49,335 nt of DNA from Microbacteriaceae bacterium PS02343. Lineage in GTDB: Bacteria; Actinomycetota; Actinomycetes; Actinomycetales; Microbacteriaceae. This document shows, piece by piece, positions 1-49,335 of this stretch. The stretch is from assembly GCA_029959365.1 (NCBI GenBank), contig JASCOA010000009.1, positions 1 to 49,335 of the forward strand. The letters run 5' to 3'. Under the pieces are notes generated by a model that had not been told where the DNA came from, ran no database searches, and saw only the letters and a program-made list of their open reading frames with translations. Positions within the stretch are counted from its first letter, which is position 1. The number at the start of each line of letters is the position of its first letter. Both the position numbers and the translations under genes were made by a program.

Positions 1-27
1 GATGCGCGGGGCCCGGCCCCGCGCATC
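1..27 (-). terminator. Hairpin downstream of the phosphohexomutase gene
   Basis: Perfect 11-bp inverted repeat: arm GATGCGCGGGG at 1-11 and its complement at 17-27, with a 5-base centre that can add one more pair. It lies 13 bases beyond the minus-strand stop codon at 40, where a terminator is expected. There is no clear U-tract, and the window starts here, so anything further downstream is unseen. The arm contains GATGC and the flank GCATCCGCTCG, parts of an octamer repeated through the window. Confidence 0.5.
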
Positions 28-39
28 CGCTCGCCGCAT

Positions 40-1764
40 TCAGCCCAGCGTCAGCAGGGGCCGCAGCGCCGCGTCGAGGGCGGCGACGACCGCATCCGCT
101 TCGGCGCGCGCGATGGCGGCGGTGGCGCCGCCGGCCTGCGCGTCGAGGTAGACCTTGAGCTTGGGCTCGGTGCCGCTGGGGCGCACGATGACGCGCGAGC
201 CGCCGGCGAGGCGGTAGCGCAGGATGTCGCTGGGCGGGAAGCCGTCGACGCCGAGACGGAAGTCGTCGATCGACTCGACCGCGATGCCGCCCAGCGAAGC
301 CGGCGGCTGCTTGCGCAGCCGGTCGGTGATCACGCCGATGTCGGCGAGGTCCGTCACGCGGATCGAGATCTGGCCCGAGGCGAAGGCGCCGAAGCGCTCC
401 GCGAGCGCGTCGAGCTGGTCGCCGAGCGTGCGCCCCGCGGCGTGCAGCTCGGCGACGAGGCCGACGAGCTCCACCGCGGCGGAGATGCCGTCCTTGTCGC
501 GCACCTTCGCGGGGTCGACGAGGTAGCCGAGCGCCTCCTCGAAGCCGTAGGCGAGATTCGGCACGCGGCTGACCCACTTGAAGCCGGTGAGGGTGTCCCG
601 GTAGGGCAGGCCGTAGGCGTCGGCGATCACCGAGAGGCCGGGGGAGGAGACGAGCGAGGCCGCGAGGGCGCCGCGCTCGCCGGAGGCCGAGAGACGGTCG
701 GCGGCACGCCAGCCCAGCAGCAGTCCGATCTCGTTGCCGGTGAGCCGATACCAGCCGGTCTCGGCGGTATCGGAGGGGATGGCGATGGCCAGCCGGTCCG
801 CATCCGGGTCGTTGGCGATGATGAGGCCGGCGCCGATGCGGGTCGCGGCGGCGTAGGCGAGGTCGAGCGCGCCCGGCTCCTCGGGGTTCGGGAAGGCGAC
901 CGTGGGGAAGGCGGCATCCGGCTCGATCTGCTCGGTGACCACATCCGGCGCCTGCAGGCCCGCGGCCTCGAAGACGGCGGCGACCGTCTCCCATCCGACG
1001 CCGTGCATGGCGGTGTAGAGGATGCGCGGGGTCGCCGTGGCCGTGCCGATGAGCGCGGCCGTCTGCTCGACGTAGGCGTCGACGACCTCCTGCGCGGCGA
1101 TCTCGTAGTCGTCGGAGCGCGGCAGCTCGAGCACGCTGACGCCCGCGGCGATGCGGTCGATGTGCGCCGCGATCTCGCCGTCGACGGGCGAGACGATCTG
1201 CGAGCCCTCGTCCTCGTCGCCGAGGTACACCTTGTACCCGTTGTCACGCGGCGGGTTGTGGCTGGCGGTGACCATGACGCCCGCGCTCGCACCGAGGTGG
1301 CGCACCGCGAAGGCGAGCACGGGGGTCGGCAGCGTGCGCGGCAGCAGCACGGCGCGGATGCCGGCGCCCGCGAAGATCTCGGCCGTGTCGCGCGCGAACA
1401 CCCGCGAGTTCGTGCGGCCGTCGTAGCCGATCACGATGCTGAGCGACCGCTCGTCACGGGCCTGCAGCCACGCGGCGAAGCCCGCCGCGGCCTGTCCGAC
1501 GAGCACGCGGTTCATGCGGTTCGGGCCGGCGCCGATCTCGCCGCGCAGGCCCGCGGTGCCGAAGGCGAGCCGCGATCCGAAGCGCGAGGAGAGCTCGTCG
1601 GCGGCCTCGGCGGAGCCCTTGAGCGCGTCGTCGACGATGGCGCCGAGCTCGCGACGGGTCACCTCGTCGGGGTCCTGCGCGAGCCAGGCCTTCGCCTCGC
1701 GGATGCGCTGGTCGAGCTGGCGGAAGTCGGTCGCCCCGCCGTCGGTGACCGAGTCGCCGGTCAC
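40..1764 (-). CDS. Phospho-sugar mutase (phosphoglucomutase/phosphomannomutase family)
   Basis: 574-residue alpha-D-phosphohexomutase, which interconverts hexose-6-phosphate and hexose-1-phosphate in the cytoplasm. All four family signatures are visible in order: the phosphoserine loop TASHNPPRDNGYKVY, the metal-binding loop DPDADR, the sugar-binding loop GFEEALGY and the C-terminal phosphate-binding RPSGTEPKLKVY. Length fits the large PgcA/ManB-like actinobacterial group. The GTG start overlaps the stop of the upstream purine nucleoside phosphorylase gene (GTGA), so the two are translationally coupled. Pairing a nucleoside phosphorylase with a phosphohexomutase also suggests pentose-1-phosphate handling: PNP releases ribose-1-phosphate, and some family members accept it. 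Glucose versus mannose versus ribose specificity cannot be read from the sequence. Confidence 0.93.
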   Translation of the reverse strand: MTGDSVTDGGATDFRQLDQRIREAKAWLAQDPDEVTRRELGAIVDDALKGSAEAADELSSRFGSRLAFGTAGLRGEIGAGPNRMNRVLVGQAAAGFAAWLQARDERSLSIVIGYDGRTNSRVFARDTAEIFAGAGIRAVLLPRTLPTPVLAFAVRHLGASAGVMVTASHNPPRDNGYKVYLGDEDEGSQIVSPVDGEIAAHIDRIAAGVSVLELPRSDDYEIAAQEVVDAYVEQTAALIGTATATPRILYTAMHGVGWETVAAVFEAAGLQAPDVVTEQIEPDAAFPTVAFPNPEEPGALDLAYAAATRIGAGLIIANDPDADRLAIAIPSDTAETGWYRLTGNEIGLLLGWRAADRLSASGERGALAASLVSSPGLSVIADAYGLPYRDTLTGFKWVSRVPNLAYGFEEALGYLVDPAKVRDKDGISAAVELVGLVAELHAAGRTLGDQLDALAERFGAFASGQISIRVTDLADIGVITDRLRKQPPASLGGIAVESIDDFRLGVDGFPPSDILRYRLAGGSRVIVRPSGTEPKLKVYLDAQAGGATAAIARAEADAVVAALDAALRPLLTLG

Positions 1765-2585
1765 AGCGTGCCCACGATCTTCGCGAGCAGCTCGCTGATG
1801 CGCCCCTCGGCCTCGCGGCCGGCCTCGAGCACCTCGGCGTGCGAGAGCGGGGTCTGCTGGATGCCCGCGGCGAGGTTGGTGATCAGCGAGAAGCCGAGCA
1901 CCTCCATGCCGGCCTCGCGCGCGGCGATGGCCTCGAGCGCGGTGGACATGCCGACGATGTGGCCGCCGAGCACCTTGGCCATCTGCACCTCGGCGGGGGT
2001 CTCGTAGTGCGGGCCGCGGAACTGCACGTAGACACCGTCGTCGAGCGTCGGGTCGACCTCGCGGGCGACGGCGCGCAGGCGGGCCGAGTAGAGGTCGGTG
2101 AGGTCGACGAAGGTCGCGCCCTCGAGGGGCGAGGCCGCGGTGAGGTTGAGGTGGTCGCTGATCAGCACGGGCTGCCCGGGCTTCCAGGTCGGCTTGATGC
2201 CGCCGGCGCCGTTGGTCAGCACCATGACCTTCGCGCCGGCCGCGGCGGCGGTGCGCACGGAGTGCACCACGCGGCGCACGCCGTGGTCCTCGTAGAAGTG
2301 GGTGCGCGCGCCGATGACGAGGGCGTGCTTGCCGCTCGGCAGCGCGATCGAGCGCAGGGTGCCGACGTGGCCGACGACGGCCGGCTTGCTGAAGCCGACG
2401 ATGTCGCCGGCGGGGATCTCGGCGACGGTCTCGCCGAGCAGGTCGGCGGCCTTGGCCCAGCCGCTGCCGAGGGTCAGCGCCACGTCGTGGTGCGCCACGC
2501 CGGTGCGCTCCGCGATCTGCGCGGCGGCCTCCTTCGCGATCTCGAAGGGGTCGGCTCCGGCGGCGTCGAGGGGATGCGTGCTCAT
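1761..2585 (-). CDS. Purine-nucleoside phosphorylase
   Basis: 274-residue trimeric-type purine nucleoside phosphorylase. It cleaves (deoxy)guanosine/inosine with phosphate to give the base and (deoxy)ribose-1-phosphate in purine salvage. Visible landmarks are the phosphate loop TLGSGW (residues 38-43), GARTHFYEDHG (92-102), TNGAGGI (124-130), GPHYETPAE with the base-binding Glu (191-199), GMSTALEAIAARE (212-224) and TNLAAGI with the purine-contacting Asn (236-242). Length is normal for the family. The start has no Shine-Dalgarno sequence, but TAGACT lies six bases upstream of the ATG, the geometry of a leaderless transcript. The stop overlaps the start of the phosphohexomutase gene, so the pair is an operon. 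Confidence 0.94.
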   Translation of the reverse strand: MSTHPLDAAGADPFEIAKEAAAQIAERTGVAHHDVALTLGSGWAKAADLLGETVAEIPAGDIVGFSKPAVVGHVGTLRSIALPSGKHALVIGARTHFYEDHGVRRVVHSVRTAAAAGAKVMVLTNGAGGIKPTWKPGQPVLISDHLNLTAASPLEGATFVDLTDLYSARLRAVAREVDPTLDDGVYVQFRGPHYETPAEVQMAKVLGGHIVGMSTALEAIAAREAGMEVLGFSLITNLAAGIQQTPLSHAEVLEAGREAEGRISELLAKIVGTL

Positions 2586-2591
2586 GCCGGG

Positions 2592-2597
2592 AGTCTA
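2592..2597 (-). promoter_or_regulatory. Likely -10 box of a leaderless promoter for purine-nucleoside phosphorylase
   Basis: TAGACT (minus strand) ends six bases before the ATG, so transcription would begin at or next to the start codon. No ribosome-binding site is present, which agrees with leaderless expression, common in actinobacteria. No good -35 hexamer is seen; the expected place is occupied by the hairpin at 2600-2640. Confidence 0.45.
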
Positions 2598-2599
2598 CG

Positions 2600-2640
2600 G
2601 GCGAGCGGATGCGCGGGGCGGGGCCCCGCATCCGCTCGCC
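2600..2640. repeat. Long inverted repeat between divergent genes
   Basis: Arm GGCGAGCGGATGC (2600-2612) and exact complement GCATCCGCTCGCC (2628-2640), enclosing a GC-only centre that can pair further. It lies between divergent start codons rather than behind genes, so it is not an obvious terminator. It overlaps the presumed -35 region of the purine-nucleoside phosphorylase promoter and could be an operator or a structured leader. The two arms carry head-to-head copies of the octamer GCGGATGC. Confidence 0.6.
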
Positions 2641-2716
2641 GTGTGCTTGTGAACAGCTCGTGACAGCCGCCGCCCCGGTTTGGCCGGGCCACCCCCGGCC
2701 CGGGATGATGGATGCC

Positions 2717-4156
2717 ATGGCTGACGTCTTCGATCGCAAGCACCGCATCGCCGTCCTGGGCGGCGGCCCCGGCGGCTACGAGGCGGCGCTCGCCGCGGCG
2801 CAGCTCGGCGCCGAGGTCACGCTGGTCGAGCGCACCGGCGTGGGCGGCAACGCCGTGATCACCGACGTCGTGCCCTCGAAGACCCTCATCGCCACGGCCG
2901 AGGCGACCAACGCGATCGGCGAGGCCGCCGACCTGGGCGTGCAGTTCTTCACCCGCGGCGAGAACGGCCGCGCCGTGCGCCCCGAGGTGACCGTCAACCT
3001 GCAGGCCGTCAACCAGCGCCTGCTGCGCCTCGCCCGCCAGCAGAGCGAGGACATGAAGTCGAACCTGATCCGCGCCGGCGTGCGCGTGGTGCAGGGGGAC
3101 GGCCGACTCGACGGCCCCAACCGCGTGATCGTCTCCGCCGGCCACGGCAGCAAGGCCACGGACTTCGACCAGGTCGACGCCGACACGATCATCGTGAGCG
3201 TGGGGGCGAGCCCCCGCGAGCTCGACAGCGCGAAGCCCGACGGCGAGCGCATCCTCACCTGGAAGCAGGTGTACGACATGGACGATCTGCCCGAGCACCT
3301 CATCGTCATCGGCTCGGGTGTGACCGGCGCGGAGTTCGCGAGCGCGTACCTGACGCTCGGCGCCAAGGTGACGCTGGTCTCGAGCCGCGACCAGGTGCTG
3401 CCCGGCGAGGACGAGGACGCCGCGCGCGTGCTCGAGTCGGTGCTGACCCGCAACGGCCTCAACCTGCTCGCCAAGAGCCGCGCCGACTCGGTCGTGCGCG
3501 ACGGCGACAAGGTCGTCGTCACCCTCAGCGACGGCCGCGTGCTCGAGGGCTCTCACGTGCTCATGGCCGTCGGCTCGATACCGAACACCGCCGGCATCGG
3601 CCTCGAGGAGGCGGGGGTGCAGCTCAACCCGAGCGGGCACATCCGCACCAACCGGGTCGCGCGCACCAGCGTGCCGAGCATCTACGCGGCCGGCGACTGC
3701 AGCGACGTGCTGCCCCTCGCATCCGTCGCCGCCATGCAGGGCCGCACGGCCGTGTTCCACGCCATGGGCGACGCGGTGCAGCCGATCGAGCTGCGCAACG
3801 TCTCGAGCAACATCTTCACGCAGCCCGAGATCGCCACCGTCGGCTGGACCCAGCGGCAGATCGAGGAGGGCATCGCCCAGGGCGAGATCTACAAGGTGCC
3901 GCTCTCGGCCAACCCCCGCGCCAAGATGCAGGGCATTAAGGACGGCTTCATCAAGCTCTTCGCGCGCACCGGCTCGGGCACCGTCATCGGCGGCGTCATC
4001 GTGGCCCCGCGCGCCTCGGAGCTCATCTACGCCATCACCCTCGCCGTCGAGCACCGCCTCACGGTCGACCAGGTCGCCGCGTCGTTCACCATCTACCCGT
4101 CCCTGACGGGCGCGATCGGCGAGGCCGCCCGGGCGATGCACCTGGTCAAGCACTGA
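2717..4156 (+). CDS. lpdA: NAD(P)H-quinone dehydrogenase, LpdA-like flavoprotein without redox disulfide
   Basis: 479-residue FAD/NAD-binding protein of the dihydrolipoamide-dehydrogenase fold. The FAD-binding GGGPGGYEAAL is near the N-terminus, the NAD-binding IVIGSGVTGAEFAS in the middle, and the second FAD motif AAGDCSDVLPLASVAAMQGR follows. The region that normally carries the CxxxxC disulfide reads GGNAVITDVVPSKT (43-56), and the C-terminal His-Glu pair of true lipoamide dehydrogenases is missing (IYPSLTGAIGEAAR). This matches the mycobacterial LpdA (Rv3303c) type, which reduces quinones rather than lipoamide. The start is uncertain: ATG 2705 is in frame four codons earlier and neither has a strong Shine-Dalgarno. 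Divergent from the nucleoside phosphorylase gene. Confidence 0.92.
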   Translation: MADVFDRKHRIAVLGGGPGGYEAALAAAQLGAEVTLVERTGVGGNAVITDVVPSKTLIATAEATNAIGEAADLGVQFFTRGENGRAVRPEVTVNLQAVNQRLLRLARQQSEDMKSNLIRAGVRVVQGDGRLDGPNRVIVSAGHGSKATDFDQVDADTIIVSVGASPRELDSAKPDGERILTWKQVYDMDDLPEHLIVIGSGVTGAEFASAYLTLGAKVTLVSSRDQVLPGEDEDAARVLESVLTRNGLNLLAKSRADSVVRDGDKVVVTLSDGRVLEGSHVLMAVGSIPNTAGIGLEEAGVQLNPSGHIRTNRVARTSVPSIYAAGDCSDVLPLASVAAMQGRTAVFHAMGDAVQPIELRNVSSNIFTQPEIATVGWTQRQIEEGIAQGEIYKVPLSANPRAKMQGIKDGFIKLFARTGSGTVIGGVIVAPRASELIYAITLAVEHRLTVDQVAASFTIYPSLTGAIGEAARAMHLVKH

Positions 4157-4181
4157 GGCCGGCACTGAGCGAGCGGATGGG

Positions 4182-4209
4182 CGTTCCGCGCGATACTGCG
4201 AACGGAACG
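4182..4209 (+). promoter_or_regulatory. Inverted repeat overlapping the probable promoter of the XRE-cupin gene
   Basis: CGTTCCG (4182-4188) and CGGAACG (4203-4209) form a 7-bp inverted repeat around a possible -10 sequence, GATACT (4192-4197), 30-60 bases before the regulator's start. A symmetric site straddling a promoter immediately upstream of a helix-turn-helix gene is the usual layout of an autoregulatory operator. This assignment is inference. Confidence 0.4.
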
Positions 4210-4238
4210 ACGAGCGGATGCGGGGACCGGTGCACGGC

Positions 4239-4865
4239 ATGACGGACGAACGAGCGGATGCGGCGCCCGCCAAGGAGCAGACCGAGGAGCAGACCGACCA
4301 GGGGCTCGAGCACGCGGTGGCGCGGCGGGTGCGGGTGCTCCGCACCGCGCGCGGCCTGAGCGCGGCGCAGCTCGCGGCCTCGGCGGGCATCTCGCCGGCG
4401 ATGGTGAGCCGCATCGAGTCGGCGTCGATCTCGTCGAGCCTGACGACGATCCAGCGGCTCGCCACGGCCCTGGAGGTTCCGGTCGCGTCGCTGTTCCGCG
4501 GCGCGGAGGCGCGCCCCAGCGCGATCGTGGTGCGCGACGGGCAGGGCGCGCCGGTGGTGCGCTCGGGCACCGCACGTGGTCACACGTACCGCTCGCTCGG
4601 CAGCATCCTGAGCGCCTCGGGCCCCTCGCTCGAGCCGCTCATGGTCGAGTTCTCGGCCGACGCGACCGAGCTGCCGATCTACGAGCACGCGGGCGTGGAG
4701 TTCCTGCTCATGCTCGACGGCGCGCTCGAGTACCAGCACGGCGACCGTCGCTGGGAGCTGCGCGCCGGCGACTCCGTGCTCCTCGACGCCGAGGCCCCGC
4801 ACGGTCCGGTGCGCGTCATCGAGCCCCCGGTGCGCTACCTGCTCGTCAACCCCGAGGGCATCTGA
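4239..4865 (+). CDS. XRE-family transcriptional regulator with C-terminal cupin domain
   Basis: 208-residue two-domain regulator. A Cro/C1-type helix-turn-helix spans about residues 27-82 (LRTARGLSAAQLAASAGISP and AMVSRIESASISSSLTTIQR). A single cupin beta-barrel spans about 125-200 (LPIYEHAGVEFLLMLDGALE, then LRAGDSVLLDAEAPHGP), which normally senses a small ligand. XRE-cupin proteins commonly control adjacent catabolic or transport genes. Here the gene precedes, on the same strand, an amidohydrolase-ABC importer-RidA set, so it is the best candidate for its regulator. ATG 4218 is an alternative start seven codons earlier; neither has a clear ribosome-binding site. The acidic, low-complexity first 20 residues are probably disordered. 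Confidence 0.88.
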   Translation: MTDERADAAPAKEQTEEQTDQGLEHAVARRVRVLRTARGLSAAQLAASAGISPAMVSRIESASISSSLTTIQRLATALEVPVASLFRGAEARPSAIVVRDGQGAPVVRSGTARGHTYRSLGSILSASGPSLEPLMVEFSADATELPIYEHAGVEFLLMLDGALEYQHGDRRWELRAGDSVLLDAEAPHGPVRVIEPPVRYLLVNPEGI

Positions 4866-4868
4866 GCG

Positions 4869-4890
4869 GAGCGGATGCGCGCATCCGCTC
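4869..4890. repeat. Perfect 22-bp palindrome after the regulator gene
   Basis: GAGCGGATGCG (4869-4879) is followed at once by its complement CGCATCCGCTC (4880-4890). It begins three bases after the regulator's stop codon, so a hairpin terminator is possible, although no U-tract follows. It consists of two head-to-head copies of the octamer GCGGATGC found throughout the window. Confidence 0.55.
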
Positions 4891-4948
4891 GTCGGCACTC
4901 GTCCGGCTTCCCTCGGGTCCGCTCCGCTCGCCCGAGCGCTCCGCTCGA

Positions 4949-5011
4949 CGTCGAGTTCCGGAGAACTGCTGTCTCGCGCGCCTCATGAGAGCAGATCTCC
5001 GGAACTCGACG
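4949..5011. repeat. 63-base near-perfect intergenic hairpin
   Basis: The arm CGTCGAGTTCCGGAGA (4949-4964) is exactly complementary to 4996-5011. Inside, after one A-A mismatch, CTGCT pairs with AGCAG; then, past a two-base bulge, CTC pairs with GAG, leaving a loop of about 11 bases (GCGCGCCTCAT). No T-run follows and there is no ORF across it. It is far longer and more structured than an operator or ordinary terminator. It lies between the XRE-cupin gene and the amidohydrolase. It could be a dispersed palindromic (REP-like) element, a structured RNA leader or a processing site; the sequence alone does not decide. Confidence 0.6.
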
Positions 5012-5106
5012 CCGGGGCGGCGGAGTAGCAGGGGCAGCGAGGGGTAGGAGGGGGCGAGCGGATGAACCCCAAGCACCCGCGTTACCTCCGCGAAACACGA
5101 CATCGT

Positions 5107-5119
5107 TTACTCTGAGTAA
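5107..5119 (+). promoter_or_regulatory. Palindromic operator/promoter upstream of the amidohydrolase
   Basis: TTACTC-T-GAGTAA is a perfect 13-bp palindrome 47 bases before the GTG start. It contains TACTCT, which fits the actinobacterial -10 pattern TAnnnT. A GTTAC half-site lies just upstream at 5081. The position suits an operator for the neighbouring XRE-cupin regulator, but it differs from the inverted repeat at 4182-4209. Binding by any protein is inferred only from symmetry and location. Confidence 0.4.
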
Positions 5120-5166
5120 CGCCCTTGCTTGATCGGCAAGGCGCGACACCCCTTGGAGCTACCCCA

Positions 5167-6375
5167 GTGAAACAGCAGTCCATCGAGCGCGTCCGTCTCT
5201 GGGACGGTCACCGCGACCTCGGCGTCGTCACCCTCGTGTGGCGCGGCGACGAGATCCTCGAGGTGCGCCCCGAGCCCGCCGGCACGGCGCACGACGACGA
5301 GCTGTCGATCATCCCCGGCCTCGTCGACACGCACGTGCACCTCGACGGCCACGCGGGCGAGAACCCTCCCGGCTGGCACTCCAACTGGTCGCTGGTCACG
5401 CCGCCCGAGGAGCTCGTCTTCCACATCGCCGCGAACGCCCAGAAGGCGATGCGCGCCGGCGTCACGACCCTGCGCGAGCTCGGCGGCGACGAGCGCCAGC
5501 TCGCCGTGAGCCGCGTGTTCGAGCAGGGCATCCAGGTCGGCCCGCGGCTCGTCGTGCACTGCCAGGTGGGCATGACCGCCGGGCACGGCGACCTCTTCAT
5601 CCCGCCGCAGTACCCGCACCGCCGGCCCGTCGCCGACAGCCCCGACGAGTGCCGCAAGCTCGTCCGCACGTGGGCCCGCAAGGGCGCCCACGGCATCAAG
5701 ATCCACGTGAGCGGCGGCGTGCTCTCGCAGGGCGACAAGGTCGGCTGGCGCAACCAGACGGTCGACGAGATCCGCACCACCATCGACGAGGCGCACGCGC
5801 TCGGCATGCCGGTCGCCGCGCACTCGCACAGCCAGCCCACCGCCAAGCTCGCGCTCGAGGAGGGCGTCGACTCGATCGAGCACGGCACCGGCCTCGACGC
5901 CGAGCTGTGGCCGGCCGCGGTCGCGGGCAACCTGCCGGTCGCCCCGACGCTGCTCATCAACGACCGCCTCGCCGACGGCACGATCCCGGTCGGCGACGAG
6001 GCGCGCGAGAAGGCGCTGGCCGTCGTCGCCGAGCGCGACGCGAACTTCGGCGGCGCGGCGGAGGCGGGCGTGCGCTTCGTGCTCGGCACCGACGCGAACG
6101 GCGTGATGGTGCAGTTCGGCGAGCAGCTCGACGAGACCCGTCGCATGCGCGACGTGTTCAGCTGGAGCGACGAGCGCACGCTCATCGCCGCCACCAGCGA
6201 CGCCGCGGCAGCGGTCGGGCTCGGCGACACCGTCGGCACCCTCGCCCCCGGCTTCGGCGCCGACTTCGTCCTCCTGCGCGGCAAGCCCTGGCAGCGCATC
6301 GAGGACCTCCGAGCGGATGCCATCGTCGCCGTCGTCAGCCGCGGCCGAGTCGTGCGCGGCGAGCTCCCGCAGTAA
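5167..6375 (+). CDS. Metal-dependent amidohydrolase, prolidase-like
   Basis: 402-residue amidohydrolase-superfamily TIM-barrel enzyme. The binuclear-metal ligand set is visible: HxH in VDTHVHLDGH (His56, His58), the probable carboxylated lysine in GIKIHVSGG (Lys178), His219 in AAHSHS, His239 in SIEHGTG and the catalytic Asp309 in LGTDAN. This set matches the prolidase-like/Xaa-dipeptidase and imidazolonepropionase-like branch, which hydrolyses C-N bonds of dipeptides and N-acyl amino acids. The GTG start was chosen because GGAG lies about nine bases upstream. The downstream importer is of the dipeptide/oligopeptide type, so a peptide or amide delivered by it is the likely substrate. The exact substrate is unknown. 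No signal peptide, so cytoplasmic. Confidence 0.85.
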   Translation: MKQQSIERVRLWDGHRDLGVVTLVWRGDEILEVRPEPAGTAHDDELSIIPGLVDTHVHLDGHAGENPPGWHSNWSLVTPPEELVFHIAANAQKAMRAGVTTLRELGGDERQLAVSRVFEQGIQVGPRLVVHCQVGMTAGHGDLFIPPQYPHRRPVADSPDECRKLVRTWARKGAHGIKIHVSGGVLSQGDKVGWRNQTVDEIRTTIDEAHALGMPVAAHSHSQPTAKLALEEGVDSIEHGTGLDAELWPAAVAGNLPVAPTLLINDRLADGTIPVGDEAREKALAVVAERDANFGGAAEAGVRFVLGTDANGVMVQFGEQLDETRRMRDVFSWSDERTLIAATSDAAAAVGLGDTVGTLAPGFGADFVLLRGKPWQRIEDLRADAIVAVVSRGRVVRGELPQ

Positions 6376-6521
6376 CCCCGACCCCCGCCCACGCCCGACG
6401 GCGCGCGTGACGGCGGTTCCGCATCCGCTGTTCCACCCCTGCGACGGATGCACGGCCCACGAGGCCGCACCCCCTCTGCACCACACAGCGCACCACCGAA
6501 CCCCTCGAGTAGGAATCCCGC

Positions 6522-8102
6522 ATGAACATCCCCCGCATCGCGCTCAGCGGCGTCGCCGCTGCCGGCGCCATCGCGCTGCTCGCCGGCTGCTCCGCCGGCG
6601 GCACCGGCACCGCGACCGACGGCACCCTCGTCTTCGCCGTCGAGACCGACCCCACCTGCATCGACCCGCAGCAGCCGAGCGTCACCCAGGCGCTGTACAT
6701 CGGGCGCCAGGTCGTCGACTCGCTCGTCGACCAGGACCCGGAGACCGGCGACTTCGTGCCGTGGCTCGCCGAGTCGTACGAGACCAACGACGACCTCACC
6801 GCGTACACCTTCACGCTGCGCGACGACGTCACCTTCAGCGACGGCACCGACCTGACCGCCGAGGTCGTGGCCGCCAACTTCGACGCCATCATCGCGATGG
6901 CCGCCGACGGCTCGACCGCGAGCCTCGCCAACCAGTACCTGGCCGGCTACGAGGGCACCACGGTCGCCGACGAGCAGACCTTCACGGTCGACTTCGCCGC
7001 CCCGAACGCCGCCTTCCTGCAGGGCGCGTCGACCATGAGTCTCGGCATCGTGAGCCAGGCGAGCACCGAGGCGACCCCCGACTCGCGCTGCCAGGACGGC
7101 GTCATCGGCACCGGCCCGTTCGTCTACGACGCGTACTCGCCCAACACCGAGGTCTCGATGGACAAGCGCGAGGGCTACGCCTGGGCGAGCGAACTGCGCG
7201 AGCACAGCGGCGACGCGTACCTCGAGCGCATCGAGTTCCCGGTCATCACGGAAGACAGCGTGCGCACCGGCGGCCTGCAGTCGGGCGAGTTCGATTTCAT
7301 CGGCGAGCTGCCGTACCTCGACGAGTCGCGCTTCGCCGCCGACTACGAGATCTACGCGGCCCCGAACCCGGGCGTGCCCACCAGCCTGATCCCGAACCTC
7401 ACCAACCCGGTGCTGGCCGACGACGCGGTGCGCCAGGCGCTGCAGCTCGGCATCGACCGCGAGGAGATCAACGAGACCCTGGGCTACTCGGGCGGCGACG
7501 TGCCCACGAGCGCGCTCAGCAGCGGCACCACCGGCTACGCGAGCCAGGCGGATGCGATGGGCTACGACGCCGAGGCCGCGATCGCGGCCCTCGAGGCGGC
7601 CGGCTGGGTCGAAGGCGCCGACGGCGTCCGCGAGAAGGACGGCGAGCGCCTCACCTTCACCGCGACCGGCTTCTACGAGCAGGAGATGATGGAGCTCATC
7701 CAGATCCAGCTGCTCGAGATCGGCGTGGACATGCAGATCGACTTCACCGACGCGGGCGGCTTCTTCGGCGCCATCGCGGACCGCTCGTACGACATGCTCT
7801 TCGCCGCGCTCACCCGCACCGACCCCGACGCTCTGCGCATCATGTTCTCGCAGGCGGCTCCGTCGCACTGGGCCGTGGTCGAGGACGCCGAACTCGAGTC
7901 GCTCGTCACCGAGCAGGCCGCGGCGGCCGACCCCGCCGAGCGCCAGGCGCTGCTCGACGACGCGCAGGCCCTCATCATCGAGAACGGCTACCTGTTCCCG
8001 ATCCTCGAGGTCTACCAGCTGCACGCGTCGCAGCCGGATGTCACGGGCTTCGCCTTCGACTCGGCGTCGCGCTTCCACCTCTACGACGTGCAGGCGGGCT
8101 GA
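6522..8102 (+). CDS. ABC importer substrate-binding lipoprotein, family 5 (peptide/nickel type)
   Basis: 526-residue extracytoplasmic solute-binding protein. It starts with a lipoprotein signal peptide whose lipobox LLAGC places the lipidated Cys at residue 23, anchoring it to the outer face of the membrane. The mature protein has the SBP_bac_5 pattern: LVFAVETDPTCIDPQQPSVT, an LAESYETNDDLTAYTFTLRD segment, VRQALQLGIDREEINE and a late YDMLFAALTRTDPDA. Length is typical. An AGGAA ribosome-binding site precedes the ATG. It is followed after 2 bases by the first permease gene, so the importer genes are one operon. The ligand is probably a short peptide or amide, judged only from family and context. 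Confidence 0.92.
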   Translation: MNIPRIALSGVAAAGAIALLAGCSAGGTGTATDGTLVFAVETDPTCIDPQQPSVTQALYIGRQVVDSLVDQDPETGDFVPWLAESYETNDDLTAYTFTLRDDVTFSDGTDLTAEVVAANFDAIIAMAADGSTASLANQYLAGYEGTTVADEQTFTVDFAAPNAAFLQGASTMSLGIVSQASTEATPDSRCQDGVIGTGPFVYDAYSPNTEVSMDKREGYAWASELREHSGDAYLERIEFPVITEDSVRTGGLQSGEFDFIGELPYLDESRFAADYEIYAAPNPGVPTSLIPNLTNPVLADDAVRQALQLGIDREEINETLGYSGGDVPTSALSSGTTGYASQADAMGYDAEAAIAALEAAGWVEGADGVREKDGERLTFTATGFYEQEMMELIQIQLLEIGVDMQIDFTDAGGFFGAIADRSYDMLFAALTRTDPDALRIMFSQAAPSHWAVVEDAELESLVTEQAAAADPAERQALLDDAQALIIENGYLFPILEVYQLHASQPDVTGFAFDSASRFHLYDVQAG

Positions 8103-8104
8103 CG

Positions 8105-9163
8105 ATGACACGGGCAGGAACGGCACTGCGGCTCGTCGCCCCGAAGGTGCTGCAGTTCGCCTTCGTGGTGTGGGCCACCTACACGGTGACGTTCCTGCTC
8201 GTGCGCGTGCTGCCGGGCGACCCCGTGCTCGCCGCGCTCGCCGTGCAGAGCGGCGACGCGACCACGGTCGACCCCGAGCAGCTCGCGGCGCTGCGCGAGC
8301 AGGCGGGCCTCGACGGCTCGCTGCTCGAGCAGTACCTCAGCCAGCTGGGCGCCCTGCTGACGGGCGACCTCGGCACCTCCCTGGCCACCGGTCGCACGGT
8401 GGTCGACATGATCGCGGGCGTCGTGCCCGGCTCCCTCGCGGTGGCCGGGCTGGCGCTCGTGATCGGCGTGCTCACCTCGGTGGTGCTCGCGTTCCTCGCC
8501 TCGATCGCCCCCTGGCGCTGGCTGCGCGACCTGCTCGTGCAGCTGCCGCCGCTGGGCGTGGCGGTACCCGCGTTCGTGACGGGCCTCATCCTCATCTCGG
8601 TGTTCTCGTTCTCGCTCGGGCTGCTGCCCGCCTCCGGCTCCCGCAGCGGCGACAGCGTGATCCTGCCCGCCATCACGCTGGCCTTCCCGGTCGGCGCCAT
8701 CTTCTTCCAGGTCTTCATCACGGCGATCCGCGAGGCGGAGGCGAGCGGATACGTCTTCACGGCCGAGGCGAAGGGCCTCGGCCGGGCGGCGGTGTTCGGC
8801 CGGCACGTGCTGCGCAACGCGCTGCTGCCCTCGGTGACCAGCATCGGCCTGCTCATCGGCTACCTCGCCGGCGGCACCGCGGTCGTCGAGACCGTCTTCT
8901 CACGCGAGGGCATCGGACGCCTCGTCGTCTCGGCCGTGCTCGCGCGCGACGTCTCGGTCATCCAGGGCGTCATCATCGTCGTGGCCGTGGTCTACGCGCT
9001 GGCGGCCCTGCTGGTCGATCTGTCGTACCCGCTCATCGACCCGCGCCTGCGCCCCGGCAAGGCTGCGCCGAAGCCGGCCGCCGCATCGACCTTCTCGATC
9101 GTCCCCGAAGCGGATGCGCTGACGAGCGCGACGACCGATCCGAAGAACGGAGCCGCGAAGTGA
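8105..9163 (+). CDS. ABC importer permease, DppB/OppB type
   Basis: 352-residue integral membrane permease with about six transmembrane helices. The first (LQFAFVVWATYTVTFLLVRV) is followed by the family-typical LPGDPVLA. The cytoplasmic EAA loop that docks on the ATPase is visible around EAEASGYVFTAEAKGLGRAA. The C-terminal ~35 residues (from about PGKAAPKPAAASTF) are an unusual Ala/Thr-rich polar tail beyond the last helix. The gene starts 2 bases after the binding-protein stop, and its own stop overlaps the GTG start of the next permease, giving tight operon coupling. Confidence 0.92.
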   Translation: MTRAGTALRLVAPKVLQFAFVVWATYTVTFLLVRVLPGDPVLAALAVQSGDATTVDPEQLAALREQAGLDGSLLEQYLSQLGALLTGDLGTSLATGRTVVDMIAGVVPGSLAVAGLALVIGVLTSVVLAFLASIAPWRWLRDLLVQLPPLGVAVPAFVTGLILISVFSFSLGLLPASGSRSGDSVILPAITLAFPVGAIFFQVFITAIREAEASGYVFTAEAKGLGRAAVFGRHVLRNALLPSVTSIGLLIGYLAGGTAVVETVFSREGIGRLVVSAVLARDVSVIQGVIIVVAVVYALAALLVDLSYPLIDPRLRPGKAAPKPAAASTFSIVPEADALTSATTDPKNGAAK

Positions 9164-9969
9164 CCAAGCTCCTGCGCCCCACCACGCTCGTCTCCATCCT
9201 CGTCGTGCTGCTCTGCGTCGTCATGGCCTTCGCCCCGCAGCTCATCGCGCCGGGCGACCCGCTGGCCGGCACCCCGCGCGACCGCCTGCTGCCGCCGAGC
9301 GCCGAGCACCTGTTCGGCACCGATTCGCTGGGCCGCGACGTCTTCACCCGCGTGGTGCACGGCGCCTGGCTCTCGCTGGCCGCGGCGACCCTGGCCGTCG
9401 GCATCGGCGGTCTCGTCGGCGGCGCGATCGGCCTGCTCTGCGGCGCGGCCCGCGGCCGCGTCGGCACCGCGATCGACTTCGTCGTCATGCGCTTCGTCGA
9501 CGTGCTCATCGCCGTGCCCGGCATCCTGCTCGCCCTCATCGTGGTGGCGACCCTCGGCTTCGGCCCCTGGAGCATCGCGCTCGGCGTGGGCCTCGGCGCC
9601 GCCGGCAGCTTCGCCCGCATCATGCGCGCCCAGGTGCTGCGCGTGCGCGGCGAGGAGTACGTCGAGGCGGCCGCCGTGCTCGGCGTGCGCCCGCTCGGGG
9701 TGCTCAGCCGGCACATCCTGCCGAACGCCGCCCGCCCGGTGCTCGCCATGGCCGCTCTCGAGCTCGGCACCGCGGTGCTCAGCGTCTCGGCCATCAGCTT
9801 CCTCGGCTTCGGCGTCGCGCCGCCCGCGCCCGAGTGGGGCTCGCTGGTCTCGGCGGGCCGTGACTACATCGCCACCTCGTGGTGGCTGACGGTGCTGCCC
9901 GGCGCCGTGATCGTGGGCGTCGTGCTCGCGGTCACCCGGCTCGCGCGAGTCATTGGAGAGAGCCGATGA
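9160..9969 (+). CDS. ABC importer permease, DppC/OppC type
   Basis: 269-residue second permease of the importer. The N-terminal helix is followed by the family hallmark LFGTDSLGRDVFTRVVHGAW; the EAA loop RGEEYVEAAAVLGVRPLGVL comes after. It is slightly short for the family (often 280-300) because the cytoplasmic N-terminus is brief. The GTG start overlaps the previous stop (GTGA), and the stop overlaps the ATPase start (ATGA). It heterodimerises with the DppB-type subunit to form the channel. Confidence 0.92.
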   Translation: MTKLLRPTTLVSILVVLLCVVMAFAPQLIAPGDPLAGTPRDRLLPPSAEHLFGTDSLGRDVFTRVVHGAWLSLAAATLAVGIGGLVGGAIGLLCGAARGRVGTAIDFVVMRFVDVLIAVPGILLALIVVATLGFGPWSIALGVGLGAAGSFARIMRAQVLRVRGEEYVEAAAVLGVRPLGVLSRHILPNAARPVLAMAALELGTAVLSVSAISFLGFGVAPPAPEWGSLVSAGRDYIATSWWLTVLPGAVIVGVVLAVTRLARVIGESR

Positions 9970-11588
9970 ACGACAACATCCTCGAGGTCAGCGACCTGCA
10001 GGTGCGGTACCGCGTCGGCCGCCGCCGCATCGAGGCCGTGCGCGGCATCGACCTGGCCGTGCCCCGCGGCGGCATCGTGGCGCTGGTGGGGGAGAGCGGA
10101 TCGGGCAAGTCGAGCGTCAGCCAGGCCCTGATCCGCCGGCTCGCGGGCAACGGCGAGATCGCCGCCGGTCGCGTCGTCTTCGACGGCCAGGACCTCCTGA
10201 AGCTCCCCATGAAGCGGATGCGCGCCATCCGCGGCGGCTCCATCGGCTTCGTGCCGCAGGACCCGAACAGCAGCCTCAACCCGACCCTGCGCATCGGCGA
10301 GCAGCTCGTCGAGGGCCTGCGCCTGCACCTGAAGCTGGGTCGCGAGGAGGCGACGGAGCGCGCCGTGCGCATCCTCGGCGATGTCGGACTCTCGCACCCG
10401 GAGGCCCGCGCGCGGCAGTACCCGCACGAGCTCAGCGGCGGCATGAAGCAGCGCGTGCTCATCGGCATGGCCTGGAGCTGCGAGCCGCAGCTCGTCATCG
10501 CCGACGAGCCCACCAGCGCGCTCGACGTCACCGTGCAGCGCCTGGTGCTCGACCAGATGCAGCAGCTGGCCGCCGACCGCGGCACCGCGGTGCTCATGGT
10601 CACGCACGACCTGGGCGTCGCGGCCGACCGCGCCGAGCAGGTCGTGGTGATGCGCCACGGTCAGGTCGTCGACGCCGGCCCCACGGCCGCTGTGCTGCAC
10701 GCCCCGACGCACGAGTACACCCGCGACCTGGTCGCGGCGGCGCCGGGTCTGAACAGCGTGCGGCTGACTGCATCCGCTGCTCCTGTCGCAACCGAGGCAT
10801 CGCACCCGATCCTCGAGATCCGCGAGCTGCGCAAGACCTTCACCCTGCGCCGCCCCGGCGCCGCGCCCGAGCCGTTCACCGCGGTCGACGGCGTCAGCCT
10901 CGCCGTGCCCGCCGGCAGGACCGTCGCGCTGGTGGGGGAGAGCGGATCGGGCAAGACCACGACCGCCCGCATGGCCGCCCGCATCGAGACGCCGGACAGC
11001 GGATCGGTGCTGCTCGATGGCCAGGACGTCACGACCCTGCGCGGCGAGGCGCTCCGCCAGCTGCGCCGCGACGTGCAGGTGGTCTACCAGAACCCCTTCG
11101 GCAGCCTGGACCCGCGCATGAGCGTCGCCCAGATCATCGCCGAGCCCCTGCGCGCCTTCGGTCTCGGTGGCCGCCGCGAGCAGCTGACCGAGGCGAAGCG
11201 CCTGCTCGACGCAGTGCAGCTCGCCGAGGGCCTGGCCGACCGCCGCCCCGCCGAGCTCAGCGGTGGCCAGCGCCAGCGCGTGGCCATCGCCCGGGCGCTC
11301 GCGCTCAGCCCCAAGCTGCTCGTGCTCGACGAGCCGGTCAGCGCGCTCGACGTCAGCGTGCAGCAGCAGGTGCTGCAGCTGCTGGTCGACCTGCAGGCCG
11401 AGCGCGGCGTGGGCTACCTCTTCATCACCCACGACTTCGGCGTGGTGCGCCAGATCGCCGACGAGGTGGTCGTGATGCGCCAGGGCCGCGTCGTGGAGCA
11501 GGGCCCCGCCGAGCGCCTGCTCAGCGCGCCCGAGCACGAGTACACCCGGGCGCTGCTCGAAGCCGTGCCCGGCACGGCGGCGCGATGA
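9966..11588 (+). CDS. Double ATP-binding subunit of the peptide-type ABC importer (DppD-DppF fusion)
   Basis: 540-residue protein with two complete ABC ATPase halves. Walker A motifs are GESGSGKSS (about 42-50) and GESGSGKTT (about 324-332), signatures LSGGMKQRV and LSGGQRQRVAIARAL, and Walker B regions LVIADEPTSALD and LLVLDEPVSALD. Each half ends with the oligopeptide-transporter extension (HAPTHEYTRDLVAA and SAPEHEYTRALLEA). Thus one polypeptide replaces the usual DppD and DppF pair. A GGAGAG ribosome-binding site lies upstream. Start and stop overlap the neighbouring genes by four bases each. The DNA encoding both Walker A loops is nearly identical, suggesting selection or gene conversion. 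Confidence 0.93.
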   Translation: MNDNILEVSDLQVRYRVGRRRIEAVRGIDLAVPRGGIVALVGESGSGKSSVSQALIRRLAGNGEIAAGRVVFDGQDLLKLPMKRMRAIRGGSIGFVPQDPNSSLNPTLRIGEQLVEGLRLHLKLGREEATERAVRILGDVGLSHPEARARQYPHELSGGMKQRVLIGMAWSCEPQLVIADEPTSALDVTVQRLVLDQMQQLAADRGTAVLMVTHDLGVAADRAEQVVVMRHGQVVDAGPTAAVLHAPTHEYTRDLVAAAPGLNSVRLTASAAPVATEASHPILEIRELRKTFTLRRPGAAPEPFTAVDGVSLAVPAGRTVALVGESGSGKTTTARMAARIETPDSGSVLLDGQDVTTLRGEALRQLRRDVQVVYQNPFGSLDPRMSVAQIIAEPLRAFGLGGRREQLTEAKRLLDAVQLAEGLADRRPAELSGGQRQRVAIARALALSPKLLVLDEPVSALDVSVQQQVLQLLVDLQAERGVGYLFITHDFGVVRQIADEVVVMRQGRVVEQGPAERLLSAPEHEYTRALLEAVPGTAAR

Positions 11589-11965
11589 GGGCCATCGTCG
11601 ACGACGCGCTGCCGGGCCCCTTCGGCCCGTACAGCCACGTCGTGGTCGACGGCGGCCTGGCCTACACGGCGGGCTTAGGCCCGCACACGCCCGAGGGCAT
11701 ACCGCTCACGCCGTCGGGTCAGGCGCACGCCGCCCTCGACAACCTCGAGGCCGCGCTCGCCTCGGCCGGTTGCGGCCTCGCCGACCTCGTCAGGCTCACG
11801 GTGCTCGTCGACGACCTCGCCGTCATGCTGCCGGCGGTCGACGCCGAGCTCGCCGCGCGCGTGCCGGCCCCGCACCCCGTGCGCACGGTGCTGCAGGCTG
11901 CGCTGCCGGGCGGCGTGCCGGTGGTGCTGGATGCGGTGGCGCGCATCCCGGCGGCCGGCGCGTGA
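11585..11965 (+). CDS. RidA/YjgF-family protein
   Basis: 126-residue member of the Rid family, which form trimers and hydrolyse reactive enamine/imine intermediates of amino-acid metabolism or related compounds. Landmarks are PGPFGPYSHVV near the N-terminus, AGLGPHTPEG, and the ligand-binding Arg in PVRTVLQAALPGG. The Glu of E. coli RidA (EIEAIA) is replaced by Asp (VLDAVA), so this may be one of the Rid subgroups with altered chemistry. It is the last gene of the importer operon (ATGA overlap), suggesting that the amidohydrolase pathway gives an unstable amino or enamine product. It contains a rare TTA leucine codon (codon 31). Confidence 0.88.
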   Translation: MRAIVDDALPGPFGPYSHVVVDGGLAYTAGLGPHTPEGIPLTPSGQAHAALDNLEAALASAGCGLADLVRLTVLVDDLAVMLPAVDAELAARVPAPHPVRTVLQAALPGGVPVVLDAVARIPAAGA

Positions 11966-12036
11966 CCGCGCATCGAGTTGCACCCTCGCGCCGCACCCGC
12001 GAAACTGACACGGTGCGTCCGTTCCGCGGCGTCTGA

Positions 12037-13926
<1,890 letters not shown>

Positions 13927-15348
13927 ATGGCCCGGTTCGGCAAGGCCCTGGAGGTTCGCCAGACGCCGATCCCCGGTCTGCTCATCGCCGACCTGCCCGT
14001 GCACGGCGACAACCGGGGCTGGTTCAAGGAGAACTGGCAGCGCGAGAAGATGCTCGCTGCGGGCCTGCCGGACTTCGGCCCGGTGCAGAACAACGTCTCG
14101 TTCAACGATGCGGCGGGCACCACCCGGGGCATCCACGCCGAGCCGTGGGACAAGTGGATCTCGGTCGCGACGGGTCGCGTCTTCGGTGCCTGGGTCGACC
14201 TGCGCGCCGGCGAGAGCTTCGGCACGGTGTTCACCGCCGAGATCGACGCATCGACGGCCATCTTCGTGCCGCGCGGCGTGGGCAACTCCTTCCAGACGCT
14301 CGAGCCGAACACCGCTTACTCCTACCTGGTGAACGACCACTGGTCGCCGAACGCCGAGTACTCGTTCCTCAACCTCGCCGACGAGACCGTCGCGGTGCCG
14401 TGGCCGATCCCGCTCGACCGAGCCGAGCTCAGCGACAAGGACCGCGCGCATCCGCGTCTCGCCGATGTCGTGCCGCTCGCGCCGCGCAAGGTGCTCGTGC
14501 TCGGCGCGAACGGCCAGCTCGGCCAGGCCCTGCGCGCGAGCTACGGTGACGCCGCGCACGTCGAGTACGCGACCCGTGCCGACCTCGACCTCGCCGACAC
14601 CGCCGCGCTCGTGACGGCACGTCGGTGGCGCGACTACGGCACGATCGTCAACGCCGCTGCGCACACGAAGGTCGACGTCGCCGAGACCGCCGAAGGACGA
14701 GCGGATGCCTGGGCCGCGAACGTCACGGGCGTCGCCGCCCTCGCAGCGGTCGCCGCCGCGAACGGCATCACCCTCGTGCACGTCTCCAGCGACTACGTCT
14801 TCGACGGTTCGAAGGACGGGGCCTATACCGAAGCGGATGCGATCGCCCCGCTCGGCGTCTACGGCCAGACGAAGGCCGCCGGCGACGCGATCGTGGCGAC
14901 CGTGCCGAACCACTACATCGTGCGCACCAGCTGGGTCATCGGCGTAGGCGCGAACTTCGTGCGCACCATGGCGAGCCTGGCCGGCCGCGGCATCGACCCG
15001 AAGGTCGTCGCCGATCAGTCCGGGCGGCTGACCTTCACCGAGGACATCGCGGCGGGCATCCGCCACCTCGTCGAGAGCGGCGCTGCGAGCGGCGTCTACA
15101 ACCTCTCCGGTGGTGGGGAGCCGACCACGTGGGCGCAGGTCGCGAAGGCGGTCTACGAGCTCAGCGGTCACGACCCGGCCCGGGTCACCCCGGTGACCAC
15201 GGCCGAGTACTACGCCGGCAACGCGGGGCCCATCGCGCCGCGCCCGCACAACAGCGTGCTCGACCTCGGCAAGCTGCAGGCGACGGGCTTCGTGCCGGCC
15301 GACGCCCGCGAGCGGCTGCACGCGTACGTGGCGGCGCTGGGCGCCTGA
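13927..15348 (+). CDS. rfbC-rfbD: Fused dTDP-4-dehydrorhamnose 3,5-epimerase / dTDP-4-dehydrorhamnose reductase
   Basis: 473-residue bifunctional enzyme carrying out the last two steps to dTDP-L-rhamnose. Residues about 1-180 are a cupin-fold RfbC-like epimerase with the catalytic-base His70 (TTRGIHAEP) and Tyr residues in AYSYLVNDHW. The usual GFAHGF segment reads GVGNSF, a departure from stand-alone RfbC. Residues about 187-473 are the RfbD reductase: NADPH loop LVLGANGQLGQ, SSDYVFDG, and the YGQTK catalytic Tyr312-Lys316. The fusion makes the pathway three genes instead of four. It follows rfbB directly (TAG then ATG). A hairpin about 195 bases downstream probably terminates the operon. 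Confidence 0.93.
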   Translation: MARFGKALEVRQTPIPGLLIADLPVHGDNRGWFKENWQREKMLAAGLPDFGPVQNNVSFNDAAGTTRGIHAEPWDKWISVATGRVFGAWVDLRAGESFGTVFTAEIDASTAIFVPRGVGNSFQTLEPNTAYSYLVNDHWSPNAEYSFLNLADETVAVPWPIPLDRAELSDKDRAHPRLADVVPLAPRKVLVLGANGQLGQALRASYGDAAHVEYATRADLDLADTAALVTARRWRDYGTIVNAAAHTKVDVAETAEGRADAWAANVTGVAALAAVAAANGITLVHVSSDYVFDGSKDGAYTEADAIAPLGVYGQTKAAGDAIVATVPNHYIVRTSWVIGVGANFVRTMASLAGRGIDPKVVADQSGRLTFTEDIAAGIRHLVESGAASGVYNLSGGGEPTTWAQVAKAVYELSGHDPARVTPVTTAEYYAGNAGPIAPRPHNSVLDLGKLQATGFVPADARERLHAYVAALGA

Positions 15349-15646
15349 GGCCCACCAGGCCAGAACTGTCACCAAGTACCGGTGCCCTCGCGCCGCCGGT
15401 CTCGTAGCGTGGAACCACGACGAGGCCGCGCAACTCGAAGGAACTCGAGGCGGCCCCGACGCAGTCTCGACGACTCCCTCGGGGGAGCTGCCGAGACGAC
15501 GCCTCCCGATGGCGTGACATCGGCCGCGACGGCGGCCGTCGTCGGCTCCCCGCCGCCAAGGGAATGCGAGGCGGGGAGCCGCCCACGGGGCGGCAGACCG
15601 AGCAGCAGATGGCTGGGCGTCGGCGCCGGTCGACACCGAGCAGTGG
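15349..15646. other. Intergenic region between convergent genes
   Basis: 298 bases between the end of the rhamnose operon and the end of the LuxR-type gene. It holds several inverted repeats, such as CGTGG-AA-CCACG near 15410 and CTCCC-TCG-GGGGAG near 15473, and the hairpin listed separately at 15544-15580. I see no convincing ORF; long open frames here have poor codon bias and no start signals. Confidence 0.5.
15544..15580. terminator. Hairpin terminator between convergent genes
   Basis: GGCTCCCCGCC (15544-15554) and exact complement GGCGGGGAGCC (15570-15580) with a 15-base loop: an 11-bp GC-rich stem. It lies between the convergent rfbC-D and LuxR-type genes, where a bidirectional terminator is expected. 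No U-tract follows, as is common in high-GC actinobacteria. Confidence 0.6.
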
Positions 15647-17329
15647 TCAGCGCCGGGCGGATGCGTCGATCACGCGCTTGATCTCGCGCCGGTTGGTCAG
15701 CCCCAGACGGTCGAGCACGTTGCCCACGTGGAAGTCGATCGTCCGCTTCGACAGGAACAGTTGCGTCGCGATCTCGGCGCTCGTCCATCCTTCTGCCACC
15801 AGGTCGGCTACTCGCCGCTGCTGCGGGGTGAGCGCGTCGAGCGCAGCGAGCGTCTCGTGCGCCGGCGGGGCGTCGCTGCGTCGGATGAGCTGCGCGGCGA
15901 GCTCGGCGAAGCTGCCGGCGCCGAGCCGAGCGAAGGCGACGCGGGCGAGCTCGTGCTCCCTGCGGCCATCGGCACCGTCGCGCAGCCGCTCCTCGAGCGT
16001 GCCGATCACCCAGTGCACCCACGCGCGGCCGAGCGGATCCTCGTCGAGGTCGAGGCGAGCGCGCATCCGATCGATCGTGGCGATGGCCGCGCGGTCATCG
16101 CCCTCGGCTTCGGCGAGCAGACCGCGGTGCGCCCAGAAGAGCGCGCTGCCCTCGGCGCCGGGTTCCCCGTGCCAGCGCTCGAGCAGGGCGCGGTGCCGCG
16201 TCGTATCGCCGACCCCGTGCAGGGCGAGCGCCTGCAGAGCGAACCACTCGTGCGGCGAGTAGAGCCGGCGATGGCTCGGCTCGTCCTCCACATCGAGCAA
16301 GGCGTGCAGCGGGCCCCACTCCTGCGCGGCGATGGTCAGCATGATGCGCGCGTGCAGCAGCAGTACCTCGGCGATGATGCTGCGGCGCTCCACGAGCGCG
16401 CGGCGGCAGGCGTCGACCGCACGCATCGCCCCGGGTCCGTCGCCAGCGAGCGCGCGCTGCAGCGCCTCGAGCGCCGAGCGGATCGCGATGAGGGTCGTCG
16501 AGGTGCTGCCCGCGATGAGGGCCTGCGCCGACTCGCTCTCGAGCCCGGCCCCGTGCCAGTCGCCCTGGCGGTAGCGGGCGAGCACGAGCATGGCCTTGGC
16601 GGTGGCGGCAGTCTCGATGGCGTTCGAGGGCGTCAGGTGCACGCCCTGCGCCAGGTGCAGAGCGGCGCGGTGCCAGGTGCCCTGTCCGGCGTGGATGCGA
16701 CCCAGTACGGTCAGCGCCAGTCCGTGCTGCCGACCGAGACGGTTGCGCGAGCGCAGCTCGTCCAGGGCGTCGCGCAGCTGCTCGGCGGGGCCATCGTCAC
16801 CATCGGCGTTCCAGACCAGGAAGGCGTGCACCGCCAGAGCCGACATCCAGAGCCGATCGACGTGGTCGGCCGGAGCGCCGATCGCGCGCAGCCGCTCGAC
16901 GGCGCGCATCGCGATCTCGTCGAAGCGGCTGGCCTCCGGCCACAGCGCGCGGTCGGCAAAGCGCCATCCCATGCAGAGCGCCACCATTGCCGCGGTGCCG
17001 GGTTCGTCGGGCTCGAGGGCGTCGAGCGCCAGGAACAGCGGCGTCGCGCTCTGCCCCTGCTGCACGGCGGCGATGGCGAGCGCCGTGCGCTTGAGCGTGC
17101 CGTCGGGCAGTGCCAGGATGCGCTGGGTCTGCGGCAGCAGCATCGATCGCTCTTCGTTGCGCGCCTCCTGCTCGAGCAGTCGCGAGACCATGCCCAGCTC
17201 GCCCGTGCGCGCTGCATGGTCGAGCAGGGCCGCGGCCAGCCCATTCCAGTCACCGGCGGCCCACGCGCTCTGCGCGTCGCTGCCCGATGCGGCCAGCTCG
17301 TCGAGCTCCCAATCGGTGAAGAACGGCAT
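15647..17329 (-). CDS. LuxR-type transcriptional regulator with helical-repeat N-terminus
   Basis: 560-residue protein. The last ~60 residues (about 500-560) are a GerE/LuxR helix-turn-helix: LTPQQRRVADLVAEG, TSAEIATQLFLSKRTIDFHV, then GNVLDRLGLTNRREI. The preceding ~490 residues are Ala/Leu/Arg-rich and helical, without a recognisable Walker A motif, resembling the TPR-like half of MalT/LAL regulators but without the ATPase domain. The ATG lies just after a weak GAAAGCC. A close paralogue of the same architecture is at 19037-20638; the two flank a lipoprotein pair. The signal it senses and its targets are unknown, but proximity to the rhamnose and exopolysaccharide genes makes envelope control plausible. 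Confidence 0.85.
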   Translation of the reverse strand: MPFFTDWELDELAASGSDAQSAWAAGDWNGLAAALLDHAARTGELGMVSRLLEQEARNEERSMLLPQTQRILALPDGTLKRTALAIAAVQQGQSATPLFLALDALEPDEPGTAAMVALCMGWRFADRALWPEASRFDEIAMRAVERLRAIGAPADHVDRLWMSALAVHAFLVWNADGDDGPAEQLRDALDELRSRNRLGRQHGLALTVLGRIHAGQGTWHRAALHLAQGVHLTPSNAIETAATAKAMLVLARYRQGDWHGAGLESESAQALIAGSTSTTLIAIRSALEALQRALAGDGPGAMRAVDACRRALVERRSIIAEVLLLHARIMLTIAAQEWGPLHALLDVEDEPSHRRLYSPHEWFALQALALHGVGDTTRHRALLERWHGEPGAEGSALFWAHRGLLAEAEGDDRAAIATIDRMRARLDLDEDPLGRAWVHWVIGTLEERLRDGADGRREHELARVAFARLGAGSFAELAAQLIRRSDAPPAHETLAALDALTPQQRRVADLVAEGWTSAEIATQLFLSKRTIDFHVGNVLDRLGLTNRREIKRVIDASARR

Positions 17330-17617
17330 CGAGGGCTTTCAGCTGGGTGGTGCTCGGGCGCACAGCACAGGTCGAGCAATATTCACACCGATCGTACGAG
17401 GACTGTTACTCGGGGCCCGATGGTGCGTCAGAGAGGATGCAAGGGAAAGCCTGGTCAGCGCATTTTCCGTTCCCCCCTGCCCGCGGACGTGCGGTGGGAA
17501 ACTCGTATTCGATGACAGTGCCGCGCGTCCGCACGGGCACCCCTCCCCATGGGCCCGCCACCCCCATCCGCGGTACGTTGGCCCCTCATCGCCGACGAGT
17601 TCCTTGGGGGAAGCGAT
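17330..17617. other. Divergent intergenic promoter region
   Basis: 288 bases between the minus-strand LuxR-type gene and the plus-strand lipoprotein gene. Candidate -10 sequences are TACGAT on the minus strand near 17392-17397 and TACGTT on the plus strand at 17574-17579, each without a convincing -35. No ORF with codon bias or start signal was seen. Confidence 0.35.
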
Positions 17618-18304
17618 ATGCGTTCGAAGCGTGCTGCCATCGGTGCGGCCGGAGTCCTGATGCTGGTGCTGGCCGGTTGCTCGGCCGGGGAGCCGGAGCC
17701 CACCGAGGCCCCGGAGACGGAGACCAGCCCGAGCGCGACGCCCGAGGCCGCCGCGCAGGCGACCCAGGCCGAGCTCGACGAGCTGTTCACGAGCATCCAG
17801 TTCACGGCCGGCGAGTACGCGACCACCGCCGAACTGCTCGACTCGATCTACCCGGGCCTCACCGCCGAGGACCTGACCTGCCTGGCCCCCTTCGGCGCCG
17901 GCTGGGAGGAGGGCGCCGAGCAGGACGCGACCCCGATCGCCTTCGGCACGAGCATCGACCGCTCGATGACCGCCGTGCTCGTCAGCTCCGGCGACGAGCA
18001 GACCGCCACCGACCTGGTGGCCCAGGCCACCGACGCCCTCGACCGCTGCGCCGAGAGCGAGAACCTGTTCGCCCTGCAGGGCACCCCGGTCAGCACGCAG
18101 CTCTCGCCGGCCGACCCGCAGGTCACCGGCACCGACCAGACCATCGGATGGCGCGTCACCGGCGACGTCGGCGGCTCGCCCTTCGCGCTGGTCGGCACCA
18201 CGGTGCGCGTCGGCGGCGATGTGCTGGCCCTGGTGGGCTGGGACCCGTCGACGAACGAGGACTACGTGCCGCGCGCCACCCAGCTGTTCGTGGACGGCCT
18301 GTGA
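17618..18304 (+). CDS. Putative lipoprotein of unknown function
   Basis: 228-residue predicted lipoprotein. The signal peptide ends in the lipobox LVLAGCS near residue 20, followed by a Pro/Glu/Thr-rich linker (EPEPTEAPETETSPSATPEA) and a globular domain of about 170 residues. Two later cysteines, DLTCLAPFG and LDRCAESEN, may form a disulfide. I recognise no enzymatic family. The ATG has TTGGGGGAA upstream, which decides this start over an in-frame ATG further 5'. Its stop overlaps the start of a second lipoprotein gene (TGATG), so they are co-expressed. The pair lies between two paralogous LuxR-type regulators. Confidence 0.8.
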   Translation: MRSKRAAIGAAGVLMLVLAGCSAGEPEPTEAPETETSPSATPEAAAQATQAELDELFTSIQFTAGEYATTAELLDSIYPGLTAEDLTCLAPFGAGWEEGAEQDATPIAFGTSIDRSMTAVLVSSGDEQTATDLVAQATDALDRCAESENLFALQGTPVSTQLSPADPQVTGTDQTIGWRVTGDVGGSPFALVGTTVRVGGDVLALVGWDPSTNEDYVPRATQLFVDGL

Positions 18305-18900
18305 TGCGCGCCCGCATCGTCGCCGCCGGCCTCGCTGCCGCGCTGGCTATGCCCGCACTCGCGGCCTGCTCCGCCGGGGGAGCGGATGCGTTCTGCTCCG
18401 ACATCGAGGCCGCCGGCGGCAGCGGCGTGGACCTGGGCACGCTGCAGTTCTGGCTGCCCAAGGCGCAGCTGCAGCCCGACCTGCAGCACCGCATCTCGCT
18501 CTTCGAGAGCGTCACCCCGCCCGATGACCTCGCCGACGACTGGCAGGCCGTGCACGACCAGTACGTCGAGCTCGAGGCCGCTGTCGCCGAGCTGCCGGCC
18601 GACGGCCTGATCGGCAACGACCTCATCGTCAGCACGAACGAGCTCAGCGACGCCACGGGCCGCATCTCGAGCGCCTTCGCGGAGCACTGCCTCTGCGCGC
18701 GCGGAGGCGCCCCGCGAGCGGGGGGCGCATCTCCGCGGCGGCTACCAGTCCCGGTACCAGTCTTCGCGCACGCGTTGCTCGCCCCGAGCGGATGCGGCGT
18801 AGAACTGCTCAGTGCCCTCACCCCGAACCCAGGCGCGCACCGCTCGTACCCCCGCGCCCCACGCCCCCGTTACCCGCCGTCGCTCCGCCCAGATCGATGA
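18304..18900 (+). CDS. Putative small lipoprotein with suspicious C-terminal extension
   Basis: 198 residues as read. The signal peptide has a lipobox ending LAAC about residue 22, followed by a ~110-residue domain (ADAFCSDIEAAGGSG near the start, ISSAFAEHC near residue 133). After Glu-His-Cys-Leu-Cys the frame runs through a strong hairpin at 18701-18736 and then into Pro/Arg/Ser-rich sequence without domain character, overlapping the next gene by 89 bases. The natural product probably ends near residue 135; a lost stop codon or a sequence error could explain the tail. The function is unknown. ATG overlaps the preceding lipoprotein's stop. Confidence 0.7.
   Translation: MRARIVAAGLAAALAMPALAACSAGGADAFCSDIEAAGGSGVDLGTLQFWLPKAQLQPDLQHRISLFESVTPPDDLADDWQAVHDQYVELEAAVAELPADGLIGNDLIVSTNELSDATGRISSAFAEHCLCARGGAPRAGGASPRRLPVPVPVFAHALLAPSGCGVELLSALTPNPGAHRSYPRAPRPRYPPSLRPDR
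18701..18736. terminator. Strong hairpin inside the lipoprotein reading frame
   Basis: GCGGAG (18701-18706) pairs with CTCCGC (18731-18736), and GCGCCCC (18707-18713) with GGGGCGC (18722-18728), separated by a two-base bulge and an 8-base loop. By strength and GC content it resembles the other terminators of this window. It lies in the tail of the lipoprotein frame and just beyond the stop of a possible minus-strand micro-ORF. Confidence 0.5.
18742..18840 (-). CDS. Possible 32-residue micro-ORF antisense to the small membrane protein
   Basis: Minus-strand frame starting with GTG at 18840 and ending with TAG at 18742, five bases before the hairpin 18701-18736. It would encode a charged, aromatic-ended peptide (EQFYAASARGEQRVREDWYR then DW). 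TACGAG lies a few bases upstream of the GTG, which could be a leaderless -10. Stop-plus-terminator placement is the main support. It overlaps the plus-strand small membrane-protein gene, so at most a tentative call. Confidence 0.25.
   Translation of the reverse strand: MRAWVRGEGTEQFYAASARGEQRVREDWYRDW
18775..18806 (+). promoter_or_regulatory. Promoter for a leaderless small gene
   Basis: TTGCTC (18775-18780) and TAGAACT (18800-18806) with a 19-base spacer. The -10 ends five bases before the GTG at 18812, so the transcript should start at or near the start codon, consistent with the absence of a ribosome-binding site. Confidence 0.4.
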
Positions 18901-19030
18901 CCGCCGCTCCTCGCGGCGCCTGCGCCGCCTCGAGCGCCGCCACAACCCGAAGCACCTCTACTGGCAGCTGGCGGTGGTGCTCGTCGTCGCGGTGCCGGTG
19001 ATCGTCGTCACGGTGCTCGCCCTGCGGTAG
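18812..19030 (+). CDS. Small single-helix membrane protein
   Basis: 72 residues from a GTG. The N-terminal half is basic (RRLRRLERRHNPKHLYWQL), followed by one C-terminal transmembrane segment (LAVVLVVAVPVIVVTVLALR). The topology is positive-inside with a tiny or absent outer part. The basic amphipathic stretch directly before the helix and the leaderless promoter at 18775-18806 support a real gene. Its stop is 6 bases from the convergent stop of the LuxR-type gene. No family recognised. Confidence 0.6.
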   Translation: MPSPRTQARTARTPAPHAPVTRRRSAQIDDRRSSRRLRRLERRHNPKHLYWQLAVVLVVAVPVIVVTVLALR

Positions 19031-19036
19031 GAGCGC

Positions 19037-20638
19037 TCAGCGAGAGGGCTGGCGCAGCAGCCCGGCGATCTCGCGCCGGCTGCGCAGCCCGAGCCGTTCG
19101 AGCGCGTTGGCCACGTGGAAGTCGACCGTGCGCTTCGAGAGGAAGAGCTCCTCGGCGATCTGCGCGCTCGTACGCCCCTCGGCCACGAGCAGTGCGATCC
19201 GTCGCTGCTGCGCCGTGAGCGCCCGCAGCACGTCCGGCACAGCCGGAGCGCGCCGTCGGGCCGCGGCGATGGCCTCGTCGCAGTTGGCGACGAGCTCGTG
19301 CGCCCCGAAGCCCAGCAGCGCCGAGCGGGCGGTCTCGAGCGAGGCGATGCCCGTCGCCGCGTCGCCGAGGCGCGTCTCGACGAGGCCGTGCACGTAGCGC
19401 ACCCAGGCGCGCCCGAGCGGATCGTCGGTGCTGCGCACGCCGGCGAGCATCCGCTCTGCCGCGTCCACCGCCGTGGCGTCGCCGTCGAGCATGCGCAGCA
19501 GCGCCTCGTGCGACCAGTAGTAGGCGCTCTCCGCCGCGCCGGGCTCGCCGCCCCACTCGGTCACGAGCTGCCGCAGGCGTGCGTCGGAGCCTGAGAGCCG
19601 CAGCGCCAGCGCGTGCAGGCACAGCCACTCGTGCCGCGAGTACAGCCGCCGGTAGCCGGGCTGATCCTCGCTCTCGATCAGCTGCAGCAGCACCTGCCCG
19701 TCGTCGGCACTGATCGCCAGCAGCATGCGCGCGTGCAGCAGCGCGGTCTCGGCCACGAGGCTGCGGCGCTCGGTCAGCGCCGCGCGCGCCTCGAGGATCC
19801 GCAGCTCGGCGAGGCGCCGCTCACCGGCGAGCACGGGCTGCAGCGCCCGCATTGACGAGCGGATGCTGCGCATCGTCAGAGCGGATGCATCGCCCAGCAT
19901 CCGCTCCACCGAGCGCGCCTCCAGCGCGGCCCCGTGCCAGTCGCCGTGCCGGTAGCGCGCGAGCGCCAGCTCGGCCTTGGTGGCGGCGAGCCGCGAGGCG
20001 GCGCGCTGGGGGATGAGCCGCACCGCCTGCGCCAGGTCATTGCCCGCCCGGTTCCAGTCACCGAGGCCGGCGAAGACCCGGCCCGTGGCGACGAGCGCGA
20101 GCGCGTGGCCACGGTCGAGCCGGTGCAGCTGCCGCGGCCCCGCGAGCGCCTCGCGCAGCAGCTCGAAGTGCTCGAGCGACTGCGCCGTGTGCCACGCCAC
20201 GAGCGCCCGCGCCCCGGTGGCGTCGAACCACTCGACCGAGCCGGCCTCGGCGTCGAGATGGCCGTCGAAGCGGGCCGCGGCATCCCAGAGCGCCAGGTCG
20301 GCCAGCCGCCAAACCATGGCGACGGCGATGGCCGCGGCGGTCCCCGGCGCCTCGGCGCGCAGCTGCTCGAGCGCTCGGAGCAGCGCCTGCTCGTCGTGGC
20401 CCGTGCGCAGTGCGATCAACGCGTAGGCCGTGCGCCGCCAGGGCCCGTCGGGCAGTCGACTGAGGCTCGGCAGGTGCTCGTCGAGCAGCACGGCGTCGTC
20501 GTCGCGCGCCTCCAGCTCGAGCAGCGCCGCGAGCCCCTCGAGGTCGCCGCTGCGCAGCACCGCCTCGGTGAGTTCAGCCCAGCGCCCGGCCGCCCACGCC
20601 TCCGCGCCGATGCGCTGGAGGGGGTTGGCGGCGGGCAC
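19037..20638 (-). CDS. LuxR-type transcriptional regulator, paralogue of the 15647-17329 protein
   Basis: 533-residue protein with a C-terminal GerE/LuxR helix-turn-helix at about 474-533 (LTAQQRRIALLVAEG, TSAQIAEELFLSKRTVDFHV, ALERLGLRSRREI). The N-terminal ~470 residues are a helical-repeat region with no visible nucleotide-binding motif. It matches the 560-residue regulator in length, order of segments and HTH sequence (EGxTSAxIAxxLFLSKRT), so the two are duplicates. The GTG start lacks a ribosome-binding site, and TAATCT ends six bases upstream, overlapping the ugd stop; leaderless expression is likely, with possible read-through from ugd. The ligand and targets are unknown. Confidence 0.85.
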   Translation of the reverse strand: MPAANPLQRIGAEAWAAGRWAELTEAVLRSGDLEGLAALLELEARDDDAVLLDEHLPSLSRLPDGPWRRTAYALIALRTGHDEQALLRALEQLRAEAPGTAAAIAVAMVWRLADLALWDAAARFDGHLDAEAGSVEWFDATGARALVAWHTAQSLEHFELLREALAGPRQLHRLDRGHALALVATGRVFAGLGDWNRAGNDLAQAVRLIPQRAASRLAATKAELALARYRHGDWHGAALEARSVERMLGDASALTMRSIRSSMRALQPVLAGERRLAELRILEARAALTERRSLVAETALLHARMLLAISADDGQVLLQLIESEDQPGYRRLYSRHEWLCLHALALRLSGSDARLRQLVTEWGGEPGAAESAYYWSHEALLRMLDGDATAVDAAERMLAGVRSTDDPLGRAWVRYVHGLVETRLGDAATGIASLETARSALLGFGAHELVANCDEAIAAARRRAPAVPDVLRALTAQQRRIALLVAEGRTSAQIAEELFLSKRTVDFHVANALERLGLRSRREIAGLLRQPSR

Positions 20639-20644
20639 GAGTCA

Positions 20645-20650
20645 AGATTA
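20645..20650 (-). promoter_or_regulatory. Likely -10 box of a leaderless promoter for the second LuxR-type gene
   Basis: TAATCT on the minus strand, six bases before the GTG at 20638. Its first three bases are the TAA stop codon of the upstream ugd gene, so the regulator may have its own promoter embedded in the ugd end. No clear -35. Confidence 0.4.
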
Positions 20651-21958
20651 GGGGCGCCCCATGCCGAAGTAGGTCCAACCCTCTTCGCGCCATGCGGCCG
20701 CGTCGAGGCAGTTGCGCCCGTCGACGATGATGCGGCCCGCCGCCAGCGACGAGGCATGCTCGGGCGACAGCTCGCGCCGGTACTCGTCCCACTCGGTGAC
20801 CACGATCACCGCGTCCGCATCCTGCAGCGCCTCGTCGCGCGAGGTCGTGTAATCGAGCTGCGGGTGCACGCGGCGGGCGTTCTCGACGGCCTGGGGGTCG
20901 GTCACGATGACGTCGGCGCCGAGGCCGCGCAGCCGCACGGCTACGTCGAGCGCGGGGGAGTCGCGGATGTCGTCCGAGTGCGGCTTGAACGCCGCCCCAA
21001 GAACGGCGACGCGCTTTCCGAAGACCTGGCCGCCGAAAGCCTCGACCACCAGCTGCACGGCCCGCTCGCGCCGGCGCAGGTTGATCTCGTCGACCTCGCG
21101 CAGGAACGCGACGGACTCGCCGCGGCCCAGCTCCTCGGCACGAGCGGAGAAGGCGCGGATGTCCTTCGGCAGGCAGCCGCCGCCGAAGCCGATGCCGGCG
21201 CCGAGGAAGCGGCGGCCGATGCGGGCGTCGTGACCGATCGCATCCGCCAGCTGCGTCACGTCGGCCCCGGTCACCTCGGCGATCTCGGCCATCGCGTTGA
21301 TGAACGAGATCTTGGTGGCGAGGAAGGCGTTGGCCGAGACCTTGACGAGCTCGGCCGTGGCGTAGTCGGTGACGATGAAGGGCGTGCCCTTGGCCACGGA
21401 GGGGTGGTAGACCTCGCGCAGCACATCGGCCGCGCGCGCACCGAGGTCACCGCTGGGCACGCCCGCGACGAGCCGGTCGGGGTCGACCGTGTCCTGCACC
21501 GCGAAGCCCTCGCGCAGGAACTCGGGGTTCCAGACGAGCGTCGCACCGGTGGCCGAGACGCGCGGCTCGAGCGAAGCGGCGGTGCCGACCGGCACGGTCG
21601 ACTTGCCGGCCACGAGATCGCCGGGGGAGAGGTAGGGCAGCAGGCCGTCGATCGCGGCGTTCACGTAGGTGAGGTCGGCGGCGTAGCCGTCCTTCGACTG
21701 CGGCGTGCCGACGCCCACGAAGTGCACGGCGCTGCCGGCCGCCTCGGCCATGTCGGTGGTGAAGCGCAGCCGCCCCGAGGCGATGCCCTCCTTGAGGATC
21801 TCCGGCAGGCCGGGCTCGAAGAACGGCGCCTCGCCGCGCGAGAGCGCCTCGATCTTGCGCTCGTCGACGTCGATGCCGACCACTTCGTGGCCGATCGACG
21901 CCATGGCGGCGGCGTGCACCGCTCCGAGATAACCGCAGCCGATCACGGACAGGCGCAT
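20648..21958 (-). CDS. ugd: UDP-glucose 6-dehydrogenase
   Basis: 436-residue enzyme oxidising UDP-glucose to UDP-glucuronate with NAD+, supplying acidic sugar for exopolysaccharide. The N-terminal Rossmann motif is IGCGYLGAVHAAAMA, Glu149 is in EFLREG, Lys206 and Asn210 in ELVKVSANAFLATK, and the catalytic Cys262 in GFGGGCLPKD. The C-terminal UDP-binding domain contains VAVLGAAFKPHSDDIRDSPA. The ATG at 21958 has a strong GGGGGAA site upstream. The gene is divergent from the tyrosine-kinase operon and lies 9 bases upstream of the LuxR-type gene. Confidence 0.95.
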   Translation of the reverse strand: MRLSVIGCGYLGAVHAAAMASIGHEVVGIDVDERKIEALSRGEAPFFEPGLPEILKEGIASGRLRFTTDMAEAAGSAVHFVGVGTPQSKDGYAADLTYVNAAIDGLLPYLSPGDLVAGKSTVPVGTAASLEPRVSATGATLVWNPEFLREGFAVQDTVDPDRLVAGVPSGDLGARAADVLREVYHPSVAKGTPFIVTDYATAELVKVSANAFLATKISFINAMAEIAEVTGADVTQLADAIGHDARIGRRFLGAGIGFGGGCLPKDIRAFSARAEELGRGESVAFLREVDEINLRRRERAVQLVVEAFGGQVFGKRVAVLGAAFKPHSDDIRDSPALDVAVRLRGLGADVIVTDPQAVENARRVHPQLDYTTSRDEALQDADAVIVVTEWDEYRRELSPEHASSLAAGRIIVDGRNCLDAAAWREEGWTYFGMGRP

Positions 21959-22066
21959 GGGCGTTCCCCCTGAGGTCGTCGGCGACGAACGTCGCCGTGT
22001 CGTTTCTATCAGAGCGGATGCGCGCCGTGCGGCTGGATGTCCCACGGCCCGGTGCCATCGTCTGAC

Positions 22067-22102
22067 TAGACTGCAGCTGTATGCCGGGGCTCCGACGGAG
22101 CC
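22067..22102 (+). promoter_or_regulatory. Probable promoter and leader hairpin of the kinase operon
   Basis: TAGACT (22067-22072) fits the actinobacterial -10. About 15 bases later the leader holds GGCTCC-GAC-GGAGCC (22088-22102), a 6-bp stem with a 3-base loop just before the GAGGGGGA ribosome-binding site. The hairpin could modulate translation; that is inference. No -35 motif is evident. Confidence 0.4.
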
Positions 22103-22124
22103 GGATAGAGGGGGACTCCGTCAA

Positions 22125-23498
22125 GTGGAGCTACGTGATTACCTGAGAGTGCTGCGCCGAGGATGGCTGCTGATCGTGCTCTTCATCCTCATCGGCGTCG
22201 GCGCGAGTGCAACCTACTCGCTGGTACTGACGCCGCAGTACGAAGCGGGAACGCGCGTGTTCGTGTCGGCCGATAGCGCGTCGAGCGTGAGCGAACTCGG
22301 CCAGGGCAACAATTACACGCAGCAGATCGTCCGGAGCTTCGTCGAGGTCGTCGGCACCGCCGCGGTGCTTCAACCGGTCATCGACGAGTTGAACCTCGAC
22401 ACCACGGTCGGCGTGCTGTCGAGCAAGGTCTCAGCGACGAGCGATCTCAACACCGTGCTTATCAACGTCACTGTGCAGGACCCGGACCCTGTGCGCGCCG
22501 CGGACATCGCGAACGCCGTCACCGACAGCCTCGTCGATGTCGTGGGTACGCTCACACCGCAGACCGCTGAGGGCACGACACCCATCGCAGTGAACACGGT
22601 GCAGCCCGCGACCGTTCCTGAGTCGCCTGTTTCACCGCGCGTGCCCCTCAACATAGCGCTGGGCTTGCTCGTCGGCCTCGCCCTCGGTCTTGGCATCGCG
22701 GTGCTGCGCGAGGTGCTCGACACCCGCGTGCGCGGTGAGCGCGACATCGAGCAGGTGCTCAACGTGCCGCTGCTCGGCGGCATCGCCTTCGATACGAAGG
22801 CCAAGGAGCGCCCGCTCATCGTGCAGGTCGACCCCAAGAGCCCGCGCGCCGAGGCGTTCCGCACTCTGCGCACCAATCTGCAGTTCCTCGAGCTCGGCTC
22901 GACCAGTCGCAGCTTCGTGATCACCAGCTCGCTGCAGAGTGAGGGCAAGAGCACCACCACCGCCAACCTCGCCATCACTATGCGCGACAGCGGCCAGAAC
23001 GTGCTCATCATCGACGCCGACCTGCGGCGCCCCAAGGTGCACAAGTACTTCGGCCTCGAGGGCGCGGTCGGCATGACCGACGTGCTGCTCGGCCGGGTCA
23101 ACCTCGAGGACGCGATCCAGCTCTGGGGCCCGCGCGAGCTCGCGGTGCTGCCGGCCGGCACCATCCCGCCGAACCCGAGCGAGCTGCTCGGCTCGGCAGC
23201 GATGAAGCAGCTGATCGAAGTCCTGTCGACTCGCTATGACACGATCCTGTTCGATGCACCGCCGCTACTGCCCGTGACCGATGCCGCGATCCTCTCCAAG
23301 AGCGCCAGTGGAGCCATCCTGGTGGTCGCCGCGGGGCGCGTGCACAAGCAGCAGCTCGCGGCCGCCGCGAGCGCGCTCGAGAACGTGGGAGCCCGTCTCC
23401 TGGGCGCCGTACCGACTCTGCTGCCGACCAAGGGCCCGGATGCCTACGGCTACGGCCGCTACGGCTACAGCTACTCCTACGAAGAGGGCAAGGACTGA
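22125..23498 (+). CDS. Polysaccharide chain-length regulator / bacterial tyrosine autokinase (Wzz-Wzc type)
   Basis: 457-residue membrane kinase combining a Wzz-like N-terminus with a cytoplasmic BY-kinase. TM1 is about residues 13-35, an outer loop follows, and TM2 is about 170-195 (LNIALGLLVGLALGLGIAVL). The kinase has Walker A SEGKSTTTANLA (Lys275), Walker A' LIIDADLRRP (Asp297, Asp299) and Walker B ILFDAPPLLPVTD (Asp377). The C-terminus is a tyrosine cluster with six Tyr in residues 441-452, the expected autophosphorylation site. GTG start chosen for its GAGGGGGA site; family N-termini begin at this VELRDYLRVL. The stop overlaps the phosphatase gene by one base. It controls polymer length and export. 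Confidence 0.93.
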   Translation: MELRDYLRVLRRGWLLIVLFILIGVGASATYSLVLTPQYEAGTRVFVSADSASSVSELGQGNNYTQQIVRSFVEVVGTAAVLQPVIDELNLDTTVGVLSSKVSATSDLNTVLINVTVQDPDPVRAADIANAVTDSLVDVVGTLTPQTAEGTTPIAVNTVQPATVPESPVSPRVPLNIALGLLVGLALGLGIAVLREVLDTRVRGERDIEQVLNVPLLGGIAFDTKAKERPLIVQVDPKSPRAEAFRTLRTNLQFLELGSTSRSFVITSSLQSEGKSTTTANLAITMRDSGQNVLIIDADLRRPKVHKYFGLEGAVGMTDVLLGRVNLEDAIQLWGPRELAVLPAGTIPPNPSELLGSAAMKQLIEVLSTRYDTILFDAPPLLPVTDAAILSKSASGAILVVAAGRVHKQQLAAAASALENVGARLLGAVPTLLPTKGPDAYGYGRYGYSYSYEEGKD

Positions 23499-24145
23499 TG
23501 GCCTTCGGCGTCGCTTCTGCAGCGCCGAGCGTTCCGGACCCGTTCCGCATCCTCTTCGTCTGCACCGGCAACATCTGCCGCTCGGCCCAGGCCGAGCAGC
23601 TGCTGCGTGCTCGCATACCGGAGCCATTGCAGGGAGTCTTCGAGATCCGCAGTGCCGGAACCGGTGCGCTCGTGGGCGCTCCCATGCCGTCCGAGGCGGC
23701 GCAGCTCTCACGCCGGTACGGTGGTGAGCCGGACGCGCATCGCGGGCGGGACATCACCGTCGATCTGGTTCGCGAGAGCGATCTCGTGCTCGCCATGGCT
23801 GCAGAGCACCGCAGCGGCGCCGTGCAGTTGCTGCCCCGTGCCTCACGCTACAGCTTCATGTTCACGGAGTTCGGCGCCCTGCTCGACGACCTCTCCCGCA
23901 ACCTGCCCGAGCCGTTGCTCGACGAGGCGCTGCCGCAGCATCCGCTCACGACCCGCCTGCGCGCGTTGGTGCGCATGGCCGCCGGGCGACGAGGTTTCCT
24001 GCCAGCCGGGGAGGCGGACCCGAAGGACATCATCGACCCCTACCGTCGCCCGCAGCAGGTGTACGACGACTCGGCGGCGCAAATCTCCGCCGGCATCGAC
24101 CGCATCCTCGACGCTGTCGTGCGCATCGCTGCTCAGGTGCGCTGA
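23498..24145 (+). CDS. Low-molecular-weight protein-tyrosine phosphatase
   Basis: 215-residue LMW-PTP-type phosphatase, probably removing phosphate from the upstream tyrosine kinase. The P-loop C-x5-R is CTGNICRS at Cys22-Arg28, and the general-acid Asp is in DIIDPYRRP at Asp180. It is longer than the typical 150-160 residues because of an extra ~15-residue N-terminus and an insertion (about residues 115-165, LLPRASRYSFMFTEFGALLD onward). The start overlaps the kinase stop (TGATG). Kinase-phosphatase pairing is standard in exopolysaccharide clusters. Confidence 0.9.
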   Translation: MAFGVASAAPSVPDPFRILFVCTGNICRSAQAEQLLRARIPEPLQGVFEIRSAGTGALVGAPMPSEAAQLSRRYGGEPDAHRGRDITVDLVRESDLVLAMAAEHRSGAVQLLPRASRYSFMFTEFGALLDDLSRNLPEPLLDEALPQHPLTTRLRALVRMAAGRRGFLPAGEADPKDIIDPYRRPQQVYDDSAAQISAGIDRILDAVVRIAAQVR

Positions 24146-24146
24146 C

Positions 24147-25106
24147 GTGACCCGTCGTTTCAGCCGTTCCCGGCGGAGTCGACTGCCCGAACGCCCCGGT
24201 GGCAAGCGCATGCTCGCGATCGTCGGGCTCGGTGTGTTCGCGCTCGCCGACATCGCCCTCATCGCCCTCGCTCTCGGCCTCATCAGCGGGGGAGCGGATC
24301 AGGCTGAGCGCAACTCCGCCTCTCCCGCTGCGTCGCTCAGCGCGGAGGCAAGCCCGGAGCCCACTGAGACGCCCGCCCCGATTCCTCCGGCCGCCCCGGT
24401 GCTGCGCGCGCTCGCCGTGGTCGACGGGCAGGTCGCCTGGCGAGCCGAGCGCGGGGACTGCGAGACGCAGGCTGTCATAGAGGTGACCTCCGACGGCGGT
24501 GCCACCTGGATCCCGACGCAGCCGGTGACCACGGGTGGCCGCGAAGTGCTCTGGCTGTGGGCCCAGGACGCGGACTACGCACAGGCCGTGGTGGGCGCGG
24601 GCGATTCCTGCGCACCGACCGGCATCCGCAGCTTCACCTCCGGCGACTTCTGGAACCTCTCCGCCGACACGGTGGGAGAGGCAGCGTACGTGGCTTCGGA
24701 CGGAACGCTCGTGACGCCTGCCGGGTACGTCTCGCCGTGCACATCGCCGACCGATGTCACAGAGCGCGACGATTCGACTGCCGTGCTGTGTGCCGACGGA
24801 ACGGTGCACGAGACGTCGGACGGCGTCTCGTGGGCGAGTGCTGCGGTGCCGGGCGCGGTCGCGTTCGTCGCGGCCGGTGAGGACTATGTCGTCGCCGTGC
24901 AGCAGACGCCCTCGTGCGGGGGCATGGCTCTGGTCACCCTCCCTGTGCCATCTTTGGGGGATGGCGTCGCAGCCTCCGAGCCGCGAGCTTGCCTCTCCGG
25001 TTCGATCGACCCGGCCGCGACGGTCGTGAGCGCAGGCGGGGATTCCGTCTGGCTCTGGTCGGGATCGGAAGTCGGGATGTACAACTTCGCTCAACTGGCG
25101 CTGTGA
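24147..25106 (+). CDS. Membrane-anchored secreted protein with six cysteines, unknown function
   Basis: 319 residues from GTG, one base after the phosphatase stop. A basic N-terminus (RRFSRSRRSRLPERPGGK) precedes one transmembrane anchor at about 30-53 (LAIVGLGVFALADIALIALA), then a Pro/Ala/Glu-rich linker, then a ~220-residue outer domain. The outer domain has six cysteines (in GDCET, DSCAPTG, SPCTSP, VLCADG, PSCGG and RACLSG), compatible with three disulfides, and BNR-like turns SDGGATW and SDGVSW suggesting a beta-propeller-like fold. Its stop overlaps the sugar transferase start (GTGA), so it is an integral part of the biosynthesis operon. No known family recognised. Confidence 0.75.
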   Translation: MTRRFSRSRRSRLPERPGGKRMLAIVGLGVFALADIALIALALGLISGGADQAERNSASPAASLSAEASPEPTETPAPIPPAAPVLRALAVVDGQVAWRAERGDCETQAVIEVTSDGGATWIPTQPVTTGGREVLWLWAQDADYAQAVVGAGDSCAPTGIRSFTSGDFWNLSADTVGEAAYVASDGTLVTPAGYVSPCTSPTDVTERDDSTAVLCADGTVHETSDGVSWASAAVPGAVAFVAAGEDYVVAVQQTPSCGGMALVTLPVPSLGDGVAASEPRACLSGSIDPAATVVSAGGDSVWLWSGSEVGMYNFAQLAL

Positions 25107-26560
25107 GCAACGGCCTATCGAAGGACGATTGGCAGCGTCGCTATGCCCGTCGTCTCATCGTCACCGACCTGATCGCCGTCGTTTGGGCGGTCATCGGTGT
25201 GCAGCTCGTCTGGCTCGGAACTGACGAGGCGGCAGCGACCTTCACTAATCTCCCGAGCAACACGGGGCTCGGGTACACCTTCATCTCCGTGGGCGTCATC
25301 GCATCGTGGATGCTGATCATCGGTGTCACCGGTAGCCGCGGCCCTCGAGTGATCGGTATCGGTACGGCCGAGTACCGAATCCTGGTCGACTGGGGCGTGC
25401 GCCTCCTGTTGATCTGCGCCTCGGTCTTCTTCTTTCTCAAGCTCGACGTGGCTCGGGGCTACGTGCTCTTGGTTTTCCCGATCGGCATCGTCGCGCTGAT
25501 CGCGTCGCGGTGGCTCTGGCGCCAATGGCTCCACGTGGAACGTGAGAAAGGACGTTACTCGTCGAAAGTCATCCTCGTCGGCAGTCGGAACTCCGTGCAG
25601 CATTTCGCGCGCGAGCTCGCGCGTCAGCCCTGGGCCGGTTATCGCGTGATCGCGGCGTGCGTGCCCGGGGAGCAGCCGGGCTCCGACGCGGCGGTCGGCG
25701 GCGTCAAGATCATCGGTGGAGTCGACGACGTGCCCCGGGCCCTCGAGACGTTGGGCGCTGACACCGTCGTGGTCTGCGGTAGCGATGACCTGCCTCCGCA
25801 GCGCGTTCGCGAGCTCAGCTGGCAGCTTGAGAGCGGCCGCTACCAATTCGTGGTCGCTCCGAACCTGACCGACATCGGTGGTCCGCGCATTCACACTCGA
25901 CCTGTCTCAGGCCTACCGCTCATCCACGTGGAGACTCCACGCTACGACGGCATGAAGCGCTATACGAAGCGCGCTTTCGACCTGGCGGTCACCACGGTCA
26001 TGCTGGCGCTGCTCGCTCTGCCGATGCTCGTCATCGCGACGCTCATCAAGGCGACCTCGTCCGGACCGGTGCTCTTCCGCCAGGAACGGGTAGGCCTTGG
26101 CGGCGAGACCTTCCGCATGCTGAAGTTCCGATCGATGCGTGAGGATGCCGAGCAGCTGCTCCCGGACCTCGTGAGCGCGGAAGACCGTGTCGAGAACGGC
26201 GGCGTGCTGTTCAAGATGCGCGATGACCCACGCGTCACGCGCGTCGGCAAGGTTCTGCGACGTCTCAGCTTGGACGAGCTCCCGCAGCTGCTGAATGTCT
26301 TCGGCGGGACGATGTCCCTGGTCGGACCACGTCCTCCGCTCGCTCGGGAGGTCTCCCTCTACGACCAGCACGTGCATCGTCGGTTCCTCGTCACGCCGGG
26401 CATCACAGGTCTCTGGCAGGTGAGCGGACGCTCTGACCTCTCGTGGGAGGACTCGGTGCGTCTCGACCTGTTCTATGTTGAGAATTGGTCGTTGACTGGC
26501 GACCTCATCATCCTTTGGCGAACCGCTCGCGCCGTCTTGCGCGGGGCGGGCGCTTACTGA
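25103..26560 (+). CDS. Undecaprenyl-phosphate sugar phosphotransferase (WbaP/WcaJ type)
   Basis: 485-residue polyprenyl glycosylphosphotransferase that starts each repeat unit by moving a hexose-1-phosphate from a UDP-sugar to the lipid carrier. The N-terminal half has four to five membrane segments and a CoA-binding-like domain (VILVGSRNSVQHFARELARQ). The catalytic domain begins at about residue 287: KRAFDLAVTTVMLALLALP helix, then FRQERVGLGGETFRMLKFRS, FKMRDDPRVTRVGK, LRRLSLDELPQLLNVF, SLVGPRPPL, and TPGITGLWQVSGRS. The GTG start overlaps the preceding gene. The donor sugar cannot be deduced. Confidence 0.93.
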   Translation: MSNGLSKDDWQRRYARRLIVTDLIAVVWAVIGVQLVWLGTDEAAATFTNLPSNTGLGYTFISVGVIASWMLIIGVTGSRGPRVIGIGTAEYRILVDWGVRLLLICASVFFFLKLDVARGYVLLVFPIGIVALIASRWLWRQWLHVEREKGRYSSKVILVGSRNSVQHFARELARQPWAGYRVIAACVPGEQPGSDAAVGGVKIIGGVDDVPRALETLGADTVVVCGSDDLPPQRVRELSWQLESGRYQFVVAPNLTDIGGPRIHTRPVSGLPLIHVETPRYDGMKRYTKRAFDLAVTTVMLALLALPMLVIATLIKATSSGPVLFRQERVGLGGETFRMLKFRSMREDAEQLLPDLVSAEDRVENGGVLFKMRDDPRVTRVGKVLRRLSLDELPQLLNVFGGTMSLVGPRPPLAREVSLYDQHVHRRFLVTPGITGLWQVSGRSDLSWEDSVRLDLFYVENWSLTGDLIILWRTARAVLRGAGAY

Positions 26561-26635
26561 GACGGTATCTTTCTCGCATCCGCTTGTACATCAACTGATC
26601 GCATTTTCGACCCACCAACGAAGTAGAGGCGTTCC

Positions 26636-27568
26636 GTGTCCACTCTCGCCAGCCTGATCCCGCAGAAGATCCGTCGAGCGGCGAGAAACGTGAAAAGCCG
26701 GGTCGATGTCCATCGTGAGTACGCGGCGGATAGAAGACGATACCTGGCGAACATGATGCCCGACGACCGTGCGATCGACACGCGCTTGCGTGGACGGAAC
26801 CTCGAGGCGCAGATCACGAAGGACTATCACCGGATCGAGAAGGGACTTGCGCTGCGCAACCCGAGGCAACCGTTCGGCTATGAGGTGAAAACCCGGCTCG
26901 AGATGCTCTTGCCGTTCGCGGAACCGGGCCAGGAGTACGCGGAGCATGCGCGCAGCGCGTTGAGCGCTCTGGACGAATGGAACTCCGAAGGGACGATCGC
27001 GGAGGACATCAGCCCTCGTCGGATCCCTGACGTCGCGAGCAGGAACGCGGCCCCTGAGGATTTCTTCCGGAGCCGACACAGCGTTCGGGATTTCACCCCC
27101 GCACCGATTACGAAGGATCTTCTCGTCCGAGCGGTCAGCCTCGCCTTATGCTCGCCGTCCGTGTGCAACCGGCAGAGCTGGCGTGTCCATTTCTTCCACG
27201 GCAGCGAAGCGACCGAGGTCTTAGCCTTCCAGAACGGGAGCGCAGGCTTTCGAGAGACGGTTCCCACGATCGCGGTCGTCACTGTGGACACCCGAGCATT
27301 CGCTGGGGCCAAAGAGCGCAATCAGGCCTGGATCGAAGGTGGCATCTTCTCCATGTCGCTCGTGTGGGCGTTGCACGCTCTCGGTCTTGACTCCTGCATG
27401 CTGAACATGAGTGTCCCTACGGAGAAAGCGGATGCCCTGCGACGTCGTATCGACGCGAGTGACGCCGAAGTGGTGATCATGATGGTGGCGATCGGGCAAG
27501 CCCGAGAAGGCCATCGGCGAGCTCGGTCTCCTCGCAGGGACGTCGACGATGTCGTGATGCGCTTCTAA
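26636..27568 (+). CDS. Nitroreductase-family flavoprotein in the exopolysaccharide locus
   Basis: 310 residues from GTG, with AGTAGAGG upstream. About residues 1-135 form an N-terminal region of basic and helical character. The nitroreductase (FMN-binding) domain then begins with FFRSRHSVRDFTPAPI and includes SPSVCNRQSWRVHFF and IEGGIFSMSLVWALHALGL. Such proteins occur in some polysaccharide clusters next to pyruvyltransferases, but their reaction is not established. The gene has two in-frame TTA leucine codons (171 and 196) in a high-GC genome, a sign of transfer or of tRNA-dependent control. It follows the sugar transferase by 75 bases and ends convergent to the flippase gene. Confidence 0.82.
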   Translation: MSTLASLIPQKIRRAARNVKSRVDVHREYAADRRRYLANMMPDDRAIDTRLRGRNLEAQITKDYHRIEKGLALRNPRQPFGYEVKTRLEMLLPFAEPGQEYAEHARSALSALDEWNSEGTIAEDISPRRIPDVASRNAAPEDFFRSRHSVRDFTPAPITKDLLVRAVSLALCSPSVCNRQSWRVHFFHGSEATEVLAFQNGSAGFRETVPTIAVVTVDTRAFAGAKERNQAWIEGGIFSMSLVWALHALGLDSCMLNMSVPTEKADALRRRIDASDAEVVIMMVAIGQAREGHRRARSPRRDVDDVVMRF

Positions 27569-27827
27569 CGATCCCTCGAGTGCGGCGGCGGACCGGCGGC
27601 ATCGCACGACGCCCTGCCGGCATGGAACCGCGGGCAGCACCCACGCTGATCCGTCGCCGACGTTCGAGCAGATCGCTCGCGGACCGGCGCGAGCCAGGGC
27701 GCCGCACCGGGGACCAGCCCTTCTCGTTTTCCATGAGGCGACGGCGATCCGGCGCCAAGACGTGGTCGCGGACTGCGCCAGCTGAGGTCTCTGCCGGACA
27801 AGGCTGCCTATCGCGGTGCACCTCCGA
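27569..27827. other. Gap between convergent genes without a gene
   Basis: 259 bases between the nitroreductase stop and the flippase stop. All frames here look like random high-GC reading frames without ribosome-binding sites; no strong hairpin with a U-tract was found. A region of this size between convergent genes could be the remnant of a lost gene, but I see no recognisable fragment. Confidence 0.4.
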
Positions 27828-29273
27828 TTATCCGCGGACCTTCCGGATCAGTCGGTGCATCTCCGCGGCGTCTCGCCGGATCTGGGGGACGAGAACCCAT
27901 GCGAGCGCGAGGAAGATGCCCATGGCAGGACCGATCGTCACGATCTGCAGCCACGCTTGCCATTCCCACGTCAGCCAGATGACAGGTGAGACGACGAGCA
28001 GCATCGTCGAGTACAAGGCGACGGGCCGTGCGGCTGCCACGACCAGAGGTCTTGTCGACAGACCGGTCTTCGGTACTGCCGAGAAGGTCAGGATGATCCA
28101 GTTCACGAGCAGCCCGAAGGTCATGCCGAGAGCGACGCCGTGCGCCCCCCACTGCACGCCGATGATCATGAACACGACCATGAGGCTTCGGGAGACGATC
28201 GTGTATCGGAGTTGCATCCCGGTCAGCGCTTTTGCCAGGAACACCCAGTAGTAGACGTAGCCGAGCGTCTGCAGAATTCCGCCCACGGCCAGGATCGCGA
28301 AGAGCGGCTTCGTCTCGGCCCACTGCGGACCGAGCACGATATCGATCAGCGGTGAGCACAAGGCGAGAGAGCCGAAGAAGGCTCCGCCGATGAGGTACGT
28401 CTGAAGGAGTTGCGCCTGTTGGACGTAACGTTGGAAGAGAGAATCATCCTGCAGTTTCGAGAGGATCGGGAATGCTACGCGAGTCATCGGAGCAGCGAGC
28501 TGCTGAAGTGGCATGCGGTACAACTGATAGGCGCGATTGTATAGGCCGAGTTGCTCGACACCCCAGAAGCGACCGATGAGTACGGAGTCGACGTTGTTGC
28601 TGACGTAGCTGACCACCTGGGTGCCGAGGTTGTTCATGCCGAAACTGATCAGATCGCGGATATCGTGCTGTCGACTCGGTCGCGATGGCACCCACGCTGA
28701 AGCGATCCAGAGCATGATCAGGAGCAGCAGCGCAGACACGAGCTGCTGGAGCACCAAGGCCCAGTAAGAAGCCCCGAGCCACGCGGCTCCGATGGCAACG
28801 ACGAAGGAGATGGCCTGTGCTGCAACGTCTGCGATGGCCATGGCCCTGAAGCGAAGCGACTTCGTCGCCTCAGCCCTGAACTGCGCCGTAACTGCGTAGA
28901 GGAAGAACGTGAGGGAGAGCGCCTGGGCTATCGACACGAGTTCGGGGCGCTGGTACAGCCAAGAGATTGGGTGGGCCGCCACGAAGACGACGACGGCGAC
29001 GGCCGCCCCAACCGCAGAGTTCAACCAGAAGAGGTTCGACTTCTGACCGTGGGTGATCGTCTGCGACTGGATCGCCGCGGACGAGAGTCCGAAGTCGGCC
29101 AGCAGGATCGCAAGTCCGGTGATCGCGGTGACGAGCGCTACCGTGCCGTAGTCCTCCGGCGTCAGAATGCGGGCGAGTGCGAACAACGATCCGATCTGGA
29201 TGGCGAAGCGCAGGAACTGGGCAAGAAGCGAGTGCGCGGCACCCTTGGCCGCCGCGCCTGAGAGTGATGTCAA
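27828..29273 (-). CDS. Lipid-linked oligosaccharide flippase (Wzx-like)
   Basis: 481-residue polytopic membrane protein of the MOP superfamily, with 12-14 hydrophobic segments. The N-terminus AAHSLLAQFLRFAIQIGSLF and ARILTPEDYGTVALVTAITG are typical of polysaccharide-synthesis flippases. Mid-protein FGMNNLGTQVVSYVSNNVDS and VLIGRFWGVEQLGLYNRAYQ are strongly characteristic. It moves the lipid-linked repeat unit across the membrane. The start is TTG with AGAGGA about seven bases upstream. It follows the O-antigen ligase-like gene by 37 bases on the same strand, so flippase and polymerase/ligase form a two-gene minus-strand unit inside an otherwise plus-strand locus. Confidence 0.92.
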   Translation of the reverse strand: MTSLSGAAAKGAAHSLLAQFLRFAIQIGSLFALARILTPEDYGTVALVTAITGLAILLADFGLSSAAIQSQTITHGQKSNLFWLNSAVGAAVAVVVFVAAHPISWLYQRPELVSIAQALSLTFFLYAVTAQFRAEATKSLRFRAMAIADVAAQAISFVVAIGAAWLGASYWALVLQQLVSALLLLIMLWIASAWVPSRPSRQHDIRDLISFGMNNLGTQVVSYVSNNVDSVLIGRFWGVEQLGLYNRAYQLYRMPLQQLAAPMTRVAFPILSKLQDDSLFQRYVQQAQLLQTYLIGGAFFGSLALCSPLIDIVLGPQWAETKPLFAILAVGGILQTLGYVYYWVFLAKALTGMQLRYTIVSRSLMVVFMIIGVQWGAHGVALGMTFGLLVNWIILTFSAVPKTGLSTRPLVVAAARPVALYSTMLLVVSPVIWLTWEWQAWLQIVTIGPAMGIFLALAWVLVPQIRRDAAEMHRLIRKVRG

Positions 29274-29310
29274 GGATTCCTCTGCCTCGTGGAGGTACTC
29301 GGCTCGAGCA

Positions 29311-30612
29311 TCATCGGGCGCGGCCTCCGTTCGTGATTGGCCTGAGCTTCGGAGCGTGCAAGATCTCGGGTTGTTCGAGCGCGCGATTCTTGACGATCCC
29401 GTAACTGAAACCCATGCAGAAGAACCACAGCATGAAGATGGAGCCGTTCATGAGTCCCCAGCCCGTGACCGCCGTCACAAGTGATCCTGCTGCCGCAGCG
29501 AGGTACGCGCGCGCCCAGACCCCGCGGAGACCCAGTGAGCGAATCAGCGAGAGCGATGCGATGGTCAGCACGACCGCAGGCAGGAAGAACAGTGCTCCTC
29601 CGACGATCCCGAGTTCCGCAGTCTGAAGCAAGAACACGTTGTGGACCCTCCAACCGTCGGCAGTCAAGGCGTCTACTCGTCCGATCACGGGCACGTAGTT
29701 GCCAGGGCCTACTCCGAGCCACGGGTGCTCGACGATTGCGCTGATAGCCACATCGGTGAAGTGCTGACGAGCGCCCCCCGCCGGATCATTGGCGAAGCGC
29801 TCGATGATCGTGCCCGCGAACGCCAGGCCGCCGATTGCCACAGCTGCCGGGATCAGGAATCGTGACGTGTTGGCTGAACGTCCCGGCATGGTGATGAACC
29901 ACACTCCCAGCACAAGCAGGTAGCCGACGAAGTTCGCGCGGCTCTCTGAGAGCCCGACGGGTACGAGCGCGAGCACCGAGGTCATGTAGGCGATCCGTCT
30001 CAGTGACGAACGGGCGCTCTGCGTGAAGGGGAGCATGATCGCGGCGAGCAGGATCATGACTTTGCCGACCGTTCCCGGGTGGCTGAACGTTCCGCTGGCT
30101 CGTCCGCCCTCGAGTTCCGCCGATCGCCCCTGGAGCTCGAAGATCGGAACGCCGCCGGCTTGCAGGACCGTCACGACAACCTGGACGACGATCACGGCCG
30201 ATACGACGACGACGATGACGGTGTCGTGTCGGGAGCCGGGACGATAGCCGGCTGCCAGGCTCTGCGCGAGGCTCCACGACGCCATCCCGACCACTAGGAA
30301 GAGCAAGCTCTGCCACATCTCATCGTTCTGCTCCCATTGGAACAGCGCGCCGATGAGGAGGAAAGCGATCAAGGGCGCGAAGAGCAGAAGCGTGGGGCGA
30401 TGCTTGGTAGCCAACGAGGCGATCAGCAGTGCGCCGAGGATGACGACGTCGTAGGTGTTCAGCGAGAGCGGGCCCAACTCGATCCCGAGGGAGCGTGGGA
30501 CCAGAGTGATCGAGACGATCGTCGTGATCAGCGCCGTGGCCCACCAGCGAAGCGTGCTGGACATGACGACGACGACCACAGCTGCGAGTGACGCGAGTAC
30601 GAGCGTCTGCAT
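29311..30612 (-). CDS. O-antigen ligase / polysaccharide polymerase-like membrane protein (Wzy/WaaL type)
   Basis: 433 residues with roughly 10-12 transmembrane segments. A long extracytoplasmic loop contains the family motif HPWLGVGPGNYVPVIGR and HNVFLLQTAELGIVGG. Another family-like segment is GRASGTFSHPGTVGKVMILL. Proteins of this group polymerise or ligate lipid-linked saccharides on the outer face; in a Gram-positive locus with a Wzx-type flippase and Wzz-kinase, a Wzy-like polymerase role is more likely than LPS ligation. The ATG at 30612 has a strong GGAGGGAG site, which rejects longer upstream frames. Confidence 0.88.
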   Translation of the reverse strand: MQTLVLASLAAVVVVVMSSTLRWWATALITTIVSITLVPRSLGIELGPLSLNTYDVVILGALLIASLATKHRPTLLLFAPLIAFLLIGALFQWEQNDEMWQSLLFLVVGMASWSLAQSLAAGYRPGSRHDTVIVVVVSAVIVVQVVVTVLQAGGVPIFELQGRSAELEGGRASGTFSHPGTVGKVMILLAAIMLPFTQSARSSLRRIAYMTSVLALVPVGLSESRANFVGYLLVLGVWFITMPGRSANTSRFLIPAAVAIGGLAFAGTIIERFANDPAGGARQHFTDVAISAIVEHPWLGVGPGNYVPVIGRVDALTADGWRVHNVFLLQTAELGIVGGALFFLPAVVLTIASLSLIRSLGLRGVWARAYLAAAAGSLVTAVTGWGLMNGSIFMLWFFCMGFSYGIVKNRALEQPEILHAPKLRPITNGGRAR

Positions 30613-30739
30613 GGAGCTCCCTCCCCGTGATCGAGCCGCGCAAGCGTGCTTCTGATCGTAGGCCACCGCCGGAACGAGACGCGCCGGGGCCGATCCGCGG
30701 GCGTCAGATCCGTGCCCGGGGGTCATGCCGGCCAGCCCC

Positions 30740-30745
30740 TACACT
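30740..30745 (+). promoter_or_regulatory. Candidate -10 box for the plus-strand glycosyltransferase operon
   Basis: TACACT lies in the 200-base divergent region between the ligase-like gene and the pyruvyltransferase fusion. A transcript from it would begin near 30752, five bases before the in-frame GTG 30757 or about 68 bases before ATG 30820. No -35 motif is evident. Confidence 0.35.
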
Positions 30746-30819
30746 GATCAGACACCGTGGCCACCCGCAGGCTGGGTGATGACGCTGGTGAAAGTCTCGA
30801 GGGGGGCCTAGAAGTACGA

Positions 30820-32952
30820 ATGATGAAGGAATTGACGGTACGCGTTCTCGAGGCAGCTCGCAGCGGTGCCATGACGGCTTCCATACTTCTCTCGACGAGG
30901 CTGCGATCTCCCGGGAAGTACCATCTACTCCTCGCGGCTCCCGGCGGCGGCAATATCGGGGATCAGGCGATGGCCGACGCATTCGTCGAGCAGGTCTCAG
31001 GACGCATTCGAGTACTGATGACCAGAGCCGACGGCGTTATCGTCCCCGAGTACGGTGACGCGTCCCGCTCCGGCGTGTTCATCGCAAGCTTGATGTCACG
31101 AAACCCCGCCAAGTTCGTTCCCGCCTTCATCGCGCTTGGGCGCTTGCTTCGTGGAGCCAGCACCTTCTCCATCACGGGCGCGGACATCATGGACGGTGGT
31201 TACAACCCCCTGGCGAGTCTGCTGCGGTGGCGGATGGCGCGAGCCGCTCAAAGGGCGGGAATACCGACTCGCGTCCTCGGCTTCAGTTGGAATGGACGTG
31301 CGCCTCGAGAGGTCGTGCGCGCCGCAGCCCGCGCTGCGACGTCTGGGGTCGATCTCTATGTTCGCGACCCGGTCTCCCGTGCCCGGATGGCGAAGGCGTC
31401 GATCGCCCCGACCCTCGCCGCGAGCGACACCGTCTTCTCTTTGACGCAGCGCGACGACAGCTCCGAGATCTACGCATCGATCCGGGCGGCGAAAGATGAA
31501 GGTCACCGTGTCGCTCTGGTGAACGCGAGCGCGCTGGTCTCCAAGCGAATCGATCAACCCGCAGAGTACCGAGCGGTTCTCGAGGCACTGCGCCGGGCCG
31601 GTTACCTTCCCGTGCTCCTTCCCCACGTCAACCGGGGCGCTGACGGAGATTCTCGCGCGGTGGAGCTCGTGTCCGAGGCGGCACCTGGACTACCGTGGAA
31701 AGTGATCGATCATCTTCTCCGGCCGGCCCAGATCCTGTCGATACTCGAATTGTCCGACCTTGTCGTCACCGGTCGCATGCACCTCGGGATCATGGCGCTG
31801 TCGACTGGCACGCCGGCGTTCGTCATCTCCACCCAGGGCAAGGTCGAAGGGCTGGCACAGCTCCTCGACGAACCCGCGCTGCTGGTTTCTGCGGAGGTCG
31901 GTCTCGGTGATCGCCTTGCTCAGGCGATCGAGGATGACGAGCTCGTTGATGCGATGCGCGTCCGGATACGTCGTCATCTCGCGAAGATCAGGTCCCTCTC
32001 ACGCGCGAACTTCGCCGGTATCTCTGATGACAGCCCCGACCGCGTCGGCGTGCTGCCCGGGGCAATCACCGCTGACGCCACGGTCTCCGTCGTCATACCA
32101 ACCCACCTTCGACCTGATTACCTGCGCCTCGCAGTCGGCTCTGCTCTCCGCCAGAGCCGCTCGCCCCTCGAGGTCATCGTGTGCAGCGATGTAGACGATG
32201 CGGAGGCCGAGACGGTGGTCAACGAACTCGCCGAAGACGCGGTGATCCCCGTGCGTTATGTGTACGACCCGGCCACTTCGGGCGGGGCGTCCGCATCCAG
32301 GAACATCGGTGCGGGTGCCGCGTCAGGGTCGGTGCTCGCCTTCCTCGATGATGACGACCTCTGGGAGCCAGAGCATCTGGAAGCCGCCATCGCGGCCGGA
32401 GCGCGGTCGGGCGCTCACATGGCGGTCACCGGTCGCTGGATGGTCAAGGGATCGACTCGTGTGGAGGCGCCTCTCTTGCGCGCGGGCAGGTCCGCTGGCG
32501 ATGTCGTGGCGGTAAGCCTCGGAACGACGGGAAGCAACATGGTCGTCTCGCGGGCCGCATTCGTGTCCTCGGGGGGATTCGACGAAGCCATGCCGGTGAA
32601 GAACGACACGGACTTCTTCTTTCGCTTCCTACTAGCGGGGCACCGATACGAGGTAGAGCCGAAGCGGCTCGTGCTGCAGGTCAAGCACGGCACAGGTCAG
32701 CTCACCGGGAACACGGAGCGACGTGCCGCGGGGACGCGGGGGTACATGGAGAAGCACGCAGTCCATCTGCGTGAACGAGATCGCCGTCATCTGAGATTGT
32801 CGTACTATCGCATCAAGTATCATCTCGCGGAGAATCCAGCGACTCGTTACGTTTACCTGGTCGCTGCCCTGCTGAACTATTCTCCGCAGAAGTATCTCGC
32901 GGAACGTGCCACTCGCCGTGCGTGGCTGCAACTCGAACGAGAAGAATCATGA
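30820..32952 (+). CDS. Bifunctional polysaccharide pyruvyltransferase - family 2 glycosyltransferase
   Basis: 710-residue two-domain enzyme. Residues about 35-400 are a polysaccharide pyruvyltransferase with GGGNIGDQAMADAF near the N-terminus and VTGRMHLGIMALSTGTPAFV near the end. Residues about 420-650 are a GT2 glycosyltransferase: VSVVIPTHLRPDYLRLAVGS, GGASASRNIGAGAASGSVLA, the acidic FLDDDDLW (Asp510-513) and SGGFDEAMPVKNDTDFFFRF. It would add a sugar and ketal-pyruvate in one polypeptide. The start is uncertain: ATG 30820 has a distant GAGGGGGG, while the in-frame GTG 30757 (731 residues) would be nearly leaderless. Its stop overlaps the next gene (ATGA). No in-frame stop separates the domains. 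Confidence 0.88.
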   Translation: MMKELTVRVLEAARSGAMTASILLSTRLRSPGKYHLLLAAPGGGNIGDQAMADAFVEQVSGRIRVLMTRADGVIVPEYGDASRSGVFIASLMSRNPAKFVPAFIALGRLLRGASTFSITGADIMDGGYNPLASLLRWRMARAAQRAGIPTRVLGFSWNGRAPREVVRAAARAATSGVDLYVRDPVSRARMAKASIAPTLAASDTVFSLTQRDDSSEIYASIRAAKDEGHRVALVNASALVSKRIDQPAEYRAVLEALRRAGYLPVLLPHVNRGADGDSRAVELVSEAAPGLPWKVIDHLLRPAQILSILELSDLVVTGRMHLGIMALSTGTPAFVISTQGKVEGLAQLLDEPALLVSAEVGLGDRLAQAIEDDELVDAMRVRIRRHLAKIRSLSRANFAGISDDSPDRVGVLPGAITADATVSVVIPTHLRPDYLRLAVGSALRQSRSPLEVIVCSDVDDAEAETVVNELAEDAVIPVRYVYDPATSGGASASRNIGAGAASGSVLAFLDDDDLWEPEHLEAAIAAGARSGAHMAVTGRWMVKGSTRVEAPLLRAGRSAGDVVAVSLGTTGSNMVVSRAAFVSSGGFDEAMPVKNDTDFFFRFLLAGHRYEVEPKRLVLQVKHGTGQLTGNTERRAAGTRGYMEKHAVHLRERDRRHLRLSYYRIKYHLAENPATRYVYLVAALLNYSPQKYLAERATRRAWLQLEREES

Positions 32953-34070
32953 GCCGCCGAGGTGAGCAGCGCAGATCAGTGGCGATCATCGGGACGCGCG
33001 GTTACCCGAGCTTCTACGGCGGGTTCGAAACAGCGGTCAGGATGCTCGCACCGTACCTTGCGGATCACGGGTGGGACGTAACCGTTTATGGTCGGCCAGG
33101 TGGGTCTCCCGCGCCCCGCGAGTTCAAGAGGGACCCACGTGTGGTCTCTCGGAACACTCCCGGACTCGAGTCGAAATCGCTGAGCACGCTCTCATATGGA
33201 CTCACGTCCTCCCTCGACTCCGCTCGGCGGAAGCCCGATGTCGCGTTGGTGATGAACGTCGCGAACGGGTACTGGCTGCCCATACTCAAGGCTCGCGGCA
33301 TCCCCTCGGTGGTCAATGTCGACGGCATCGAATGGGAACGTGAGAAGTGGGGGCGACTCGCCCGGCAGGTGTTCTTCAACGGTGCTAAGGCGACGGCGAG
33401 GCACGCGGACTCCCTCATCTACGATGCGCGCGCGATCGGCGACTATTGGCGGGCGAACTTCGATCGCGATGGGACGTTCATCCCCTATGGCGGGACTGAG
33501 CCGACGCCGCTTCCAGCACCGATGGGTCTGCGCAGCGGTGAGTTCATCCTGCTGGTCGCTCGTTTCGTCCCTGAGAACACCATCGGCGAGTTCTTCGCCG
33601 CTGCGGAGAAGCTCGCGAACCGCCACGATGTGGTCATCGTGGGCTCGTCGGGTTACGGCGGAGACCTCGACGAACGCGCGAAGGCCCTTGCAGCTGCGAA
33701 GCCGCGGGTCTCGTGGCTCGGCCACCTCCGCGATGACGACCTCTTGCTCGCCCTCTGGCAGCACTGCGGGGTCTACTTCCATGGTCACAGCGTCGGCGGC
33801 ACGAATCCGGCGCTCGTACAGGCGATGGCATGCGGAGCACCGGTCGTGGCCCGGGACACGGTCTACAACCGAGAGGTTCTCGGCGACGTCGGCAGCTTCG
33901 TCGAGCCTGAACCCGACGCGATAGTCGCTGCAATCGAACGATCTCTCGCTGCTCCCGAGGACCGCGAACGGCGGTCCAAGCTCTCAAGGGCGCGAGTCGC
34001 CGAGCAGTACTCGTGGGAACTGGTCTGCAGCTCGTACGAAGCTGAACTCGAACTTATGAGGCGGAGATGA
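32949..34070 (+). CDS. Glycosyltransferase, DUF1972 / GT4-like
   Basis: 373-residue GT-B glycosyltransferase. The N-terminus VAIIGTRGYPSFYGGFETAV and the following MLAPYLADHGWDVTVYGRPG are the DUF1972 signature, found in rhamnosyltransferases of Gram-positive capsules. The C-terminal GT4-like half has FILLVARFVPENTIGEFFAA, VSWLGHLRDDDLLLALW and the NPALVQAMACGAPVVARDT donor-binding segment. A rhamnosyltransferase role fits with the complete dTDP-rhamnose operon in this window but is inferred. Start and stop overlap neighbouring genes by four bases. Confidence 0.9.
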   Translation: MSRRGEQRRSVAIIGTRGYPSFYGGFETAVRMLAPYLADHGWDVTVYGRPGGSPAPREFKRDPRVVSRNTPGLESKSLSTLSYGLTSSLDSARRKPDVALVMNVANGYWLPILKARGIPSVVNVDGIEWEREKWGRLARQVFFNGAKATARHADSLIYDARAIGDYWRANFDRDGTFIPYGGTEPTPLPAPMGLRSGEFILLVARFVPENTIGEFFAAAEKLANRHDVVIVGSSGYGGDLDERAKALAAAKPRVSWLGHLRDDDLLLALWQHCGVYFHGHSVGGTNPALVQAMACGAPVVARDTVYNREVLGDVGSFVEPEPDAIVAAIERSLAAPEDRERRSKLSRARVAEQYSWELVCSSYEAELELMRRR

Positions 34071-35179
34071 CTCAGCTCGACAGTATCGTCACCTTCCCGA
34101 TGCACGGCCAGAGCAAGCTCTCGAACGAGGGATACCGCACCAGAGACGGACACTTCATCGAGTGGTTCGGCACCCTTCTCCGTGGACGCGGCACAGTCGC
34201 GGTCCGGTCCCGTCCGGAACCATTGGTGCTTCGACCGCGCTTCCGCCAAGGCGCTCTTGCTGAGAACACACGTTCCGTGGACAGCTGGAGCTGGCGACTG
34301 CCGCTGGGCTCACCTCGGCAGAGATGGTGGTGGACGTCACGCAGCGCCTACTCGGCAGATCATCTGAACCGCGAGGCACCGCTCGTGGTTTGGAACCCCT
34401 TCGTCGCCGTCTCCAACCTGTGGCAAGACATCGAAGGCGGCTCGCAGAAGCTCGCCTTCGACATGCTCGACGACTGGACGGACCACTACGCGTTCACGAC
34501 GATCAAACCGCAGGTGAGCATGGCCTATCGGCGACTGTTCGACCGCGCCGACGTCGTGACCGCTAACTCGGAGGCAACGCTGGAGACAGCGCGGCGGTTC
34601 GGTCGAAGCGACGCGCGTCTGGTCACCAATGGTTGCGATCCTGAACGGTTCAGTACCGCGTCTGCGGCCAGCGGACCAGTGACGGTCGGCTATGTCGGCA
34701 AGATTGGCAAGCGGATCGATCTCGATCTGGTGCTTCGAATCACGGCAGCATTCCCGCGGGCCGTCTTCGTCTTCGCCGGGCCGATCCTCGACCGTGAGTA
34801 CGACGCTCCCCTCCGCGCTCAGCCCAACATCAAGCTGCTCGGCGACGTGCACTATGAAGAGGTCCCGGCCCTGCTCCAGTCCTTCGACGTCGGATGGGTG
34901 CCTCACCGTGTCGGTGCGGGGGAGGTAGGCGGAGACGTCATCAAGACCTACGAGTATCGAGCTGCCGGTCTGCCGGTGATCACGACGCCGGTCCTCGGCG
35001 CCGATGCTCGCGGGCTGGACGGTGTGCGCGTGTTGGACCGCGACCAGCAAGTTGAGGGCTTCCGCCGCCTCATGGGAGGCGGCGCTCGCGTGCCACGAGA
35101 GCCGACGGCGATTCCAGCCTCGATGACTTGGAGATCGAAGGCGGAGTCGCTCCTGGGTCTGATCGATCTGCATGTCTGA
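34067..35179 (+). CDS. GT-B fold glycosyltransferase
   Basis: 370 residues. The acceptor-side half carries VVWNPFVAVSNLWQDIEG and LAFDMLDDWTDHYAF, and the donor-side half VTVGYVGKIGKRIDLDLVLR, FAGPILDREYD, VHYEEVPALLQSFDVGWVPH and KTYEYRAAGLPVITTPV, a GT4-like arrangement. Acceptor and donor are unknown. The ATG overlaps the preceding stop, and the 3' end overlaps the next glycosyltransferase by eight bases, keeping the three genes in one transcript. Confidence 0.85.
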   Translation: MTQLDSIVTFPMHGQSKLSNEGYRTRDGHFIEWFGTLLRGRGTVAVRSRPEPLVLRPRFRQGALAENTRSVDSWSWRLPLGSPRQRWWWTSRSAYSADHLNREAPLVVWNPFVAVSNLWQDIEGGSQKLAFDMLDDWTDHYAFTTIKPQVSMAYRRLFDRADVVTANSEATLETARRFGRSDARLVTNGCDPERFSTASAASGPVTVGYVGKIGKRIDLDLVLRITAAFPRAVFVFAGPILDREYDAPLRAQPNIKLLGDVHYEEVPALLQSFDVGWVPHRVGAGEVGGDVIKTYEYRAAGLPVITTPVLGADARGLDGVRVLDRDQQVEGFRRLMGGGARVPREPTAIPASMTWRSKAESLLGLIDLHV

Positions 35180-36053
35180 GTCGATCGCAGTCTGCGTAGC
35201 CACCTTCCGTCGACCCGCGGAACTCGCCACGTTGCTCGGCGCGCTCTCTGCACAGGATTATGCCGGGACTCACCACGTGTACGTCGTCGACAACGACCCG
35301 GAGGGAAGCGCAGAGTCGATCGTCAGGATGCATGCGCCGACTGCTGAGTACATCTGCGAACCCGCGCCCGGTATCGTCGCGGCGCGCAATGCGGCGCTCG
35401 CGGTAGCAACAGAGCCGCTGCTGGCTTTCATCGACGACGATGAGTACCCCGACCCCGCGTGGCTCACGACTCTGGCGGGCGCAATGGAGAGCTACTCCTC
35501 GGAGGTCGTCTGGGGTCCAGTAGTCTCCGTGTTCCCGGACGAGACGCCGGAGTGGGTTCGTTCCGGTGGATTCTTCAGCCGGGCGCGGCACGCGACCGGT
35601 ACGGAGTTCGACCAAGCGGCGACCAACAACACGCTCGTGAGGCGTGCTGCCGTCATGCGACTGGAGCAGCCTTTCTTCGACGAGCGCTTCTCCGCGAGCG
35701 GCGGTAGTGACACCGAGTTCTTTCGCCGCCTCTGGAAAGAAGGGGCGCGGATCATCTGGTGCGACGAAGCGCTGGTTTACGAGAAGGTCCCGACCAGTCG
35801 TATGTCGCTTGACTGGTTGAGAAGGAGAGCGCGACGCACTGGCAACGTCCGAGGACGCCTCCTGGTCGACGATGGTCGCCGTGGCCGAGCCTGGATCGAA
35901 GGAATAGGACGCCTGGCCCTCGGGGGTGGGCGCCTGCTGCTGGATCGCGTGCGACGTGCTCCGGTCAACAGTCGATCTCTGAACACCTGGATGCGTGGTT
36001 GGGGCACTCTGGACGCGGCGCGGGACAGAGTGGTCATCGAGTACCGGCGTTGA
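35172..36053 (+). CDS. Family 2 glycosyltransferase
   Basis: 293-residue GT-A enzyme. It begins ESIAVCVATFRRPAELATLL; YVVDNDPEGS, PGIVAARNAALAVATEPLLA and the metal-binding FIDDDEYPDP follow. The acceptor-region GGSDTEFFRRLWKEGARIIW is typical. The C-terminal ~80 residues are Arg-rich (LRRRARRTGNVRGRLLVDDG), which may associate with the membrane. The acidic DDD and the late ED-like element indicate an active inverting transferase. The specificity is not predictable. Confidence 0.88.
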   Translation: MSESIAVCVATFRRPAELATLLGALSAQDYAGTHHVYVVDNDPEGSAESIVRMHAPTAEYICEPAPGIVAARNAALAVATEPLLAFIDDDEYPDPAWLTTLAGAMESYSSEVVWGPVVSVFPDETPEWVRSGGFFSRARHATGTEFDQAATNNTLVRRAAVMRLEQPFFDERFSASGGSDTEFFRRLWKEGARIIWCDEALVYEKVPTSRMSLDWLRRRARRTGNVRGRLLVDDGRRGRAWIEGIGRLALGGGRLLLDRVRRAPVNSRSLNTWMRGWGTLDAARDRVVIEYRR

Positions 36054-36093
36054 GAAACAGGCGCAGGCGCGGGAGTACGGTTATGGAGACAAG

Positions 36094-37146
36094 TTGAAGG
36101 TATTCATCGCTGCGCACGGGCAGCCGGACAACCTCGGAGATTCTGTACTTCGTCGAGCGATGCTCGATGTCTTTTCGCAGGAATCGCTCGAACGTCATGT
36201 GCTCGTGGGCCCGCGTGTAAGCGACTACTCAGCGGGTCTCGGGCTGGGCTCCGACGACCTCGTCTACGACATGCGGGCGGACTGGCAACGAGCGGCCCTG
36301 CGCGCGGCCATCGCTGGACGAGTGGCGATCGTGTCGAACGCCGGTGAAGTGCAGCTGAATCGGCGACGCACCAAGATTGCCCTCGCCGACATCCCCACCG
36401 CGGCCCTCGTCCGACTGCGAGGCGGCAAAGTGGTCCAGTCCGGAGTGGGGTTCCGCCGCCCGAACGGCGGCTACCCCTGGCAAGTCGCCCTAGTCACAGC
36501 GATGAGCGGCATCGCCTCTTGGCGGGATGCTCCAAGCCGGCACCATGGACGCGTAGGGCAGGTGACTCCCGACTGGGCTTTCGCCATCGCAGGCAGTGGC
36601 GCGAAGGCCGTTCGTCGCGATCTGCTCGTCGTGACGATGCGTGGCGATCGTGCTGTGCCCACGTCTGCATTCGTCGACGCGGTTAAACGGATCTGCGACA
36701 GCCGGAACCTCCGACCTGTCGTGATCAACCAAGTCGTCCGAGATCTCAGTCGCAGCCGGGAGTTGGCTTCGATGCTCGGTGCAGAATTTATCGCTCCGTG
36801 GAGCGGCGGTCCCCACGATGAGTTCGAGCCCGTGCTCAGGGACGTGTACGCGCGTGCTGAGTTCGTCGTCAGCGACCGACTGCATGCTCTCGTCATCGCC
36901 CTGACGGAGGGAGCCGTACCGGTGGGGGCGACTCGAGGTTCCGTCGAGAAGCTCGACCGCACGCTGGCAGCCGCACATATCGACGATGTTTCATTCGACT
37001 ATGACGCGATGGGCGAGACCGAACTAGTCGACCGAATGGAGGGCATCATCGCTCGACGGGGAGAGTTGATCGAAGCTTGTGCGTGGGCGAGAAGCGATCT
37101 GAACGATTTTCGCGAGCGAATCCGCGAGTACATCGCAGTGCGTTAG
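36094..37146 (+). CDS. Polysaccharide pyruvyltransferase family protein
   Basis: 350 residues from a TTG, with GGAGA about six bases upstream. The N-terminus LKVFIAAHGQPDNLGDSVLR carries the NLGD loop, and the C-terminal half has FVVSDRLHALVIALTEGAVP with the RLH motif (His264), both hallmarks of the pyruvyltransferase family. It is the second such domain in the locus; the first is in the fusion protein. Some family members transfer other groups or act as glycosyltransferases, so pyruvylation is likely but not certain. It is the last gene of the plus-strand glycosyltransferase operon; a short hairpin follows. Confidence 0.88.
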   Translation: MKVFIAAHGQPDNLGDSVLRRAMLDVFSQESLERHVLVGPRVSDYSAGLGLGSDDLVYDMRADWQRAALRAAIAGRVAIVSNAGEVQLNRRRTKIALADIPTAALVRLRGGKVVQSGVGFRRPNGGYPWQVALVTAMSGIASWRDAPSRHHGRVGQVTPDWAFAIAGSGAKAVRRDLLVVTMRGDRAVPTSAFVDAVKRICDSRNLRPVVINQVVRDLSRSRELASMLGAEFIAPWSGGPHDEFEPVLRDVYARAEFVVSDRLHALVIALTEGAVPVGATRGSVEKLDRTLAAAHIDDVSFDYDAMGETELVDRMEGIIARRGELIEACAWARSDLNDFRERIREYIAVR

Positions 37147-37149
37147 TCG

Positions 37150-37165
37150 CGCTCCCTCAGGAGCG
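37150..37165. terminator. Short hairpin between convergent genes
   Basis: CGCTCC-CTCA-GGAGCG, a 6-bp stem with a tetraloop, in the 30-base gap between the convergent stops of the pyruvyltransferase and a glycosyltransferase. On the minus strand it would terminate the opposing gene too. Short but well placed. Confidence 0.45.
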
Positions 37166-37176
37166 AGGCACTCGTT

Positions 37177-38211
37177 CTATCGGCGCCGGGCCATCGACGC
37201 CTCGTAGAGCGACGCGTACTCGGCGGCCACTGCAGTCCACGAGCGACGAGGAAGGGGATCTCGGGACGCCCGAGCCGGAGCCGATAGTCGGAAGTGCTCC
37301 AGCGCGTTCATCAGGACATCAGGCGTGATCTCTCCCTCGTACGTGAACACCCAGTCTTCACCGGCCTCCACGCGGAGGTCGTCCATCGTCGGCGATGACG
37401 GGACGAGGATCGGCGTACCGCAGCTCAGGGAGAGGAGCGCTGCGCCCGAGTTGTACATCCGACGGTAGGGGAGGACGACCAAGGCACTGTGCCGAATCTC
37501 CCCGACCAGCTCTTCGTAATCGAGCAACTCAGGACGGAACTCGATTCCCGCCGAGCGCTCGACGAGAGAGGAGACCTCCAAGCTGTATGCCCGATCGGTC
37601 GGACGGCCGACGATGGCGAGCTGGGCTTCTGCGTCGGGCCTCAGGCTCGAGAAGGCCTCGATGAGCTGTTCAATGCCTTTGTAGGGCCGGAGGAGGCCGA
37701 AGAGCAGCATCCGGTTCTGGGATCGTTCACCTCCGGTCGCAGGGAACGAACCGGCGACGTGGCTGTAGTCCCCAAACGGTATAAATGTCGCAGAGCGCTC
37801 ATCGGGGGTTACCGACGGGTAGAGGAACACGCGCTGTCGAACGGCCCGGCTCCAAGCGTGCAGTAGCCGCGACTCGACCTTGCTTCCTCGTTCGTGGGGG
37901 GTCTCGTTATGAACCGTCCACACGCTGGCTCTCCCTCCCAGTCGAAGGCGCAGCAGAAGAAGGGCGAAGAGGAAGTACTTGGTCCAGCGTTTGATGTGAG
38001 AGCCGGATCTGATCAGCGACTCGGGCCAATGAAGGTGCAGGATGTCCCACGTGCCGAGCAGTGCTCGACTCCACGTGAATCGTTGCACGTGGACATTGGC
38101 AGGGAGCGCTGAGATGAGAGCGTGTACTGGCGCCATGGGATTCGTGCCGAGCGACGGGCGCATCAGGACGGTAATGCGCCCATCTCGGGAACTTCGACGG
38201 CGACTGACCAC
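37177..38211 (-). CDS. GT4-like glycosyltransferase
   Basis: 344-residue GT-B glycosyltransferase on the opposite strand to the preceding operon. Features are LHLHWPESLI in the first half (the HWPE-type acceptor segment of some GT4 enzymes), VWTVHNETPHE, then RMLLFGLLRPYKGIEQLIEA, AIVGRPTDRAYS, IRHSALVVLPYRRMYNSGAA and LLSLSCGTPILVPSSPTMDD in the donor domain. The start is GTG at 38211 without an obvious ribosome-binding site, so the N-terminus is uncertain. It is divergent from the DUF4012 gene. Substrates unknown. Confidence 0.88.
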   Translation of the reverse strand: MVSRRRSSRDGRITVLMRPSLGTNPMAPVHALISALPANVHVQRFTWSRALLGTWDILHLHWPESLIRSGSHIKRWTKYFLFALLLLRLRLGGRASVWTVHNETPHERGSKVESRLLHAWSRAVRQRVFLYPSVTPDERSATFIPFGDYSHVAGSFPATGGERSQNRMLLFGLLRPYKGIEQLIEAFSSLRPDAEAQLAIVGRPTDRAYSLEVSSLVERSAGIEFRPELLDYEELVGEIRHSALVVLPYRRMYNSGAALLSLSCGTPILVPSSPTMDDLRVEAGEDWVFTYEGEITPDVLMNALEHFRLSAPARASRDPLPRRSWTAVAAEYASLYEASMARRR

Positions 38212-38373
38212 CGTGCAAGCCTAGTTGGGTCGCGCGAGCGCGGAATCATCATGGCAGTGCCAGTTCCAGCTCCACGGAGAAGCGAGGGCCCTGTGAGCGA
38301 ATCTTCGGCGACATGCTCCTCAAACTCGGCAGCGCGCCGTGCGCTACGGTTGCGGAGGAGTCAGGAGGGGAAG

Positions 38374-40191
38374 TTGGCCCAGGGACGAAGAATCGCGGTT
38401 GCCAAGCGCCCCAACCCCATTAAGCGGTGGGTGTTGATCGGGGTCGGCGTCGTTCTGCTAGTCGCTGTCGTCTGGGCGACATGGCTCGCCGTGCGAGGCC
38501 TCATGGCCCGAGATGCGCTGCAGTCAGCGGCATCGCAGATCCGCACCGTGCAGAATGATGCCTCGTTGAGCTCGCTCGATGCTCTGGGGGGCGTGATCGA
38601 GGACGTCTCCGTCCGCTCCCGCGAGGCCGCTGGGCTGACCTCCGATCCACTCTGGCGAGCGGCCGAGATCTTCCCGATCGTGGGACCCAACCTCAGTGCG
38701 TTCCGTGAGACTGCGGCGGCGATCGACGACATCGTCGGCAAGGCCCTGCCTCCACTGGTGCAGGTGGCGAACTCCATCACGCCGGAGTCCTTGACACTAC
38801 GTGGTGGCGGGCTCCCCGTCGAAGAACTTCGGCAGGCGCAGCCGAGCATCGCCGAGGCGAGCGAGATCGTGGCGACCGCCGCCGATGCCGTGTCCGGGAT
38901 CGACGTCGAACTCGTGGTGCCGCAGATCGGCGAGGCGGTCGGGCAGGTCGATGCGCTCGCATCCGAGGCCGCGCAACTGCTTCGCGGCCTCGACACCGCG
39001 GCGACGCTGCTGCCCTCCATGCTGGGGGCGGACGCCCAACGCGACTACCTCTTCCTCTTCCAGAACAACGCCGAACTGCGTGCCTCGGGTGGGATCCCAG
39101 GCGCAGTCTCGATCATCTCGGCCGACGCTGGTCGCCTCGGCTTGGCTGAACAGGCCAGCTCCGCGGACTTCCGCGGAGCGGCGGACGAGTCGGTGCTGCC
39201 GTTGACCGAGGAGGAGCAATCGCTCTTCACCCCGATCCTGGGCCGCTTCATCCAGAACGCCACGCTCACGCCCGACTTCACCCGCAGCGGCGAGCTCGCG
39301 CAGGCCCGATGGAGCCAGCTCACCGGTCAGGAGGTCGACGGCGTCGCCGCCATCGATCCGGTTGCGCTGAGCTATTTGCTCGAGGCGACCGGTCCTGTGG
39401 CCCTCGCTGACGGGACGGAGCTAACGAGCGAGAACGCGGTCGACACGCTGCTCAGTGGTGTCTACCAGAGGTTCGCCGACCGGCCCCAGTTGCAGGACGC
39501 CTACTTCGCGGCAGCAGCGGCCGCAGTTTTCGAACGCGTGAGCTCGTTCGATGGCGATGCTGGCGCGATGCTCGATGCTCTGGCGCGTGGAGTCGAAGAG
39601 CGTCGCATTCTCGTCTGGAGCGCGGACGCCGAAGAACAGGCGCTGCTCGAACAGACGCGACTGGCGGGGCTTCTCCCGCAGACGACCGAGGAAGTCAGCG
39701 CCTTCGGCGTCTTCTTCAACGACGCCACCGGCGCGAAGATGGATTATTACTTGGACGCGACGATCGGTGCGACTTCGGTGACGTGCCGGAATGACCTGCG
39801 GCCGGAGACGACCATCGGCTTCAGCCTCGTTTCATCGGCTCCGTCCGACGCGGCCTCCCGGTTGTCGGAATACGAGACCGGCGGTGGAGTGTTTGGCGTC
39901 GAGCCCGGTCGCATCCGCACCGAGGCGCTGATCTACGCGCCGCCCGGCTCAGTGATCACCGAAGCCCGCGTCGACGGCGTTTCCGTACCACTCGAGGTGC
40001 AGGAGCATGACGGCCACCCGGTCGCTCGATTCGTCGTCGAACTCGGGGCGAACGAGAGCCAGGCTGTGCAGGTCGATGTGCTCGGAGGCCTCGAGCAAAG
40101 CGCGGAGATCGCCATCGAGCACACACCGATGGTCCGCGAGACGCAACTTCTGCTCGACGGCGGACGACCTTGCTCGAGCCCGATTCAGTAG
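38374..40191 (+). CDS. DUF4012 domain-containing membrane-anchored protein
   Basis: 605 residues as called. A basic stretch precedes one transmembrane anchor (WVLIGVGVVLLVAVVWATWL), then a large extracytoplasmic region. The DUF4012 hallmark is DYLFLFQNNAELRASGGIPG, followed by DFTRSGELAQARWSQLTGQE and AAIDPVALSYLLEATGPVAL. Related proteins are LytR-CpsA-Psr-like in position and may attach or process surface polymers, though no activity is established. The TTG start was chosen because a perfect AGGAGGGG precedes it; in-frame ATG 38251 and GTG 38293 are alternatives. TACGGT at 38345-38350 may be its -10. It closes the exopolysaccharide locus. Confidence 0.87.
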   Translation: MAQGRRIAVAKRPNPIKRWVLIGVGVVLLVAVVWATWLAVRGLMARDALQSAASQIRTVQNDASLSSLDALGGVIEDVSVRSREAAGLTSDPLWRAAEIFPIVGPNLSAFRETAAAIDDIVGKALPPLVQVANSITPESLTLRGGGLPVEELRQAQPSIAEASEIVATAADAVSGIDVELVVPQIGEAVGQVDALASEAAQLLRGLDTAATLLPSMLGADAQRDYLFLFQNNAELRASGGIPGAVSIISADAGRLGLAEQASSADFRGAADESVLPLTEEEQSLFTPILGRFIQNATLTPDFTRSGELAQARWSQLTGQEVDGVAAIDPVALSYLLEATGPVALADGTELTSENAVDTLLSGVYQRFADRPQLQDAYFAAAAAAVFERVSSFDGDAGAMLDALARGVEERRILVWSADAEEQALLEQTRLAGLLPQTTEEVSAFGVFFNDATGAKMDYYLDATIGATSVTCRNDLRPETTIGFSLVSSAPSDAASRLSEYETGGGVFGVEPGRIRTEALIYAPPGSVITEARVDGVSVPLEVQEHDGHPVARFVVELGANESQAVQVDVLGGLEQSAEIAIEHTPMVRETQLLLDGGRPCSSPIQ

Positions 40192-40234
40192 GAATGCTCG
40201 TTTTCATCGCGATTTGCCGTGCGCTCAGCATTTG

Positions 40235-40299
40235 GTTACCTGCCTGTAACAGAAACAACGCGTCGTCAGCTTTGTAATCCTCAAGGATGACGCTAGATT
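40235..40299 (+). promoter_or_regulatory. Promoter region of the small LANTG surface protein
   Basis: TTGTAA (40272-40277) and TAGATT (40294-40299) with a 16-base spacer give a good sigma-A-type promoter. The spacer holds the small palindrome ATCCT-CA-AGGAT. Upstream, GTTAC and GTAAC (40235-40250) form an inverted pair resembling half-sites of the cell-envelope regulator MtrA; that link is speculative. Confidence 0.5.
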
Positions 40300-40310
40300 C
40301 GCTAAGGAGA

Positions 40311-40329
40311 CCACGGGCAACGCCTGTGG
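40311..40329 (+). promoter_or_regulatory. Leader hairpin before the small LANTG surface protein
   Basis: CCACGGGC-AAC-GCCTGTGG, an 8-bp stem with one G-T pair, shortly after the predicted transcription start. It is part of a ~95-base 5' leader containing a G-run (CCGGGGGGATATCCC). It could be a stabilising stem or part of a structured leader; I could not match it to a known riboswitch. Confidence 0.4.
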
Positions 40330-40399
40330 CCGAGGCCGGGGGGATATCCCGCTTCGTGCATCATTGCCAATCAACATCGATTCTGAAGAGGGAACTCCT

Positions 40400-40927
40400 A
40401 TGAACAAGCTTGCTCGCGGCCTCGCGACCGCAGCCGTCGCTTCGGCGCTCATCATCGCTCCTGCCGCCGCCGCCTCGGCGACCGCTACCTACGTCCCGGG
40501 CGCTCCTGCAGCGACCGTCACCGGCACGCCTGCTCCGGGTGCCACGGTGGTCGTCGGGTTCGGAGCCGGCACCTTCGCTCCGAACGAGGACGTCATCAGC
40601 GTTCTGAGCGGCGCGAACGCCAGCACCGCGCGTCTCGCCAGCACCACGGCGATCACGAAGCCCGCCGCTGCCGACGGCAGCCTCGGCGTTTCGGTCACGC
40701 TGCCCGCCAACGCTTCGGGCACCTACACCCTGACCGCCACGCAGGGCGACATCGTCCGCACCCGCACCATTGTGGTGCCGGCTGCTGACGCCGCCGCCCC
40801 CGGCGGCCTCGCCAACACGGGTGCCGACTCGGCTGCTGCCTTCTGGTTCGCCGGTGGCCTCCTGGCCCTCGGTGCGACCACGGTCGTCACGCTGAACGTG
40901 GTTCGTCGCAACCGCGCCCAGGCGTAA
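40400..40927 (+). CDS. Small LANTG-anchored secreted protein
   Basis: 175 residues. A Sec signal peptide ends near ASA-TATY (about residue 29). A short Ig-like beta domain follows (TVTGTPAPGATVVVGFGAGT and SGTYTLTATQGDIVRTRTIV). The C-terminus is a cell-wall sorting signal: LANTG at 137-141, a hydrophobic segment, and RRNRAQA. LAxTG signals in actinobacteria are typically handled by class E sortases; no sortase is in this window. A GAGGGA site precedes the ATG. It is a monocistronic unit with its own promoter and a strong terminator, suggesting high expression of an abundant wall protein. Confidence 0.85.
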   Translation: MNKLARGLATAAVASALIIAPAAAASATATYVPGAPAATVTGTPAPGATVVVGFGAGTFAPNEDVISVLSGANASTARLASTTAITKPAAADGSLGVSVTLPANASGTYTLTATQGDIVRTRTIVVPAADAAAPGGLANTGADSAAAFWFAGGLLALGATTVVTLNVVRRNRAQA

Positions 40928-40950
40928 GGCTCGCTAGACCCCCAGCGCAC

Positions 40951-40985
40951 AGCGCCCGTCCTCCGCAAGGAGGGCGGGCGCTTTG
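40951..40985 (+). terminator. Rho-independent terminator
   Basis: AGCGCCCGTCCTCC (40951-40964) pairs with 40969-40982 across a GCAA loop: 14 pairs including one G-T, followed by TTT. It lies 24 bases after the stop of the small LANTG gene and is the most canonical terminator in the window. Confidence 0.85.
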
Positions 40986-41011
40986 CCGTTAACGAGCGCG
41001 CGCCCTAGACA
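40983..41011 (+). promoter_or_regulatory. Candidate promoter of the large surface protein
   Basis: TTGCCG (40983-40988) and TAGACA (41006-41011) with a 17-base spacer, starting right at the preceding terminator. It would give a leader of about 125 bases ending in CCGGGGGGAAAGG before the GTG. The -10 lacks the final T of the consensus, so moderate support only. Confidence 0.35.
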
Positions 41012-41143
41012 ATCGATCAGTACTCAGCTTGCCGATTTGGCCCCTGCAAACGGGGTGGTCATCGGGCGACACCCGCTGCCAAGCTCGGTTCGTCCATTGC
41101 GCATCGCGCGAGGCGATGCTTCCGGGGGGAAAGGCACCACACG

Positions 41144-44100
41144 GTGAACCACAAGATCACAGTCGATGCTGCGCGTCCGCGCGCTCGACGCCGCTTCACG
41201 ACGGTGGGCATCGCCCTCGTCACGACTGCAGCGCTGCTACTCACGCCCGCCGCCGCCGGTGCCGAGACCGTCGCTCCGACGCCCTCATCGAGCGAGATCG
41301 CCGCGCCCACGCACGCCCCGGCACAGGCGGAAGCGAACGAGGCGGCGCAGCCCGAGGCACCCGCCGAGGTGCAGAGCGAGACGCCGAGTGCCGACCAAAC
41401 GGCCGAGTTGCGCGACGTGCGCTTCACCGGACGCTTCGTCGACGCGCAGGGCGCTGGGCTCGAGAACGTGCCCTTCGCGCTGCTGCTCGACCAGGGCACG
41501 CTCGACGGGCCGACCGAGGTGCCCGGCATCTCCGACACTGACGGCCGCTTCGAGGTGACCTCCGGCGTGGTGGTCGAGAGCCTCGAGCAGCACGGCCTGA
41601 GCTTCGACCTCGGGGCCGGCTGGCTCGCCACGGACGAGTACTGGCGTGACGGCGCTCCGGTCGTCGACGGCGCTTTCGCCCTCGGCGACATCGTCGCGAG
41701 CCGCGGTGCGCTGCTCACCGGCGCCGTGAATGGCGCCAGCAGCGGCGTGACTGTCTGGAACGGCTCCGAGCGCGTGAACTCCGTCTGGCCGCAGCAGGAC
41801 GCATCCGGAGCCTGGGTCTGGTCGCTCACTGTGCCTGCCGGTGAATACACCGTGCAGCTCAGCAACGGCCAGGGCAGCTACCGGGAGCTCTGGTGGGGTG
41901 CCTCGAGTAGCCAGCAGGGCGCATCCGTGGTCCGCGTTGATTCCGGAGCCACCCAGCGACTCGACGCAGAGCTGCAGCTGCACCGCAACGTGATCACCGG
42001 CCGCATGATCGACGCTCAGGGGCGTCCTGCCGCCGGTGACGTCAGCGTCTGGGGCGACATCGGCTCGAGCCTCTACACGCAGACGGATGCGCAGGGCCGC
42101 TACGTTCTGGCCACCGACGCGAGCGGTGAGGTCACCGTGAGGTTCTCGCCGCGCCACGGTGTCCCGCAGTACTGGCAGGACGCCACCGACTTCGAGCGGG
42201 CGACGCGGCTCACGCTGCCGGCGACCGGCAGCATCGTGCACGAGGGCATCGACGCGACCATCGAGCGAGGCAGTCGTGTGAGCGGTGTGGCGAGCATCAT
42301 CGGCGTCGAGCCCGGCTCGGCACGCGTGGCGCTGCGCTCCGGCTCGCAGACCTGGGGCGGCAACAACGACCGGCACGGCGTCTTCTCCATCGAGAATCTG
42401 CCCGACGGTGAGTACCGGCTCGTGCTCTCGACGAACAGCGGCGAGCTCGAGACCGACCGCACCATCACGGTCGCCGGCGCCGACGTCGACCTCGGCACGA
42501 TCGAGTTCGCACTCGGCCGCATCACCGGCGAGGCGATCGCCCGCGAAGGCGGATGGAGCGGCAGCGTCGAGATCTACCGATCCGCTACCGACACTGCGCC
42601 GACCGCATACGCATCCGTGCAGGACGGCCGGTACGAGGCGACCGTGCTCGCCGGCTCCTACCTCCTCGCGTGGTCGTCGGCCGACGGGCGCCTCTACTAC
42701 GACGGCGCTCGTTCGCTCGCTACAGCGACCCCCGTCGTCGTGACGGCCGGCGAGAGCGTCGTCGCCGACTTCTCGACCGGCAGCGCCGAGCTCTCCGGCT
42801 CCGTGGTCGACGCCGATGGAGAGCCGGTCGCCGGCGCGACGGTGGGTATCTACCCCGCGCACGACCAGGATTCCGCGCGCCGCGAGGTCGCCACCGACGA
42901 GAATGGCGCGTACCGCTTCGACAGGCTGCGCGCCGACAACTACGCCGTGCGGGTCATCGACGGCGGAGACGACTTCCAGGTCGGCCGGTGGGTCGGTGGC
43001 GACGGTACCTCGCAGGAGGCTAGCGTCTTCGCGCTCGCCGATGGTGCGAGCGCCGAGGCTGGCGAGACTCGCCTCACCCTCGGCGGCGCTGCGCGCAGCA
43101 CCGTCGAGCTGCCCGAGAACGCCTCGCTCTCGCTGTACATCGGCGAGCGGCGCTTCGACCTCGCCGAGTGGGCGCAGGACAGCGCCGACTACGTCTTCGC
43201 CGGCCTGCCCGTCGGCACGCACCCTGTGCGCCTCTCCTGGTCGGACGCGGTCACGGTCTCCGTGCCGGAGACCGTCACCATCACCGCCGGGGCCTACACG
43301 GAGCTGCCGATCTCCGTCGTCGCCGAGCAGTCGCTCCTGCGCGGCGTCGTCACCGACGCGGTGAGCGGCGAGCCTCTCCGCGAGGCGCGCATCGAGCTGC
43401 GCGTCGCGGACGGCTGGACCGTCTCCAGCGTCTTCACCGACAGCGTCGGTCGCTACGCGTTCACAGCGCTGAACGCAGAGCCCGGCGACTACGACGTGCG
43501 CGTCACCGCGCCCGGTTACCGCGAGCAGTCGCTCGGCACCGTCACACTCACCCACGGCACCTCGCAGCAGCGCGATGCGCAGCTCGCGCCCGGCGCGAGC
43601 GTGAGCGGTCGTCTCGTCGACGGCGCCACCGGGCAGCCGGTCAGCGGCGCGCGCATCGTGCTCGGTGACGACTGGCGTCAGTCGGCGACCTCGGCTGAGG
43701 ACGGCAGCTTCGAGATCGCGACCACCCGTACGGGGCGTCAGACGCTCGAAGTGGAAGCGACGGGCACGCACCAGCGCCTCCTGCGCAGCATCGAGTTCGG
43801 TGACGCCGGGCTGCGCGACATCGTGGTCTCGCTCACCAGCGGGCGCACCGTCAGCGGCACCGTGCTCGCCGAGAACAACGGCGTTCCCCTCTCGAACCTC
43901 CCCGTCGAGCTCGTCGACGCCAGCGGCTATCACCACACGGTCTGGACCGACGAGGCCGGCGACTTCACCACCGTCGCCGTCGCCGCGGGCGACTACCGCC
44001 TGGCGGTCACCAACGAGCGCGGTCTCTACGTGAGCAGCAGCTCAAGGGTCAGCGTGGGCTCCGAGAACATCACCGGTCTCGACGTGCGGCTCACGCTCGG

Positions 44101-46450
44101 CGGCCGCATCGTCGGTGTTCTGATGGGCGCGCAGGGCCAGCCGATACCGTTCGCCACGGTCGGCCTCGCCCAGCCCGGCGACGACAGCCTCTTCGGCCGC
44201 ATCGCCCGGGTCTTCGGCGCGCAGAACAGCGCGCAGTTGCTCGAGATCGAGACGACCACCGACGAGCAGGGGCGCTACGAGCTGCCCGCCGTCGCCGGCG
44301 GTCAGTACGCGCTCTACTCGTTCACGCCGGAGACTGGCACCACGTGGTTCGACGGCAAGCGCACCCTGGCCGAGGCCACGCGCATCCCGGTCGTCCAGGG
44401 CGGCACCGCCACCGTCGAGGTCGCGCAGCGCGAGCTCGCCGAGGGCGAGGTGCCGCGTTCGCCCATTGAGACGCTGAGCGAGGCCTTCGCCATCACGCAG
44501 CAGCCCGAGGGCGCCGCGCTGCAGGCAGGTCAAAGCGTCGCCCTTGAGGCTCGCGCCAGCGGCGTGCCGGTACCCACCGTGCAGTGGCAGCAGCGCGTCG
44601 ACGGTGACTGGGTCGAGCTCGAGGGCTCCACGGAGCCGCAGTTCCGGTTCGCCACCGATGAGCCGGGCGACTACCAGCTGCGCGCCGTCTTCACCCAGGG
44701 CGAGCAGACGCTCACGACCGATGCGGTGACCGTCACGGTTGCCGGGCCCCTCGAGGCGCCCGCCGCGGTCGACGCGCCCGCCGTGTCGTCGATCACGTCC
44801 ACGGGCGTGACGGTGGCGTGGACCGCATCCGCTCGTGCCGAGAGCTACCGTGTGCAGCTGCTCGACGCCGCCGGCGTCGAACTGCGCAGCGTCTCGACCA
44901 GCGCGCTGATCACGGCCTTCACCGGGCTGCGCCCCGAGACCGGCTACCGCGTCGCCGTGGTGGCGACCAACGCGGCGGGGGAGACTCCGGCCGCCGAGTC
45001 GCGGTCCTTCTCCACCGAGGCCGCGAAGCTGCCCGGCGCCCCGCGCGCCGTGCAGTTCGTCGACGTCGGCGCGACCAGCGCGCGCCTCACCTGGCAGGCC
45101 CCGGCGGACTCGGGCGACAGCCCCGTCACGGGCTACGTCGTCGAGCTGCGCCAGGCTGGCGAGCTCGTCGAGCGCCTCGCGCCGACCGCCACCTCGGCCC
45201 TGTTCGCTGGCCTCGCCCCCGAGACGGCGTACACGGTCACGATCGCTGCCGTTTCCGCGGCTGGTACGGGAGCGGATGCGACGGCCACCGTCACGACGCC
45301 CGCCGCGCCGCCGCTCGCCACCGTGCCCGACGCCCCGGAGCAGCCCCGCGCAGTGCTGCTGCCGAGCGGCGACGTACAGGTCGACTGGACTGCACCGGCG
45401 GAGGACGGCGGCTCGCCCGTGACCGGCTACCTGCTGCGGATCGACGTCGACGGCGTCCTGCGGCCGGCCGTCGGCACCGGGAGCACCCGGTACGTCGTGA
45501 CCGGCATCGCCTCCGGCCAGACTGTGGTCGCCTCCGTGATCGCGGTCAACGCGGTCGGCGAGAGTGAGGTCTCCTTCCCGAGCGGCCCGGTCACCCGTCC
45601 GGCGCCCATCGAGCCCACGGTGCCGAACGCACCCGCGGCCCCATCAGTCACCGCTCTGGGTGCCCGCAGCATCGGCATGACGCTGGGCATCACCGGTGGG
45701 GACGACATCACCGGGCATGTCGTCGAGGTGCTGCGCGGCGAGTCGATCGTCGCTACGGCCCGTCTCGGCGCCTCGGACAACGTGACGACCTTCGCCGACC
45801 TCGAGCCGGGCGTCCGCTACGGCGTGCGCGTCGCCGCGGTCAACGTGACGGGCCAGGGCGGGTTCTCGCCGCTGGTGTCCGTCACGACGGAGGCACTCGC
45901 GCCGGTGGACCCGGAGACTCCGGTCGAGCCGGGCACTCCGGTCACACCGTCGCCTGAGCCCCCGCAGCCTGGCACGCCGTCGCCGCAGCCGCCCATCACC
46001 GTGCAGCCCGGCGTCGCCCCGGCCACCGCTCCCAGCACCGAGCAGCTCACCGAGCAGCTGCGCGACCGCATCGAGCTCTCGCTCAGCGAGCAGCGGCAAG
46101 GGGCCGCAGTGGTGGTCGGCGGCCTGAATGCCGGCGAACGCTACAGCGCCTGGTTCTTCTCGCAGCCCACCTTCGCCGGCACGCACGCCGCCGGCGCCGA
46201 CGGGCGCATCACCGTCACGGTGCCGAAGAGCCTCGCGGCCGGCCAGCACCGCCTCGCGGTGCAGAACGCCGACGGCGCGATCGTCGGCTGGGCGCCCATC
46301 ACCATCACTGCAGCGGATGCGGGCCTCGCGAACACGGGAGCGGAGCCGGCCCCCGGCGCCCTTCTCGCGCTTGCCCTGCTGCTGCTCGGCGGTGGCTTGG
46401 TCGTGGCGGCCAGCCCGCTGCGCCGCAAGCTGGTGCCCACCCGCGGATAG
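41144..46450 (+). CDS. Large LANTG-anchored surface protein with carboxypeptidase-regulatory-like, Ig-like and fibronectin type III domains
   Basis: 1768-residue cell-wall protein. A twin-basic signal peptide (to about residue 41, AAAGA) is followed by an Ala/Glu/Pro-rich stretch, then about ten tandem beta-sandwich modules from 85 to 1105 of the carboxypeptidase-regulatory/SpaA-like type; recurring turns are DAQGRYVLATD, DADGEPVAGATVGIYPA, DENGAYRFDRLRADNYAVRV and LDTDGRFEV-like. An Ig-like domain follows at about 1114-1199, then four fibronectin type III domains to about 1585 (SPVTGYVVELRQAG, SPVTGYLLRIDVDG). A Pro-rich spacer (1587-1625), one more domain, then LANTG at 1728-1732, a hydrophobic stretch and RRK complete it. 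This is a long stalk, plausibly an adhesin. The GTG has GGGGGAAAGG upstream. Confidence 0.9.
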   Translation: MNHKITVDAARPRARRRFTTVGIALVTTAALLLTPAAAGAETVAPTPSSSEIAAPTHAPAQAEANEAAQPEAPAEVQSETPSADQTAELRDVRFTGRFVDAQGAGLENVPFALLLDQGTLDGPTEVPGISDTDGRFEVTSGVVVESLEQHGLSFDLGAGWLATDEYWRDGAPVVDGAFALGDIVASRGALLTGAVNGASSGVTVWNGSERVNSVWPQQDASGAWVWSLTVPAGEYTVQLSNGQGSYRELWWGASSSQQGASVVRVDSGATQRLDAELQLHRNVITGRMIDAQGRPAAGDVSVWGDIGSSLYTQTDAQGRYVLATDASGEVTVRFSPRHGVPQYWQDATDFERATRLTLPATGSIVHEGIDATIERGSRVSGVASIIGVEPGSARVALRSGSQTWGGNNDRHGVFSIENLPDGEYRLVLSTNSGELETDRTITVAGADVDLGTIEFALGRITGEAIAREGGWSGSVEIYRSATDTAPTAYASVQDGRYEATVLAGSYLLAWSSADGRLYYDGARSLATATPVVVTAGESVVADFSTGSAELSGSVVDADGEPVAGATVGIYPAHDQDSARREVATDENGAYRFDRLRADNYAVRVIDGGDDFQVGRWVGGDGTSQEASVFALADGASAEAGETRLTLGGAARSTVELPENASLSLYIGERRFDLAEWAQDSADYVFAGLPVGTHPVRLSWSDAVTVSVPETVTITAGAYTELPISVVAEQSLLRGVVTDAVSGEPLREARIELRVADGWTVSSVFTDSVGRYAFTALNAEPGDYDVRVTAPGYREQSLGTVTLTHGTSQQRDAQLAPGASVSGRLVDGATGQPVSGARIVLGDDWRQSATSAEDGSFEIATTRTGRQTLEVEATGTHQRLLRSIEFGDAGLRDIVVSLTSGRTVSGTVLAENNGVPLSNLPVELVDASGYHHTVWTDEAGDFTTVAVAAGDYRLAVTNERGLYVSSSSRVSVGSENITGLDVRLTLGGRIVGVLMGAQGQPIPFATVGLAQPGDDSLFGRIARVFGAQNSAQLLEIETTTDEQGRYELPAVAGGQYALYSFTPETGTTWFDGKRTLAEATRIPVVQGGTATVEVAQRELAEGEVPRSPIETLSEAFAITQQPEGAALQAGQSVALEARASGVPVPTVQWQQRVDGDWVELEGSTEPQFRFATDEPGDYQLRAVFTQGEQTLTTDAVTVTVAGPLEAPAAVDAPAVSSITSTGVTVAWTASARAESYRVQLLDAAGVELRSVSTSALITAFTGLRPETGYRVAVVATNAAGETPAAESRSFSTEAAKLPGAPRAVQFVDVGATSARLTWQAPADSGDSPVTGYVVELRQAGELVERLAPTATSALFAGLAPETAYTVTIAAVSAAGTGADATATVTTPAAPPLATVPDAPEQPRAVLLPSGDVQVDWTAPAEDGGSPVTGYLLRIDVDGVLRPAVGTGSTRYVVTGIASGQTVVASVIAVNAVGESEVSFPSGPVTRPAPIEPTVPNAPAAPSVTALGARSIGMTLGITGGDDITGHVVEVLRGESIVATARLGASDNVTTFADLEPGVRYGVRVAAVNVTGQGGFSPLVSVTTEALAPVDPETPVEPGTPVTPSPEPPQPGTPSPQPPITVQPGVAPATAPSTEQLTEQLRDRIELSLSEQRQGAAVVVGGLNAGERYSAWFFSQPTFAGTHAAGADGRITVTVPKSLAAGQHRLAVQNADGAIVGWAPITITAADAGLANTGAEPAPGALLALALLLLGGGLVVAASPLRRKLVPTRG

Positions 46451-46465
46451 CGGGCAGGTGAGCAG

Positions 46466-46499
46466 CGGGCCCCGGTCGTCTTCGGACAGCTGGGGCCCG
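46466..46499. terminator. Hairpin terminator between convergent genes
   Basis: CGGGCCCC (46466-46473) and its exact complement GGGGCCCG (46492-46499), 18-base loop with a small inner stem. Placed 15 bases after the large surface-protein stop and before the end of the NERD gene, as for a bidirectional terminator. Confidence 0.6.
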
Positions 46500-46554
46500 T
46501 CGCGTCATCGGGCGCTGCTCGGAGGGCGCGGTGCTTCGCGGCCCAGCCGGCCGA

Positions 46555-48045
46555 TCAGAACGGCAGTTGGTCGGGCAGCCTGTCGTACGGGTCGTTCGAC
46601 GGCGAGTCCGGCGTCGAACGACGACCGGCTGATGGCGAGCGCGACTCGGTGGCATGCCGTGCTGCGGCGTTCCTCGGGTCCTTCGTAGTCGCCTCTCGCT
46701 CGCGCCGCTCATCCGCTCGCTCCGCCGCGATGCGGCGCGCGGTCTCGCGCTCGATCGACCGGATCGTCGGCGCCGCCCCGCTCGCATCCTTGACCAGGGC
46801 CCGCAGCACACGGAGCACGTGCTCGCTGTGTCGGGAGCGCTCGTCGAAGGGCGGCTCGTGCTCGAGCTCGTCGAGCAGCTGCAGCAGGTCCCAGGCGGGG
46901 ATGCCGCCCGGCCAGAAGGCGCGGTCGGCGTAGCCGAGGCCGGCGTCGTCGGGCATGAGCACCACGGCGGCGGCGACGCGCTGCTTGGCGCCGGCGCGCT
47001 GCAGCTGAGCGTGCAGGGCATCCGTCGCCGCGCGGAAGTGCGCGCTCTTGAGCTCCGTCGGCCTGCCGATGTCGTGGCCGGTCGCGTTGTCGCGGCGGTA
47101 CAGCCAACGGCCCTCCGTGTAGCGGGTCACGTCGCCCTGCTCGAGCGCCTTCGCATCGAGCACCAGGATGCGCTTGCCGGTGACGATCACGCAGTCGATA
47201 TCGCCGCGGTTGCGGTCGTGGGCGCCGCGGGTCTCCGACGGCATCTGCAGCGACCAGAAGGTTGCGAAGCGGTCGAGGTGCCCGCGCTGCTGCAGCGCCT
47301 TCGCCAGGTTGCGCTCGCCCTCGCGGCCCTTGGCCACCAGGTCGGCGCGCCCCCGCATCGTCTCCAGCCCGAGGCCCGGCTCGCCGTGCCGCAGGGGCTG
47401 CTCGAGCAGCTCGACCTCCGCCAGCACGCGCGGCTCGAACCCCGTCATGCGACCGGGGCCGGATGCGCTGCTCAGCCGGTTCGCCACCCGCAGCTTCTCC
47501 GCCTCGTCGGCGGCCATCGCGGCGCGCGTGGCCTCGACGCCGTCTTCGCGCGCGGCCCATGGGCGGAGCAGCCGGAGGGTGAGGCGGAGGAGCGGGCCGA
47601 CCGCGAGAACGAGCGCGCACCAGGCGATGTGCACGGTGGTGAGCGGCTGCGGTGGGTCCGAAGCGGGCAAGCTTGATGTCAGTTCGTCGTCGAAGCGGAC
47701 TGACGTCGGGTCGAAGCTGCCTGCGCCGAGGAACCAGAGCTGCACTGAGCCGATGAGGGCGACGCCGAGCATGAGGGCGCCGTAAACGGCGACCTGATCG
47801 GCACGCAGCGCGCGTCTGGGGTCGCTCGCCAGGTTGAGCGTCCACACGACCACGTAGGTGACCCCTGCCGCCCAGGCGATGCCGAGCCAGGACCATGCGT
47901 GCCACAGCGCGAAAGCCCAGAAGGCGCAGGCGATCAGCGAGAGGGCCATGACGACGGGCCGCGTCCAGAACAGAATCCGATCGAGCACCCGCTCCCGACG
48001 ACCGGCCGATGACGTCGCGCGGCGCGCGCGGAATTGCAGTCTCAT
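46555..48045 (-). CDS. Membrane protein with a nuclease-related (NERD) domain
   Basis: 496 residues. Four hydrophobic segments lie at about 28-50, 52-71, 85-107 and 136-160. A NERD domain follows at about 238-345: KGREGERNLAKALQQRG, then GDIDCVIVTGKRILVLDAKA with acidic residues Asp282, Asp284 and Asp297 plus Lys299, matching the D...DxK-type nuclease core. The C-terminal ~100 residues are Arg/Glu-rich and probably disordered. NERD proteins are related to endonucleases, but whether this one cuts nucleic acid is unknown. ATG start with GGGGGC upstream. It is convergent to the surface-protein gene and otherwise separate from it. Confidence 0.85.
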   Translation of the reverse strand: MRLQFRARRATSSAGRRERVLDRILFWTRPVVMALSLIACAFWAFALWHAWSWLGIAWAAGVTYVVVWTLNLASDPRRALRADQVAVYGALMLGVALIGSVQLWFLGAGSFDPTSVRFDDELTSSLPASDPPQPLTTVHIAWCALVLAVGPLLRLTLRLLRPWAAREDGVEATRAAMAADEAEKLRVANRLSSASGPGRMTGFEPRVLAEVELLEQPLRHGEPGLGLETMRGRADLVAKGREGERNLAKALQQRGHLDRFATFWSLQMPSETRGAHDRNRGDIDCVIVTGKRILVLDAKALEQGDVTRYTEGRWLYRRDNATGHDIGRPTELKSAHFRAATDALHAQLQRAGAKQRVAAAVVLMPDDAGLGYADRAFWPGGIPAWDLLQLLDELEHEPPFDERSRHSEHVLRVLRALVKDASGAAPTIRSIERETARRIAAERADERREREATTKDPRNAAARHATESRSPSAGRRSTPDSPSNDPYDRLPDQLPF

Positions 48046-48109
48046 GATGCCCCCATCCGCTCCCCACCTTATTGAGCGGGGCTCGCATCCGCTCGCCCGG
48101 AGACGGCGA

Positions 48110-48141
48110 ACGCCCCGCGGCTCGGGCGAGCCGCGGGGCGT
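48110..48141. terminator. Strong hairpin terminator after the aldo/keto reductase gene
   Basis: ACGCCCCGCGGCTC (48110-48123) and exact complement GAGCCGCGGGGCGT (48128-48141) with a GGGC-type loop: a 14-bp GC-rich stem. It lies 18 bases past the minus-strand stop of the reductase and upstream of the NERD gene. A weaker inverted repeat, GAGCGG...CCGCTC, is at 48074-48094. Confidence 0.75.
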
Positions 48142-48159
48142 CGTAGGCCGTGCATCCGT

Positions 48160-49185
48160 TCAGGGGGTGATCGCGCGGTGCCGCTGGTTGATGGCGAGCT
48201 CGCCGTAGGGGTAGACCTCGGCCTGCGGGCGGCTGATGTCGGTGAGGTGCTGCAGCGTCGCGTCGTCGACCTCGAGGTCGAGGGCGGCGACGTTGGCCTG
48301 CAGCTGCTCGACGGAGCGGGCGCCGATGATGGTGCTCGTCACGCCGGGCTGGTGGTCGAGCCACGCGAGGGCGAGCTGGGCGGGGGAGCAGCCGAGGCGC
48401 TCGGCGCCCTCGCGCACCGCGTCGATGACGGCCCAGTTGCGCTCGTCGTCCTTGCGCAGCGACCAGGCCTCCATGCCGCGCTCCGGGTTCTCGCCGAGGC
48501 GGCTCGCGCCGGTCGGCGCCTCCTCGCGGCGGTACTTGCCGGTCAGCCAGCCGCCGGCCAGCGGCGACCACGGCAGCAGGCCGATGCCCTGATCGAGCAC
48601 GGCGGGCACGACCTCGTGCTCGATGCCGCGCACCAGCAGGCTGTACTGCACTTGCAGCGTGACGGGCGGCGCCCATCCGCGGTGCTCGGCCACCAGCGCG
48701 GCCTTGGTGATCTGCCAGCCGGTGTAGTTCGAGAGCCCGAAGGCGTCGATCTTGCCGGCGCTGATGGCGTCGTCGAGGAACCGCAGGGTCTCCTCGAGCG
48801 GGGTGAGGGCGTCCCAGGCGTGCACCTGGTAGAGGTCGATGCGCTCGACGCCGAGCCGCTGCAGGCTCGCGTCGAGGGCGCGCGAGAGGTGCCGACGCGA
48901 TGCTCCGTAGTCGTTGGCGTCGTCGCCCATCGGGAAGCGGCCCTTGGTGGTGATCACCAGGCGCTCGGCATCCTTCGGGTTCGCGGCGAGCCACGACCCG
49001 ATGATGCGCTCGGAGGTGCCGCGCGAGTACACGTCCGCGGTATCGAGGAAGTTGCCGCCGGCGTCGAGGTAGGCCTCGATGATGCGGTGCGAGGTGGGTT
49101 CGTCGGCCTCGTTGCCGAAGGTCATGGTGCCGAGGGTCTGTGCGGCGACGACTGCGCCGCTCTTGCCGAGAGTGCGAGAGTGCAT
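48160..49185 (-). CDS. Aldo/keto reductase
   Basis: 341-residue NADPH-dependent oxidoreductase of the aldo/keto reductase family with a TIM-barrel fold. The catalytic tetrad is complete: Asp48 and Tyr53 in FLDTADVYSRG, Lys81 in TTKGRF and His122 in YQVHAWD. GLSNYTGWQITKA and SPLAGGWLTGKYRREE are further family landmarks, and the cofactor-binding C-terminus reads STIIGARSVEQLQANVAALD. The length fits the class with large C-terminal loops. The substrate is probably an aldehyde or ketone of unknown identity. AAGGAG lies unusually close to the ATG. No functional link to neighbours seen. Confidence 0.92.
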   Translation of the reverse strand: MHSRTLGKSGAVVAAQTLGTMTFGNEADEPTSHRIIEAYLDAGGNFLDTADVYSRGTSERIIGSWLAANPKDAERLVITTKGRFPMGDDANDYGASRRHLSRALDASLQRLGVERIDLYQVHAWDALTPLEETLRFLDDAISAGKIDAFGLSNYTGWQITKAALVAEHRGWAPPVTLQVQYSLLVRGIEHEVVPAVLDQGIGLLPWSPLAGGWLTGKYRREEAPTGASRLGENPERGMEAWSLRKDDERNWAVIDAVREGAERLGCSPAQLALAWLDHQPGVTSTIIGARSVEQLQANVAALDLEVDDATLQHLTDISRPQAEVYPYGELAINQRHRAITP

Positions 49186-49259
49186 GCTCCTTGGTAACCC
49201 CGGCTCACCGGAGCCGACGAGACGCCGGGGCTTCGTTCAGCTGGTGAACGGACGAGGCA

Positions 49260-49335
49260 CCCCCCCCCCCGCCGGGGGGGGGGGGGGGGGGGGGGGTTGG
49301 GCGTTGTTTTTGGGGGGGCGCGGGGGGCCCGCGGG
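49260..49335. other. Low-complexity homopolymer tail, probable sequencing or assembly artefact
   Basis: An 11-base C run begins at 49260, then GCC, then an uninterrupted G run of more than 20 bases, then T- and G-rich sequence to the end. Nothing comparable occurs elsewhere in the window. It resembles poly-G dark-cycle calls or a collapsed contig end rather than natural sequence. Confidence 0.8.

Follow-up and report, generated by a model that had tools for sequence, protein, structure and literature searches.

The hairpin at 4949-5011 belongs to a dispersed, REP-like family of 63-bp palindromes. We favor, with somewhat better than even confidence, the reading that this palindrome once spread as a discrete unit, has been kept behind genes and most likely acts as a two-way hairpin at transcript ends. 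The window, meaning the whole stretch of DNA analyzed, comprises 49,335 nucleotides from Microbacteriaceae bacterium PS02343. Four genomes are compared below: the window's own genome (G000), a congener (G001), a genome of another genus in the window's family (G133) and the Nocardioidaceae metagenome-assembled genome JAURVT (G322).

A 63-bp hairpin between a regulator gene and an amidohydrolase-like gene

The hairpin and its surroundings consist of the following features (R1 and R2 are the covariance models described below).

4230..4865, plus strand: upstream gene for an HTH + cupin regulator, with either 4218 or 4230 as its start and a distance of 83 nt from its 3' end to the hairpin
4869..4890, no strand: perfect 22-nt palindrome GAGCGGATGCGCGCATCCGCTC, between the regulator stop and the hairpin and outside the 63-bp family
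4949..5011, no strand (palindromic): 63-bp palindrome, the window copy of the family, scoring 72.9 bits with R1 and 67.6 bits with R2
4949..4964, plus strand: outer left arm, 16 bp, perfect, CGTCGAGTTCCGG
4966..4994, plus strand: variable core, with a 5-bp inner stem (4966-4970 / 4990-4994), then more pairs and the loop
4996..5011, plus strand: outer right arm, reverse complement of the left arm at 4949..4964
5167..6375, plus strand: downstream gene, amidohydrolase-like, starting about 155 nt beyond the hairpin

The hairpin is real, because none of 200 shuffles folded as well on either strand (z-scores of -6.5 and -7.5; RNA folding energies of -53.1 and -56.5 kcal/mol for the two strands of the 81 nt around it). 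It ranked first among 54 inverted repeats with at most 60 nt between their copies, with 28-nt arms that are 89% complementary; one other repeat had longer arms, yet only 74% complementarity. An initial sequence-only reading had described 63 bases at these positions in which a perfect outer stem of 16 bp is followed by one mismatch and by an inner stem and loop, with no T-run; we recovered all of this. Its bulge and 11-base loop held in part. The bulge does occur, though in the minus-strand fold. On the plus strand, an A.A mismatch separates the 16 outer pairs from 5 inner ones, a G.G mismatch separates these from 2 further pairs, and the loop has 13 nt. The distance from the regulator stop (4863-4865) had been given as 138 bases and is 83. 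The palindrome begins with CGTCGAG and ends with CTCGACG, and its terminal CGTC and GACG are paired with each other.

For the product of 5167..6375, the top NCBIfam match was Xaa-Pro dipeptidase, under the cut-off of that family, and the protein is 97% identical to its ortholog in the congener. The 22-nt palindrome at 4869-4890 is also found there, with 20 of its 22 bases.

The palindrome is multicopy and nearly constant in length

We used 81 bases as a BLAST query against the own genome, a draft of 239 contigs, and obtained matches that were weak yet spanned almost its whole length. The pattern GAGTTCCGG-N-CCGGAACTC occurred at six places per strand, each exactly 55 bases end to end, and its reversed control had no match in this genome. 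Together with one place carrying 1 mismatch, these make five distinct copies in all, since C12/C38 and C193/C225 each represent a single hairpin inside which the assembly broke, leaving two contig ends. Each pair was counted once on the strength of the letters that its two ends share in hairpin and flank, C38 and C12 being one base apart. Contig breaks fall in two of the five copies, and hairpins of this kind may bias short-read genomes. The outer arms of the own-genome copies are nearly identical, CGTCGAGTTCCGG being common to all with the exception of bases 2-3 of some arms, and the cores differ and are still largely paired.

A pattern scan of a large genome collection returned at least 117 stretches, mostly of other lengths and many, by eye, without long pairing arms; it included three JAURVT loci with identical 55-base spacing, and these were used. 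Covariance model R1 was built from 5 + 3 copies and R2 from 32 copies. R1 matched, at an E value of 0.01, 31 of 299 genomes of the family, the own genome and some weak matches resembling chance (e.g., L194, L196 and L197) included, and R2 matched 12 of 394 genomes of the class, again with the own genome; the distribution of the family is therefore patchy. The R2 census counted 24 sites each in G133 and G322, 20 in G001 and 5 in the own genome. All of these counts are lower bounds set by the number of candidates scored per genome (17 for R1 in the family scan; 150 in the census and 13 in the class scan for R2). A further G322 copy outside the census (L305 2979-3041) has a third arm type. The earlier suggestion of a dispersed REP/MITE-like element is thus borne out by at least 5 own copies, 20 to 24 copies in each of three other genomes, a best register of 63 nt in 58 of 72 census copies (61 to 65 nt in the remainder) and mostly tandem or convergent placement.

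The pairing has been retained as the sequence changed. The 32-copy alignment (A4), whose members were picked ahead of the census and make up 32 of its 73 sites, has 63 columns, 26-base arms and an 11-base loop, and its sole gap is a base lost at a contig end. Both sides have changed in 18 of the 26 pairs, and the covariation score was 0.475, compared to 0.165 for shuffled alignments (0 of 500 as high) and at most 0.121 when the partner was slid. Covariance modeling of homologs had been proposed for this hairpin, along with the view that a single-copy, unconserved sequence without compensatory changes would speak against it; the palindrome is instead multicopy, kept between species and changed on both sides of its pairs.

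The foot CGTCGA, the length and the pairing are common to the copies of all genomes. End pairs 1 to 4 form in 29/31, 24/32, 29/32 and 30/32 copies of A4, respectively, and the foot is weak at its first three bases in G133, where these form Watson-Crick pairs in only 38 to 58% of copies. Bases 10-13, counted over both arms, are genome specific: CCGG in 9/10 cases in G000, GCCG in 33/40 in G001, GCCC in 41/48 in G133 and CCGN in 46/46 in G322, which carries two arm types, TTCCGGCTCAGTTACC and TTCCGCGTCATCG. The cores vary among copies and are mostly paired nonetheless. Single arms did not fold above shuffles in three genomes (mean z of -0.16 for 10 arms, -0.57 for 26 and -0.42 for 32), and we rejected a REPIN, a palindrome within a palindrome, on this result.

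Copies lie mostly behind genes

We placed 72 of the 73 census sites (all except G322 site C46) relative to genes called with a simple, crude codon-bias caller. Tandem gaps held 36 copies, convergent gaps 26 and divergent gaps 4; 4 copies were inside a predicted gene and 2 were undecided. After five duplicates in a G001 array were dropped, the four genomes had 24 convergent, 33 tandem and 4 divergent copies. The background of gaps of at least 20 nt, taken from G322 and G133 only and with the copies still included, was 32 convergent, 151 tandem and 43 divergent. With the four genomes pooled, convergent gaps held more copies than expected from this background (odds ratio, 3.9; p = 4e-5), and divergent gaps held fewer (odds ratio, 0.30; p = 0.019). 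The convergent enrichment rests on one genome, G322 (odds ratio by itself, 14.8; p = 5e-7), and was not significant in G133 by itself (odds ratio, 2.2; p = 0.14); divergent depletion was not significant in either genome taken singly. The median distance to the nearest stop was 16 nt in G322, 27 nt in G133, 98.5 nt in G000 and 189 nt in G001, and 6 of 23 G322 copies overlap a gene end, with the stop codon within the hairpin foot. The flanking genes are unrelated among copies, the commonest Pfam family accounting for 4 of 107 flanking proteins.

The lengths of the gaps bear on how the copies arrived. Convergent G322 gaps with a copy match the background once 63 nt are subtracted (p = 0.90) and differ from it in total length (p = 0.02), which is what the addition of a 63-bp unit to ordinary gaps would produce. 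Convergent G133 gaps resemble them, with p = 0.70 after subtraction and 0.10 in total (n = 5). Tandem gaps were less clear in G322 (p = 0.10 after subtraction and 0.02 in total; n = 4), and those with a copy in G133 exceeded the background even minus 63 nt (p = 0.0002).

According to our preferred reading, a palindrome of nearly fixed 63 bp would have spread earlier as a discrete unit, both within the family of the window and in one or more Nocardioidaceae lineages, and copies would have been retained where they had landed downstream of genes, chiefly where two genes converge. In such gaps the two strands give the same hairpin, which most likely ends and/or protects transcripts coming from either side, in the manner of REP elements and of terminators without a U-tract. 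A role at transcript ends is probable; we favor it because the copies sit behind genes and are symmetric where two genes converge, and because of the behavior of REPs described in the passages cited here from Di Nocera et al. 2013 (PMC3733652).

The hairpin is not followed by the T-run of a canonical intrinsic terminator: no T-run or terminator-like site was found in 4000-6500, and none of 143 outward flanks of copies had 5 T in 8 bases.

Searches for a mobilizing enzyme, insertion marks and strand bias

Past mobility is our inference; neither an enzyme nor a clear target duplication was found for it. The Y1 transposase profile PF01797, which matched in 5 of 14 control genomes, had no match in the own genome or the congener, and a RAYT-linked REP was rejected because this transposase is absent from these two genomes. 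No transposase was present among the 25 commonest Pfam families of the flanking proteins (107 of 117 proteins). A search of 65 copies for target-site duplications with k of 2 to 9 gave no clear case and no excess at the border itself; with the border shifted 1 to 2 bases inward, there were small excesses at k of 4 (3 versus 0.9 and 6 versus 2.5), which the foot sequence may cause. With the window copy as the query, no copy was found in phage records. Plasmids likewise had no copy, with weak partial matches in 5 records: 2 of Methylobacterium with 21 identical bases (E = 0.6) and 3 of Streptomyces atratus in which part of the query matched at 78.6% (E = 0.04). No copy was found in viral contigs, 18 of which contained a 16-mer; R2 found nothing at an E value of 0.01 in the stretches of these contigs that it scanned. 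We also set aside an integron attC-like site by reasoning only, as the conserved triplets are oppositely oriented relative to the attC consensus and no cassette arrays were seen.

We found no excess of G.U over A.C on the transcribed strand: counted in transcript sense, there were 45 G.U and 47 A.C in the tandem and own-genome copies, and 31 and 43, respectively, in a cleaned set of 30 copies (p = 0.20). The palindrome may therefore be kept at the DNA level, decaying or repaired as a palindrome. The result counts against a purely RNA-level role, which would predict an excess.

Sites are kept between congeners and outer arms appear to have changed together

The congener is syntenic with the own genome: positions 1-8188 of the window align to G001 L212 8995-1, with main blocks that are 89 to 94% identical (82 to 91% at other loci). 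We compared four own copies with G001, leaving out the fifth (C193/C225), and each of the four has a 63-nt hairpin between the same genes in the congener.

Window copy: ortholog L212 3511-3573, chosen by alignment, as a second hairpin adjoins in G001
Own copy C176: ortholog L215 3415-3477, between aztB and an AztD-like gene
Own copy C111: ortholog L214 3513-3575, behind a GntR-type regulator
Own copy C12/C38: ortholog L213 14611-14673, 5 nt from an SDR stop in both species

Much of the intergenic sequence flanking these kept copies has diverged. Copies at places where G000 has none were found in G001 at L212 3659, at L212 6223 and in a 175-bp tandem array at L213 12601-13013. Among the 46 pairs that differ between orthologs, 16 show a change in each partner and pair in either species, 7 show a change in one partner and 23, mostly in the core, are unpaired in one species.

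These comparisons bear on a reading that we consider rather unlikely, in which the palindrome is a selfish miniature element of the MITE or REP kind without a host function and its placement reflects insertions purged from genes and promoters. The patchy distribution, the three congener-only places, the absence of a G.U excess and the half of differing ortholog pairs that are unpaired in one species would all suit such an element. It accounts less well for the four of four comparable copies kept between the same genes despite flank divergence, with paired changes in their outer arms, or for the convergent enrichment in G322, which goes beyond mere promoter avoidance.

Over the outer 16 bp, copies within a genome are 0.88 and 0.85 identical, compared to 0.74 for orthologs, a value equal to that of non-orthologs. 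Pairs 10/54 and 12/52 were swapped in all four ortholog pairs with pairing kept, in one case as G.U. In permutation tests on the four ortholog pairs, the outer arms were without ortholog signal (p = 0.87), and the stretch 17-47 retained a weak one (p = 0.017; the loop by itself gave p = 0.054 and the full 63 bases gave p = 0.087). The simplest reading of these sequences is that the sites share ancestry and that their outer arms have changed in concert; alternatively, species-own variants may have repeatedly replaced copies at the same places. The concerted arm change is the surprising part of this analysis.

One account of it, also unlikely in our view, is that the palindrome serves a host trans-acting factor, protein or RNA, as a site of binding or processing, and that its outer arms follow this factor, whose specificity differs between species. 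Such a factor would read the 13- to 16-bp foot of the extruded or transcribed hairpin and perhaps gauge its length, with the copies changing together. This would fit the greater likeness of paralogs than of orthologs, the swapped and still paired positions, the genome-specific bases 10-13 and the confinement of ortholog signal to the stretch 17-47. On the other hand, we found no candidate factor, two or three arm types stand side by side in G322, and gene conversion or repeated replacement could yield the same pattern; the comparison comprises only four ortholog pairs, with the p values given above for the loop and for all 63 bases, and in the C111 pair the core fits better in the reversed orientation.

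We also put forward, tentatively, a broader formulation: the palindromes would form a family whose length is measured and whose foot, though the sites are scattered, evolves in concert through a host factor or a homogenizing process. Nearly all copies within a genome share paired arm bases that differ from those of their orthologs, so a host factor or homogenizing process may read the foot and tie the copies together. If true, the family would stand apart from GTAG and CGTC REPs as a system of its own. A near-fixed 63-bp kind that two species share in site yet that has species-wide arms would offer a testable case for how dispersed repeats stay alike, with transposition, gene conversion and a reading factor as candidate processes.

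Other hairpins behind genes and the case for a structured RNA

Long palindromes, mostly of other sequence, were present in 9 of 17 convergent background gaps of at least 40 nt in G133 and in 1 of 8 in G322. These would be compatible with an ordinary terminator hairpin that evolved in place for each gene, the likeness of copies being coincidental. We regard this as improbable, given the arms shared at unlinked loci, the near-identical length, the matches of one model across genomes and the lack of a T-run; the other palindromes behind genes, moreover, vary in length and sequence. The shared sequence largely refutes an origin in place.

Structured RNA had been the other suggestion of the sequence-only reading and, in the sense of an RNA made from one strand, is not supported. 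A riboswitch or sRNA of the amidohydrolase, or another such RNA acting in cis or in trans, is highly improbable, since, although both-side changes of pairs would be expected of it, no Rfam family matched in the window at the gathering score (two relaxed hits were microRNA families far below threshold), the neighboring genes are unrelated, the copies are mostly behind genes and the G.U and A.C counts reveal no strand asymmetry.

Relation to known palindromic repeats

In the passages cited from PMC3733652, most REPs are sorted into GTAG and CGTC kinds with short stems. The CGTC-tagged REPs described there have an unpaired CGTC tag, stems of 8 to 9 bp and loops of 4 to 5; these palindromes are dispersed, occupy mostly tandem or convergent positions close to the 3' ends of genes and have no associated transposase. 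Convergent CGTC REPs of S. wittichii are mostly at most 20 bp from both ORF ends, and Actinobacteria are absent from the five phyla that those passages list for CGTC repeats. The 63-bp palindromes are similarly dispersed, tandem or convergent (62 of 72), near gene 3' ends and with no associated transposase found, and their foot starts with CGTC. They differ from the CGTC REPs as described in these passages in that CGTCGA is mostly paired and in their 26-base arms and 11-nt loop.

With GTAG REPs and REPINs, the family shares dispersed, inverted copies behind genes, conserved ends, a variable middle and an end that can hold a stop codon (according to PMC3733652, the ends of GTAG REPs can supply the stop codon of an ORF). 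Unlike these, it has no GTAG foot, no self-folding single arms and, in two genomes, no Y1 transposase. We set the family apart from both kinds because their defining features were tested and are absent from it. The passages also name REP-like repeats without an end motif in M. tuberculosis and D. radiodurans; the 63-bp family likewise has no GTAG- or CGTC-type terminal motif and is likened to these by description only. REP-like repeats in the same phylum are thus already known from the motif-less ones of M. tuberculosis (PMC3733652).

MITEs with terminal inverted repeats are also noncoding units whose length hardly varies, whose ends are conserved and which come in lineage-specific variants, but the 63-bp family is palindromic throughout and has no clear target-site duplication, and no related transposase or IS end turned up in the sequences surveyed, the 25 commonest Pfam families of the flanking proteins among them. 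Intrinsic terminators without poly-U, as described in the passages cited from PMC8355165, resemble it as GC-rich hairpins behind a stop that are symmetric between convergent genes; unlike the palindrome, terminators are not a single sequence family of a single length. Literature searches, confined to one library of papers, returned no report of the 63-bp family. We file it as a variant of the broad kind "dispersed extragenic palindrome," REP-like in placement.

Additional repeats and sequence features

Several other repeats were observed in these genomes. At L293 3073-3747 in the congener, four copies of the palindrome recur with a 204-bp period as a local tandem array. A second dispersed motif in the window, the 10-mer GAGCGGATGC, has 20 occurrences, compared to 0.45 expected, several of them as inverted pairs; its places include 2603-2637, 4869-4890 and 19857-19906. 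Poly-G or poly-C runs at contig ends (window 49261-49335; C193 and C182) are probably a sequencing artifact.

G133 contains another dispersed family of 60- to 64-nt palindromes, of the GAACCG(C/A)GTTCCGAACCATGAACCGCG type (L282 6288-6347, L284 5127-5186 and L315 15890-15953), and a further one of the CGACGCGARAGCGACGAACYTCCG type, 58 to 60 nt long (L316 14075-14132 and L323 777-836), with one member in a convergent gap and one in a tandem gap. A short palindrome, GAGTTCCGGAGAACTC, overlaps the stop codon of a gene whose translation looks flagellin-like by eye, in the same way in G000 (L008 around 1501, at the end of C182) and in the congener (L153 around 1501), and the G000 contig runs into poly-G just behind it. 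We rejected it as a half copy of the 63-bp palindrome, as it is not 63 nt long and its sequence is identical in both species. Finally, GAGTTCCGG...CCGGAACTC hairpins of other lengths, possibly related families, occur in Brevibacterium (L087, L105, L113 and L199) and Amycolatopsis (L117, L120, L139 and L148).
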